From Deltaproteobacteria bacterium (GTDB lineage Bacteria; Myxococcota; UBA727; VGSZ01), in contig VGSZ01000011.1 in assembly GCA_016874845.1 (NCBI GenBank), forward strand, positions 1-46,575: a stretch of 46,575 nucleotides of DNA, read 5' to 3'. A program made the position numbers and the translations under genes. Under the pieces are notes generated by a model. It saw only the letters and a program-made list of their open reading frames with translations. It was not told the origin of the DNA and did not search any database. This document shows positions 1 through 46,575 of the stretch, one piece after another; within the stretch, counting starts at the first letter, position 1, and each line of letters starts with the position of its first letter.

Positions 1-186
1 AGGGTGCCCGAGCACCGCGGCCACGCGCGCGATCAAGTCGACGACAACCTGACCGTCGACCCGCGCCACGGCCTTGAAGCGAAAGGTGCATGGGTAGTCG
101 ACGAGCTCGTGCAGCGGGCGCTTCTGAGCGTCGGCGACCGCGCCGAGTGACCAACCCATCCACGGACCCACTTTGTCGTCGCCCAT
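1..186 (-). CDS. DUF493 (YbeD-like) protein, 5' part only
   Basis: A leftward frame from ATG at 184-186 stays open to the window edge, giving 62 codons; the C-terminal part lies outside. The segment HELVDYPCTFRFKAV, followed by a short amphipathic helix (VVVDLIARVAAVLG), matches the start of the DUF493/YbeD fold, where a Leu-x-(F/Y)-Pro-x-x-(F/Y)-x-(F/Y)-K core leads into the first helix. YbeD-type proteins are small (about 90 residues), ACT-like and of unsettled function. The gene lies 76 bp downstream of the MNIO partner gene on the same strand, so it may be the third gene of that operon. No convincing Shine-Dalgarno precedes the ATG, and a GTG further upstream in frame is possible. Family call from sequence; role unknown. 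Confidence 0.6.
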   Translation of the reverse strand, partial: MGDDKVGPWMGWSLGAVADAQKRPLHELVDYPCTFRFKAVARVDGQVVVDLIARVAAVLGHP

Positions 187-262
187 GAGGTCATTGTACG
201 GACCTCGCACGCGGAGCAACAGCACACACGGCCCCACACGCGAACGCTGAGCGCTGGCGTCG

Positions 263-1030
263 TCAGCCGCGACGCAACAGCCCGTCGGCGACAAGGTCCG
301 CGAGCAGCGCATCGGCCTCGGCGTCGTCGTCGCAGCCCTCGGCGCACGCGACGGCACGGAACGCCGCGAGGTCGACGCCGTCCTCGAGCCTATGCAGCAG
401 CCGCGCCAGCGCCGCGGTGCAAGGGCCGACGGCGGGGTTCGCGGCGTCCCCGGTGACGAGCACCCCCGCCGCTTCGGCGTCGTCGAAGGCGGGCCACGCG
501 ATGCGACGCCCCGCGCCGATCGCGGCGACGGCGTCGTCGCCGAGGCTCTGCCTCGCCGCGGTCCATTGCGCGAGCGCCCCGTCGGGCACGAGAGCAGCCG
601 CGACGTGGGGAGCCACGACGATGTCACCGACGTCGACGTGCCGGCGGCGGCGGGCGCGGCCCACGGCGCCCTCGATTCGGGCGGGGGCGCTGTCAAGGAA
701 GTCGGCGGCGCCCACGACCAGCGGTGCGCGGCCGACGATTACATCCACAAAAGCATCGGCGCGAAAGAACGACAGCAGCCTCGGCACGCCGGCGACCGCG
801 ATGGCGACGGGCAGCTCCGCGACGATCACGGCGGCCGCGCGCGCGGCCCGCTCGGGATCGGCGCGAAACGCGCGGCGGTCGACGGCGCGCAGCATCGCCT
901 TCTCGGCCCCGGTCAGCCCGAGCACGTCGCCGTCGAGGATCCGCGTCGCCCAGCCGCCGTCGAAGTGCAGCAGCAGCGCGGCGCGCTCGACGCGGCGGAA
1001 GTCCACGGCCCTCGCAGACGACGGCTTCAC
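263..1030 (-). CDS. MNIO (DUF692)-associated partner protein, putative leader-peptide recognition
   Basis: This 255-residue protein starts with GTG at 1028-1030, which overlaps the TGA of the MNIO gene by 4 bases (GTGA), so the two are probably translationally coupled. The N-terminal third (LTGAEKAMLRAVDRRAFRAD, then an Arg/Ala helix ending in ELP) has the L-T-x-x-E-x-x-x-L-x-x-(I/V)-D pattern I associate with partner subunits of MNIO enzymes. In characterised systems such partners bind the precursor peptide and present it to the iron enzyme. The C-terminus (ADALLADLVADGLLRRG) looks like a short winged-helix end, preceded by a Cys pair (CAEGC). No signal peptide or membrane segment is seen, so it should be cytoplasmic. 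The coupling is seen directly; the family call is from pattern memory and the peptide-binding role is inferred. Confidence 0.55.
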   Translation of the reverse strand: MKPSSARAVDFRRVERAALLLHFDGGWATRILDGDVLGLTGAEKAMLRAVDRRAFRADPERAARAAAVIVAELPVAIAVAGVPRLLSFFRADAFVDVIVGRAPLVVGAADFLDSAPARIEGAVGRARRRRHVDVGDIVVAPHVAAALVPDGALAQWTAARQSLGDDAVAAIGAGRRIAWPAFDDAEAAGVLVTGDAANPAVGPCTAALARLLHRLEDGVDLAAFRAVACAEGCDDDAEADALLADLVADGLLRRG

Positions 1031-1956
1031 CAGCGCCGCCCGGCGAGGGTCGCCTCGATGCGGTCGAAGCCCGCGTCGACGCTGTCATTGGGGTTGCGCT
1101 CACACTCGAAGATCACGGCCTTCAGGTTCGACGCCCCCTGCACGACCCGCTCGAGGATCCGCCACGTTGCGTCGAGCACGGCGGTGCCGTGGCTGTCTTC
1201 GACGTACGAGAAGCCGTCGGATGTCTGGCGCCGCTCGCCGCCGGCGACGTGGATCTCGACGACGCGCTCGAGTGGAAAGGCGTCGAGCCCGTCGAGCGCG
1301 TCGCGCCCGGTGACGTGCTGGTACATGGCGAGGTGGGCGACGTCGAGCAGCAGCCCGGTGTCGGCGCGCTCGGCGACGCGGGCGAAGAAGTCGAGCAGGT
1401 GCAGGTCGCCGACGAACGCCGCGCCGGGCGGGTTCTCGGGCAGCACCTCGCGGCCGGTGGCCTCGCGCAGCCTCGCGACGCCGCGGGCCAGCGCGGAGGC
1501 GGCGTCGTCGACGAGGATCGGCGGCAGCAGCAGCATGTGGCCGCGATCGCGCCGACCGAAGTGCCACGCGCCGGCGTCGCCGCATACCCACGCCGGCCGG
1601 CTGGCGGCGACGAGCGCATTCACGCCGGCGAGCCACTCGTCGTCGAAGTCGTCAGCGTCGTGCAGGTTGACGTCCAGGAAGTGGTACGTCGTCGGGCGCC
1701 CCTGAGCGATCCACCGGCGGGCGTCGTCGTCGAGCCCCTTTTCCAGCTCGACGCCGAGTTCGAGGAACGCGGCGCGCGACGGGTGTGACGCGGCGAGGGC
1801 GAAGACGTCGAGCGCCCCGGGCGCGCGCGCGGCGCCGAACTCGGTGGAGACGCCGACGCCAAGGTGGGGCAGGTCGTGCACGCGGCGCGAGAACGGCGGC
1901 ATGGGGCAGGTGTGGCGCAGCGGAGCGTCGACGACAACGGCGGCGGCGTGGCGCAC
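1027..1956 (-). CDS. DUF692/MNIO-family multinuclear iron oxidative enzyme, locus 1
   Basis: The 309-residue product has the ordered signature of the DUF692 TIM-barrel family: GVGVSTEF near the start, PENPPG mid-protein, LLLDVAHLAMY, EIHVAGG and a late DSHGT. In the family these strands supply the His, Asp, Glu and Asn ligands of a two- or three-iron centre that oxidises Cys or other residues in ribosomally made peptides (MbnB, TglH, BufB). Two family positions are altered: AHL replaces the usual NN(V/I) after LLLDV, and ENPPG replaces EN(I/P)S. This points to a subfamily different from the second MNIO gene at 44840-45802. The longest frame begins with GTG at 1956; ATG at 1900-1902 (MPPFSRRVHDLP) would remove 18 poorly ordered residues and may be the real start, though neither has a clear ribosome-binding site. 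It heads the operon MNIO-partner-DUF493, divergent from prs. No precursor peptide is visible nearby. Confidence 0.8.
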   Translation of the reverse strand: MRHAAAVVVDAPLRHTCPMPPFSRRVHDLPHLGVGVSTEFGAARAPGALDVFALAASHPSRAAFLELGVELEKGLDDDARRWIAQGRPTTYHFLDVNLHDADDFDDEWLAGVNALVAASRPAWVCGDAGAWHFGRRDRGHMLLLPPILVDDAASALARGVARLREATGREVLPENPPGAAFVGDLHLLDFFARVAERADTGLLLDVAHLAMYQHVTGRDALDGLDAFPLERVVEIHVAGGERRQTSDGFSYVEDSHGTAVLDATWRILERVVQGASNLKAVIFECERNPNDSVDAGFDRIEATLAGRRW

Positions 1957-2068
1957 CGACGCGGCGTGACGCCCGGGCGGCGGCGGCGCGTGCTGGGTTC
2001 TTTACAGCAACGGGCCCGGTCGCGCAGAGTCCGCGCGACTGCGCTCGATCCCGACGACGGAGCCCACC

Positions 2069-3025
2069 ATGAGCAGCGAAGAGATCAAGATCTTCACCGG
2101 CAACTCGAACCGGTCGCTGGCCGAGGCGGTGAGCCGCGTGCTCGAGCAGCCGCTGGGCCGCAGCCGGGTGTCGCGCTTCTCCGACGGCGAGATCCAGGTC
2201 GAGATCGACGAGAGCGTGCGAGGCCAGCACACCTTCGTGCTGCAGTCGACGTCACCGCCGGCGAACGAGCACCTGATGGAGATGCTCATCATGATCGACG
2301 CGCTGAAGCGCGCGTCGGCCGAAGAGATCACCGCGGTCATCCCGTACTACGGCTACGCCCGACAGGACCGGAAGGTCGCGCCGCGCGCGCCCATCACCGC
2401 CAAGCTCGTCGCCGACCTGTTGTCGACGGCGGGGGCCACCCGCGTGATCTCGATGGAGCTGCACGCCGGTCAGATCCAGGGCTTCTTCAACGTTCCCTTC
2501 GACCACCTGTACTCGATGCCGGTGATGCTCACCGACATCAAGGACCGCTTCAAGCTCAACGACGAGCCGAACGACCTGGTGATCGTCGCTCCCGACGCCG
2601 GCGGCGTCGAGCGCGCCCGCGCCTACGCCAAGCGGCTGCACGCGAGCCTGGCGATCATCGACAAGCGCCGCACCGGCCCCAACGTCGCCGAGGTCATGAA
2701 CATCATCGGCGACGTCGACGGCAAGCGCGCGATCATCATCGACGATATGGTCGATACGGCCGGCACTCTGGCGCAGGCCGCACGCGCTGTCGTCGCCTCC
2801 GGCGCCCGCGACGTCTGGGCCTACGCGACCCACGCGGTGCTGTCGGGACCGGCGCTCGAGCGCATCTCGGGCTCGCCGCTCAAGGAGCTTGTTGTCACCG
2901 ACACCATCGCGCCCCGGCCCGAGGCCGAAGGGTCGCGCATCCGCGCGCTGTCGGTGGCGCCCCTCGTCGCCGAGGCCATCAAGCGCGTGCATACTGGCGA
3001 GTCGATCTCGACGCTGTTCAGCTGA
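2069..3025 (+). CDS. prs: Ribose-phosphate pyrophosphokinase (PRPP synthetase)
   Basis: Makes PRPP from ribose 5-phosphate and ATP for purine, pyrimidine, His, Trp and NAD synthesis in the cytosol. At 318 residues it has the standard class I length. Visible signatures include the N-terminal IKIFTGNSNRSLAEAV, the YYGYARQDRK flexible-loop motif near residue 95, VAPDAGGVERA (ribose-phosphate region) and the PRPP-binding loop IIIDDMVDTAGT at about residues 222-233. The C-terminus ends in HTGESISTLF, as in other Prs proteins. The ATG at 2069 follows GACGGAGCCCACC, with GGAG 6 bases upstream. It is divergent from the MNIO operon and convergent with the gene ending at 3133, with a perfect hairpin between them. 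Nothing unusual is seen. Confidence 0.98.
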   Translation: MSSEEIKIFTGNSNRSLAEAVSRVLEQPLGRSRVSRFSDGEIQVEIDESVRGQHTFVLQSTSPPANEHLMEMLIMIDALKRASAEEITAVIPYYGYARQDRKVAPRAPITAKLVADLLSTAGATRVISMELHAGQIQGFFNVPFDHLYSMPVMLTDIKDRFKLNDEPNDLVIVAPDAGGVERARAYAKRLHASLAIIDKRRTGPNVAEVMNIIGDVDGKRAIIIDDMVDTAGTLAQAARAVVASGARDVWAYATHAVLSGPALERISGSPLKELVVTDTIAPRPEAEGSRIRALSVAPLVAEAIKRVHTGESISTLFS

Positions 3026-3095
3026 TCGCGCGCCACGACCGCCCCGCAGACGAGGCGCGCCACCGGGGAGGGGGCGCGTCTTGTCTGGTCCATGT

Positions 3096-3132
3096 CCTCA
3101 GTCGACGACGGCGACGACGGCGTCGACTGAGG
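3096..3132. terminator. Bidirectional hairpin between convergent prs and the 3133-3945 gene
   Basis: Arm 3096-3107 (CCTCAGTCGACG) pairs perfectly with 3121-3132 over 12 bp around a 13-base loop. It fills the gap between two convergent genes and abuts the stop codon at 3133. No T-run follows on either side, so intrinsic termination is inferred from position and stem strength only. Confidence 0.55.
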
Positions 3133-3945
3133 TCAATCGAACGCGAAGTAGTCGCGCTCGTCGACCTCGTACATGTAGACGGACTCAGCGGCTTGCAAGA
3201 ACGCCCGTGACAGCGGCCCGGAGAGCTCGCCGACGGCCTTGCCTGCCCCGCCGGCCTTGAGCTCGTCGTACTTGCCGCGCGCACCCTTGCCAAGGAACCG
3301 CTGCGCGGCCTGGTTCAGGTCGTCGGGAGCGCGACCCTGCGCGTCCCGGACGATGACGCGGGTGATCTTGACGTCCTTGTCGGTGGTGAAGGCGACCTCG
3401 TGCTTGCCGTCGCGGAAGCCGTCGAGGTTGGCAAAGACGACGTAGCCGACCTTCTTGTCGCGCTTCAGCTTGTCACGCTTCTTGGGCTCTTTCGCCGAGA
3501 CGAACTGCTTGCGGTCCTTGTCGGCGTCCTCGCCGTCCAGCGCGTAGGCGACGAAGACGCGGCGGCTCGTCACCACGTCGTCGCTCTTGATGCGCGCCTG
3601 CTCGGTCAGGCGCTTCTCGGCGTTGTCGTCGAGCTTCGTCTCGGCGACGTAGACGTGCGTGGCTTCGGGCACGAGATCGCGCAGGTCGGAGTTCGCCGCG
3701 CGCAGCACGGCGAGCACGTCCCACTGGTCGAGGACGTTGTCACTGTCGACGGTGGGGAACCCGTCCTTGCCGCTGGCGAGCAGCTTCAGGATCGTCTCGT
3801 CGGAGTAGCGGTTGATCCAGGCGCCATCGACGCGCACGACGCCGCCGGCCTCCTTCAGCAGGGCCTGACCGTGGTCGAGGTCGCCGAGCGCGGGCGTCTG
3901 GGTCGCGAATGACAGGAAGAGGGGGACTGCGATGGTTGAGAGCAT
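3133..3945 (-). CDS. Exported cytochrome-c-like protein lacking a haem-binding motif
   Basis: The 270-residue product begins with a short hydrophobic export signal (MLSTIAVPLFLSFATQTPALG). Residues about 22-85 read like a class I cytochrome c: GQALLKEAGG, then NRYSDETILKLLASGKDGFP and a final DQWDVLAVLRA helix, comparable to the ...SDExLxxxIxxGKxxMP...DLxxYLR layout of small c-type cytochromes. No CxxCH is present; the whole protein contains no cysteine. The remaining 180 residues (charged, Lys/Asp-rich, KEPKKRDKLKRDKK near the middle) are unknown to me. It is the last gene of a three-gene operon, 3 bases after the Lys-rich-repeat gene. The cytochrome resemblance is a family-level impression; haem loss is a direct reading. 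Confidence 0.6.
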   Translation of the reverse strand: MLSTIAVPLFLSFATQTPALGDLDHGQALLKEAGGVVRVDGAWINRYSDETILKLLASGKDGFPTVDSDNVLDQWDVLAVLRAANSDLRDLVPEATHVYVAETKLDDNAEKRLTEQARIKSDDVVTSRRVFVAYALDGEDADKDRKQFVSAKEPKKRDKLKRDKKVGYVVFANLDGFRDGKHEVAFTTDKDVKITRVIVRDAQGRAPDDLNQAAQRFLGKGARGKYDELKAGGAGKAVGELSGPLSRAFLQAAESVYMYEVDERDYFAFD

Positions 3946-3948
3946 GGT

Positions 3949-4956
3949 TTAGCCTCCCTTGGCGTCGGCGGCCTGCGCGCGCTTGTCTTCGTCGTCGAAG
4001 TCGGGCGGCGGCCAAGCGCCGACGTGGACCGGAAACGAGACGTCGAGCGTCCGATCGCCGACGTCGCCGGTCAGCTGCACCTGCAGCACGCCATCCTTCG
4101 GTGGCGTCATATGAAAGCCGTACAGGCCCGGCGCGCCGAGCGAGTGCACCGCGTAGCGCTTCTTGCCATCTTTCTTGCCGCTCGGCTCGACCACTGTCGC
4201 GACCAGCTTCAGGTTCTTCAGCGGTTCACGGTTGCCAAACTTCGGGTCGGCGACGTCGAGCTTGCGGCCAATATCGAAGCGCACCTCGACGAGCGCACCC
4301 TTCTGCACCGCGCCCGGCTCGAGCGCGACGCCGACGCGATAGGCTCCCTCCTCGCGGACCAGCGGCCGCACACGCCGGGCCGAGGCGAGACGCTGATCGC
4401 GGGTCTCGGCCCGGCGCTTCTCGGCGTTGGCCTTCTTCTCCTCAGCGAGGCGGGCCTTTTCGGCCTCTTTCTTTGCCTCCTGGGCGGCGACGGCGTCCTC
4501 AGCCTTGCGGCGGGCGTCGTCCTCGGCGGCGCGCTTCTTCTTCTCTTCGGCAGTCTCTTCAAGGACGTCGTCGGGGCTCGCCTTGCGGCCCTTCGACTTC
4601 CCGTCGCCCTTCGACTTCTCGTCGCCCTTCGACTTCTCGTCGCCCTTCGACTGCTCGTCGCCCTTCGACTTCTCGTCGCCCTTCGACTTCTCGTCGCCCT
4701 TCGACTTCTCGTCGGACTTCTTCTTGTCGTCGGACTTCTTCTGGTCGTCGGACTTCTTCTTGTCGTCGGACTTCTTCTTGTCGTCGGACTTCTTCTTGTC
4801 ATCGGCCTCGGGGGCGTCGGCGTCGGCGTCGGCATCGTCCTCGTCATCGACGCCGGCGACGCTCCGTTGCGCGGCGAGCGGCGGTGACGTGGTCAGCACG
4901 AGTCCGGTGGCCGCGAGGGCGGCAAGAAACGACAGCGGGCGGGGTCGACGCAGCAT
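3949..4956 (-). CDS. Exported protein with Lys-rich hexapeptide repeats and a C-terminal beta-sandwich-like domain
   Basis: I start the gene at ATG 4954-4956 because GAGG lies 6 bases upstream and the protein then opens with a clear signal peptide (MLRRPRPLSFLAALAATGLV, ending near PPLAAQ); a GTG at 4999-5001 would add 15 residues and overlap the upstream gene. After an acidic stretch comes a block of about 12 hexapeptides, first (K/Q)KKSD(D/E), then (K/Q)SKGDE (about residues 52-122), then a charged helical segment (EEKKKRAAEDDARRKAEDAV...). The last 140 residues look like an extracytoplasmic beta-domain of YtkA/FixH flavour (GLYGFHMTPPKDGVLQVQLTG, FPVHVGAWPPPDFDDED). It is the middle gene of the DsbA-like operon. 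Function unknown; a periplasmic partner of the cytochrome-like protein is an inference from position. Confidence 0.65.
   Translation of the reverse strand: MLRRPRPLSFLAALAATGLVLTTSPPLAAQRSVAGVDDEDDADADADAPEADDKKKSDDKKKSDDKKKSDDQKKSDDKKKSDEKSKGDEKSKGDEKSKGDEQSKGDEKSKGDEKSKGDGKSKGRKASPDDVLEETAEEKKKRAAEDDARRKAEDAVAAQEAKKEAEKARLAEEKKANAEKRRAETRDQRLASARRVRPLVREEGAYRVGVALEPGAVQKGALVEVRFDIGRKLDVADPKFGNREPLKNLKLVATVVEPSGKKDGKKRYAVHSLGAPGLYGFHMTPPKDGVLQVQLTGDVGDRTLDVSFPVHVGAWPPPDFDDEDKRAQAADAKGG
4591..4800. repeat. 18-bp tandem repeats encoding the Lys-rich hexapeptides
   Basis: Two related 18-bp unit families sit back to back: CCCTTCGACTTCTCGTCG-type units on the left and GACTTCTTCTTGTCGTCG-type units on the right, about 12 in all with single-base differences. 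All are multiples of three, so copy-number change would keep the reading frame of the 3949-4956 gene. Confidence 0.85.
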
Positions 4957-4991
4957 CGGGTCCTCGACGTTCAGGGGCGACAACGGAGAGG

Positions 4992-5837
4992 TCACTGACA
5001 CGTGGACGTCGCACGGGCGGCGTCCATTCGCAGGCGCAGCTCGAAGCCGTCGATCGACCGGTACAGGTGATATGGCCGGCCCTCGACCAGAAAGGCCGGC
5101 GTGGCCGCGAAGCCGAAGCCGACGGCCTCGGCGCGGGCGTCGTCGACCTTCTTGTCGAGCGCGGGATCAACGAGGTCCTTCTTGAAACGCTCGACGTCCA
5201 GACCGACAGCCTTGGCGTGCCCGAGCAGCAGGTCGTCGGTCAGGAACTCCTGCGTAGCGAAGATCGCGTCGTGCATCGGCCAGAACTTGCCCTGCCGACC
5301 GGCGGCCTCGGCGGCGATCGCGGCCTTCTTCGCCATCGTGTGGAACGACAGGGGCATGTGCTTGAAGACGACCTGCACCTCAGGATGCTTCTTGACGAGC
5401 TCCTCGACGACCGCGGCGGCAGCCTTGCAATGCCCGCACTCGAAATCGGCGTACTCGACGATGGTCACCTTCGGCTTCTTTGAACCCTTGGTGGCGTAGC
5501 CGTCGGTCGCCGGTTTCCAAGGCGTCGCAAGAAAGCCTCCCGTCAGCTCGCGGGCGACGGCCTCGGCGAGGTCGTCGGTGGGCACGCCGTCGCCGATCGT
5601 GTCGACGAGGTACTGACCAAGGATCACGGCCGGTCGGCACTTCGTGCCCGCCTGCAAGCACTGTCCAAACGTCCGCGGGCAGTCGCACGGGCAGACCTCG
5701 TCGGCGAGGACCTTGTCGAACGCCGCCCGTTGCGCGGGGTCGAGGCTGGCGGCGTCGATGGCGAGGGCCGGCTGGGCGCGACCGGCGGCGGCCACCAGGT
5801 CGAGCACGACGGCGAGCACGAGGACGAGCGAACGCAT
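4992..5837 (-). CDS. Exported DsbA-like thioredoxin-fold protein with an N-terminal Cys cluster
   Basis: The start is ATG 5835-5837, which gives an immediate signal peptide (MRSLVLVLAVVLDLVAAAGR, cleavage near AQPALA); the frame continues further upstream without protein-like sequence. The 281-residue product has a small N-terminal module with five cysteines (C49, C51, C53, C60, C67; CPCDCPRTFGQC) and then a DsbA/DSBA-like thioredoxin domain with FECGHC at about 133-137, VVFKHMPLSFH and a late TPAFLVEG carrying the cis-Pro. DsbA-family proteins with a CxxC exchange disulfides in the periplasm. The Cys cluster may be a second redox or metal site. First gene of the operon with the Lys-rich and cytochrome-like proteins; divergent from the diguanylate cyclase. 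Confidence 0.85.
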   Translation of the reverse strand: MRSLVLVLAVVLDLVAAAGRAQPALAIDAASLDPAQRAAFDKVLADEVCPCDCPRTFGQCLQAGTKCRPAVILGQYLVDTIGDGVPTDDLAEAVARELTGGFLATPWKPATDGYATKGSKKPKVTIVEYADFECGHCKAAAAVVEELVKKHPEVQVVFKHMPLSFHTMAKKAAIAAEAAGRQGKFWPMHDAIFATQEFLTDDLLLGHAKAVGLDVERFKKDLVDPALDKKVDDARAEAVGFGFAATPAFLVEGRPYHLYRSIDGFELRLRMDAARATSTCQ

Positions 5838-5944
5838 GAGAGACGCATAGCAGGTTCCCCGATGACGTCGAGCGCCCTGCCCCCGCCGACCGTCTGCCCG
5901 ACACCGCCGCCCCTGGCCCGCTTTGTAATGCCGTTGTGGAGTTC

Positions 5945-5974
5945 TTGCCTCGCCAGCCGCCCTCCCACTACCAT
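5945..5974 (+). promoter_or_regulatory. Candidate sigma-70-type promoter of the FHA-GGDEF gene
   Basis: TTGCCT (5945-5950) and TACCAT (5969-5974) are 18 bases apart, each with 4 of 6 consensus matches. The predicted start would leave a leader of about 15 bases containing the GGAG ribosome-binding site before ATG 5997. Weak because such matches arise by chance. Confidence 0.3.
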
Positions 5975-5996
5975 CGCGAATGGATGGAGTTTGAAG

Positions 5997-6920
5997 ATGG
6001 CGAAGAGTGAGTTCGGCGACGACGTCGAGAAGACGACGATCCTCGGTCTGAAGGAGCTGGAGCTCCTGTCGCCGCAGAACGCCCATCGGTCAGCCTACCT
6101 CATCGTCATCAACGGCCGTGCTGTCGGCAAGATGTTCAAGCTGTCGGGGACGCAGCTGGTGGTCGGGCGGTCGCCGCAAAACGAGATCCTCGTCGACGAC
6201 GAGGGCGTATCGCGTCAGCATGCTCGCGTCGAGCGTACGCTCGAGGGCTGGTGCATCGTCGACAACAACTCGACCAACGGGGTGTTCGTCAACGGCACCC
6301 GCGTCGTCGAGCACAGGCTCGAAGACGGCGAGAAGATCCAGCTGGGAAGCTCGGCGATCCTGAAGTTCTCGTACCAGGATGAGGTCGAGGAGCGGGCGCA
6401 GAAGCAGCTGTACGAGAGCGCCACACGCGACGGGCTGACGACCTGCTTCAACAAGAAGTACTTCGCCGATCAGCTGAAGACCGAATTCGCCTTCTACTAC
6501 CGGCATCAGGACCCGCTGAGCCTGAGCCTGTTCGACATCGACTTCTTCAAGAAGCTCAACGACGGCTACGGCCATCAGGCCGGTGACTACGTCCTGAAGA
6601 ACCTCGCCGGGATCGTGCAGAGCGCGCTGCGCACCGAGGACGTTCTCGCCCGCTACGGCGGCGAGGAATTCGGGATCATCTTCAAGTCCACCGACAGCGA
6701 CCGCGCCTTCGCCGTCATGGAGCGGGTGCGCCGAAAGGTCGAGTCCTACGAGTTCCTGTACGAGAGTAAGCGCCTGCCAGTCACGGTCTCGATCGGCATC
6801 GCGACCTTGAAGAAGCAGAACTACGCGACGCCCAAGCTGCTCGTGAAGGCCGCCGACGATTACCTGTACAAGGCCAAGGGCAATGGTCGGAACCGCACCG
6901 AGTCCGACCTGCTCGGTTGA
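5997..6920 (+). CDS. FHA-GGDEF diguanylate cyclase
   Basis: ATG 5997 follows GGAG by 8 bases and gives 307 residues. An FHA domain occupies about residues 45-115 (VVGRSPQNEILV, SRQHARVE, NNSTNGVFVNG), so it should bind phospho-threonine peptides. A GGDEF domain follows, with the active-site loop GGEEF at about residue 221 and DIDFFKKLND upstream. The product-inhibition I-site RxxD is present as RTED exactly five residues before GGEEF, so the enzyme looks both active and feedback-controlled. FHA-GGDEF proteins are known from predatory and social delta-proteobacteria, where phosphorylation signals are thought to steer c-di-GMP output. No membrane segment, hence cytoplasmic. The metallopeptidase gene follows 66 bp later on the same strand. 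Confidence 0.95.
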   Translation: MAKSEFGDDVEKTTILGLKELELLSPQNAHRSAYLIVINGRAVGKMFKLSGTQLVVGRSPQNEILVDDEGVSRQHARVERTLEGWCIVDNNSTNGVFVNGTRVVEHRLEDGEKIQLGSSAILKFSYQDEVEERAQKQLYESATRDGLTTCFNKKYFADQLKTEFAFYYRHQDPLSLSLFDIDFFKKLNDGYGHQAGDYVLKNLAGIVQSALRTEDVLARYGGEEFGIIFKSTDSDRAFAVMERVRRKVESYEFLYESKRLPVTVSIGIATLKKQNYATPKLLVKAADDYLYKAKGNGRNRTESDLLG

Positions 6921-6986
6921 CGCGCGCGCGTTGACTCCGGAGCGAGCCGGCTTCCCGTCGGGCGCAGCGGCTTCTATGGACGCTGG

Positions 6987-9158
<2,172 letters not shown>

Positions 9159-10243
9159 CGAAGCCCGTCACCAGCGACGCCGGCGTGACGTCGAATGCCG
9201 GGTTCCAGACGCCGACGTCGACGGGGCTCAGCGGCGCACCGCGGGCGCTACGCACCTCGTCGGCGGCGCGCTCCTCGATGGGGATCGCGTGGCCGTCGGG
9301 GCACGTCTCGTCGAACGTCGTCGTCGGCGCCACGACGTGGAACGGCACGTCGTGGTGTGCGCAGGCGACGGCCAGCGCGAAGGTGCCGATCTTGTTGGCC
9401 GTGTCGCCGTTGCGCGCGATGCGGTCGGCGCCGACGAGCGCGCGCGCGATGCGGCGCCCGCGCAGCCCTCGGTTCAGGGCGAACGCCGCCATGCCATCGG
9501 TGATCAACGTGACCGGGATCCGGTCGCGCTGACACTCCCACGCCGTCAGCCGCGCGCCCTGCAGCAGCGGCCGCGTCTCGAGGGCTACGACGGCGACGTC
9601 TTTGCCGGCCTTGCGGGCGCTCTTCACGACGCCGAGCGCGGTGCCCTGCCCGCACGTGGCCAGCGCGCCGGTGTGGCAAACGGTGACCACAACGTCGCCG
9701 TCGTCGAGGAGCGCGGCCCCGTGGGCGCCCATCGCCGTGCAGGCGGCCTCGTCGACGTGGCAATAGGCCTCCGCGGCGTCGACGACGGCGACGGCGACGT
9801 CGTCGCTTCGGGCGTCGGCGCGGCCCGCGGCGGCGTCGCGGGCCGCGGCGATGGCGTCGAGGGCGACGAACAGGTTTACCGCCGTGGGCCGCGTGCGCCG
9901 CAGGCGCGCGTCGTGCTGCTTCAGCGTATCGACGAACGACGCCAGTGTGCCCCGCGGCCTTCGCGCGAAGGCCGCCAGCGCCAGCGCCGCCGCGCCGCCG
10001 ATCGCCGGCGCCCCCCGGACAGCCAGGCCCTCGATGGAACGCGCGACGCCTTCAATGACGCCGCCGTCGCCGAAGACCCGCCACGTTTCGTGCGCCGGAA
10101 GATCGCGCTGGTCGAGCAGGTGCAAGCCGTGACCATCGAGAAAAAACGGACGCAGGTCGTCGCGGACGAGGAGCGCGCGGAGCGGATCAGACATGCCGCC
10201 GAGCCTAGCCCGGGCCGACGCTCCCGCGGTGTGTGGGGTCGCG

Positions 10244-10864
10244 CTACTTCACCGCCCAGCTGGCCTCATCGGTGGGGCCGTCGAGCACGTGACCCATCCG
10301 CGCGCCCTTGGTCGCCAGATAGTGCATCGCCGGCAATGCCACCGCCACAAGGTGGGGCACGCGCTGGGTGACGATGACGCCCCCCTGCGACAGCGCGTTG
10401 ACCTTCATCGGGTTGTTGGTCAGCAGCGCGACGCTGCGGACGCCCAGGTCGGCGAGGATGTGGGCGACCATCGAGAAGTCGCGAGCCTCGTCAGGCAGCC
10501 CGAGCAAGCGGTTGGCGTCGACGGTGTCGTGGCCCTGCTCCTGCAACGCGTAGGCGCGCACCTTGTCGCCCAGACCGATGCCGCGCCCTTCGTGCCCGCG
10601 CAGGTACAGCACAACGCCGCGACCGCGACGGACGATCAGATCCAGGGCGCGGTCGAGCTGCGGCTTGCAGTCGCACTTCAACGAGCCGAAGACCTCCGAC
10701 GTGACGCACTCGGAATGGACACGGCACAGCACGTCTGTCGCAGCGAAGACGTTGCCGGCCACCATCGCCACATGCTCGGTGCCGTCGTCATCGCGGTAAA
10801 CAACCATTCGCAGCGTGCCGTGGTTGGTCGGCAACATCGTCTCCGAGTATCGCTTTGCTGTCAT
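10244..10864 (-). CDS. ribA: GTP cyclohydrolase II
   Basis: Catalyses the first step of riboflavin synthesis from GTP. At 206 residues it is a stand-alone RibA without the DHBP-synthase (RibB) domain common in many bacteria. The zinc ligands are visible in CVTSEVFGSLKCDC (C53, C64, C66), followed by YLRGHEGRGIGL, YALQEQGHDTVDAN and LLTNNPMKV, all diagnostic. The upstream region contains no recognisable FMN riboswitch. It probably heads a ribA-mtnA transcript and is divergent from the large sigma-54 activator gene. Nothing in the protein is odd. Confidence 0.97.
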   Translation of the reverse strand: MTAKRYSETMLPTNHGTLRMVVYRDDDGTEHVAMVAGNVFAATDVLCRVHSECVTSEVFGSLKCDCKPQLDRALDLIVRRGRGVVLYLRGHEGRGIGLGDKVRAYALQEQGHDTVDANRLLGLPDEARDFSMVAHILADLGVRSVALLTNNPMKVNALSQGGVIVTQRVPHLVAVALPAMHYLATKGARMGHVLDGPTDEASWAVK

Positions 10865-10911
10865 TGCTTTCTCCGCCGTCGACGTCGGCGTCCGGACCGC
10901 CGCCGCATGCG

Positions 10912-10940
10912 GGCCCGACGGTTCGCGTCGGGCCTATTTT
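10912..10940 (+). terminator. Intrinsic-terminator-like hairpin with no + strand gene upstream
   Basis: Arms 10912-10920 (GGCCCGACG) and 10926-10934 pair perfectly around GTTCG and are followed by TATTTT at 10935-10940. It would act on rightward transcripts, but the genes to its left all run leftward, so it may end an antisense or short leader RNA. Confidence 0.45.
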
Positions 10941-10992
10941 CAACGGACACCCTGGTGCTGAGCCGGACCCCAGCGGATGCCCTGCGGGACTT

Positions 10993-11019
10993 CGTAACGC
11001 GGGCCGACCCTACGTTACG
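10993..11019. promoter_or_regulatory. Spaced dyad CGTAACG / CGTTACG, possible operator
   Basis: CGTAACG (10993-10999) and CGTTACG (11013-11019) are perfect inverted repeats whose centres are 20 bp apart, close to two helical turns, in a divergent promoter region. Operator function is inference. Confidence 0.35.
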
Positions 11020-11153
11020 CAATGTGTCCGCTCGCGGCCAGCACGGCCGCGAAGACCCACCGCCGCTCAGATGCGGGGAAACGCATTTCGTTTCACCGGG
11101 CCAGCGTGCCGATCTGGCTTCTCTGCCGGGGGAGTCGCTGCTAACCGAGTCAG

Positions 11154-14100
11154 GTGGCTCTGCACAGCCTCGTCGACGGCGCGCGGCGCAACCTCGCCCG
11201 CCTCAAGGAATTCCACGACGAGCTGGCGGGCGCCGGCGGCGTCGTCGTCGTCGGCGGCCCGCGCGGCGTGGGCAAGGCCCTGCTGCTCGGCGAGCTGCGC
11301 AAGGAGCTCGCCCATCAGGGGCGTCTCGTGCTGCTGGGCCGCTCGGAGCAGGCGGCGACCAAGCCCTACGCGCTGCTGCGTGAGCCCATGTCTCAGGCCC
11401 TGGCGTTCCTGGAGGCGCGCGGCCTCGCCGACGCGTTCCTCGACGCCCACGCCCGCGCGCTGCACGTCCTCGTTCCAGCGCTCGCGTCGTCGACCACGCC
11501 CGACCTGCCGCGCGACAAGACCGCGTTCTTCGAGAGCCTGCGCGCCCTGTTTCTCGACCTCGCGCGGCTGGGCGCGCCGACGCTGCTGCTCGTCGACGTC
11601 CACCTCGCCGACGACGACTCCCGCGACGCGGTGCGCTTCCTCGCCCGCCACCTTTTTGCCCCCGATGGCGTCGACGTCGACGAGGCCTTCACGGGCGTGA
11701 TGATGCTGTCGTCGCGCAGCGACGACGACGATGGGGCCCGCCTCGTCGACATCCTCGCTGACGGGCCGCGGGCGAAGCTCTTCGTCGTCGAGGGGCTGAA
11801 CCGCGAGGGGCTGGCGGCGTACCTCGCGCAGCACCCGCTGCTCGAGCGCCTGCTGAAGGCCAGCCGCGGCCGCCCCGAAGACGTCGACGAGCTGCTCGAG
11901 GCGCTGCCGCCCGACACCGACGCACTGATGCGCCAGCGGGTCGCCGGCCTCGACGAGCTGGCGCGGCGCGCGGTGCTCGCGCTGGCCGTGCTCGGTAGAC
12001 CGGCCACCGCCGACCTTGTCGCCGCTGTCGTCGGCGCCGCCGTCGCCGACGTCGCGCGGCACCTCGGCGCTCTCGTCGAAGGGCGGCTCTTGCTGCGTCG
12101 GCTCGCCAACGGCGAGCTGCTGTTTTCGTTTGCGCGCCCCCACCATCAGGAGGCGCTCCTGCGTGGCCTCGATGGCGATGGTGCGCGCCGCCTGCACGAG
12201 GCGATCGGCGACGCCATCGCGGCGCGCGACGCACCGATCGAGCAGCAAGCCTTCCACCTGCTGCGCGGCGCCCACCCCGAGCGTGGGCTGCCACACGCGT
12301 TGGCCGCGGCCGAGCGTCTCCTGGTGACCTGCGCCTACGGCTCCGCCGTCGAGCTGCTCGGACTGGCGCTGCCGATAGCCGACCGGGCTGTCGCCGAGGC
12401 CAGCGGCGCCACACGCGACGCGCGGCAGCACCTGCGCGTCGCGCTGCTCGGACATCTCGTCGAGGCCGAGCGGCTGCGCGGCCACGTCGAGCAGGCGCTG
12501 CGCGCCGCCGAGGACCTGCGCGGCGCCGCGCGCCCCGACCAGATGCCGCAGGTGCTGCGACGCATCGGCGAGCTGCTGAGCCTACGCGGGCAGCATCGCG
12601 AGGCCCTCGACGTCCTCGAGGAGGCGCTGGCCCGCGCCGACGACGCCCGCGATGACGTTGGCGACGACCCGCCGTCCCACGGCGACGGCGGCGCCGAGGA
12701 CGCGCTGCCCGAGCGGGCGCTGGCGCTCGCAGCGATGGCCGAGGTTGCGTACAAGCGCAGCGATCTCGACGGTGCCACCGCCTTCGCCGAGCGCGCGCAG
12801 CACGGCGCCCCCGACGGCCCCACGGCGTTCAAGCTGCGGGTGCGCAACACCCTGGCCAAGATCGCCCTGTCGCGCGAGCAGCACGCTGTCGCCGAGGCCG
12901 CGTTCCTCGAGAACCTGCGCCTCGCCGAGGAGCACCGGCTCGAGCACGAGGCGGTGCTGGCGCGCATCAACATCGGTCTCGCCCGCCATCGGCTCGGGCG
13001 TCCCGAGGAGGCCCGGGAGATCCTGGAGCGCGCGCTGACGGCCGCGCGGGCCATCGGCGATCTCGGCAACGAGGCGTTCGCGCTCTTGAACCTCGGCACC
13101 ATCGCGCAGCGGCTGGGCGATCTGCCGCGCGCCCTCGACGCGTACCGCGCCGCGCTGGGCCGGTTCCTGCGGATCGGAAACCGTGGCGAGGTGCGCCGCA
13201 CGACGTGGAACTTGTCGAACCTGTCGGTGGCGCTCGGCAACCTCGACGCCGCCGAGTCCTACCTCGAACAGTCACGCCGCATCGCCGCCGAGGACGAAGA
13301 CGTCCGCGGCCTCGCCTTCGTGCAGCTGACCGAGGCCGAGATCGCGCTGGCCCGCGGCGAGCCTGCCCGCGCGCTCCTTGGCTACGAGCGCGCCCGCGAA
13401 GGCTTCGTCCGCCTCGCCGAGGGCAGCCGCGTCGACGAGATGGCCACGAAGTCGGCGTGGGCGCTGCTGCTGGTCGGCGATCTCGACGCCGCTGGCCAGA
13501 AGCTCGCGTCGGTGCCGCGGCCGCGCGACGCCGTGGGCGCAGCGCGCCACGAATTCATCGCCAGCGCCATCGCCAGCTACGCTGGCCGCGGCGTCATTGT
13601 CCTCGCGCGCCTGCAGGCCGCCGTCGACCACCTCGCGCGGGAGCGCGCCACCGACGACGCATGGCGCGCGCTGGTGTTTCTGGCCGACCGCGCTGATGAA
13701 CTCGGCGATCCGCGGATTGGCGCTTCGGCGCGCGCGCGCGGGCGGGCGATCGTCGAGGCCCAGGCCGCTGGCCTGCCCGAAGCGCTTCGTCGCACGCTGC
13801 TGGCTGACCCCGTGCGAGCCCGTTTGGTCGGCACGCCGGCGGCGGCGGTCGAGCATGCCGAGGAGGCGCCGCCCGAGGGGACACCAACGACGCTGCCGGC
13901 GACGACGCTGCCGGCGACGACGCTGCCGGCGACGACGCTGCCGGCGACGACGCTGCCGACGCCGGTACGCAAGCCCGAGTGGGACGCCCGCTACCAGGAC
14001 ATCGTCGGGCGCTCGCCGGCCATCCACCGCGTGTTCGACCGCCTCGACCGCGTCGGGCGGTCACGTCAGGCGACGGTGCTCGTGCGCGGCGAGAGCGGCA

Positions 14101-15302
14101 CGGGCAAGGAGCTCGTCGCCGCCGCAGTGCACAAGCTGTCCGAGCGGGCACAGGGCCCCTTCGTGCGCGTGAACTGCGCCGCGCTCGTCGAGACGTTGTT
14201 GTTGAGCGAGCTGTTCGGCCACGAGAAGGGCAGCTTCACCGGTGCGCTGTCGCGCAAGATCGGCCGCTTCGAGCTCGCCCGCGGCGGTACGATATTTCTC
14301 GACGAGATTGGCGACATCAGCCCCAAGACGCAGGTGTCGTTGCTGCGCGTGCTGCAGGAACGACAGTTCGAACGGGTCGGCGGCACGCAGACGATCACCA
14401 CCGATGCCGCCGTGATCTGCGCGACCCACCGCGATCTCGAAGAGATGGTGCGGCAGGGCAGCTTCCGCGAGGACCTGTACTACCGGCTGAAGGGCGTCGT
14501 CGTCGAAGTGCCGGCGCTGCGCGAGCGCGCCGAGGACATCCCGCTGCTCGTCCACGCCTTCCTCGACAAGGCGCGCGCCGAGCTCGGCCGGGCGCCGCGA
14601 CGGTTGACGGCGGCCGCCGCCGAGGTGCTCTGCCGGCACCGCTGGCCGGGCAACATCCGTGAACTACAGAACGTCGTGCGCTCGGTGGCGCTGTTCTGCG
14701 AGTCTGACGTCATCGACGTCGACGCCCTCGCTGAGTTTCCCGAGCTGTTCCTGCACTCCGCCGCGTCAGGGCCGTGGGCTCCTGCCTACGCCGACGCGCA
14801 GCGGGGCATTGACGTCGTCGCCCGCGCTCCGGCGCTCCCTGCCTTCTACCCGGCGCCGTCGGGTGCCTCTCTCCCTGGGCCGAGGGCACCGGCGCCGATG
14901 GGGACGTCGGCGGCTTCATCCGCGCCGACGTCGGGAGCATCGTCGTTTCCGTCGACGTCCTCGTCACCCGCCGCCGCGGCAGCGGCCTCGCCGCCGACAC
15001 CGACACCCGCTGCCGTCGCGGGCGCCGTGGCGCCCGCCGCCCCGGCCGTGCCAGCGACGAGCGACTACCTGCGCCGCGTGGGCGAGGAGAGCGAGGGTCT
15101 GGCGCTCAGCGACCTGAAGCGACGGCTCGAGTTTGAGGCGGTGGCCAACGCGATCCGCCAGACAAGCGGCAACGTCACCCGCGCGGCGGCCCTGCTGAAG
15201 ATGAAGCGGCCGCGCCTGTCGCAGATCATCAACGGCAACCCCGAGCTGAAGGCCATCAAGGAGGGCCTGCGGCTGGCCGGCGCCGACGACGACGACGGCT
15301 GA
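11154..15302 (+). CDS. Sigma-54-dependent activator fused to an N-terminal AAA ATPase and TPR array
   Basis: The 1382-residue protein has three parts. Residues about 25-330 form a STAND/AAA-like ATPase with [12 protein letters not shown] (a P-loop in which the usual Ser/Thr after GK is Ala) and a Walker-B-like PTLLLVDV. Residues about 400-900 are TPR-type helical repeats ([20 protein letters not shown]). After four TLPAT repeats, residues about 945-1190 are a sigma-54 AAA+ domain: GESGTGKE near 978, GSFTGA (the sigma-54 contact loop, usually GAFTGA) near 1026, DEIGD near 1050. A 120-residue Pro/Ala/Ser linker leads to a Fis-type helix-turn-helix ([20 protein letters not shown], about 1340-1360). 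Such proteins open sigma-54 promoters in response to a signal sensed by the N-terminus. GTG 11154 is the only sensible start; its ribosome-binding site is weak. pyrG follows by 73 bp. Confidence 0.93.
13888..13960. repeat. 15-bp tandem repeat encoding TLPAT
   Basis: Five near-identical copies of ACGCTGCCGGCGACG (last one diverged to ACGCCGG) encode four TLPAT units in the linker between the TPR part and the sigma-54 domain. The unit keeps frame, so length variation would only alter linker length. Confidence 0.85.
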
Positions 15303-15342
15303 CCGGGCGCGCCGGACCGGGGCACCCTCGACGGACCGTTGA

Positions 15343-16989
<1,647 letters not shown>

Positions 16990-17020
16990 GCGGCAGCGAA
17001 GACGACCACGCGAACGCTCG

Positions 17021-17046
17021 CGACGCGCGCCTGCGGGCGCGCGTCG
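17021..17046. terminator. GC-rich hairpin after pyrG
   Basis: CGACGCGCGCC (17021-17031) pairs perfectly over 11 bp with 17036-17046 around TGCG. It lies between pyrG and the convergent glycosyltransferase gene. No T-run, so termination is inferred from position. Confidence 0.45.
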
Positions 17047-17083
17047 TCGTCTCGGCACCCTCTCCACGGCGACGACGAGCCGC

Positions 17084-18385
17084 TCAGGACGACGACGAGG
17101 ACGACGAGGACGACGACGAGGACGACGACGAGGACGACGACGAGGACAACGGCGAGGACGACGACTGCGTGGTCTCGGTCTCGCGCGTCGTGCGGACCCA
17201 AGCGTCGGACTTCGGCGCGCCCCGCAGCTTCAGCCACACCTTCCACAGCACGTACGCCGGCGCCTTGGCCAGGACGACGACGCTGCGCCAGCCCAGACCG
17301 CTCAGCTGGATGCCGCGCGCGACGTAGAGCGCCAGGCAGACGGCAGGCAGCGAGGCCACGACGGTCACGACGTCGACGACGACGCCTCCGCCGGCACCCA
17401 TGGCCGCGAGCGCGAGCCGCGCGCCCGCGAGCCCGATCGCCGCCGCCGTCAAGAGCGCCACCGTCGACAGCGGTGGCACCACCAGGTCCATCGCCAGATC
17501 GAGCAGGAGCAGGCTGCGCGAAGCGAGCGCCTCACGGATCACATCGGGCAACACCTCGCGCTGCAGCTTGATGCGGCCGTCCTCCCAGCGGCGGCGCTGG
17601 CTCTCGCTGGCCTTGCCACCCGAGACCATCTCGCCCAGCACGTGGGCGTCAACGACGGCAGTGACGCGAACGCCGCCGCGGCCGAGCGCGATGCCCTGCT
17701 CGACGTCCTCGACGAGGCCGTAGGCCTTCTGCGGGAAGCGCGTCAGACACTCGCGCGTAAAGCACATGCCGTTGCCGCGCAGGCCCGCCGACAGGCCGAG
17801 CCGCTCGCGGGCGTTGCTGCGGAGCGAGTGGAACATCGCCAGCGCCAGCGCCATCAGCTGCGTGCGCCAGGACGCGTCGACGTTGCGCACGCCGTACTCG
17901 GCCTGCATCGCCAGCGCCCCATCCTCGATGCGGGTGGCGAACGCGACCAGCAGGTTCTTCGATACGACGGTGTCGGCGTCGACGACGACAACGGCGTCAG
18001 CGGCGGTGCCGAGCAGGTGGGCGAAGCCATGCTCGAGCGCATAGCCCTTGCCCCGCAGGTCCTTGTGATGGCGCACGAGCACGTGGGCGCCGGCCTGCCG
18101 CGCTACGTCGGCGGTGCGGTCGCTGCAGTTGTCAGCGACGACGACGACCTCGCAGTGGTCGGCGGGCCAGTCGACGGCGCGCAGGCTCTGCACCGTGGCG
18201 GCGATGCCGGCCTCCTCGTTGTGGGCCGGGACGAGGAACGCGAAGCGCATCGAGCGCGCGCCCGTCACGCGCGGACGGTGCGGACCGGCGCACAGGGCGA
18301 GCAGCGCCAGATAGACTGTCGGCACCAGCGCGACGGCGGCGACGACGACGGTGACGACCGTCAGCGCGAGCTGCGTCGCGGTCAC
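17084..18385 (-). CDS. Membrane GT2-family glycosyltransferase with QxxRW motif and polyserine tail
   Basis: The 433-residue protein begins with a hydrophobic helix (LALTVVTVVVAAVALVPTVY), then a GT-A domain: FLVPAHNEE at the start of the fold, VVVDADTVV as the DxD metal site, GNGMCF, EDVEQGIAL (catalytic ED) and SQRRRWEDG, the QxxRW signature of processive-type GT2 enzymes. At least two membrane helices follow. The last 26 residues are almost all Ser, encoded by GTC/TCC/TCG repeats. It probably extends or adds sugars to an exported polysaccharide. GTG 18383-18385 lies 6 bases after the OPX gene, so the two form an operon. Polymer identity cannot be told. Confidence 0.88.
   Translation of the reverse strand: MTATQLALTVVTVVVAAVALVPTVYLALLALCAGPHRPRVTGARSMRFAFLVPAHNEEAGIAATVQSLRAVDWPADHCEVVVVADNCSDRTADVARQAGAHVLVRHHKDLRGKGYALEHGFAHLLGTAADAVVVVDADTVVSKNLLVAFATRIEDGALAMQAEYGVRNVDASWRTQLMALALAMFHSLRSNARERLGLSAGLRGNGMCFTRECLTRFPQKAYGLVEDVEQGIALGRGGVRVTAVVDAHVLGEMVSGGKASESQRRRWEDGRIKLQREVLPDVIREALASRSLLLLDLAMDLVVPPLSTVALLTAAAIGLAGARLALAAMGAGGGVVVDVVTVVASLPAVCLALYVARGIQLSGLGWRSVVVLAKAPAYVLWKVWLKLRGAPKSDAWVRTTRETETTQSSSSPLSSSSSSSSSSSSSSSSSSSS
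17087..17166. repeat. GAC/GAG microsatellite-like tract encoding a polyserine tail
   Basis: The + strand reads almost only GAC and GAG trinucleotides in a GACGACGACGAG-like pattern, which on the minus strand is a run of about 20 Ser codons (TCG/TCC) immediately before the stop of the glycosyltransferase, interrupted once by Pro-Leu. Slippage in threes would be tolerated. Confidence 0.85.
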
Positions 18386-18391
18386 CGGACG

Positions 18392-19021
18392 CTACTCGAC
18401 GACGACGACGTCGCCGTCCTCAAGGTGGAAGCGCAGGCCCTTGCCGTCGGAGCGCGCCACCCTTGCGAAGTTGAAACGCACGCGCTGGTTCCCCTTGGCC
18501 TTGCGGATCACAAAGACGCGGTCCTTCTTGGCGAACTCGGACAGGCCGCCAGCCAGCGCGACGCCGTCGAGCACCGTGGTGCCCGGCTGCAGCTCGAAGC
18601 TGCCCGGCTGACGGACCTCGCCGGCGACGGCGAAGCTCGGCTGGCGGGTCTCGATCACGGCGACCGAGACGCTGGGGTTGTCGATGAAGCCGGTACCGGC
18701 GAGGCGCTTGGCGATCTCGGCCGACGCCTCGGGTGGCGTCATACCGACGACCGCGATGTCGCCGACCAGCGGCACCGTGATCTGGCCGTCCTCGCGGACC
18801 AGCACCTCGCCGGAGAGCGACTCCTGCTTGAAGACCTTGACCTCAAGCTTGTCGTTGCCGCGAAGCTTGTAGGGCGTGGGCGCCAGCGCCTCCTCGGGGA
18901 GCTCGTCCACCCAGGTGAAGGCGTCCGGCAGCTCCTCGGTAGTCGCGCAGGCGGACAGGACGGCGGAGGCGGCGAAGACTGAGACGACGGCAGCGCGGGA
19001 CGGGCGGGACGCGGGACGCAA
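18392..19021 (-). CDS. Polysaccharide export lipoprotein (OPX / Wza-like)
   Basis: The start is TTG 19019-19021, chosen because GGAGG precedes it by 5 bases; the product is then 209 residues with a lipoprotein signal ending in LSAC (Cys near residue 25). The body has a Poly_export domain (YKLRGNDKLEVKVFKQESLSG, VREDGQITVPLVGDIAVVGMTP) followed by one SLBB-type domain (FAVAGEVRQPGSFELQPGTTVLDGVALAGG). OPX proteins form the outer-membrane or periplasmic export channel for capsule or exopolysaccharide. It is short compared with E. coli Wza (about 380) and lacks a C-terminal membrane helix, like many short myxobacterial OPX proteins. It heads the operon with the QxxRW glycosyltransferase. Confidence 0.93.
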   Translation of the reverse strand: MRPASRPSRAAVVSVFAASAVLSACATTEELPDAFTWVDELPEEALAPTPYKLRGNDKLEVKVFKQESLSGEVLVREDGQITVPLVGDIAVVGMTPPEASAEIAKRLAGTGFIDNPSVSVAVIETRQPSFAVAGEVRQPGSFELQPGTTVLDGVALAGGLSEFAKKDRVFVIRKAKGNQRVRFNFARVARSDGKGLRFHLEDGDVVVVE

Positions 19022-19239
19022 GCAGACCTCCTCGACCGGACGATAGGACTGGGGCGGTCTACCACAGCAGGGACGACGGCCGTACGTCGCTGGCCCCGGT
19101 GCGGCGAAGCGGCTATCTGCGGTCGACGCGTCACGAAGACCCGGTCTTTCGTCACGCGGTGATGGGCACGAAGAGCGAATCGGCCGACGTGCGGTCGCCG
19201 GCCGGCGAGCGTCGGTCCTTCGGGAGGTGGTCGGGAGCG

Positions 19240-19701
19240 ATGGCGACCAACAGCCGCGGACCGCGCGAAGTTCTGCGCGACTACCTCGTGAAGAACGGGT
19301 TGAAGACCAGCCGTCAGCGCGAGCTGATCGCCGACACTTTTTTCGCCGCGGAGGGCCACCTGTCCGTCGACGAGCTGCTCGACCGGGTGCGCGCCGAGGA
19401 CGCCGGGGTCGGCCAGGCGACGATCTATCGGACGATGAAGCTGCTGGCCAAGTGCGGCCTCGCCGAGGCGCGCCAGTTCGGCGACGGCCACACCCGCTAC
19501 GAGCACATCCTCGGCAAGCGCGAGCACCACCACGACCACCTGATCTGCACGTCGTGCGGCACCATCGTCGAGTTCGTTGACGCGCAGATCGAGGCCCTGC
19601 AGACCCGCGTCGCCGACGCTCACGGCTTCACCGTCGTCCACCACAAGATGGAGCTCTACGGCACCTGTTCCGTCTGCAACGCCGCCGCTCGCCAGCCCTG
19701 A
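19240..19701 (+). CDS. fur: Fur-family metalloregulator
   Basis: I start at ATG 19240 (MATNSRGPREVLRDYL), which gives 153 residues, the normal Fur length; the frame is open 47 codons upstream but that part is not Fur-like. A winged helix (KTSRQRELIADTFF, GVGQATIYRTMKLL) binds DNA. The dimer domain has the metal cluster HHHDHLICTSCG at about 95-106 with the following EFVDAQIE, and a second pair CSVC near the end for structural zinc. The HHDHLIC..CG..EF pattern favours Fur over Zur or PerR, but metal specificity is not proven. It is divergent from the OPX gene and convergent with rplC. A 13-bp tandem repeat begins at its stop codon. Confidence 0.9.
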   Translation: MATNSRGPREVLRDYLVKNGLKTSRQRELIADTFFAAEGHLSVDELLDRVRAEDAGVGQATIYRTMKLLAKCGLAEARQFGDGHTRYEHILGKREHHHDHLICTSCGTIVEFVDAQIEALQTRVADAHGFTVVHHKMELYGTCSVCNAAARQP

Positions 19702-19776
19702 GCGGCAGGCCAGAGCGGCAGGCCAGAGCGGCAGGCCAGAGCGGCAGGACCAGAGCGGCAGGCCAGAGCGGCAGGC
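19701..19776. repeat. 13-bp tandem repeat downstream of fur
   Basis: Six copies of AGAGCGGCAGGCC, the first starting in the fur stop codon and lacking two bases, the fourth with one inserted base (14 bp), the last truncated. It is non-coding and sits between convergent fur and rplC. The unit is not self-complementary. Confidence 0.9.
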
Positions 19777-19819
19777 GCAGCCGTCGACGACGACTTCCCG
19801 CTGCCCTCTCCGTCGCCGG

Positions 19820-19852
19820 CCCCAAAGAAGCGCGGGGCCCGAAGACCCCGCG
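19820..19852 (-). terminator. Terminator of rplC
   Basis: Arms 19831-19837 (CGCGGGG) and 19846-19852 pair perfectly around an 8-base loop. Reading leftward, the hairpin is followed by CTTCTTTGGGG, a partial T-run. It lies 27 bases past the rplC stop. Confidence 0.65.
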
Positions 19853-19878
19853 TCGCTCGAACCGGATGTCCGTGCCGA

Positions 19879-20628
19879 TTACTTCTTGCCGCCCTTGGCC
19901 GCGCCGCCGCCGGCCTTCGACGCCTTCATCGGGTTCTTGGACATGATCTGCGCCTCGGCGCGCAGCGCACGACCCTTGCGGGCAACGTGCACCGACGGCA
20001 GCACCTCGACGAAACCGCCGTTGGGACCGGGCACGGCGCCACGCAGGAAAATCAGGCCCTTGTCGGTGTCGAGTTTGACGACGGCGCAGTTCAGAACCGT
20101 GACGCGCTCGTTGCCCATGCGGCCCGCCATGCGCTTGCCGGGGTGCACCTTGCCGGGGGTCGCGCGGCAGCCGATCGAACCGCCGTGGCGGAAGTACTCG
20201 TGCGTGCCGTGCGTCGCGCGGAAACCCGACATGTGGTGGCGCTTCATGACGCCCGCCGTGCCGCGGCCCTTGGACGTCGCCGAAACATCCACGGACTTGC
20301 CGGCCTCGAGCAAGCCAAGGGTGACCTCGTCGCCGGTGTTGAACTTGCCAGCGGTGGCCTCGTCGACGCGGAACTCGACCAGGTGGCGCGTCGGCGCCAC
20401 GTTGTGCTTCTTGAAGTGGCCCCTCTCGGGCTGGTTGACGAGCTTCTCGCGGATGGTGCCCGAGCCGACCTGCAGCGCGACGTAGCCGTCGGTCGCAACG
20501 GTCTTCTTCTGGACGACGGTGTTCTTCTCGACCTGCAGCACGGTGACCGGGATGCGGACGCCGTCGTCGTTGAAGATCTGGGTCATGCCGACCTTGGTGG
20601 CCAGGAGGCCGAGGCGCGGGTTCTTCAT
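19879..20628 (-). CDS. rplC: 50S ribosomal protein L3, as a single-gene transcription unit
   Basis: Binds 23S rRNA early in 50S assembly. The sequence is unmistakable: NPRLGLLATKVGMTQIFND at the start, the central loop VMKRHHMSGFRATHGTHEYFRHGGSIG containing the Gln/His modification region, then GRMGNERVTVLNCAVVKLD and GAVPGPNGGFVEVLPS. At 249 residues it is about 40 longer than E. coli L3; the excess is a basic C-terminal tail (KAGGGAAKGGKK). It is flanked by convergent fur and a divergent zinc-ribbon gene, so it is not in the usual rpsJ-rplC-rplD S10 cluster. The start ATG fits the conserved N-terminus. Confidence 0.97.
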   Translation of the reverse strand: MKNPRLGLLATKVGMTQIFNDDGVRIPVTVLQVEKNTVVQKKTVATDGYVALQVGSGTIREKLVNQPERGHFKKHNVAPTRHLVEFRVDEATAGKFNTGDEVTLGLLEAGKSVDVSATSKGRGTAGVMKRHHMSGFRATHGTHEYFRHGGSIGCRATPGKVHPGKRMAGRMGNERVTVLNCAVVKLDTDKGLIFLRGAVPGPNGGFVEVLPSVHVARKGRALRAEAQIMSKNPMKASKAGGGAAKGGKK

Positions 20629-20655
20629 TGCTCATCTGCTCCGGGGTCGTTCGCG

Positions 20656-20672
20656 CGTCGCACCGTGCGACG
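20656..20672. promoter_or_regulatory. Inverted repeat in the rplC leader region
   Basis: CGTCGCAC (20656-20663) and GTGCGACG (20665-20672) form 8-bp arms around one base, 28 bp upstream of the rplC ATG. It could be an operator in the divergent promoter region or, in RNA, a leader hairpin after slight opening. Function unknown. Confidence 0.35.
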
Positions 20673-20848
20673 GATTCGCCAGAGGACCCCACCGGCGCCT
20701 GACGGCGCGGGAGCGAGGACCGTAGCGCAGGCGACTCCCTCGTCAAGGACTGTTCCGCTGCGCGCGGCGGCCGGGCCCGGACCGTCCGCCGCCGGTCGCC
20801 GCGACGACGCGGTTGCCGTCGACGGGGAGCGTGTGCCAAGCATGACGG

Positions 20849-22255
20849 GTGGCGCGCTTCAAGCCGACCCCCGACGGCCTCACGATCCTTCGGGCGGGGA
20901 TGTGCCCCGACTGCGGCGCGTCGATCCCATCCGGGTTGACCGCGTGCCGCGCGTGCGGTCTCGAGCTCGGCGAGCACGCGCGGGAGCTGCCCGCCGGCCG
21001 CGCCGCGCCGGCGCCGCGCGCCGCCGCCGCTGGCCCGATCCCGACCGCGGCAAGCGCCAGCAGCAGCCCCGGCCTCGACGCCGGCACCGCTGCCCGGCGT
21101 GCCACGGCGTCGTCGGCGTTGTCCGCGGCGATGCCCCGGCGGCCGACGTCATCGACGGACACGGCGCCGCACGGGCCGGCCTGGCTCGATCTGGACCGCC
21201 TCGAGCGTCTGCCGCCCCGCAGCCTTGCAGTCAGCGACGCCGAAGGCCCCGACGTCGTCTGGGGGCCAAAGACGCCGCTGCTCGGGGCCGCGCTGGCGCG
21301 GGCCACGACGGTCATGGCCGACGCCGCCGTGGTCGACGATCCTCTCGTGCTGCTCTGCCACGCGCCGGGGGTGGCCCACGTGCCGCGCGCCGCCGTGAAC
21401 CTGCGCTGGGCCGACGCCGCCGGCGTCGACGACGTGCAGGCGCTGCTCCGGCCCCCGGTGCCCGTCGCCGCGCCGGTGCCCGCCGCCGCGTCCCCGGCGC
21501 GCGCCGCCGCTCCGGCGGCCACCGTCGCGCCCGCTTCGCCGACGGCGAAGCCGCCCGGCGACGCGCCCCGACCGCTCAGCCTCGACGACCTCGAGCGGCT
21601 GGAGCGACCGGCGGCGTCGACGCAGCCGCTGTCCTTTGCCGAGCTGCCCGACACCTTCGTCGACGACCCGCGGCTCGGCGCGGCGCTCACCCGCGGCGCC
21701 AACGTCGTCATGGCCGACGCCGCCATCGTCGACGACCCGCTGGTGCTGCTCGGCTACCCGCCAGCGCCCGTGTCCATCCCTCGCGGTGCCGTCAACCTGC
21801 AGCGCAGCGACTCCGCCATCGCCGACGATGCGCTGTTCCTGCTGCGGCGCCCGCCGCCGCCGCCGCCGCGCCCGGCCCCCGTGGTTGCCGCACCGCCGTC
21901 CTCGGCGTCGCCGCTCGGCGCCGCCGCGCCGAGCCGGTCGAGCGGGGCGCTCGCGCTGTCGTCGCAGCCGACCACGTCGCGCCCAGGTACGCCCACAGTG
22001 CGGCCCCTGCCCGGCCACCAGCCCGCCGGCGCGACGACGCCCGCGCCCCGCCCGGGGGCGCGACCCGCCGGCCCCGCGGCCGCCCGCTCCGCCAACCCCG
22101 AGGCGACGGTGCTGCTCGACAACCAGTCCCTGCGCGCCTCCGTCGAGGCGTTGGCGCGCGAGCAGTCGACCCCGGCGGCGCCGCGGCCGCGCGACGACCG
22201 CCGGCCGCCGTCGGCGATCTCGGTGCGCGGCGGCGCGCGCACTCTCGACGAATGA
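20849..22255 (+). CDS. Zinc-ribbon protein with a duplicated module of unknown function
   Basis: The 468-residue product (GTG start) opens with a zinc ribbon, CPDCG...CRACG, at about residues 19-39. After an Ala/Pro linker a module of about 90 residues occurs twice (about 111-202 and 243-334). Its core is LGAAL(A/T)R(A/G)xxVMADAA(V/I)VDDPLVLL, then VPRxAVNL or IPRGAVNL, then D(A/S)A..DD....LLR(R)PP. The repeats are clearly homologous to each other, yet I recognise no named family. The rest is Pro/Ala-rich and probably disordered, ending in a short charged segment. No signal peptide, so probably cytoplasmic. It is divergent from rplC; the XRE-cupin gene follows 55 bp later. Confidence 0.75.
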   Translation: MARFKPTPDGLTILRAGMCPDCGASIPSGLTACRACGLELGEHARELPAGRAAPAPRAAAAGPIPTAASASSSPGLDAGTAARRATASSALSAAMPRRPTSSTDTAPHGPAWLDLDRLERLPPRSLAVSDAEGPDVVWGPKTPLLGAALARATTVMADAAVVDDPLVLLCHAPGVAHVPRAAVNLRWADAAGVDDVQALLRPPVPVAAPVPAAASPARAAAPAATVAPASPTAKPPGDAPRPLSLDDLERLERPAASTQPLSFAELPDTFVDDPRLGAALTRGANVVMADAAIVDDPLVLLGYPPAPVSIPRGAVNLQRSDSAIADDALFLLRRPPPPPPRPAPVVAAPPSSASPLGAAAPSRSSGALALSSQPTTSRPGTPTVRPLPGHQPAGATTPAPRPGARPAGPAAARSANPEATVLLDNQSLRASVEALAREQSTPAAPRPRDDRRPPSAISVRGGARTLDE

Positions 22256-22310
22256 CGATGCGCGCGCCCCCTCGAACAACGCCCACGGCCGACACGCGAC
22301 GGAGCGGGCG

Positions 22311-22913
22311 ATGACCGACGACGGCAAAGGGACCGAACCGGCCTCGCCCGATCTCGCGCCGGTGGTCGGTGCCAACCTGCGCCGCCTGCGCGGCGAGCGT
22401 GGGCTGTCGCTCGAGGCCCTCGGCAAGCGCAGCGGCGTGAGCCGGGCGATGCTCGGGCAGATCGAGCTCGGGCAGTCGGCGCCAACCATCAACGTGCTGT
22501 GGAAGATCGCCAAGGCTCTCGACCTGCCGTTCTCGGCGTTGCTTTCGGCGCACGCGCCCACCGCCGGGACGCGTGTGATCGAGGCGCGTCAGACGAAGAG
22601 GCTGACGTCGCACGACGGCACGTTCTCGTCGCGGGCGCTGTTTCCCTACGACGAGCCCCGCCGCGTCGAGTTCTACGAGCTCGAGCTGAAACAAGACGGC
22701 GCCGAGGAGGCCCAGGCCCACGCGGCGGGCACCCGCGAGAACCTGACCGTCACCCGCGGCGACGTCGTGATCGTCGTCGATGGCGTCGAGCACGCGCTGT
22801 CGGCGGGCGACTCGATCCTGTTCGACGCCGACGTGCCGCACGCCTACCGCAACACCGGCGCCGTCGACGCCCTGCTCTATCTGGTCATGACCTACGTCGC
22901 GCCGCAGGGGTAG
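22311..22913 (+). CDS. XRE-family transcriptional regulator with C-terminal cupin
   Basis: ATG 22311 has GGAG 6 bases upstream and gives 200 residues. Residues about 18-75 are a Cro/CI-type helix-turn-helix (LRRLRGERGLSLEALGKRSG, VSRAMLGQIELGQSAPTINVLWKIAKAL). Residues about 110-195 are a small cupin (ENLTVTRGDVVIVVDGVEHALSAGDSILFDADVPHAYRNTG). Regulators of this layout typically sense a small ligand in the cupin barrel and control amino-acid, aldehyde or polyamine metabolism genes. The neighbours (zinc-ribbon gene upstream, superoxide dismutase downstream) do not reveal the ligand. Cytoplasmic DNA-binding protein. Confidence 0.93.
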   Translation: MTDDGKGTEPASPDLAPVVGANLRRLRGERGLSLEALGKRSGVSRAMLGQIELGQSAPTINVLWKIAKALDLPFSALLSAHAPTAGTRVIEARQTKRLTSHDGTFSSRALFPYDEPRRVEFYELELKQDGAEEAQAHAAGTRENLTVTRGDVVIVVDGVEHALSAGDSILFDADVPHAYRNTGAVDALLYLVMTYVAPQG

Positions 22914-23028
22914 CGGCGACGCCGTCGCGCACGCGGCTCGCGGCCTGATCCGCCCCGCGCATGCACCGACGACGGCGCCGTGCTACCCATCGCGCGGGTC
23001 TGCATCCAACCGTCGGTCCACCGTCCGC

Positions 23029-23044
23029 GACCCCGCGCGGGGTC
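23029..23044. promoter_or_regulatory. 16-bp perfect palindrome upstream of superoxide dismutase
   Basis: GACCCCGC and its exact complement meet without a spacer at 23029-23044, ending 20 bases before the sod ATG. It could be an operator overlapping the leader or a small RNA hairpin next to the ribosome-binding site (GGAG, about 23054). No regulator can be assigned. Confidence 0.4.
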
Positions 23045-23064
23045 ACACCACGCAGGAGTTTTCG

Positions 23065-23697
23065 ATGTCGAAGTACGCCCTCCCCGAGCTCGGCTACGCC
23101 CACGACGCCCTCGAGCCCCACGTCAAGAAAGAGATCCTCGAGCTGCACCACGGCAAGCACCACGCCGCCTACGTCACCAACGCCAACGTCGCCCTCGACA
23201 AGCTCGAGGAGGCGCGCACCAAGGGCGACTTCGCCACCATCCCCGCCCTCGAGCGCGCGCTGGCCTTCAACGTCGCCGGCCACGTCCTGCACTCGATCTT
23301 CTGGAAGAACATGAAGAAGGGCGGCGGCGGCCAGCCGACGGGCGCCCTCGCCGAGCAGATCAACAAGGACTTCGGCTCGTTCGACACCTTCAAGAAGCAG
23401 ATGAACGCGGCGGCGAGCACGGTGTTCGGGTCGGGTTGGGCGGCGCTCGTCTGGGAGCCCGTCCTCGGCAAGCTGATCACCACGCAGGTCTACGACCACC
23501 AGTCGAACTTCGCCGTTGGCGGCACGCCGGTGATGGTCATGGATGCGTGGGAGCACGCCTGGTACCTGCAGTACCAGAACCGCAAGGCCGAGTTCTTCGA
23601 CGCCCTGTGGAACGTCTGGAACTGGGATGACATCGGCGCGCGCCTCGACGCCGCGAAGAAGACGCAGCCCGGCCTGCCCGGCGCCGCGGTGGCCTGA
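23065..23697 (+). CDS. sod: Superoxide dismutase, Fe/Mn family
   Basis: Dismutates superoxide. The 210-residue protein has all four metal ligands in context: His in LELHHGKHHAAY (about residue 28), His in GHVLHSIFW (about 76), and Asp and His in DAWEHAWYLQYQNRK (about 160-164). No export signal, so cytoplasmic. The metal cannot be read with certainty from the ligand context. ATG 23065 is preceded by GCAGGAG. A strong intrinsic terminator follows 30 bases after the stop, so it is probably monocistronic. Upstream is an XRE-cupin regulator on the same strand 151 bp away. Confidence 0.97.
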   Translation: MSKYALPELGYAHDALEPHVKKEILELHHGKHHAAYVTNANVALDKLEEARTKGDFATIPALERALAFNVAGHVLHSIFWKNMKKGGGGQPTGALAEQINKDFGSFDTFKKQMNAAASTVFGSGWAALVWEPVLGKLITTQVYDHQSNFAVGGTPVMVMDAWEHAWYLQYQNRKAEFFDALWNVWNWDDIGARLDAAKKTQPGLPGAAVA

Positions 23698-23727
23698 AGC
23701 ACCACGCCACCCGTCGAAGACGGCCTC

Positions 23728-23759
23728 GCCCCCCGGCACCACCGGGGGGCTTTTCTTTA
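23728..23759 (+). terminator. Rho-independent terminator of superoxide dismutase
   Basis: GCCCCCCGG (23728-23736) pairs perfectly with 23742-23750 around CACCA and is followed by TTTTCTTT at 23751-23758. This is the clearest intrinsic terminator in the window. Confidence 0.92.
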
Positions 23760-23813
23760 GGACGCCAGCAGGGACCGGTTGCGGGCGTCGGCACGACAGC
23801 GAAGAAGGGGCCC

Positions 23814-24347
23814 ATGCACACCGGACTCCTTCACCTGCACAACCTCCTCCGCTGGGTCGTCCTCATCGCTGGCGTCATCGCCGTCGTTCGCGCGCAGCGC
23901 GCGCTCTCGGGCAACAGCCCCTACGCGCGCGGCCCCGGCATGATCTTCGTCATGGCGCTGCACACGCAGCTCTTGATCGGGCTGGCCCTCTACTTCGGCA
24001 CCTCGGGATATGTGGCGTCATTCCTGGCCGCGCCGGGCGCCTCGATGAAGGACGCGGTGTTGCGCTTCTTCGGCATGGAGCACCTCGTCATGATGCTCGC
24101 CGCCATCGTCGTGGGCACCATCGGCAGCGCGAAGGCCCGCCGCGGCGCCGACGACGGCGCCAAGAACCGCGCGGCGCGCACGTTCTTCGCGGTGGCGCTG
24201 GTGCTGCTGCTCGCCGGGATCCCGTGGCCGTTCCGCGCCGTGGGCGCGGGCCGCGCGTGGCTCCCGGGCATGAAGCCGGCGGCGATGACGACCGCGCCAG
24301 CGACGACCACGGGGACCGCGCCGTCGACGCCGCTGCCGCCCGGCTGA
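23814..24347 (+). CDS. Small four-helix membrane protein, cytochrome-b-like family
   Basis: The 177-residue product has about four membrane helices: LHNLLRWVVLIAGVIAVV, MIFVMALHTQLLIGLALYF, EHLVMMLAAIVVGTIG and FFAVALVLLLAGIPWPF. His residues inside or beside the helices (LHLHNLLRW, ALHTQLLIG, MEHLVMM) resemble a family of about 150 residues often annotated as cytochrome b in Bacteroidetes and delta-proteobacteria, although haem binding is not established as far as I know. A Thr/Pro/Ala-rich tail closes the protein. It follows the sod terminator and is convergent with tig. Confidence 0.7.
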   Translation: MHTGLLHLHNLLRWVVLIAGVIAVVRAQRALSGNSPYARGPGMIFVMALHTQLLIGLALYFGTSGYVASFLAAPGASMKDAVLRFFGMEHLVMMLAAIVVGTIGSAKARRGADDGAKNRAARTFFAVALVLLLAGIPWPFRAVGAGRAWLPGMKPAAMTTAPATTTGTAPSTPLPPG

Positions 24348-24421
24348 ACAGCGCGGCCCGGGGGGCGCCGGGGCGAGGGGACGACGCTCCCTCAAGCGCC
24401 ACGGCCGGGTGGACGAGCTGC

Positions 24422-24455
24422 GAAAAAGAAAGCCGCACCCCGAGGGGCGCGGCTT
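24422..24455 (-). terminator. Rho-independent terminator of tig
   Basis: AAGCCGC (24430-24436) pairs with GCGGCTT (24449-24455), with an inner CCCC/GGGG stem. Reading leftward it is followed by TCTTTTTCG. It lies 38 bases past the tig stop. Confidence 0.85.
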
Positions 24456-24493
24456 CGTCCTTCCGCACGCACCAGTGCGTGCAGGTCGCGAGC

Positions 24494-25813
24494 TCAGGCC
24501 GACAGCGCCTTCGTCGACTCGTCGTAGGCAGCCTCGGCGATCACCTTGTCTAGGGCCTTCTGGCTGGCGAGCTGGAACTGCAGCTCCTTGAGCCGGTCGT
24601 CCTTGGCGAACACGCTCTTCACCGTCTTCAGCGGCGTGTTCATCTCGGCGGCCATCTTCTCCATGTACTCCTCGATGTCGGCCTCGGTGGCGACGAGCTG
24701 CTCGGCGGCGACGAGGGCCTCGAGGATCAGGCTGACGCGCACCTGACGCGTCGCCATCGGGCGGGCGTCTTCCTTCAGGCGCTGGCCCTGGGCGTTCCAA
24801 ACCATCTCGGCCTGCTGCTGCGGCAGGCGCTGCAGGCGGTCGACGGCGATCTGCTCGGCCTGCCGATCAACGAGCGCCGGCGGCACCTCGAACGCGTTGC
24901 CCTCGATGAGCGCGGTGATCGCCGCGTCGCGCACCTCGTTCTTGGTCTTGACCTCGGCGACCTTCTTCAGGTCCTCGATGATCAGCTCCTTCAGCTGGGC
25001 GAACGTCTCGGCCTTCTCGCTGATGTCCTTGGCGAACTCGTCGTCGAGGGCGGGCAGCGTCTTTGACTTGATGCCCACCGGGCGCATCTTGAACGTCGCC
25101 GTCTTGCCGCGGTGCGCCTCGACGCGGAAGTCGTCGGGGAGCTTCACGTCGACGCTGAAGTCCTCGCCGAGTTTCTTGCCCACGAGGGCCTGATCGGCCT
25201 CCTTGTAGGGGAAGTTGGCTCCGCCGACCTCGATGACGTAGGCGACGCCCGACAGGCCCTTGACGTTCTCGCCGTCGACGGCGCCTGACCAGTTGGTCTC
25301 GACGAGATCGCCCTGCTGCACGACGTCGCGGCCCTCGACGGGCGCAATCTTGGCCTGCCCCTCGCGCAGGCGCACGAGCTCGCGATCGGCGTCGCCGTCG
25401 CCGACGGTGTAGGTCGTCTTCTTCAGCTTCAGGCCCTTCCAGGCCTTCAGGTCGATGACCGGCTTGACCTCGACCTTGGCCTGATACGCGAAGTCCATGC
25501 CAGCGATCAGGCCGCTGGGGGCCTGGATCTGCGGGTTGGCGATGGGGGCGACGTTGTGGGCCTTGATGGCCTCGCGGAAGGACGCGTTGACGACGCGCTC
25601 GAGCACCTGCTGCTCGGTGTCGGCCTTGTAGTACTGCTCGAGGACGTAGCGCGGGATCTTGCCGGGACGGAAGCCCTTGATGCGGACCTTTTGCGACAGC
25701 TCGCGGTAGGCGCGGTCGAGCTCCTTGGCGACCTGATCGCCGGGGACGACGATGGCAAGCTGGCGCTCGACGGTGGAGAGCTCTTTGATCTCAGAGCGGA
25801 TCTGCAGGGCCAT
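24494..25813 (-). CDS. tig: Trigger factor (ribosome-associated chaperone / PPIase)
   Basis: Binds nascent chains at the ribosome exit. ATG 25811-25813 is chosen because GAGGA lies 7 bases upstream; an ATG two codons earlier sits directly on that GAGGA. The 439-residue protein has the ribosome-binding signature KGFRPGKIPRYVLEQYY at about 47-63, a central FKBP-like domain (VVQQGDLVETNW, ...PYKEADQALVGKKLGEDF) and a long helical C-terminal domain with Gln/Lys-rich helices (RLPQQQAEMVWNAQGQRLKEDA). It is not followed by clpP/clpX within the window, unlike many genomes. Divergent from the TonB-type gene and convergent with the small membrane protein. Confidence 0.96.
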   Translation of the reverse strand: MALQIRSEIKELSTVERQLAIVVPGDQVAKELDRAYRELSQKVRIKGFRPGKIPRYVLEQYYKADTEQQVLERVVNASFREAIKAHNVAPIANPQIQAPSGLIAGMDFAYQAKVEVKPVIDLKAWKGLKLKKTTYTVGDGDADRELVRLREGQAKIAPVEGRDVVQQGDLVETNWSGAVDGENVKGLSGVAYVIEVGGANFPYKEADQALVGKKLGEDFSVDVKLPDDFRVEAHRGKTATFKMRPVGIKSKTLPALDDEFAKDISEKAETFAQLKELIIEDLKKVAEVKTKNEVRDAAITALIEGNAFEVPPALVDRQAEQIAVDRLQRLPQQQAEMVWNAQGQRLKEDARPMATRQVRVSLILEALVAAEQLVATEADIEEYMEKMAAEMNTPLKTVKSVFAKDDRLKELQFQLASQKALDKVIAEAAYDESTKALSA

Positions 25814-25975
25814 GGGCATTCCTCGTGGATGGAGAGCCGATCGCTCATTCCCCGCCCGACGTCGTCGCGCAAGGGGCTCGGGCGCCCTGATCGGCGGCCC
25901 GGCGCGCCGCTCTCGTCAACGCCGCGCTGCGACACACCCGGGCAGTCCGGGCGGGACGATCAAGCCGTCCGGCGG

Positions 25976-26004
25976 CTGCCACGTCAACGACGGCGCAGTA
26001 CACT
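25976..26004 (+). promoter_or_regulatory. Candidate promoter of the TonB-type gene
   Basis: CTGCCA (25976-25981) and TACACT (25999-26004) with 17-bp spacing, 4 of 6 matches each. The predicted transcription start falls within a few bases of GTG 26014, so the mRNA would be almost leaderless. Confidence 0.3.
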
Positions 26005-26013
26005 TTTGGTGTC

Positions 26014-27300
26014 GTGTCGACGCCGCGGTCGCCCTTCTTCGACGTGCTGCTCCGTCGCCCCGAGCCGCGGGCGGGCCTCGGCGTGGGTCTCGTCGTCGCC
26101 GTCGTGCTGCACCTCGCCGTGCTGCCCAGCGCCCGGCTCCTGCCGCGGCGGGCGTCGTCGCGAACCACCACAGGCTCAATGGCCGCCTGGGCGGGGCTGG
26201 ACGCCGCCGCCGACCACCGCCGCCTCGAGCTCGAGCTGCGCGCGCCATCGCCGCCGCCGCCCCCCGTGGCCGTCGAGCCGGACGAGCCGCGCGGTCAGGT
26301 CGTGACGCTGCCGGCGAAGCAGGTCGAGCGCCCGGTCGCCGCCGACTACCTGTCGGACAAGGACCAGCGCGCCGAGCGCGAGACCCGTTCACGGGTCACG
26401 GGCGTCACCGAGACGACGACGCGCCGGCCGCAGTTCGCGCGCGAGAACATCGCCGACGAGACGCCTGCGGCCGACGAGGACCGGGCCGCCGCCGCCCGCG
26501 CCGGCGATGGCGCTCCCGCGGGCGGCCCCCACGGCGACGGTGATTCGACGAGCGGGCAGGCGCTGGCCTGGGACAGCCGCGACCCCGGTGGCGGCGCGCC
26601 GCAGGCCGCGCTGCAGGTGCCGCGCGTCGCGCCCCGGAACGCCGTCGACCTGCCGCCCACGGCGTCGGGCACGCTCGTCGCTGGCGAGAGCCGGCGCGCG
26701 ATCGACGGCAACGGCGACACGCTGCGCCTCGCGATGGGACGTCTGACGCTGTCGTCAGCGACGACGTCGGGCGAGGGCCCGGGCGCCTTCGGCGTCGGCC
26801 GCGCCGGTGGCAGCGGTGACGGTGGCCTGCCCGGGCGCCCGCTGGTGACGCCGTCGCTGGGCAGCCTCGAGCGGCTCACCGGCCTGCCGGCCAACGACGC
26901 TCTCGACGTCGAAGAAGACGACGAGACGAGCCTGAACACCTTCGAGTACCGGCACGCGACGTTCTTCCACCGTGTCGCCGACGCCATCCGGAGCGAGTGG
27001 GTGGGCGGCGCGGTGCTCGCCCGCGCCGATCCCGGCGGGCTCGTCTATGGCCTCGACGACCGCGTCACCGTCGTGCACGTCACCATCGACACCGCGGGCA
27101 ACGTCGTCGACCTGGCGCTGGCGGAGACCTCGGGCGCCGCCCCCCTCGACGATGAAGCCCTGCGCAGCTTCCGGGAGGCCGGGCCGTTCTCGCATCCGCC
27201 CGCGGCGCTGTTTCGTGGCCGCGACCGTTTCAGCTTCACGTTCGGGTTCAACGTCGTCTACCAGCGGTCAAGGCTCGACCTCGACTGGCGCCCCTACTGA
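26014..27300 (+). CDS. TonB-type envelope protein with C-terminal TonB domain
   Basis: The 428-residue protein has one N-terminal membrane helix (GLGVGLVVAVVLHLAVLPSARLL), then about 250 residues rich in Pro, Arg, Glu and Gly that should span the periplasm, and a TonB-like C-terminal domain from about residue 310 (HRVADAIRSEWVGG, VTVVHVTIDTAGNVVDLALAETSGAAPLDDEALRSFREAGPFSHPP). TonB domains pass inner-membrane energy to outer-membrane receptors; no exbB/exbD or receptor lies nearby, and in delta-proteobacteria such domains are widely used for other envelope tasks. GTG 26014 is the only start before the helix; no Shine-Dalgarno is visible. Divergent from tig. Confidence 0.85.
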   Translation: MSTPRSPFFDVLLRRPEPRAGLGVGLVVAVVLHLAVLPSARLLPRRASSRTTTGSMAAWAGLDAAADHRRLELELRAPSPPPPPVAVEPDEPRGQVVTLPAKQVERPVAADYLSDKDQRAERETRSRVTGVTETTTRRPQFARENIADETPAADEDRAAAARAGDGAPAGGPHGDGDSTSGQALAWDSRDPGGGAPQAALQVPRVAPRNAVDLPPTASGTLVAGESRRAIDGNGDTLRLAMGRLTLSSATTSGEGPGAFGVGRAGGSGDGGLPGRPLVTPSLGSLERLTGLPANDALDVEEDDETSLNTFEYRHATFFHRVADAIRSEWVGGAVLARADPGGLVYGLDDRVTVVHVTIDTAGNVVDLALAETSGAAPLDDEALRSFREAGPFSHPPAALFRGRDRFSFTFGFNVVYQRSRLDLDWRPY

Positions 27301-27336
27301 CCGCGGCGGTCACGGCGCTGCCGACGAGGGGCGGCG

Positions 27337-28026
27337 TCAGCGGAAGAGGTCGAGGGTGCCGCGCGGACCCTGGGTCGGCGAACCCGCCGCATCGGCGGTG
27401 GCCGGCGCTGCATCCTTCGCCGCCGCATCCTTCGCCGCCGGTTCGACGCCTTGCCCCGCCGACGGGGGCGCGACCGGCAGCGCGCGCCAGACGGACAGCG
27501 CGCAGCGGGCGTCGTCGAGGGCGCGGTGGCTGCGGCCGGTGGCAATCCCAAGGTCGCGGGCGACGAGGTCGAGGCGATAGCCCTTGAGGTCGGGCCGCCG
27601 GGCGCGCGCCGCCTCGAGGGCGCAGACCCACGGCGTGGGCGGCAGCGCGCACCCGCAGCGGCCGAACAGCGCGGCGACGAACGCGCGGTCGAACGGCGCG
27701 TTCCAGGCGACGACGACCTCGACGCGCTCGAGCAGCGCCGTCAGGGCGGCGACGGCCACGGCCTCGTCGACGCCAGCGGCGACCATCGCGGTCGTGATGC
27801 CCGTCAGCTCGGTGACGCGGGTCGGCACGCCGCCGTCGACGCGCACCAGCGTCGACCAGCAGCCGACGTCGACGTCGCCCCAGGACTCGACGACCGCGAC
27901 CTCGAGCACCCGGTCGGCGGCGGCGTCCAGGCCGGTGGTCTCGGTATCGAGTACGAGCGCGCGCACCCCCGCGGGCGGGGGGGCTGGGGGGAGCGCAGCA
28001 AAGGGAACCGGCCGGGGCGGACGCAT
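27337..28026 (-). CDS. DEDDh-family 3'-5' exonuclease (DnaQ-like)
   Basis: The 229-residue product shows the three ordered exonuclease motifs: DTETTGLD (ExoI, about residues 27-34), NAPFDRAF (ExoII, about 109-116) and HRALDDA (ExoIII with the catalytic His, about 163-169), with the LTGIT element between. It resembles DNA polymerase III epsilon or a stand-alone RNase T/ExoX-type nuclease; the Ala/Pro-rich C-terminus (KDAAAKDAAPATADAAG) and short terminal TLDLFR are not the polymerase-binding tail of E. coli DnaQ. Acts on DNA or RNA 3' ends in the cytosol. It lies between two + strand genes, on its own transcript. Confidence 0.88.
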   Translation of the reverse strand: MRPPRPVPFAALPPAPPPAGVRALVLDTETTGLDAAADRVLEVAVVESWGDVDVGCWSTLVRVDGGVPTRVTELTGITTAMVAAGVDEAVAVAALTALLERVEVVVAWNAPFDRAFVAALFGRCGCALPPTPWVCALEAARARRPDLKGYRLDLVARDLGIATGRSHRALDDARCALSVWRALPVAPPSAGQGVEPAAKDAAAKDAAPATADAAGSPTQGPRGTLDLFR

Positions 28027-28142
28027 GGTCTTTGATGATCATTGGCATCCCGCCCCGGCGGCGTGCACGAAAAGTGCGGATCCGCGGCGGGGCACCCGCC
28101 GCTCGAGGGCCACCGCCGCCGGTCGATGGTAGTGTGCGGGCG

Positions 28143-28304
28143 ATGCGGGCGCCGGACTTCTTCGAGGTGGTGATCGCCGTTGGCGCCGCGGTCACCGTGA
28201 TCGGCGCGATCCTCGCGATCCTGTACCGGGTCACCCGCGGCAACGCCGAGGCCGAGCGCATCGAGAAGCTGAAGTCCGAGCTGGTCGAATCGTCGAAGAA
28301 GTGA
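28143..28304 (+). CDS. 53-residue single-pass membrane protein
   Basis: ATG 28143 encodes MRAPDFFEVVIAVGAAVTVI and onward: one hydrophobic helix (VVIAVGAAVTVIGAILAILY) followed by a charged amphipathic helix (EAERIEKLKSELVESSKK). The frame extends upstream without protein-like sequence. The composition contrasts with random high-G+C frames, so I think it is real. Divergent from the exonuclease; the MFS gene follows 82 bp later. Function unknown. Confidence 0.6.
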   Translation: MRAPDFFEVVIAVGAAVTVIGAILAILYRVTRGNAEAERIEKLKSELVESSKK

Positions 28305-28386
28305 CCGCCGCCCGTCCGAGCGGGCCTTGGCCGCGCGGTCTGCTTCACGCCTTGCGCGTCCGCGTCGTCGTCGGCATAGGCGAGCC

Positions 28387-29754
28387 ATGCCGCCCGAGCC
28401 GTCCGAGCCGTCCGAGCCGACCGCGCCGCGCAACGCCACGGCGAGCCCTGTCGCCGTACCACCGACCGTTGCATCGTCGAACCGGGGCGTCCTCGGCGTC
28501 GTCTTCCTGACGCTGTTCCTGGACCTGCTCGGCTTCGGCGTCATCCTTCCGGTGCAGCCGTTCTACGCGAAGAGCTTCGGCGCTTCGGCCGCTCTCGTGA
28601 CGCTGATCAGCGCCGGCTACTCGTTGATGCAGTTCCTGTTCGCGCCGTTCTGGGGACGCCTGTCCGATCGGATCGGTCGGCGGCCCGTCGTCCTGACGTC
28701 GGTGGCGTTCGCCTGCGTCGGCTGGCTCCTGCTCGGCGCGGCGAGCACGCTGTGGATGCTCGTGCTGTCGCGGCTCCTCGCCGGCTTCGGCAACGCGAAC
28801 CTCGGCACGGTGCAGGCCATCGTCGCCGACGTGCTGCCGCCGAAGGATCGCGCGCGCGGCATGGGGATGATCGGCGCCTCGTTCGGGCTCGGCTTCCTCT
28901 TCGGTCCCATCGTCGGCGGCTACGCCAGCGCCCGCTTCGGCATGGCTGCGCCGGCCTTCATCTCCGCGGGGCTCGCGCTGCTGAACCTGGGGCTCGCCGC
29001 CATCCTGCTCAAGGAGACCCACCCGCGCCACGTCGACGGCGGCGCGCGCGGCACACCAACGTTGCCGGCGTCGACGGAAAGACGCTCGCTGTTTCCATTC
29101 GCGGCGATGCGCGAGGCCCTCGCGATCCACGACGCGCGAGCCATGCTCGTCGTCGGCTTCGTCTACGCCGTTGGCTTCTCGCTGATGGAGTCGGCGCTGT
29201 CGCTGTTTGTCGAGCAGGCCTTCGTCCCTCACGACCTGCTCGGCAGCGACGCCGGCAACCGGATGGCGGCGCGGCTGACGATGCAGGTGCTCGTCACCGT
29301 CGGCGTCACCGCAGTGGTCGTGCAGGGCGGGCTCATCCGCCCGATCCGCAAGGCGCTCAGCGAGAAGCAGATGCTCGTCGGCGGCGCGCTGCTCATCGTC
29401 GTTGCCTTCGCCTTCAACGCCGCGCTGCCGCTCTTTGACCACGTCCCCGTCGCGGCGATGTACCCGATCATGGTGGTGCTGTCGGTGGGCAGCGGCCTGT
29501 ACACGACGACCGCGTCGTCGTTGCTGTCGCGCGCCGTCGACGCCGAGCGGCAGGGCTCGGTGCTCGGCGTCGGTCAGTCGATGTCGGCGCTCGGGCGCAT
29601 CCTTGGCCCGGCGGTGGCAGGCACGCTGCTGACCCTGTGGCCCGGGCTGCCGTTTGGCGTCGGTGCCGCGCTGCTGCTCGTCGCCGCCCTGGTCGCCACG
29701 ACGGTGAAGACGCCTGTCGACGACGAGCGCGCCCCCGCCGGCGTCGCACACTGA
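28387..29754 (+). CDS. MFS transporter, TetA-like drug:proton antiporter family
   Basis: I start at ATG 28387 (455 residues); this gives a Pro/Glu-rich N-terminus (PPEPSEPSEPTAP) before the first helix (LGVVFLTLFLDLLGFGVILP). Motif A of the major facilitator superfamily is plain (GRLSDRIGRRPVVL, about 93-106), motif C-like glycines follow (GASFGLGFLFGPIVGG), and 12 hydrophobic segments can be traced. The closest named pattern is the TetA/class-1 DHA1 group. The substrate cannot be read from sequence, and no resistance or regulatory gene is adjacent, so calling it a tetracycline pump would be unsafe. Confidence 0.9.
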   Translation: MPPEPSEPSEPTAPRNATASPVAVPPTVASSNRGVLGVVFLTLFLDLLGFGVILPVQPFYAKSFGASAALVTLISAGYSLMQFLFAPFWGRLSDRIGRRPVVLTSVAFACVGWLLLGAASTLWMLVLSRLLAGFGNANLGTVQAIVADVLPPKDRARGMGMIGASFGLGFLFGPIVGGYASARFGMAAPAFISAGLALLNLGLAAILLKETHPRHVDGGARGTPTLPASTERRSLFPFAAMREALAIHDARAMLVVGFVYAVGFSLMESALSLFVEQAFVPHDLLGSDAGNRMAARLTMQVLVTVGVTAVVVQGGLIRPIRKALSEKQMLVGGALLIVVAFAFNAALPLFDHVPVAAMYPIMVVLSVGSGLYTTTASSLLSRAVDAERQGSVLGVGQSMSALGRILGPAVAGTLLTLWPGLPFGVGAALLLVAALVATTVKTPVDDERAPAGVAH

Positions 29755-29812
29755 CCGACCGCCGCGTCCACCGCGGCGACCAGCACGCCCGACGACGACG
29801 ACGCGCCGATCG

Positions 29813-30607
29813 TCACCGAAACGTCTCGTCGTCGAGCTGCGGCGGCGGCGCCCGCGCGATCGCGCTCATCTGGCGGCCGGTGTTCCCGTGCTCGCGGCGG
29901 TGCGAGAAGTAGAGCGCCGCCTGCTCGACGGTGCACCCGCCGACGACGTCGACGCGCTCGACGCCCGCCTGCTTTAGCAGGCGCGCGCACAGGCCCGCGA
30001 GGTCGACACAGGCGCGATCGCCCCGGCCGGCGACGACGAGGCCGTCGACGTCGACAACGGCGGCGGCGGCGGCGACGACCTCGGGGCCGACCTCGAAGGC
30101 GCGCGGGCCGATGCAGGGCCCCACGGCGGCGACCAGGCGCGCGGGCTCCACGCCCGCGCCGTCGACGAGCGCCCGAACGGTCGCCGCGATCACGCCGCCC
30201 ACCGCGCCGCGCCAGCCGGCGTGGGCGGCACCGACGGCCGAGCCGTCGTCCACGGCGAGCAAGATCGGGGCACAGTCGGCGGTGCGCACGCCCACGCCCG
30301 CGCCGTGGACGCGGGTGACGAGGGCATCGGCAGCGCGGGCGGCGACGTCGTCGAGGTCGCTGTCGTCGCCAACGATGACGACGTCGCGCCCATGCACCTG
30401 GTTCGCCGAAAACAGCGCGTGCTTGCCGATGCCGAGCTGGAAGCGCACGCGGGCGAGGTTCTCGTCGACGCGGGCGGGCGCGTCGCTGACGGCGTGGCTG
30501 GTGTTCAGGCCGGTCCACGGCGACGGCGACGTGCCGCCCGTGCGACCGAAGAACCGGTGGCTGACGCCGGGCACCTGCGAGAGATGGGGCGACACGATCC
30601 CGAGCAT
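29813..30607 (-). CDS. pgeF: PgeF/YfiH (DUF152, multicopper-like) protein
   Basis: ATG 30605-30607 shares one base with the ubiB stop (TGATG), so translation is coupled. The 264-residue product has the family's zinc-site motifs in order: NQVHGRDVV, TADCAPILL and AAHAGWRGAVGG, then GPCIGP. Members act on peptidoglycan precursors by hydrolysing wrongly incorporated L-Ser (PgeF in E. coli) or on purine nucleosides (LACC1-type); sequence alone does not separate the two activities. No signal peptide, so cytoplasmic. Second gene of the ubiB-pgeF operon. Confidence 0.92.
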   Translation of the reverse strand: MLGIVSPHLSQVPGVSHRFFGRTGGTSPSPWTGLNTSHAVSDAPARVDENLARVRFQLGIGKHALFSANQVHGRDVVIVGDDSDLDDVAARAADALVTRVHGAGVGVRTADCAPILLAVDDGSAVGAAHAGWRGAVGGVIAATVRALVDGAGVEPARLVAAVGPCIGPRAFEVGPEVVAAAAAVVDVDGLVVAGRGDRACVDLAGLCARLLKQAGVERVDVVGGCTVEQAALYFSHRREHGNTGRQMSAIARAPPPQLDDETFR

Positions 30608-32343
30608 CAGCGTGGTCTCCACAGCGACACGACGAACGACGCCGTGGCAGCAAACGCGATCCCGAAGGCCACCAACGAGATCGGGGTCATCCCGAGCGCG
30701 ACGTGGGGCCCGTGCTCCATGGCCAGCGCGCCAGTGACGGCCCCGGCCGCCGCGAGCACCGCCAGCCCGAGCCGGTTCAGCGCCTGTGACAGCCGCGCGG
30801 CGACGTCGTCGAGGCGCTCGTGGCGCAGGCGCACCCGCAGGTCGCCGGCCTCGACCTTCTCGACGATCCGCTCCAGCGTCGACGGCAGCGCCCACAACAG
30901 GTCGATGACCCTCACGCCCTCGACCAGCGCCTTCTGCTTCACGCGGTCGACGCTGTAGCGGTCGCGAACCAGCGCTTCGATGTACGGCCGCGCCGCCTCG
31001 ACAGGGTTGATGCCAGCAGCCACCGAGCGGGCGAGCCCCTCGGTGGTAACCATCGCCTTGAACATCATCGTGAAGTCGGCAGGCAGGCGGATGCCGTGCT
31101 TCACCGCGCCGGCCGCGAGGTCGCGAAAGAACGCCGCCAAATCCCACTGTTCGAGCTCACGCCCGACGATGTGCCGCTCGAGCACGTCGACGACCTCCGC
31201 CTCGAACGCCGGATAGTCCACCGACGTTCCCGGACGGCCGATGGAGAACCACAGGCGGGCGACGTTCTCGAGGTCCTCGCTCATCAACGAGAACAGCACG
31301 TCGACCATGCGCTCGCGGTTCTGCCGGCTCAGGCGGCCGACCATGCCGAAGTCGATGAGCCCCAGCCGGCCGCCGTCCTCGACGAAAACGTTCCCCGGGT
31401 GCAGGTCGCCGTGGAAGAAGCCGTCCTTGAACAGCATCTGGTAGGCGGCGTCGAGGTAGACGTGGGCGACGTCCCGGCGCTCAACTTCGTCGTGCAGGGC
31501 GGTGAGCTTGCGCCCGCGGATGCGCTCCATCGTCAGCACCTGGCGTGATGACAACGCCGGAAAGACCGCCGGGATGTGGACGCGCGGCTTGTCCTTGAAG
31601 TTGCGCTGAAAGCGCTCCAGAGACTGCCGCTCGACGTCGAAGTCGAGCTCGCGGCGCAGCGAGGTCTCGAACTCGCGCACCATGCCGCGCAGGTCGAAGG
31701 TCTCGGTCTCAGGGAAGATGGCGTTGACCTGCTCGACGAGGAACCGCAGCAGCGACAGGTCGGCCTCGATCACCGGGCGCAGCCCCGGGCGCTGCACCTT
31801 GACGACGACCTCGGTGCCGTCCTTCAGCGTCGCGGCGTGCACCTGGGCGATGGACGCCGAGGCGAGCGGCGCATCGTCGAACGCGGCGAACAGGGCGTCG
31901 ACGGGCTGCCCGAATGCGAGCTCGACGGTGCGCCGCACCTCGTCGGATGGGACGGCGGCGACTTGGTCCTGCAGCGACTGCAGGCGCTTGACGAACTCGT
32001 AGGGGATGAGGTCAGGCCGCGTCGACAGGATCTGACCGAATTTGACGAAGGTGGGGCCAAGCTCCTCGAGCATGGCGACGAGGCGGGTAGCCAGGTCGAG
32101 CTTCGTCGACAGCGACGGCGCCTCGGCGTCACCGATCAGCTCCTTGCGGGCCGACTCGCGCTGAAACGCCTCGTGGTCGGCGCGCGACTGCAGGAGCTGC
32201 GAGAAGCCGTGGCGGGCGACGATGCCAGCGATGCGGCGGGCCCGCGCCGCGTCCTTGACCACGGTCAGCAGCGTCTGCGTGCTCGAATACAGCGTCCGGA
32301 TCAGCGAACGGCTGCGGGGCTCCTCGTCCATCGGGGGCACCAT
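30607..32343 (-). CDS. ubiB: ABC1/UbiB-family atypical kinase
   Basis: The 578-residue protein has the UbiB hallmarks: KFGQILSTRPDLIP (KxGQ motif), SIAQVHAATLKDGTEVVVKV, FFHGDLHPGNVFV (catalytic loop) and LIDFGMVG (metal-binding), and two C-terminal membrane helices (LGLAVLAAAGAVTGALAM and SLVAFGIAFAATASFVV). UbiB proteins are ATPases needed for ubiquinone or related isoprenoid-quinone synthesis. ATG 32341-32343 is used; a second ATG four codons downstream is equally possible. Divergent from der across a region holding a 30-bp palindrome; coupled to pgeF downstream. Confidence 0.93.
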   Translation of the reverse strand: MVPPMDEEPRSRSLIRTLYSSTQTLLTVVKDAARARRIAGIVARHGFSQLLQSRADHEAFQRESARKELIGDAEAPSLSTKLDLATRLVAMLEELGPTFVKFGQILSTRPDLIPYEFVKRLQSLQDQVAAVPSDEVRRTVELAFGQPVDALFAAFDDAPLASASIAQVHAATLKDGTEVVVKVQRPGLRPVIEADLSLLRFLVEQVNAIFPETETFDLRGMVREFETSLRRELDFDVERQSLERFQRNFKDKPRVHIPAVFPALSSRQVLTMERIRGRKLTALHDEVERRDVAHVYLDAAYQMLFKDGFFHGDLHPGNVFVEDGGRLGLIDFGMVGRLSRQNRERMVDVLFSLMSEDLENVARLWFSIGRPGTSVDYPAFEAEVVDVLERHIVGRELEQWDLAAFFRDLAAGAVKHGIRLPADFTMMFKAMVTTEGLARSVAAGINPVEAARPYIEALVRDRYSVDRVKQKALVEGVRVIDLLWALPSTLERIVEKVEAGDLRVRLRHERLDDVAARLSQALNRLGLAVLAAAGAVTGALAMEHGPHVALGMTPISLVAFGIAFAATASFVVSLWRPR

Positions 32344-32382
32344 ACTGCGGACCCCGCGGCCCGCCCACGGCCCCGCGCGCTT

Positions 32383-32412
32383 GCCGTGGCGCGACCGCGG
32401 TCGCGCCACGGC
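32383..32412. promoter_or_regulatory. 30-bp perfect palindrome between ubiB and der
   Basis: The arm GCCGTGGCGCGACCG (32383-32397) meets its exact complement at 32398-32412 with no spacer, so it is fully symmetric. It lies 40 bp from the ubiB start and 55 bp from the der start, in the position of a shared operator or cruciform. Too G+C-rich to be a core promoter element. Confidence 0.55.
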
Positions 32413-32466
32413 GCCGCCGTCGGCGACCCTTTGACGACCCGTATCGGCGCGCACAGGGTGGATGAC

Positions 32467-34188
32467 ATGCGCGCGCCCGTCCTCGCTGTCGTCGGCCGAC
32501 CCAATGTCGGCAAGAGCACCCTTTTCAACCGGCTTGCCGGGCGGCGGATCGCCATCGTCGAGGACATGCCCGGCGTGACCCGCGATCGCCTGTACGCACA
32601 GTGCCGCGCCGACCTCGATGGCGACGATGTGCTCTTCACGATCATCGACACCGGCGGCTTCGAGCCCGAGCCGTCGTCGGTGCTCTTTGCGCTGGTGCGT
32701 GAGCAGACCCGGCTCGCCATCGAAGAGGCCGACGTGATCATCCATGTCGTCGACGCGCAGCTCGGCCTGCACCCCGACGATGTCACCGTCGCGCGGATGC
32801 TGCGCAGGAGCGGGCGCCCGGTGCTCGTCGTCGCCAACAAGGTCGACCACGTGAAGCACGAGGCTCTCACCGGCGAGCTGTTCGCGCTGGGCGTCGACAC
32901 CGTGCTGCCGGTCAGCGCCGCCCACGGCCGCGGCATCGACGACCTCCTGCAAGCCTGCTTCACCGCCCTGCCCGCGGCGCTGCAGGACGGCGCCCGCGCC
33001 GCCGCCGTCGAGGCCGACGAAGACGCGCCCCTCGACGACGACGCTCTCGACCGCGCTCTCGACGACGCCGAGAGCGAGCTCGACGCCCTCGAAGGCGAAG
33101 GGTCCCCGCGGACCGAACAAGACGAGGACGACGAGGACGGCGACGGCGACCAGGGAGAGACCAACCCGTCGCCGCCGCAGAGCCGCCTCTTGCGCGCCGT
33201 GCCCGAGGTGCTGCGCCTCGCCGTCGTCGGACGGCCCAATGCCGGTAAGTCGAGCTTCGTGAACAAGCTGCTCGGCGAGGAGCGCCACCTGGTCTCCGAA
33301 GTCGCCGGCACGACGATGGACGCCGTCGACAGCTTCGTCGAATACGGCGGCGCGCGCTTCCGGGTCATCGACACCGCCGGCATCCGCCGCAAGCGCAGCA
33401 TCAGCGCCCGCGTCGAGCAGTACGCCGTCGTGGCCGCGCTGCGCGGCATGGATCGCGCCGACGTCGTGCTGCACCTCATCGACGCCGCCGCGGGCCTCAC
33501 TGAGCAGGACAAGCGCATCGCCGCCTTCGTCGAGGACAAGGGCAAGGCGGTGGTGCTCGTCATCAACAAGTGGGATCTGGCGAAGGACAAGGACCTCGAC
33601 GCCGACTCGTACGCAGCCCAGCTGCGCGACGCGATGCCGTTCGTCGACCACGCGCCTGTCCGCTTCGTCTCGGCGAAGACCGGCAAGCGCGTTCACGACG
33701 TGCTGTCGACGGCGACGGACCTCGCGAAGCGCCACTTCCAGCGCATCTCAACGAGCCAGGTGAACAAGGTCCTGCAGGAGGCGGTGACCGTACACCAGCC
33801 GCCGATGGTGAAGGGCAAGCGCGTGCGCCTGTACTTCGCGACGCAGGTGAAGACCGCGCCGCCGACCTTCGTCATCGCCACCAATGACGTGCAGGGCGTG
33901 CACTTCAGCTACCGGCGCTTCCTGATCAACCAGCTGCGCGAGGCCTTCGACTTCGGCGGCGCGCCCGTGCGCCTGATCTTCCGCCGTCGCGACGGCGACC
34001 GCCTGAAGAACTTGTCGCCGGCGCAGAAGCGCAACCGCAAGCTCAAGCGCGAAGAGAACGATCCGCCGCCCTCGCGTGCGCCGGCCCGGGGGGAGCCGAA
34101 GGCGAGCCCGGACACGTCGAAGTCGAGGTCGCCGAAGTCGAGGTCGTCGAAGGCGTCGAAGGCGACGCGCAAGGCCGCCACTCGTTGA
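32467..34188 (+). CDS. der: Ribosome-biogenesis GTPase Der (EngA)
   Basis: Der has two tandem GTPase domains and a KH-like domain and is needed for 50S maturation. Domain 1: GRPNVGKSTLFN, PGVTRD, DTGG, NKVD. Domain 2: GRPNAGKSSFVN, AGTTMD, DTAG, NKWD. The KH-like part runs from about residue 440 (VTVHQPPMVKGKRVRLYFATQ). The gene starts at ATG 32467, matching the conserved MRAPVLAVVGRPNVGKST; the frame continues upstream only as noise. At 573 residues it is some 80 longer than E. coli Der. The excess is an acidic linker between the GTPase domains (about 178-240) and a basic, Ser-rich tail (SKSRSPKSRSSKAS). The YihY-like gene follows 28 bp downstream. Confidence 0.96.
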   Translation: MRAPVLAVVGRPNVGKSTLFNRLAGRRIAIVEDMPGVTRDRLYAQCRADLDGDDVLFTIIDTGGFEPEPSSVLFALVREQTRLAIEEADVIIHVVDAQLGLHPDDVTVARMLRRSGRPVLVVANKVDHVKHEALTGELFALGVDTVLPVSAAHGRGIDDLLQACFTALPAALQDGARAAAVEADEDAPLDDDALDRALDDAESELDALEGEGSPRTEQDEDDEDGDGDQGETNPSPPQSRLLRAVPEVLRLAVVGRPNAGKSSFVNKLLGEERHLVSEVAGTTMDAVDSFVEYGGARFRVIDTAGIRRKRSISARVEQYAVVAALRGMDRADVVLHLIDAAAGLTEQDKRIAAFVEDKGKAVVLVINKWDLAKDKDLDADSYAAQLRDAMPFVDHAPVRFVSAKTGKRVHDVLSTATDLAKRHFQRISTSQVNKVLQEAVTVHQPPMVKGKRVRLYFATQVKTAPPTFVIATNDVQGVHFSYRRFLINQLREAFDFGGAPVRLIFRRRDGDRLKNLSPAQKRNRKLKREENDPPPSRAPARGEPKASPDTSKSRSPKSRSSKASKATRKAATR

Positions 34189-34216
34189 GGTCGTCGTTGA
34201 CGCACGGGGCATCACG

Positions 34217-35257
34217 GTGAGCATCCGCGCGCAGCTCAGGGCGCTCGCCGACAACCCGCGCCTGCTCTCGCGGGTCGACGTCGTCCGGCGGCTCGCCGCC
34301 GCCTTGCACGATCGCCTGCGGCGACATCCGATCGTCGGCGAGATCTACGAGGTCGTCGACGGCGTGTTCTTCGATTACGGCCGCGACCACAGCGCGATGT
34401 ATGCCGGCGCGCTCGCGTTCTACGCCATCCTGTCGTTGGTGCCGCTCACGGTGCTGCTCGCCAGCGTCCTTGGCTACGTGCTCGCGGCGGGCACACCCGC
34501 CGACCTCGACGCCGCTCTCGGCGAGGTCATCCGGCAGCTGAAGAAGGTCGTGCCCTACCTGCAGCCCTCGCTGGCCGACGACCTGCGCGCGGTCGTCGAG
34601 CACCGCAGCCGCCTCGGCCTGCTGGGCTTCATCGCGCTGCTGTGGGCCGCCGCCGAGGTCTTCCGCGGCGTTGAATTCGCCACCGCCCGGATCTTCGCGC
34701 GCGTCGACGACCACGACGATCCCGACCACAAGAAGACCGCGCCGCGCTCGGTGTTCAAGACCAAGCTGCTGTTCGGCGCCGTCGCCACGGCGGCGGTGCT
34801 GACCTTCGCGATCCTGCGACTGCTCGGCGCGGCCTTCATCCATATGCAACGCGAGCTGCGGCTGCCGTCGTGGCTCACGACGCTGCTCGGCGATCCCCTC
34901 GGCGAAGGCACACCGCTGTCATCGGCGGTGACGTTCCTCGCGATCACGGCGGCGTTCGTCGTCGTGGTGCGCGTGTTCTCGCCCCACCGGGTGCAGGCCC
35001 GCTACGCCTGGTTCGGGGGCGCCCTGTTCACGACCTTCTTCGAGATCGCCCACTTCGGCTACGACCTGTACCTGCGGCGACTCACCAACATCAGCGCGAT
35101 GTACGGCTCGTTCGCGACGCTCATCGTGCTCGTGTTGTGGATGTACTATTGTGCGTCGCTGCTTTTGTTCTGCTGCCACGCCGTCAAGGTCGCCCAGCGC
35201 CGCTTCACCGTCGGGCCGCGGTGGCCCAAGGACGGGCGCCTGCTGTTCCTGGGCTGA
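34217..35257 (+). CDS. YihY/BrkB (RNase BN-annotated) membrane protein
   Basis: GTG 34217 follows GGGG by 7 bases; the 346-residue product has the family's N-terminal cue (DHSAMYAGALAFYAILSLVPL) and about six membrane helices, ending with FATLIVLVLWMYYCASLLLF. YihY/BrkB proteins are inner-membrane proteins of unknown function often mis-annotated as ribonuclease BN. A loop rich in Asp/His (RVDDHDDPDHKK) between helices is unusual. It is downstream of der on the same strand and convergent with the M20-like gene, 39 bp apart. Confidence 0.88.
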   Translation: MSIRAQLRALADNPRLLSRVDVVRRLAAALHDRLRRHPIVGEIYEVVDGVFFDYGRDHSAMYAGALAFYAILSLVPLTVLLASVLGYVLAAGTPADLDAALGEVIRQLKKVVPYLQPSLADDLRAVVEHRSRLGLLGFIALLWAAAEVFRGVEFATARIFARVDDHDDPDHKKTAPRSVFKTKLLFGAVATAAVLTFAILRLLGAAFIHMQRELRLPSWLTTLLGDPLGEGTPLSSAVTFLAITAAFVVVVRVFSPHRVQARYAWFGGALFTTFFEIAHFGYDLYLRRLTNISAMYGSFATLIVLVLWMYYCASLLLFCCHAVKVAQRRFTVGPRWPKDGRLLFLG

Positions 35258-35296
35258 AGGTCCGGCGGGCGCTTGACTGCCGCGCTCGACCCGGTC

Positions 35297-36592
35297 TCAG
35301 CGTCCGCCGAGGACGTCCTCGACGACGGCGAGCACGAGGCGCGCGCCAGCCACCAGCGCAAAAACGTCGACGGCGTCGTCGCGAGCGCCCCTGCGGGCGC
35401 GCTGGGCCGGGTGGGTGAGCACCGGCACGGCGCCGACGCAGGCGAGGCCCCGACGCCGCAACGGCGCGCACGCCGACGGCCCCGGCGCGGTCGACATCGT
35501 CGGCGCGACGATCGTCGGCCGCGCCGTCGTGCTCATCGCAGTCGTCGTGGTCGTCGTCGTCGTATGCGCGCGGAGCGCCCGAGCCACCGGCGCGTCCCAG
35601 ATCGTCGCGGAGGCATCACCGGCGCGCTCCACATCGACCACGACGGACGGGTCGTCGACGGCGCGCACGATGTCGTCGCGGGCGCTGGTCAGGGCACGGC
35701 CGGGCAACACCCGACAGCGCAGTCGCGCCGGGGAGGACGCCATATCGCGGGGCGCCGGAAAGTCGACGAGGCCGCAGCGGTCGACGACGAAGGCCCTTCG
35801 GTCGGGGTCATTGGCGAGGGTGCGGGCGTCAGCGCGCAGCAGGCCGAGGGGGCCTTCGGCTGGCAGCAACGCGAGCCGGTCGGCGATCACGACCGGCAGC
35901 CGTGGCGGAGGCGCCCATGTCACCACCCGACCCGTCGCGGCAAGCAGCCGATCGACGTCCGGGGGACTCACGCGCAGTGCGACATCGAGCCAACCGGGGT
36001 CGACGAGGACGACGTCGAGGACGCTCCCGGCGTCGCCGGCGGTGAACGTGCCTTCGGCGACCCAGACGTGCTCCACCGTCGGCGGCAGCAGGGCGTCGAT
36101 GTCGCTGTCGTCCTCGCCCGCCACGACCACCACCGGGGCCGATGGCAGGGCGGCCGCGGCGGTCAGGAACAGCGCAAGCCCGGCGAGCCCCTGGGCGCCG
36201 CAGCCGAGCACGCGAAGCGGCTCGCCACCCACGACGCCGGCCTCGCGGTCGGCGCAGCTCTCGACGTCTCCGAGCCGAACGACGAGCGCGAGCCGCGCCG
36301 TCGGCAGGCCCGCGCGCAGCCCGCGCCCACCCTCGACGACCTCGACGCCGGCAGCCGCGAGGTCGTCGACCAGTCGTCCGCGCAGGACGTCGCGGGATGT
36401 GTTCCAGGCACGTATGACAGCAGCCAGGCGGGGCACGACCCCGGCGATGTCGTGGTCACCCCGCGCCGGCGCGACGACGGCCGGCGGCGCGACCGCGGGG
36501 GCAACGCATCCGATCACCGCCGCCGCGAACGCCGCCCCGCAGAGCGCCACGGCGAACGCGCCGCCCGTTGCGAGGGCGCCATGACGAGACAC
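35297..36592 (-). CDS. Exported lipoprotein resembling a degenerate M20 peptidase
   Basis: The 431-residue product starts with GTG 36590-36592 and a lipoprotein signal ending in AVIGC. The order of elements follows the M20/M25 metallopeptidase fold: VDDLAAAGVEVVEGG, then VVRLGDVE, then LGCGAQGLAGLALFLTAA, then VVVVAGEDDSD, and late RLRCRVLPGR...DDIVRAVDDPSVVVDVE, like the R(V/I)LPG...I...DP.V.V strand of M20 C-termini. The zinc ligands are missing where they should be (HxD reads LGD, D of GRGxxD reads GAQG, EE reads EDDSD), so it is probably catalytically dead. After that comes a poly-Thr stretch (HTTTTTTTTAMSTT) and an unrecognised tail. A family-level call made from pattern order, with moderate certainty. 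No Shine-Dalgarno is accessible because the start abuts a long hairpin. Confidence 0.55.
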   Translation of the reverse strand: MSRHGALATGGAFAVALCGAAFAAAVIGCVAPAVAPPAVVAPARGDHDIAGVVPRLAAVIRAWNTSRDVLRGRLVDDLAAAGVEVVEGGRGLRAGLPTARLALVVRLGDVESCADREAGVVGGEPLRVLGCGAQGLAGLALFLTAAAALPSAPVVVVAGEDDSDIDALLPPTVEHVWVAEGTFTAGDAGSVLDVVLVDPGWLDVALRVSPPDVDRLLAATGRVVTWAPPPRLPVVIADRLALLPAEGPLGLLRADARTLANDPDRRAFVVDRCGLVDFPAPRDMASSPARLRCRVLPGRALTSARDDIVRAVDDPSVVVDVERAGDASATIWDAPVARALRAHTTTTTTTTAMSTTARPTIVAPTMSTAPGPSACAPLRRRGLACVGAVPVLTHPAQRARRGARDDAVDVFALVAGARLVLAVVEDVLGGR

Positions 36593-36633
36593 GAAGGCCG
36601 CGTCCGCGCGCAGTCGCGCGGACGCGGCCTTCG
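36592..36633 (-). terminator. 19-bp perfect hairpin between the PPIase and M20-like genes
   Basis: Arms 36592-36610 and 36615-36633 pair perfectly over 19 bp around a 4-base loop. Reading leftward it comes 18 bases after the PPIase stop and ends on the first base of the GTG start of the next gene. No T-run follows. It could terminate the PPIase mRNA or block translation of the downstream gene. Confidence 0.6.
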
Positions 36634-36651
36634 CCGCCAGAGCGGCCGCTG

Positions 36652-37818
36652 TCAGGGGGCCGCGCCCTCGGCGGGCTTCGCGCCGCCAGCAGCCTCGACG
36701 GGCCGATCGCCCGCACCACCACCGGCCCCGTTGGCCGGCTTGTCGGCCGTGCCCTCGAGCGGGTTGCCCTCAACCGTCACCGGGGCCTTCTTGCTGTCAA
36801 GGCTGATGCCAGCCTCGAGGATCTCGACCTTGGCCTCGCCCTTCAGCTTGTCGAGCAGCTCGCGGGTCGCCTTGGACTTCGCGCGGGCCCTGAGCGACGT
36901 GCCGATGGACTCTTTCACCTCATCAAAGGCACGCTGCTGCTCGGCCGTCTTTTCATATACCTTTATGATATGGTACCCGAACTGCGTCTCGACCGGCCCG
37001 ACGATCTCGCCGGCCTTGGCGGCGAAGGCGGCGTCCTCAAACGGCTTCACCATCCGACCCCGCGAGAACGTACCCAGATCACCGCCGCGGTCCTTGGTCG
37101 GTCCGTCGGAGTACTTCTTCGCGACCTCCTCGAAGTTCGCGCTGGACTTCTTGACCTCGGCGAGGACCTTCTTCGCCTCGATGAGCTTCGCCTTCTTGTC
37201 CTTGTCCGTGGCGCCCTTCTCGACCTTGATGAGAACATGCGACGCCTTGATCTGCTCTTTCTGCTTATACTTGTCGAGGTTGTCGTCGTAGTATTTCTTG
37301 AGGTCAGCCTCGGTGGGATCAGCGCTCGCGAGGAGCTTGGCGAACAGCTTGTCGCGCAGGAGCGTCTTCTCGAGGTCGGCGACGACATCGGCTTCGGTCT
37401 GGCTCGTGCGCTCCAGGAAGCTCTGGAACGCCTTGTCGCTGCCGAAGCGCTCCTTGTGCTCCTTGACCTTGGCGTCGAGCTCTTCCTTCGTGACGGCAAC
37501 ACCCTCGCTCTTGGCCTTCTGGGCGATCAGGGTCTCCTCGACGAGCTTGCGGACGAGGTTCTCCTTCAGGCGGGTCTCGAGGGCCGGCGCGACCTGACGA
37601 CCGGCGCGCTGGAAGCGCGCGCGTGTACGCTCCATCTGCTTGTCGAAGTCGGCGCGGGCGACCTCTTCGCCGTTGATGCGGGCGACGGGTCCGCCGGCGG
37701 CCGCCGACGTGCTCGCGCCGCCCGTGGCCTCCTCGGTCTTCTTCGGACACGCTGTGACGGTCGCTAGCGTGAGGGCGACGGCGACGGACAACAGGACAAT
37801 GTGCAGATTGCGCTTCAT
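36652..37818 (-). CDS. SurA/parvulin-type peptidyl-prolyl isomerase lipoprotein
   Basis: The 388-residue precursor carries a lipoprotein signal (HIVLLSVAVALTLATVTAC). A SurA-like N-terminal helical domain (ARINGEEVARADFDKQMERT to about residue 170) leads to one parvulin domain at about 190-310 (ASHVLIKVEKGA, AKKYSDGPTKDRGGDLGTFSRGRMVKPFEDAAFA, GPVETQFGYHIIKVYE). It should assist folding of exported proteins in the periplasm. The acidic, Gly/Ala-rich tail is low complexity. ATG follows GGGAG by 7 bases. It lies downstream of the FHA-Wzz gene, 127 bp apart, and upstream of the M20-like lipoprotein. Confidence 0.92.
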   Translation of the reverse strand: MKRNLHIVLLSVAVALTLATVTACPKKTEEATGGASTSAAAGGPVARINGEEVARADFDKQMERTRARFQRAGRQVAPALETRLKENLVRKLVEETLIAQKAKSEGVAVTKEELDAKVKEHKERFGSDKAFQSFLERTSQTEADVVADLEKTLLRDKLFAKLLASADPTEADLKKYYDDNLDKYKQKEQIKASHVLIKVEKGATDKDKKAKLIEAKKVLAEVKKSSANFEEVAKKYSDGPTKDRGGDLGTFSRGRMVKPFEDAAFAAKAGEIVGPVETQFGYHIIKVYEKTAEQQRAFDEVKESIGTSLRARAKSKATRELLDKLKGEAKVEILEAGISLDSKKAPVTVEGNPLEGTADKPANGAGGGAGDRPVEAAGGAKPAEGAAP

Positions 37819-37919
37819 GGCTTGGCTCCCGGGAGGGCGAAGAATCCAAGGGGGCGGCTACCGCCGGATGGACCCGGGGTCAACACCGGGGAAACGCGGT
37901 GGCGACGTCGAGGATTCCG

Positions 37920-37939
37920 CGCGGCCGTCGGCGGCCGCG
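37920..37939 (-). terminator. GC-rich hairpin after the FHA-Wzz gene
   Basis: CGCGGCC (37920-37926) pairs perfectly with GGCCGCG (37933-37939) around 6 bases, 6 bp past the stop at 37946. No T-run, so a weak call. Confidence 0.4.
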
Positions 37940-37945
37940 GGGTGC

Positions 37946-39895
37946 TCAGGTCTTCTTCCAGATCTTGAGGATTTGCAGGAAGGCCGCCAGCGCAAAGCCC
38001 AGCGCGATGCCGCCGATGGTGCCGATCGCGACCTTCTTGACGCCAGCGCTCGACCGCGACTGCTGCTCGACGCGCGGCGGGTCGGTGATCTCGAAGCGGG
38101 CCTCGGCCGCCGTCTTTTCGAAACCGAGCGTGTACTCAGTCTGGTTCTTGTCTGAGTAGAGCTGGTCGTAATTCTTCTTCGCCGCCTCGTAGGAGCGGGT
38201 CAGGTCGGCATAGCGCGCCTCGAAGTCGGGCAGGCTCGCCTGGGCGGCGCGCACCGTCTCAAGCTGCTTCCGCGTCGATTCGAGCAGCTGCGTCTTGGCC
38301 GCCATCTCGGCCTTCATCTGGCCGACGCTCTTGTTGCCCGACATACCCGGGCCGGCGTCGTCGGGAGCCGCCTGCACGCGCGCGAGGCGCTGCTTCACGG
38401 CCTGCACCTCGGGGTGGTTGTCACCGAGCCCCTGCGCCTTCAGCTCGGCGAGCTCTTCTTCGACCTGCTTCACCATCCGCGCCTTGCGCGACGAGCCGCC
38501 CGACGACGCCGACTGGATCTCGAGCTTCAGCTGCTCGATGGCGCTCTCGAGCTCGCTCGAGTTCTTCTGCAGCTCGAACACGAACTCCTGGGACTTGGCG
38601 GCGTTCTCGGGCAGGGAGGCGAGGTACTTCTTCTTGAACTCCTTCAGGTCCTCGTCGTTGGTCTTCAGCGTCTCCTCGGCCTTGGCGATCTCGCTCTTCA
38701 GGTAGTCCAGCTTCGACGTGATGACCTTGGTGGTCTTCTCGACCTCGTTGTCGATGAAGGTCTTCACGTGGGTCTGCAGGAACAGCAAGGCGTTTGCTTC
38801 GGTGGCGGCCTGGAACTCGCCGTTGAAGTTCAGGACCGGCGGCAGCACGCCGAAGTTCGGCGTCGTCGTATCGAACGTCAGGCTCTTCTGGACGACGGCG
38901 ATGCGGTCGTCGGTGACGTCGACCTGGCCCAGCGTGCGCAGCGTGCTCGCGATGAGCACCGTGGACTCGAACGTCGACTTCGCCGCCTGCGCGCGGTCCT
39001 GGGCGACACCGCCCTGCCCGCGTTCGCCGCCGGTGAGGATGTTCATCTTGAACGTCGCCTTCGCCGCCGGCGGCTGCACGATCGCCAGCCCGATACCAGC
39101 GACGACACCGACGGCGCCGGCGATGCCGATCATCTTCTTGAATGGCACGAAGAAGTCGACGATCTTGCGGACGTTGCCGACGATCTCCTCGAGGTTCATC
39201 TCCTCGCTGGCGGCGGCGGCCTGCGTAGGCGGCGGCGCGGTGCTGACCACGACCTGCGGCACCCCCATGCCCATCGGTGACATGCCCATACCGATACCCA
39301 TGCCGCCCATCGGCGACATGCCCATGCCGCCCATCGGCGTCATGCCCATGCCGCCCATCGGCGTCATGCCCATGCCGCCCATCGGCGTCATGCTCATGCC
39401 CATGCCCATGCCGCCCATCGGCATCATGCCCATGCCGCCCATCGGGTCGAGCCGATCGACCCGGGGAGCCGAGCCCTGCAGCTTGAACACGGTGTAGCCG
39501 ACCTGCACAAGGTCACCCTCACGCAGCTCGGTCTCGGCAATCTTCTGGGCATTCACGAGGGTGCCGTTCGACGAGCCGAGGTCCTTGACGCGGTAGCCCG
39601 CCGGCGTCCGGGTGACCTCGCAGTGGCGGCCAGACACACGCTCGTCGGCCAGCGCGATGTCAGCGGACTCCGACCGACCGAGCAGCGTCACCGCCTTCAG
39701 CGGGTAGCGGTGCCCGACGTTGGGCCCCATGCAGACGACGAAGAAGGCCTCGGCCGTCGGCGACGCGCGCACGGACAGCGCCTGCTGCACGCCCCCCGAC
39801 GGCATCATCACCGTCCTGTCGGGCCGCTCACCCGTCGCTGGGTCGACGGCCTCCCACTCGGGCTCGAGCGGCTGCGACGGCTTCTTGCTGCTCAT
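37946..39895 (-). CDS. FHA domain fused to a Wzz/GumC-type polysaccharide co-polymerase
   Basis: ATG 39893-39895 has AGGAA just upstream and opens a 649-residue protein (MSSKKPSQPLEPEWEAVDPA). Residues about 48-140 form an FHA domain (LLGRSESADIALADERVSGRHCEV, DLGSSNGTLVNAQKI). A Met/Gly-rich block (MGGMGMTP units) spans about 150-210. After a linker, a Wzz/GumC-type module follows: one membrane helix (MIGIAGAVGVVAGIGLAIV, about 253-272), a long periplasmic coiled-coil (FKKKYLASLP, QLKLEIQSASSG) and a C-terminal membrane helix (IGGIALGFALAAFLQIL) with a 7-residue end. There is no Wzc-type tyrosine-kinase domain. Such proteins set O-antigen or exopolysaccharide chain length; the FHA domain would add phospho-threonine-dependent control. 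Divergent from the GT4 glycosyltransferase. Confidence 0.9.
   Translation of the reverse strand: MSSKKPSQPLEPEWEAVDPATGERPDRTVMMPSGGVQQALSVRASPTAEAFFVVCMGPNVGHRYPLKAVTLLGRSESADIALADERVSGRHCEVTRTPAGYRVKDLGSSNGTLVNAQKIAETELREGDLVQVGYTVFKLQGSAPRVDRLDPMGGMGMMPMGGMGMGMSMTPMGGMGMTPMGGMGMTPMGGMGMSPMGGMGIGMGMSPMGMGVPQVVVSTAPPPTQAAAASEEMNLEEIVGNVRKIVDFFVPFKKMIGIAGAVGVVAGIGLAIVQPPAAKATFKMNILTGGERGQGGVAQDRAQAAKSTFESTVLIASTLRTLGQVDVTDDRIAVVQKSLTFDTTTPNFGVLPPVLNFNGEFQAATEANALLFLQTHVKTFIDNEVEKTTKVITSKLDYLKSEIAKAEETLKTNDEDLKEFKKKYLASLPENAAKSQEFVFELQKNSSELESAIEQLKLEIQSASSGGSSRKARMVKQVEEELAELKAQGLGDNHPEVQAVKQRLARVQAAPDDAGPGMSGNKSVGQMKAEMAAKTQLLESTRKQLETVRAAQASLPDFEARYADLTRSYEAAKKNYDQLYSDKNQTEYTLGFEKTAAEARFEITDPPRVEQQSRSSAGVKKVAIGTIGGIALGFALAAFLQILKIWKKT
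39265..39444. repeat. 24-bp tandem repeats encoding MGGMGMTP
   Basis: About seven units of ATGCCCATGCCGCCCATCGGCGTC type, with small variations and one insertion, encode the Met/Gly block of the FHA-Wzz protein. All differences keep frame. Confidence 0.9.
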
Positions 39896-40184
39896 GCTGT
39901 TCCTATCCTCACCGCGGTGTCGACGCGCAATCGCCAGGGTCGGGCCCGGTGTCGTTCTTAGCATGGCTCGGCCCGTCATGGCGGACCGTCGGACGGCAAC
40001 CGGCTGGGCGAGGCAGGAACCGCGCCCCGACGACCGTTTGTTTTCGCAGAGACCGGCGGCGAACATACGGCCCGGGGGGCGGCCCGGACAGGCGACGAGT
40101 GGGTCATGTCCGCCGAGGTCCGATCGACCAGCGACCCCGGTGCCGTTTGCGTCGCGGGCCGCAACGGGCGAAAAAACGCGCACC
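39896..40184. other. Divergent intergenic region (FHA-Wzz / GT4)
   Basis: These 289 bp separate two divergent genes and hold no reliable open frame with protein-like sequence. I found no strong hairpin or promoter pair. It must contain the promoters for the FHA-Wzz gene and the GT4-MscS pair, and shared control is an inference from the layout. Confidence 0.6.
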
Positions 40185-41408
40185 ATGCGTGTGGGCTACC
40201 TAGTCAACCAGTACCCCAAGGTCAGCCACACCTTCATCCGCCGCGAGATCCTCGCTCTCGAGGCGCGTGGGCTTGAGATCGATCGCTTCTCGATCCGCGA
40301 CACCACCGCCGAGCTGAAGGACGACGACGACCGCGCCGAGGCGACGCGGACGCGGGTCCTGCTCCCCCCAGACCGGCGCGCTGCCGCGGCGTCGTTGTCG
40401 TCGGCCCTTGCCCGTTGTCTGGCCAGCTCCCCCGAGCGCTTCCGGCAGGCGTCGACGCTGGCGCTGCGGTTCGCCCGCCGGTCCGAGCGGCAGGCGGTGC
40501 ACGCCGCCTATCTCGGCGAGGCGGCGCAGTTGAAGCTGCGGTGCGACGAGCGTCAAGTTGCGCACATCCACGCGCACTTCGGGACGAACTCGGCGACGGT
40601 GGCGGCCCTCTGCCACGCGCTGGGTGGCCCCCCCTATTCGTTCACCGCCCACGGCCCCGAAGAGTTCGATCGACCGGACCTGATCGCCCTAGACGACAAG
40701 ATCGCCGGGGCACGCTTCGTCGTCGGCGTGTCGAGCTTCGGACGCTCGCAGCTCTTGCGCCGCACGCGGGCCGCCGACTGGGACAAGGTGCGCATCGTCC
40801 CCTGCGGCGTCGACGACGCCTTCTTGTCCGACCGTTGGCTGCGCCCGGTGCAGGACGTCCCCCGGCTGTGTTGCGTTGGGCGGCTGTGCGAGCAGAAGGG
40901 GCAGCTGTTGCTCGTCGAGGCCGCCGCTCGCGTGCGTGATCGTCTCGGCGCGTTCGAGCTGGTGCTGGTCGGCGACGGCGAGCTGCGGCCCGACATCGAG
41001 GCGCTCGTCGAACGGCACCGGCTGCAGGACGTCGTGCGGATCACCGGGTGGGCCTCGGGCGCGGCCGTGCGTGAAGAGCTGCTCGCGGCGCGCGCCATGG
41101 TCCTGCCGTCGTTCGCCGAGGGCCTGCCGGTCGTCATCATGGAGGCCCTCGCGCTGGAGCGCCCGGTGCTGTCGACGTTCGTCGCCGGCATCCCGGAGCT
41201 GGTCGATGCCGGCTGCGGCTGGCTGTTTCCGGCCGGCAGCGTGGCGCCGCTGGTGGAGGCGATGGTCGCCGCGCTGTCGGCCCCGCTCACCGAGCTGCGC
41301 GACAAGGGCGCCGAGGGGCGACGTCGCGTCGTCGCCCGCCACGACGCCAGGGTGGCCGCGGCGCTGCTCGCCGATGCCTTCGCCGGCGGCGGGACGACGA
41401 GGTCATGA
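40185..41408 (+). CDS. GT4-family glycosyltransferase, colanic/exopolysaccharide type
   Basis: ATG 40185 gives a 407-residue GT-B enzyme. The N-terminus (MRVGYLVNQYPKVSHTFIRR) is the acceptor-side hallmark of WcaL/AmsK-like exopolysaccharide glycosyltransferases; HIHAHFGTNSATVA and YSFTAHGPEEF follow. The donor domain has CVGRLCEQKGQLLLVEAAA, LVGDGELRPDIEAL and the E-x7-E signature (FAEGLPVVIMEALAL) that binds the sugar nucleotide. It probably transfers a sugar in polymer repeat-unit synthesis. Its stop overlaps the MscS-type gene by 4 bases (ATGA), and it is divergent from the FHA-Wzz gene, suggesting one polysaccharide locus. Confidence 0.93.
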   Translation: MRVGYLVNQYPKVSHTFIRREILALEARGLEIDRFSIRDTTAELKDDDDRAEATRTRVLLPPDRRAAAASLSSALARCLASSPERFRQASTLALRFARRSERQAVHAAYLGEAAQLKLRCDERQVAHIHAHFGTNSATVAALCHALGGPPYSFTAHGPEEFDRPDLIALDDKIAGARFVVGVSSFGRSQLLRRTRAADWDKVRIVPCGVDDAFLSDRWLRPVQDVPRLCCVGRLCEQKGQLLLVEAAARVRDRLGAFELVLVGDGELRPDIEALVERHRLQDVVRITGWASGAAVREELLAARAMVLPSFAEGLPVVIMEALALERPVLSTFVAGIPELVDAGCGWLFPAGSVAPLVEAMVAALSAPLTELRDKGAEGRRRVVARHDARVAAALLADAFAGGGTTRS

Positions 41409-42931
41409 GCGAGCTGTTCGCGCGCATCCAGCACGAGGCCGCGACGGCGCTGTCGGTCTGGCTCGTCGTCTTCTTCGTCGCCGTCGCCGTCTTGCAGCGC
41501 CTGTTCGCCCGCCCCGGTCACCGCGGCCTGCGGGTCCTCGGGGGCCTGCTTGGCTTGCATGTGGTCGCCGTGTTCGGCGCGGGCGTCGTGCGCAGCCAGC
41601 CCTTCGACTTCGCCAACGAGGCCGGGGTCGCGGCCCGCTTGACCTTCAGCTGGAGCATCGTGCTCGGCCTCGGAGCGCTGTTGTTCGATTTGCTGCTCGC
41701 GCGCCTGCGCGTGCGTATGAACCGGATCATCGAGGACCTCGTCGTCTTTGGCGCTCTGGCGGTGGTCACGGTGCTGGTGCTGCGCCGCACCGGGGTCGAC
41801 CTGACCGGGATCGTCGCCACGTCGGCGGTCGTCACCGCGGTGGTCGGCCTGTCGCTGCAGGACACGCTCGGCAACACCATCGGCGGGCTGACGCTGCAAC
41901 TCGACGACAGCATCCACGTCGGCGACTGGATCAAGGTCGGCGACGTCACCGGCCGCGTCGTCGACATCCGCTGGCGCTTCACCGCTATCGAGACCCGCAA
42001 CTGGGAGACGGTGCTCATCCCCAACAGCAAGCTCGCGAAGAACGATGTCGTCGTCCTCGGCCAGCGTCAGGGGCAGCCGCGCCAGCTTCGACGCTGGGTC
42101 TACTTCCACGTGGACTTCCGCACTCCGCCCGGCGACGTCGTCGACACGGTGCTCGACGCGCTGCGCGACATGCCGATCCCCAATGTCGCCGCCGAGCCGC
42201 CACCGTCGTGCGTGCTCCTCGAGTTGGGCGAGTCGACGGCGCGCTACGCCGTGCGGTACTGGCTGACCGATATCGCCGCCGACGATCCCACCGACGGCGA
42301 TTTGCGCACGCGGGTGTTCTTCGCGCTCAAGCGGCGCGGCATCCCGCTGGCGATGCCGGCGCAGGCGGTCTTTGTCACCGAGGACTCGAACAAGCGGCGT
42401 GAGCGCCACCACGCCGAGGAGCGGACCAGGCGACTCAAGGCGCTGCGCCGCGTCGAGCTGTTCGCACCGCTCGGCGACGCCGAGTGCGAGCGGGTGGCCG
42501 ACGCGCTGGTCCACGCGCCCTACGCCCGTGGCGAGCGCATCACGCGGCAGGGGGCAGAGGCGGACTGGCTGTACCTCGTCGGCGCCGGCCGCGTCGCCGT
42601 GCGTATCGCTGTCGACGGCGAAGAGCGCGAGGTCGCGCAGATCGGCGCCGGCGAAGTCTTCGGCGAGATGTCGCTGTTGACCGGCGAACCGCGGGCCGCG
42701 TCGGTGTACGCCCTGTCCGACCTCGACTGCTGGCGGCTCGAGCGGGACGTCTTCCGCATGGTCCTGCAGGACCGACCGGAGGTCGCCAACGAGATCGCGG
42801 GGCAGCTCTCCGAGCGGCGGGTGCGCCTCGAGGAGGTCCGCGGTGATCTGGACGCTGTCGCTCGTGCCCGACGCGTCGAGCAGGAGAAGACGGCGCTGGT
42901 GGCGCGCATGCGGTCCTTCTTCGGCCTCTAG
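41405..42931 (+). CDS. MscS-type channel with C-terminal cyclic-nucleotide-binding domain
   Basis: The ATG overlaps the stop of the GT4 gene. The 508-residue protein has about four N-terminal membrane helices, the last being the pore-lining MscS helix (IVATSAVVTAVVGLSLQDTLGNTIGGL), then the MscS beta-domain (DWIKVGDVTGRVVDIRWRFT, ETVLIPNSKLAKNDV). Residues about 345-470 are a Crp/CNBD module with the phosphate-binding cassette FGEMSLLTGEPRAASV. Such bCNG proteins respond to cyclic nucleotides rather than strongly to stretch. Coupling with a glycosyltransferase is unusual; no adenylate cyclase lies in the window. Strong domain call, biological role unknown. Confidence 0.93.
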   Translation: MSELFARIQHEAATALSVWLVVFFVAVAVLQRLFARPGHRGLRVLGGLLGLHVVAVFGAGVVRSQPFDFANEAGVAARLTFSWSIVLGLGALLFDLLLARLRVRMNRIIEDLVVFGALAVVTVLVLRRTGVDLTGIVATSAVVTAVVGLSLQDTLGNTIGGLTLQLDDSIHVGDWIKVGDVTGRVVDIRWRFTAIETRNWETVLIPNSKLAKNDVVVLGQRQGQPRQLRRWVYFHVDFRTPPGDVVDTVLDALRDMPIPNVAAEPPPSCVLLELGESTARYAVRYWLTDIAADDPTDGDLRTRVFFALKRRGIPLAMPAQAVFVTEDSNKRRERHHAEERTRRLKALRRVELFAPLGDAECERVADALVHAPYARGERITRQGAEADWLYLVGAGRVAVRIAVDGEEREVAQIGAGEVFGEMSLLTGEPRAASVYALSDLDCWRLERDVFRMVLQDRPEVANEIAGQLSERRVRLEEVRGDLDAVARARRVEQEKTALVARMRSFFGL

Positions 42932-42946
42932 CGTCCCGCCGTTCGT

Positions 42947-42976
42947 TTGACCGCCACCCGCGACGCCTCGTATCGT
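42947..42976 (+). promoter_or_regulatory. Candidate promoter of the sigma-factor gene
   Basis: TTGACC (42947-42952; 5 of 6) and TATCGT (42971-42976; 4 of 6) are 18 bp apart. The predicted start lies about 5 bases before ATG 42989, so translation would be nearly leaderless; no Shine-Dalgarno is present, in agreement. Confidence 0.4.
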
Positions 42977-42988
42977 CCGCACGATCCC

Positions 42989-44047
42989 ATGTCGCTGCGG
43001 AAGCCTCCCCCGTCGACGCCGCCCGCCCGCCCGCAGCAAGGCGTTGCGGCGCCCCGACCGTCGTCGCCGGCGCCTCCGTCGCCAGCGCGTCCGTTGACGG
43101 GCTCGTCCACCGTACCGACCACGGGACCAGCGACGCCGAGAACGACGGCGACCGCGCCGTCGCCCACCGCAACCGCACCGTCGCCGACGAGCGGACCGCG
43201 ACCGGCGGCCTCGGCGGCGCGCGATCACGCCGAGCTGGCGACATCGCCGAACCTGCCGCAGCGGGTGTCGAAGGCGCACCCGCTGGTCGGCGCCGACGGC
43301 AAGCTGGCCAAGAAGGAGCTCATCGAGCAGTACACGCCATTCGTCCGCAGCATCGCGGCCAAGATCAAGAAGGGCCTCGCGAAGTCCATCGAGTTCGACG
43401 ATCTGATCGCCTACGGCATGACCGGCTTGCTCGAAGCGGCCGAGCGCTACGACCCGAAGATGGGCGCGAACTTCATGACCTTCAGCTACTACCGGGTGCG
43501 CGGCGCCATCTACGACGGCCTGCGCGGGATGGGCTGGGTCAGCCGCACCGAGTACCAGAAGATCCGCTTCGAGGAGCGGGCGACGCAGTACCTCGAGAAC
43601 ATGGCCGCGCGCGAGGTCGTCGGCGGCGACGGCAACAAGAGCGTCGAGGACAACATCGAAGAGCTCGCCAACCAGGTCAGCCAGCTCGTCACGATCTACG
43701 TGACGTCGCTCGAGGCGATGGAGGATCTGCAGGTCGAGGACAAGGAGCGGCAGCCCCTCGACGAGCGCTTCGCCGACGTCGAGCTGAAGGGCCACGTGCG
43801 CGAGGCGCTGGCCCGCCTGCCCGACGCCGACCGCGAGATCGTCACGCTCTACTACTTCAAGGAGATGAGCCTGCAGGACGTGGGCAACCAGCTCGGCCTC
43901 AGCAAGAGCTGGACGAGCCGTCGCCATGCGCAGGCCATCGATCGTCTCACGCGCGTCCTGCAGGAGATCCTGAAGGAGGCACCGCTGGCGTCGACGGCGA
44001 AGCCGGGCGCCCGCGGCGCCGCCGGCGCCCCCGGGGCGCGGCGCTGA
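42989..44047 (+). CDS. Alternative sigma factor, FliA/WhiG (sigma-28-like) family
   Basis: ATG 42989 gives 352 residues. The first 95 are Pro/Ser/Ala/Thr-rich and probably disordered. Region 2 (ELIEQYTPFVRSIAAKIKKG, FDDLIAYGMTGLLEAAERYD, FMTFSYYRVRGAIYDGLRGM) and region 4 (LARLPDADREIVTLYYFKEMSL, DVGNQLGLSKSWTSRRHAQA) are intact, with a region 3 between them. The pattern matches the FliA/WhiG/SigF group. No anti-sigma factor or flagellar gene is adjacent, so regulation and target genes are unknown. It is convergent with the HvfC-type gene, 37 bp apart. An extra TTG at 42947 would extend the N-terminus by 14 residues. Confidence 0.92.
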   Translation: MSLRKPPPSTPPARPQQGVAAPRPSSPAPPSPARPLTGSSTVPTTGPATPRTTATAPSPTATAPSPTSGPRPAASAARDHAELATSPNLPQRVSKAHPLVGADGKLAKKELIEQYTPFVRSIAAKIKKGLAKSIEFDDLIAYGMTGLLEAAERYDPKMGANFMTFSYYRVRGAIYDGLRGMGWVSRTEYQKIRFEERATQYLENMAAREVVGGDGNKSVEDNIEELANQVSQLVTIYVTSLEAMEDLQVEDKERQPLDERFADVELKGHVREALARLPDADREIVTLYYFKEMSLQDVGNQLGLSKSWTSRRHAQAIDRLTRVLQEILKEAPLASTAKPGARGAAGAPGARR

Positions 44048-44084
44048 CCCTGACGCTGCGCCGGCGTCGTCGACAAGGGCCCCG

Positions 44085-44843
44085 TCACGGGCGGCGAAAG
44101 CCGACCACCGCTCCCCGGCGCTGAAGGTCGGTCAGGTCGGCGCGCGCGCGGCGCCGGTCAAACACCGCTTCGCTGCCAGCGGCCTCGGCGGCCAGCCGGT
44201 CGAGCGCCGCGCCGACGCTGACGCCCTCGCCCGCCGCGACGAGGATGCGCGCCACGGCCGGCGAGACGATCACGACGGCGAAGTCCTCGGCCCGCTGAAA
44301 GCAGCACAGCAAAGCCGGCGATGACAAAGGCGACGGCCACGCGGTGGTGGACGCCGTCACCCGGTGCACCGGGTGGAAGTAGACGCACAGCCGCGTCGAC
44401 GGGTCCACGACCACGATCCCGGCCTCGTCGACGTCGGGGATGAGGCCCGCCGAGGGCGGCTCCTGCCGCGCCGTCGGGGACAGCGTGACGTCGATCTCGA
44501 GCGCCTCGAAGTGGCAGAGCTCGGCGAAGCTGGCGTCGGGCAGCGCGTCGGCTGGCAGCGTGGCGAGCCACGCGGTGAACTCGCCGGCCACTGCGTGCAG
44601 CAGCCTGGTCGTCGGCGCGCGCTCGTCGAGGAAGCGGGCGATCAACCGGCTGAAGACGTCCTCGCCGGCGAGCCGCCGCGCGTGGGGACAGGCGCGCCGC
44701 AGGACGTCGCCGAGGGTGTTGCGGACGAGGTCGCGATAGACGAGCTGTCGCGACCGCGGCACGACAGCGTCGTCGAAGAAGGCTGGCTCGCGCGACAGCA
44801 GCAGTGAGCGCCAGCCGCGGGCGACATCGTCGACGTGGCTCAT
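44085..44843 (-). CDS. HvfC/BufC-type partner protein of the second MNIO enzyme (DUF2063)
   Basis: The 252-residue protein starts at ATG 44841-44843, overlapping the MNIO stop by 4 bases. The N-terminal part (PRSRQLVYRDLVRNTLGDVLRRACPHARRLAGEDVFSRLIARFL) is the conserved YR.LV...L...L...P.....G...F...I..F core of DUF2063, often annotated as putative DNA-binding but now known as the precursor-binding partner of BufB-type enzymes. FAELCHFEALEIDVTLS is also typical. It should recognise the substrate of the MNIO enzyme. Cytoplasmic; no signal peptide. Confidence 0.88.
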   Translation of the reverse strand: MSHVDDVARGWRSLLLSREPAFFDDAVVPRSRQLVYRDLVRNTLGDVLRRACPHARRLAGEDVFSRLIARFLDERAPTTRLLHAVAGEFTAWLATLPADALPDASFAELCHFEALEIDVTLSPTARQEPPSAGLIPDVDEAGIVVVDPSTRLCVYFHPVHRVTASTTAWPSPLSSPALLCCFQRAEDFAVVIVSPAVARILVAAGEGVSVGAALDRLAAEAAGSEAVFDRRRARADLTDLQRRGAVVGFRRP

Positions 44844-45802
44844 GTCCCCCCCGCGTCGCGCGCCCCGACGGCCTCGGCGCCGAGAGGCTCGACCGCGCCC
44901 GGTGTCGGGCCGCGGGACTGCGCGACGATCCGCTGCAGCCGCCGCAGCTCGGCCTCGAGCACCGGAAGCGGCGGGATCTGGTGGTCACGCTCGAGCAGAA
45001 TTGGCGGGAGCGCGAGCCCTGCGTTGCGGATCCGCGCCAGGGTGCGCGCGAGCAGGTCGTAGACCGGGCCGGCGACGGCCTCGCCGTGGGTGTCGAGCAG
45101 CAGCGTCGGGGAGCCGTCGTCGGCACGCTGCTGCACGAGGTGGCCGGCGACGTGGATCTGCACGATGCGCTCGAGCGGCAGGCGTGCGACGTAGTCGTCG
45201 CTGTCGAAGCCGAAGTTCACCGCGTTGACGTAGACGTTGTTGACGTCGAGGAGCAGCAGGCAGTCGGCGGCCTCGACCACGCGCCGCACGAAGCCGGGTT
45301 CATCGAGCGCTGCGACACCGGCCGGCGTAGGCGCGCGCAGATACGCCGAGATGTTCTCGACGGCCACCGGCAGCCCGAGGCGCTCGCGCAGCAGCCGCAC
45401 GCGCGCCGCGACGCGCGCGACGGCTTCTTCGGTGTGCGGCAAGGGCAACAGGTCGTGCACCTCAGCGCTGGCGACGTGGGTGAAGCAAAGGTGGTCAGAG
45501 TACCAGCGCGCGCCATGGCGCCGCAGGAAGGCGCCGAGCGCATCGATCAGGTCTTCGTCGACAGGGGCCGCGCCGGCGAGGTCGCCGCACAATCCGTGGC
45601 TGACGACGGGCCAGCGCTCGGTGGCCGCGGCCAGGCGTCGCCCGCGGGCCCCACCGACGCGGAGATGGTTCTCGGGCGCCACCTCGACGAAGCTGGCCGC
45701 GGTCGTCTCGGCGGCCAGCAGCGCCTCGGCGAGCCCGGCCCGGAAGCCCAGACCGACGGCTCCCGCCAGCGGCCCCACGATGTCACTCTGTATCAGGGCC
45801 AT
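44840..45802 (-). CDS. DUF692/MNIO-family iron enzyme, locus 2 (BufB-like)
   Basis: The 320-residue protein is a textbook DUF692 barrel: GLGFRAGLAE, FVEVAPENH, PVVSHGL, YSDHLCF, VAVENISAYL, LLLDVNNVYVNAVNFGFD, QIHVAGH, LLDTHGEAV and LLERDHQIPPL, which together carry the His/Asp/Glu/Asn iron ligands. BufB-type members convert Cys in exported bufferin precursors to modified, metal-binding forms. ATG 45800-45802 has GGAG 8 bases upstream. Coupled to the HvfC-type gene; the I9-like exported protein precedes it by 43 bp. All ligands look intact, unlike locus 1 where some positions differ. Confidence 0.95.
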   Translation of the reverse strand: MALIQSDIVGPLAGAVGLGFRAGLAEALLAAETTAASFVEVAPENHLRVGGARGRRLAAATERWPVVSHGLCGDLAGAAPVDEDLIDALGAFLRRHGARWYSDHLCFTHVASAEVHDLLPLPHTEEAVARVAARVRLLRERLGLPVAVENISAYLRAPTPAGVAALDEPGFVRRVVEAADCLLLLDVNNVYVNAVNFGFDSDDYVARLPLERIVQIHVAGHLVQQRADDGSPTLLLDTHGEAVAGPVYDLLARTLARIRNAGLALPPILLERDHQIPPLPVLEAELRRLQRIVAQSRGPTPGAVEPLGAEAVGARDAGGT

Positions 45803-45845
45803 GAAGAGGCTCCGCTCGACGGTGAGGCGCGCTCACGCCTCCGAT

Positions 45846-46334
45846 TCACTGCAGCGGGACGTCGGGCACGACGGCGGCGATGCCCGGCAGCGCCCGCACC
45901 GCGGACACCTGCTCGGGCGGCAGTTCGACGGTGAGCTGCCCGGACATCCACCAACGCTCGACAACGCGGGCGTTGACGCCGGCGAGCGCGGCCTCGACGT
46001 CGGGGCGCGTCAGCGCGGCGCGCTTCTGCTCGACGTAGCCGGCGACCGCCGCGGGGTCTTCCTTCAGGAGCTTACGGTAGTCGCCCAGGTCGGGCGTCGC
46101 GGCGGCGAGCGTGACGACGAAGCGCTGTCGTCCACCGCTGCGGGCGGCGACAGGGGCCCGCAAATCACCCAGCGGATCGTCGGCGCACGCGCCGGCGGCT
46201 CCAAGCGGCGCGAGACCAAGCGCCACGCCGAGCGCACAAGCAGCGGTCAACAACCAGCCGCGCGCACGCAGCGACCGGCCCCGACCCGACGGCGCTGCGG
46301 AAGAACAGGCGGATCGCGTGGGCGCACAGTGCAT
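45846..46334 (-). CDS. Exported inhibitor-I9/prodomain-like protein upstream of MNIO locus 2
   Basis: I start at ATG 46332-46334 (162 residues), which places a signal peptide near the N-terminus (SLRARGWLLTAACALGVALG, ending near GAAGAC); an ATG 33 codons upstream only adds unlikely sequence. The mature part begins ADDPLGDLRAP and ends with LTVELPPEQVSAVRALPGIA and VVPDVPLQ, the closing strand-helix-strand of subtilisin propeptides and I9 inhibitors (VS.E.V..L...P.V..V.PD). No S8 protease domain follows: the frame stops there. Only one Cys, at the likely cleavage site, so it is not a Cys-rich bufferin; a weak lipoprotein site (AGAC) is possible. 43 bp before the MNIO gene on the same strand. 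Confidence 0.7.
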   Translation of the reverse strand: MHCAPTRSACSSAAPSGRGRSLRARGWLLTAACALGVALGLAPLGAAGACADDPLGDLRAPVAARSGGRQRFVVTLAAATPDLGDYRKLLKEDPAAVAGYVEQKRAALTRPDVEAALAGVNARVVERWWMSGQLTVELPPEQVSAVRALPGIAAVVPDVPLQ

Positions 46335-46559
46335 CCGGGCGAAAGAAAGCACGAACGACCGAGACGCGTAAAGCGCCCCGGAGCTTTGTGGCGGAATCCG
46401 CGCGCGGGCTCGCACGACGAGCGCCGTGGTCATCGCCGGTTCGACGCCGAACGACTTGGCGCGAGGCGGAGCGACGGACGACGGTCTGTCCGCATTGGAC
46501 CTTTCCTTTCGCCGGCGTGGCCTGCTATGCGCCGAAAGTCCCGATCTCGGAGTGGATGG

Positions 46560-46575
46560 ATGCGACTTCTGCCGT
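46560..46575 (+). CDS. Possible start of a + strand gene at the window edge
   Basis: ATG 46560 (MRLLP...) has GGAG 7 bases upstream and begins with residues that could open a signal peptide. Only five codons are visible. The 225 bp before it, divergent from the I9-like gene, hold no other feature I can support. Confidence 0.3.

Follow-up and report, generated by a model that had tools for sequence, protein, structure and literature searches.

The closest described counterparts of the locus analysed here are the HvfABC, or oxazolin (Buf_EGKCG), systems, in which an HvfB-type MNIO enzyme is followed by a DUF2063/HvfC partner and HvfA is an EGxCG lipoprotein. The signal peptide of HvfA serves as the leader required by HvfBC, which forms 5-thiooxazoles (PMC13419390). 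MNIO products can also be lipidated, and one of those known is an oxazolin (PMC12636315). The bufferin (BufABC) operons show the same order of exported first gene, MNIO and DUF2063 partner. A survey of MNIO enzymes took precursors from the genes preceding the MNIO; the small ORFs reported in that position, with a signal peptide and 1-18 Cys, number in the hundreds (PMC12452194). Because such ORFs were collected there, an entry like the I9-like protein described below could already be listed in that survey; the small part of the literature that was covered made no mention of the I9-like protein or of a trans-encoded HvfA.

We analysed a window of 46,575 nucleotides, which is a complete contig (G000:C11) of a Deltaproteobacteria genome, referred to as G000. 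Three genes in this window encode an I9-like exported protein, an MNIO enzyme and an HvfC-type partner (Table). The coordinates and minus strand of these ORFs, and the 4 bases (ATGA) shared by the MNIO and HvfC genes, were as the initial annotation had described. A gap of 43 nt separates the I9-like gene from the MNIO gene, and the I9-like gene is probably co-transcribed with the MNIO-HvfC pair. Since the window is a complete contig, only ~240 bases are known upstream of the I9-like gene. A divergent outer-membrane-protein gene begins within these bases; by eye, it matches the one flanking the operon in a sister species, G002.

Table. Features of the window and of related loci.
Feature	Location	Strand	Details
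I9-like exported protein, probable lipoprotein	45846-46334	minus	ORF, 162 aa
HvfB-type MNIO enzyme	44840-45802	minus	ORF, 320 aa; PF05114
HvfC-type partner: DUF2063 + RRE-type region	44085-44843	minus	ORF, 252 aa
Divergent outer-membrane-protein gene, approximate start, cut by contig end	46540-46575	plus	AWPAMRRKSRSRSGWMRLLP...; by eye
HvfA-type lipoprotein	G000:C186:3940-4158		one EGSCG motif, MKKSTLLATFAAATLLNAAC...KAPEGSCGGAPKN; profile E=2.7e-6
HvfA-type lipoproteins of G002	C11, C24		no adjoining MNIO in stretches read
HvfA-type lipoproteins of G001	C1013, C1109		no adjoining MNIO in stretches read
M61-like HELSH lipoprotein peptidase	L121 6683-8023		

The MNIO enzyme had been called canonical, and this description held: it matched PF05114 with E=4.8e-82, had 3BWW as its nearest solved structure (5e-53) and retained 27 of 27 positions near-invariant among 31 relatives, including every His, Asp, Glu and Asn. 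The HvfB model outscored the BufB model on this enzyme (270 vs 234 bits), with the score lying under the NCBIfam HvfB equivalog cut-off of 360 bits. The partner was likewise HvfC-type as proposed, matching DUF2063 (E=5.8e-13) and the HvfC model NF050145 (E=1.4e-24; 87 bits, under the curated cut-off of 142). An earlier comparison with BufA-BufB-BufC operons was apt in gene order, but the HvfA/oxazolin operons fit better than the DUF2282 bufferins; the window differs from the latter in lacking a DUF2282/Cys-rich precursor as well as in its higher HvfB score. It differs from the oxazolin operons in that the operon starts with an I9-like lipoprotein and that the HvfA-type gene is unlinked, with a single motif in G000.

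No EGxCG-type motif ([ED]G[KSDTEQ]CG) was present in any frame of the window, and no HvfA gene lay directly upstream of the MNIO gene. Such a pattern would be seen if the trio were a decaying remnant, with HvfBC left without a substrate of its own and the I9-like gene an unrelated passenger. We regard this as very improbable: the second species keeps the operon though the two trio MNIOs are just 64-66% identical, and an MNIO with every near-invariant residue intact led us to reject decay of the enzyme. With the I9-MNIO-HvfC operon surviving the split of species whose enzymes are this divergent, the I9-like gene may be genuinely connected to the HvfBC system.

In a phylogenetic tree, the trio MNIOs of the window and G002 were sisters, nested in a clade (support 100/99) in which an EGxCG-type lipoprotein is encoded immediately upstream of every other member; the MNIO of G005 was closest to the pair (support 99/95). 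Under a fixed motif rule with an opposite-strand control, 66 of 77 other related loci had repeated Cys motifs in an ORF upstream; the opposite-strand count was 3 of 78. L036, which this tally took in, is spurious. Several of the 11 loci missed by the rule show a visible HvfA-like gene. Because the clade members and the 66 loci keep a Cys-motif gene upstream, the simplest account is that absence of HvfA from the operon is a derived loss in the window's genus.

HvfA-type lipoprotein genes were instead found in trans, in G000 itself and in the related genomes G001 and G002. The G000 gene lies on a contig, C186, with no MNIO among its called genes, and its product is 69% identical to G002 C24 and 79% identical to G001 C1109 over aligned positions. 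Searches of G000 with a repeated-motif DNA pattern and with the NCBIfam KCGExKCG model found no precursor, and the C186 precursor fell under the threshold of the NCBIfam HvfA models. The precursors of G002 were found by the DNA pattern and missed by the KCGExKCG model. As the G000 copy carries one motif, C186 was detected only by a profile built solely from the four G001/G002 trans precursors. The best match of this profile outside the genus was the MNIO-adjacent HvfA gene of G007 (2.3e-10), and several of the next matches were also MNIO-adjacent HvfA genes (G126, G004, G005, G144, G155 and G147; places compared by eye). These matches are good evidence for placing the trans genes in the HvfA family.

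Leader sequences were compared in a small test with 18 training leaders and 11 background lipoproteins. Four of the five trans HvfA-type leaders outscored all 11 background lipoproteins, and one failed. The four I9-like leaders scored within the background range or lower, that of the window having a background-like score, not clearly lower. A leader-only profile returned its controls, G005 and G007, as the top two matches and gave no convincing new match in G000.

The trio MNIO is the sole HvfB-type MNIO found in G002 and would thus be the natural maturase there. G000 contains a second candidate, a BufB-like MNIO on contig C216 that has its own DUF2063 partner and scores higher with the BufB model. 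In G001, which has HvfA genes in trans, the trio MNIO was not found, only a BufB-like MNIO (C717) homologous to that of C216, so that this type of enzyme could be the maturase instead. With this rival enzyme in G000, and with G001 having only that type, maturation of the C186 protein by the trio MNIO-HvfC pair is likely rather than firm.

Other MNIO loci were also observed. At the C216 locus (L122 3149-5878), a 288-aa lipoprotein precedes the BufB-like MNIO and its partner; it has a MopE copper-binding motif, an EF hand and a cytochrome c match and is a candidate large MNIO substrate. The same arrangement is present at C717 (L204). A further MNIO of G000 (C336; L123 2373-3880) has no obvious precursor, and the gene directly ahead of it is presumably ElbB/DJ-1-like. 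The window itself contains a second, distant MNIO (1027-1956, minus; PF05114 5.5e-25), overlapped by the gene for a 255-aa protein without a Pfam match (263-1030, minus), which is a possible type-2 partner. The pair (263-1956) has relatives in G001, G002 and G003.

The I9-like protein was sub-threshold against Pfam PF05922 (E=0.36), yet a four-sequence profile of its homologues matched the Tk-subtilisin propeptide (5e-4). Subtilisin propeptides were also the best PDB folds for an AF2 model of 113 residues (pLDDT 75, alignment of two sequences), with probability 1.00 and a modest E of ~3e-3. Together, the profile and fold matches uphold the "I9-like" label. The protein had been described as having one Cys; the full ORF contains four (3, 10, 33 and 50), of which only C50 would be left after export. 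C50 is an invariant putative lipobox Cys at the signal peptide end, common to four I9-like homologues, and is followed three residues later by an invariant Asp. The lipobox is weak in all four, but the invariant Cys and Asp suggest that the I9-like proteins are probably lipoproteins. The mature body past the putative lipidation Cys contains no Cys, and a VVERWWMS motif is conserved among the homologues. POIA1 is a stand-alone I9/propeptide-like inhibitor. A malarial SUB1 propeptide-like protein likewise has a single I9-type domain without a fused protease (PMC6993865). The window protein differs from these in being bacterial, a probable lipoprotein and marked by the VVERWWM motif, and its inhibitory activity is putative. 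At a related locus (L038 4156-5313), a Cys-rich protein, seemingly with an I9-type stretch, is encoded a few hundred bases upstream of HvfA.

A search of 195 genomes from the phylum gave clear members of the I9-like family in only four, all of one order; a fifth genome, G081, gave a weak match (3.8e-5). In G002 (JAHFED010000010.1), the I9-like gene stands directly ahead of the MNIO in the same trio, and both trios are flanked by a sigma factor, an MscS-like channel and the divergent outer-membrane-protein gene. The shared trio and flanks indicate that the arrangement is not due to chance. In G003, the I9-like gene stands alone in a genome without HvfB-type MNIO and without HvfA. The G005 copy is part of a tight M61-peptidase/cupin/I9 cluster distant from any MNIO, and an HvfA-MNIO-HvfC operon is on a different contig. 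Conservation of the trio is therefore partial: its adjacency is kept in two species of one genus, but the gene is unlinked in the other two genomes. Linkage in two of four genomes is not the pattern expected of an obligate substrate.

The initial annotation had proposed that the I9-like protein is either a new kind of MNIO substrate or unrelated, with the precursor elsewhere. As a substrate, the I9-like lipoprotein would itself be modified by the MNIO-HvfC pair outside a Cys pair, for example at Asn, Asp or the C-terminus. Its place as first gene of the operon in the window and directly ahead of the MNIO in G002, and its export, as for HvfA, are consistent with this. So are the known cases of MNIO products that are lipoproteins and of MNIO chemistry outside Cys pairs (PMC12636315 and PMC10635010). 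The two MNIO-linked copies also have a Q in common both at the C-terminus and following WWMS-x; unlinked copies have E and A there. However, the main conserved features occur in unlinked copies too, one of them in a genome lacking an HvfB-type MNIO; there is no mature Cys past the putative lipidation Cys, the leader is unlike that of HvfA, the protein is modelled as a folded globular domain, and HvfA genes are available in trans. We therefore consider modification of the I9-like protein very unlikely. We give slightly less credence to the corresponding proposal that an HvfBC-type MNIO oxidises a non-Cys residue of an I9-like lipoprotein that is folded and Cys-free, which would make this lipoprotein a new kind of protein (not peptide) substrate.

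A precursor encoded elsewhere fits best, given the unlinked I9-like copies, the lone lipobox Cys, the non-HvfA signal peptide, the nesting of the enzyme and the HvfA-type lipoproteins without an adjoining MNIO in G000 (C186) and G002 (C11, C24). From these sequence comparisons, it is reasonably probable that the trio comprises an oxazolin-type HvfBC pair that has lost HvfA from the front of its operon, with the C186 protein as likely substrate in trans and the I9-like gene in the vacated slot. Points that weigh against this reading are the single motif of C186 and its failure to reach the HvfA models, the rival BufB-like enzyme, the survival of the trio in two divergent species and the small size of the leader comparison.

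An M61-like HELSH lipoprotein peptidase gene adjoined an HvfB-type MNIO in 63 of 82 places in Myxococcota (58 upstream, 5 downstream); many of these are close relatives within one family and so are not independent. This gene also adjoins the I9-like gene in two genomes, in G002 as the gene directly ahead of I9-MNIO-HvfC and in G005 as part of the cluster. The M61-like lipoprotein may thus be an accessory of HvfABC systems, with the I9-like protein belonging with it. More specifically, the I9-like lipoprotein could be a dedicated HvfABC accessory, an inhibitor or folding helper of an M61-like peptidase whose role would be to process or protect the lipoprotein once modified. This role is conceivable but doubtful: most of the 63 places fall in one family, no M61 gene adjoins the I9-like gene in the window or G003, the I9 cluster and HvfA operon of G005 are on separate contigs, and the proteases for which I9 domains are known are subtilases rather than M61. 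It is compatible with an HvfBC pair whose precursor is in trans, and is a refinement of that explanation.

If the HvfBC pair acts on a trans-encoded HvfA, the signal-peptide leader of HvfA would be recognised and bound by HvfC, and the EGSCG Cys would be oxidised by HvfB, the product being a copper-binding 5-thiooxazole in characterised relatives. The modified HvfA product would then be exported and lipidated. The I9-like lipoprotein, having taken the slot vacated by HvfA as the operon's first gene, would act outside the cytoplasm, most likely as a propeptide-like protease inhibitor or chaperone. A possible target is the M61-like peptidase encoded alongside many HvfABC operons of myxococci.

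Genome mining assigns MNIO substrates mainly by the gene in front of the enzyme (PMC12452194). With the HvfA precursor probably in trans, this rule would apparently name the wrong protein in this lineage. The M61-like lipoprotein peptidase is a candidate for an unrecognised HvfABC component in Myxococcota.
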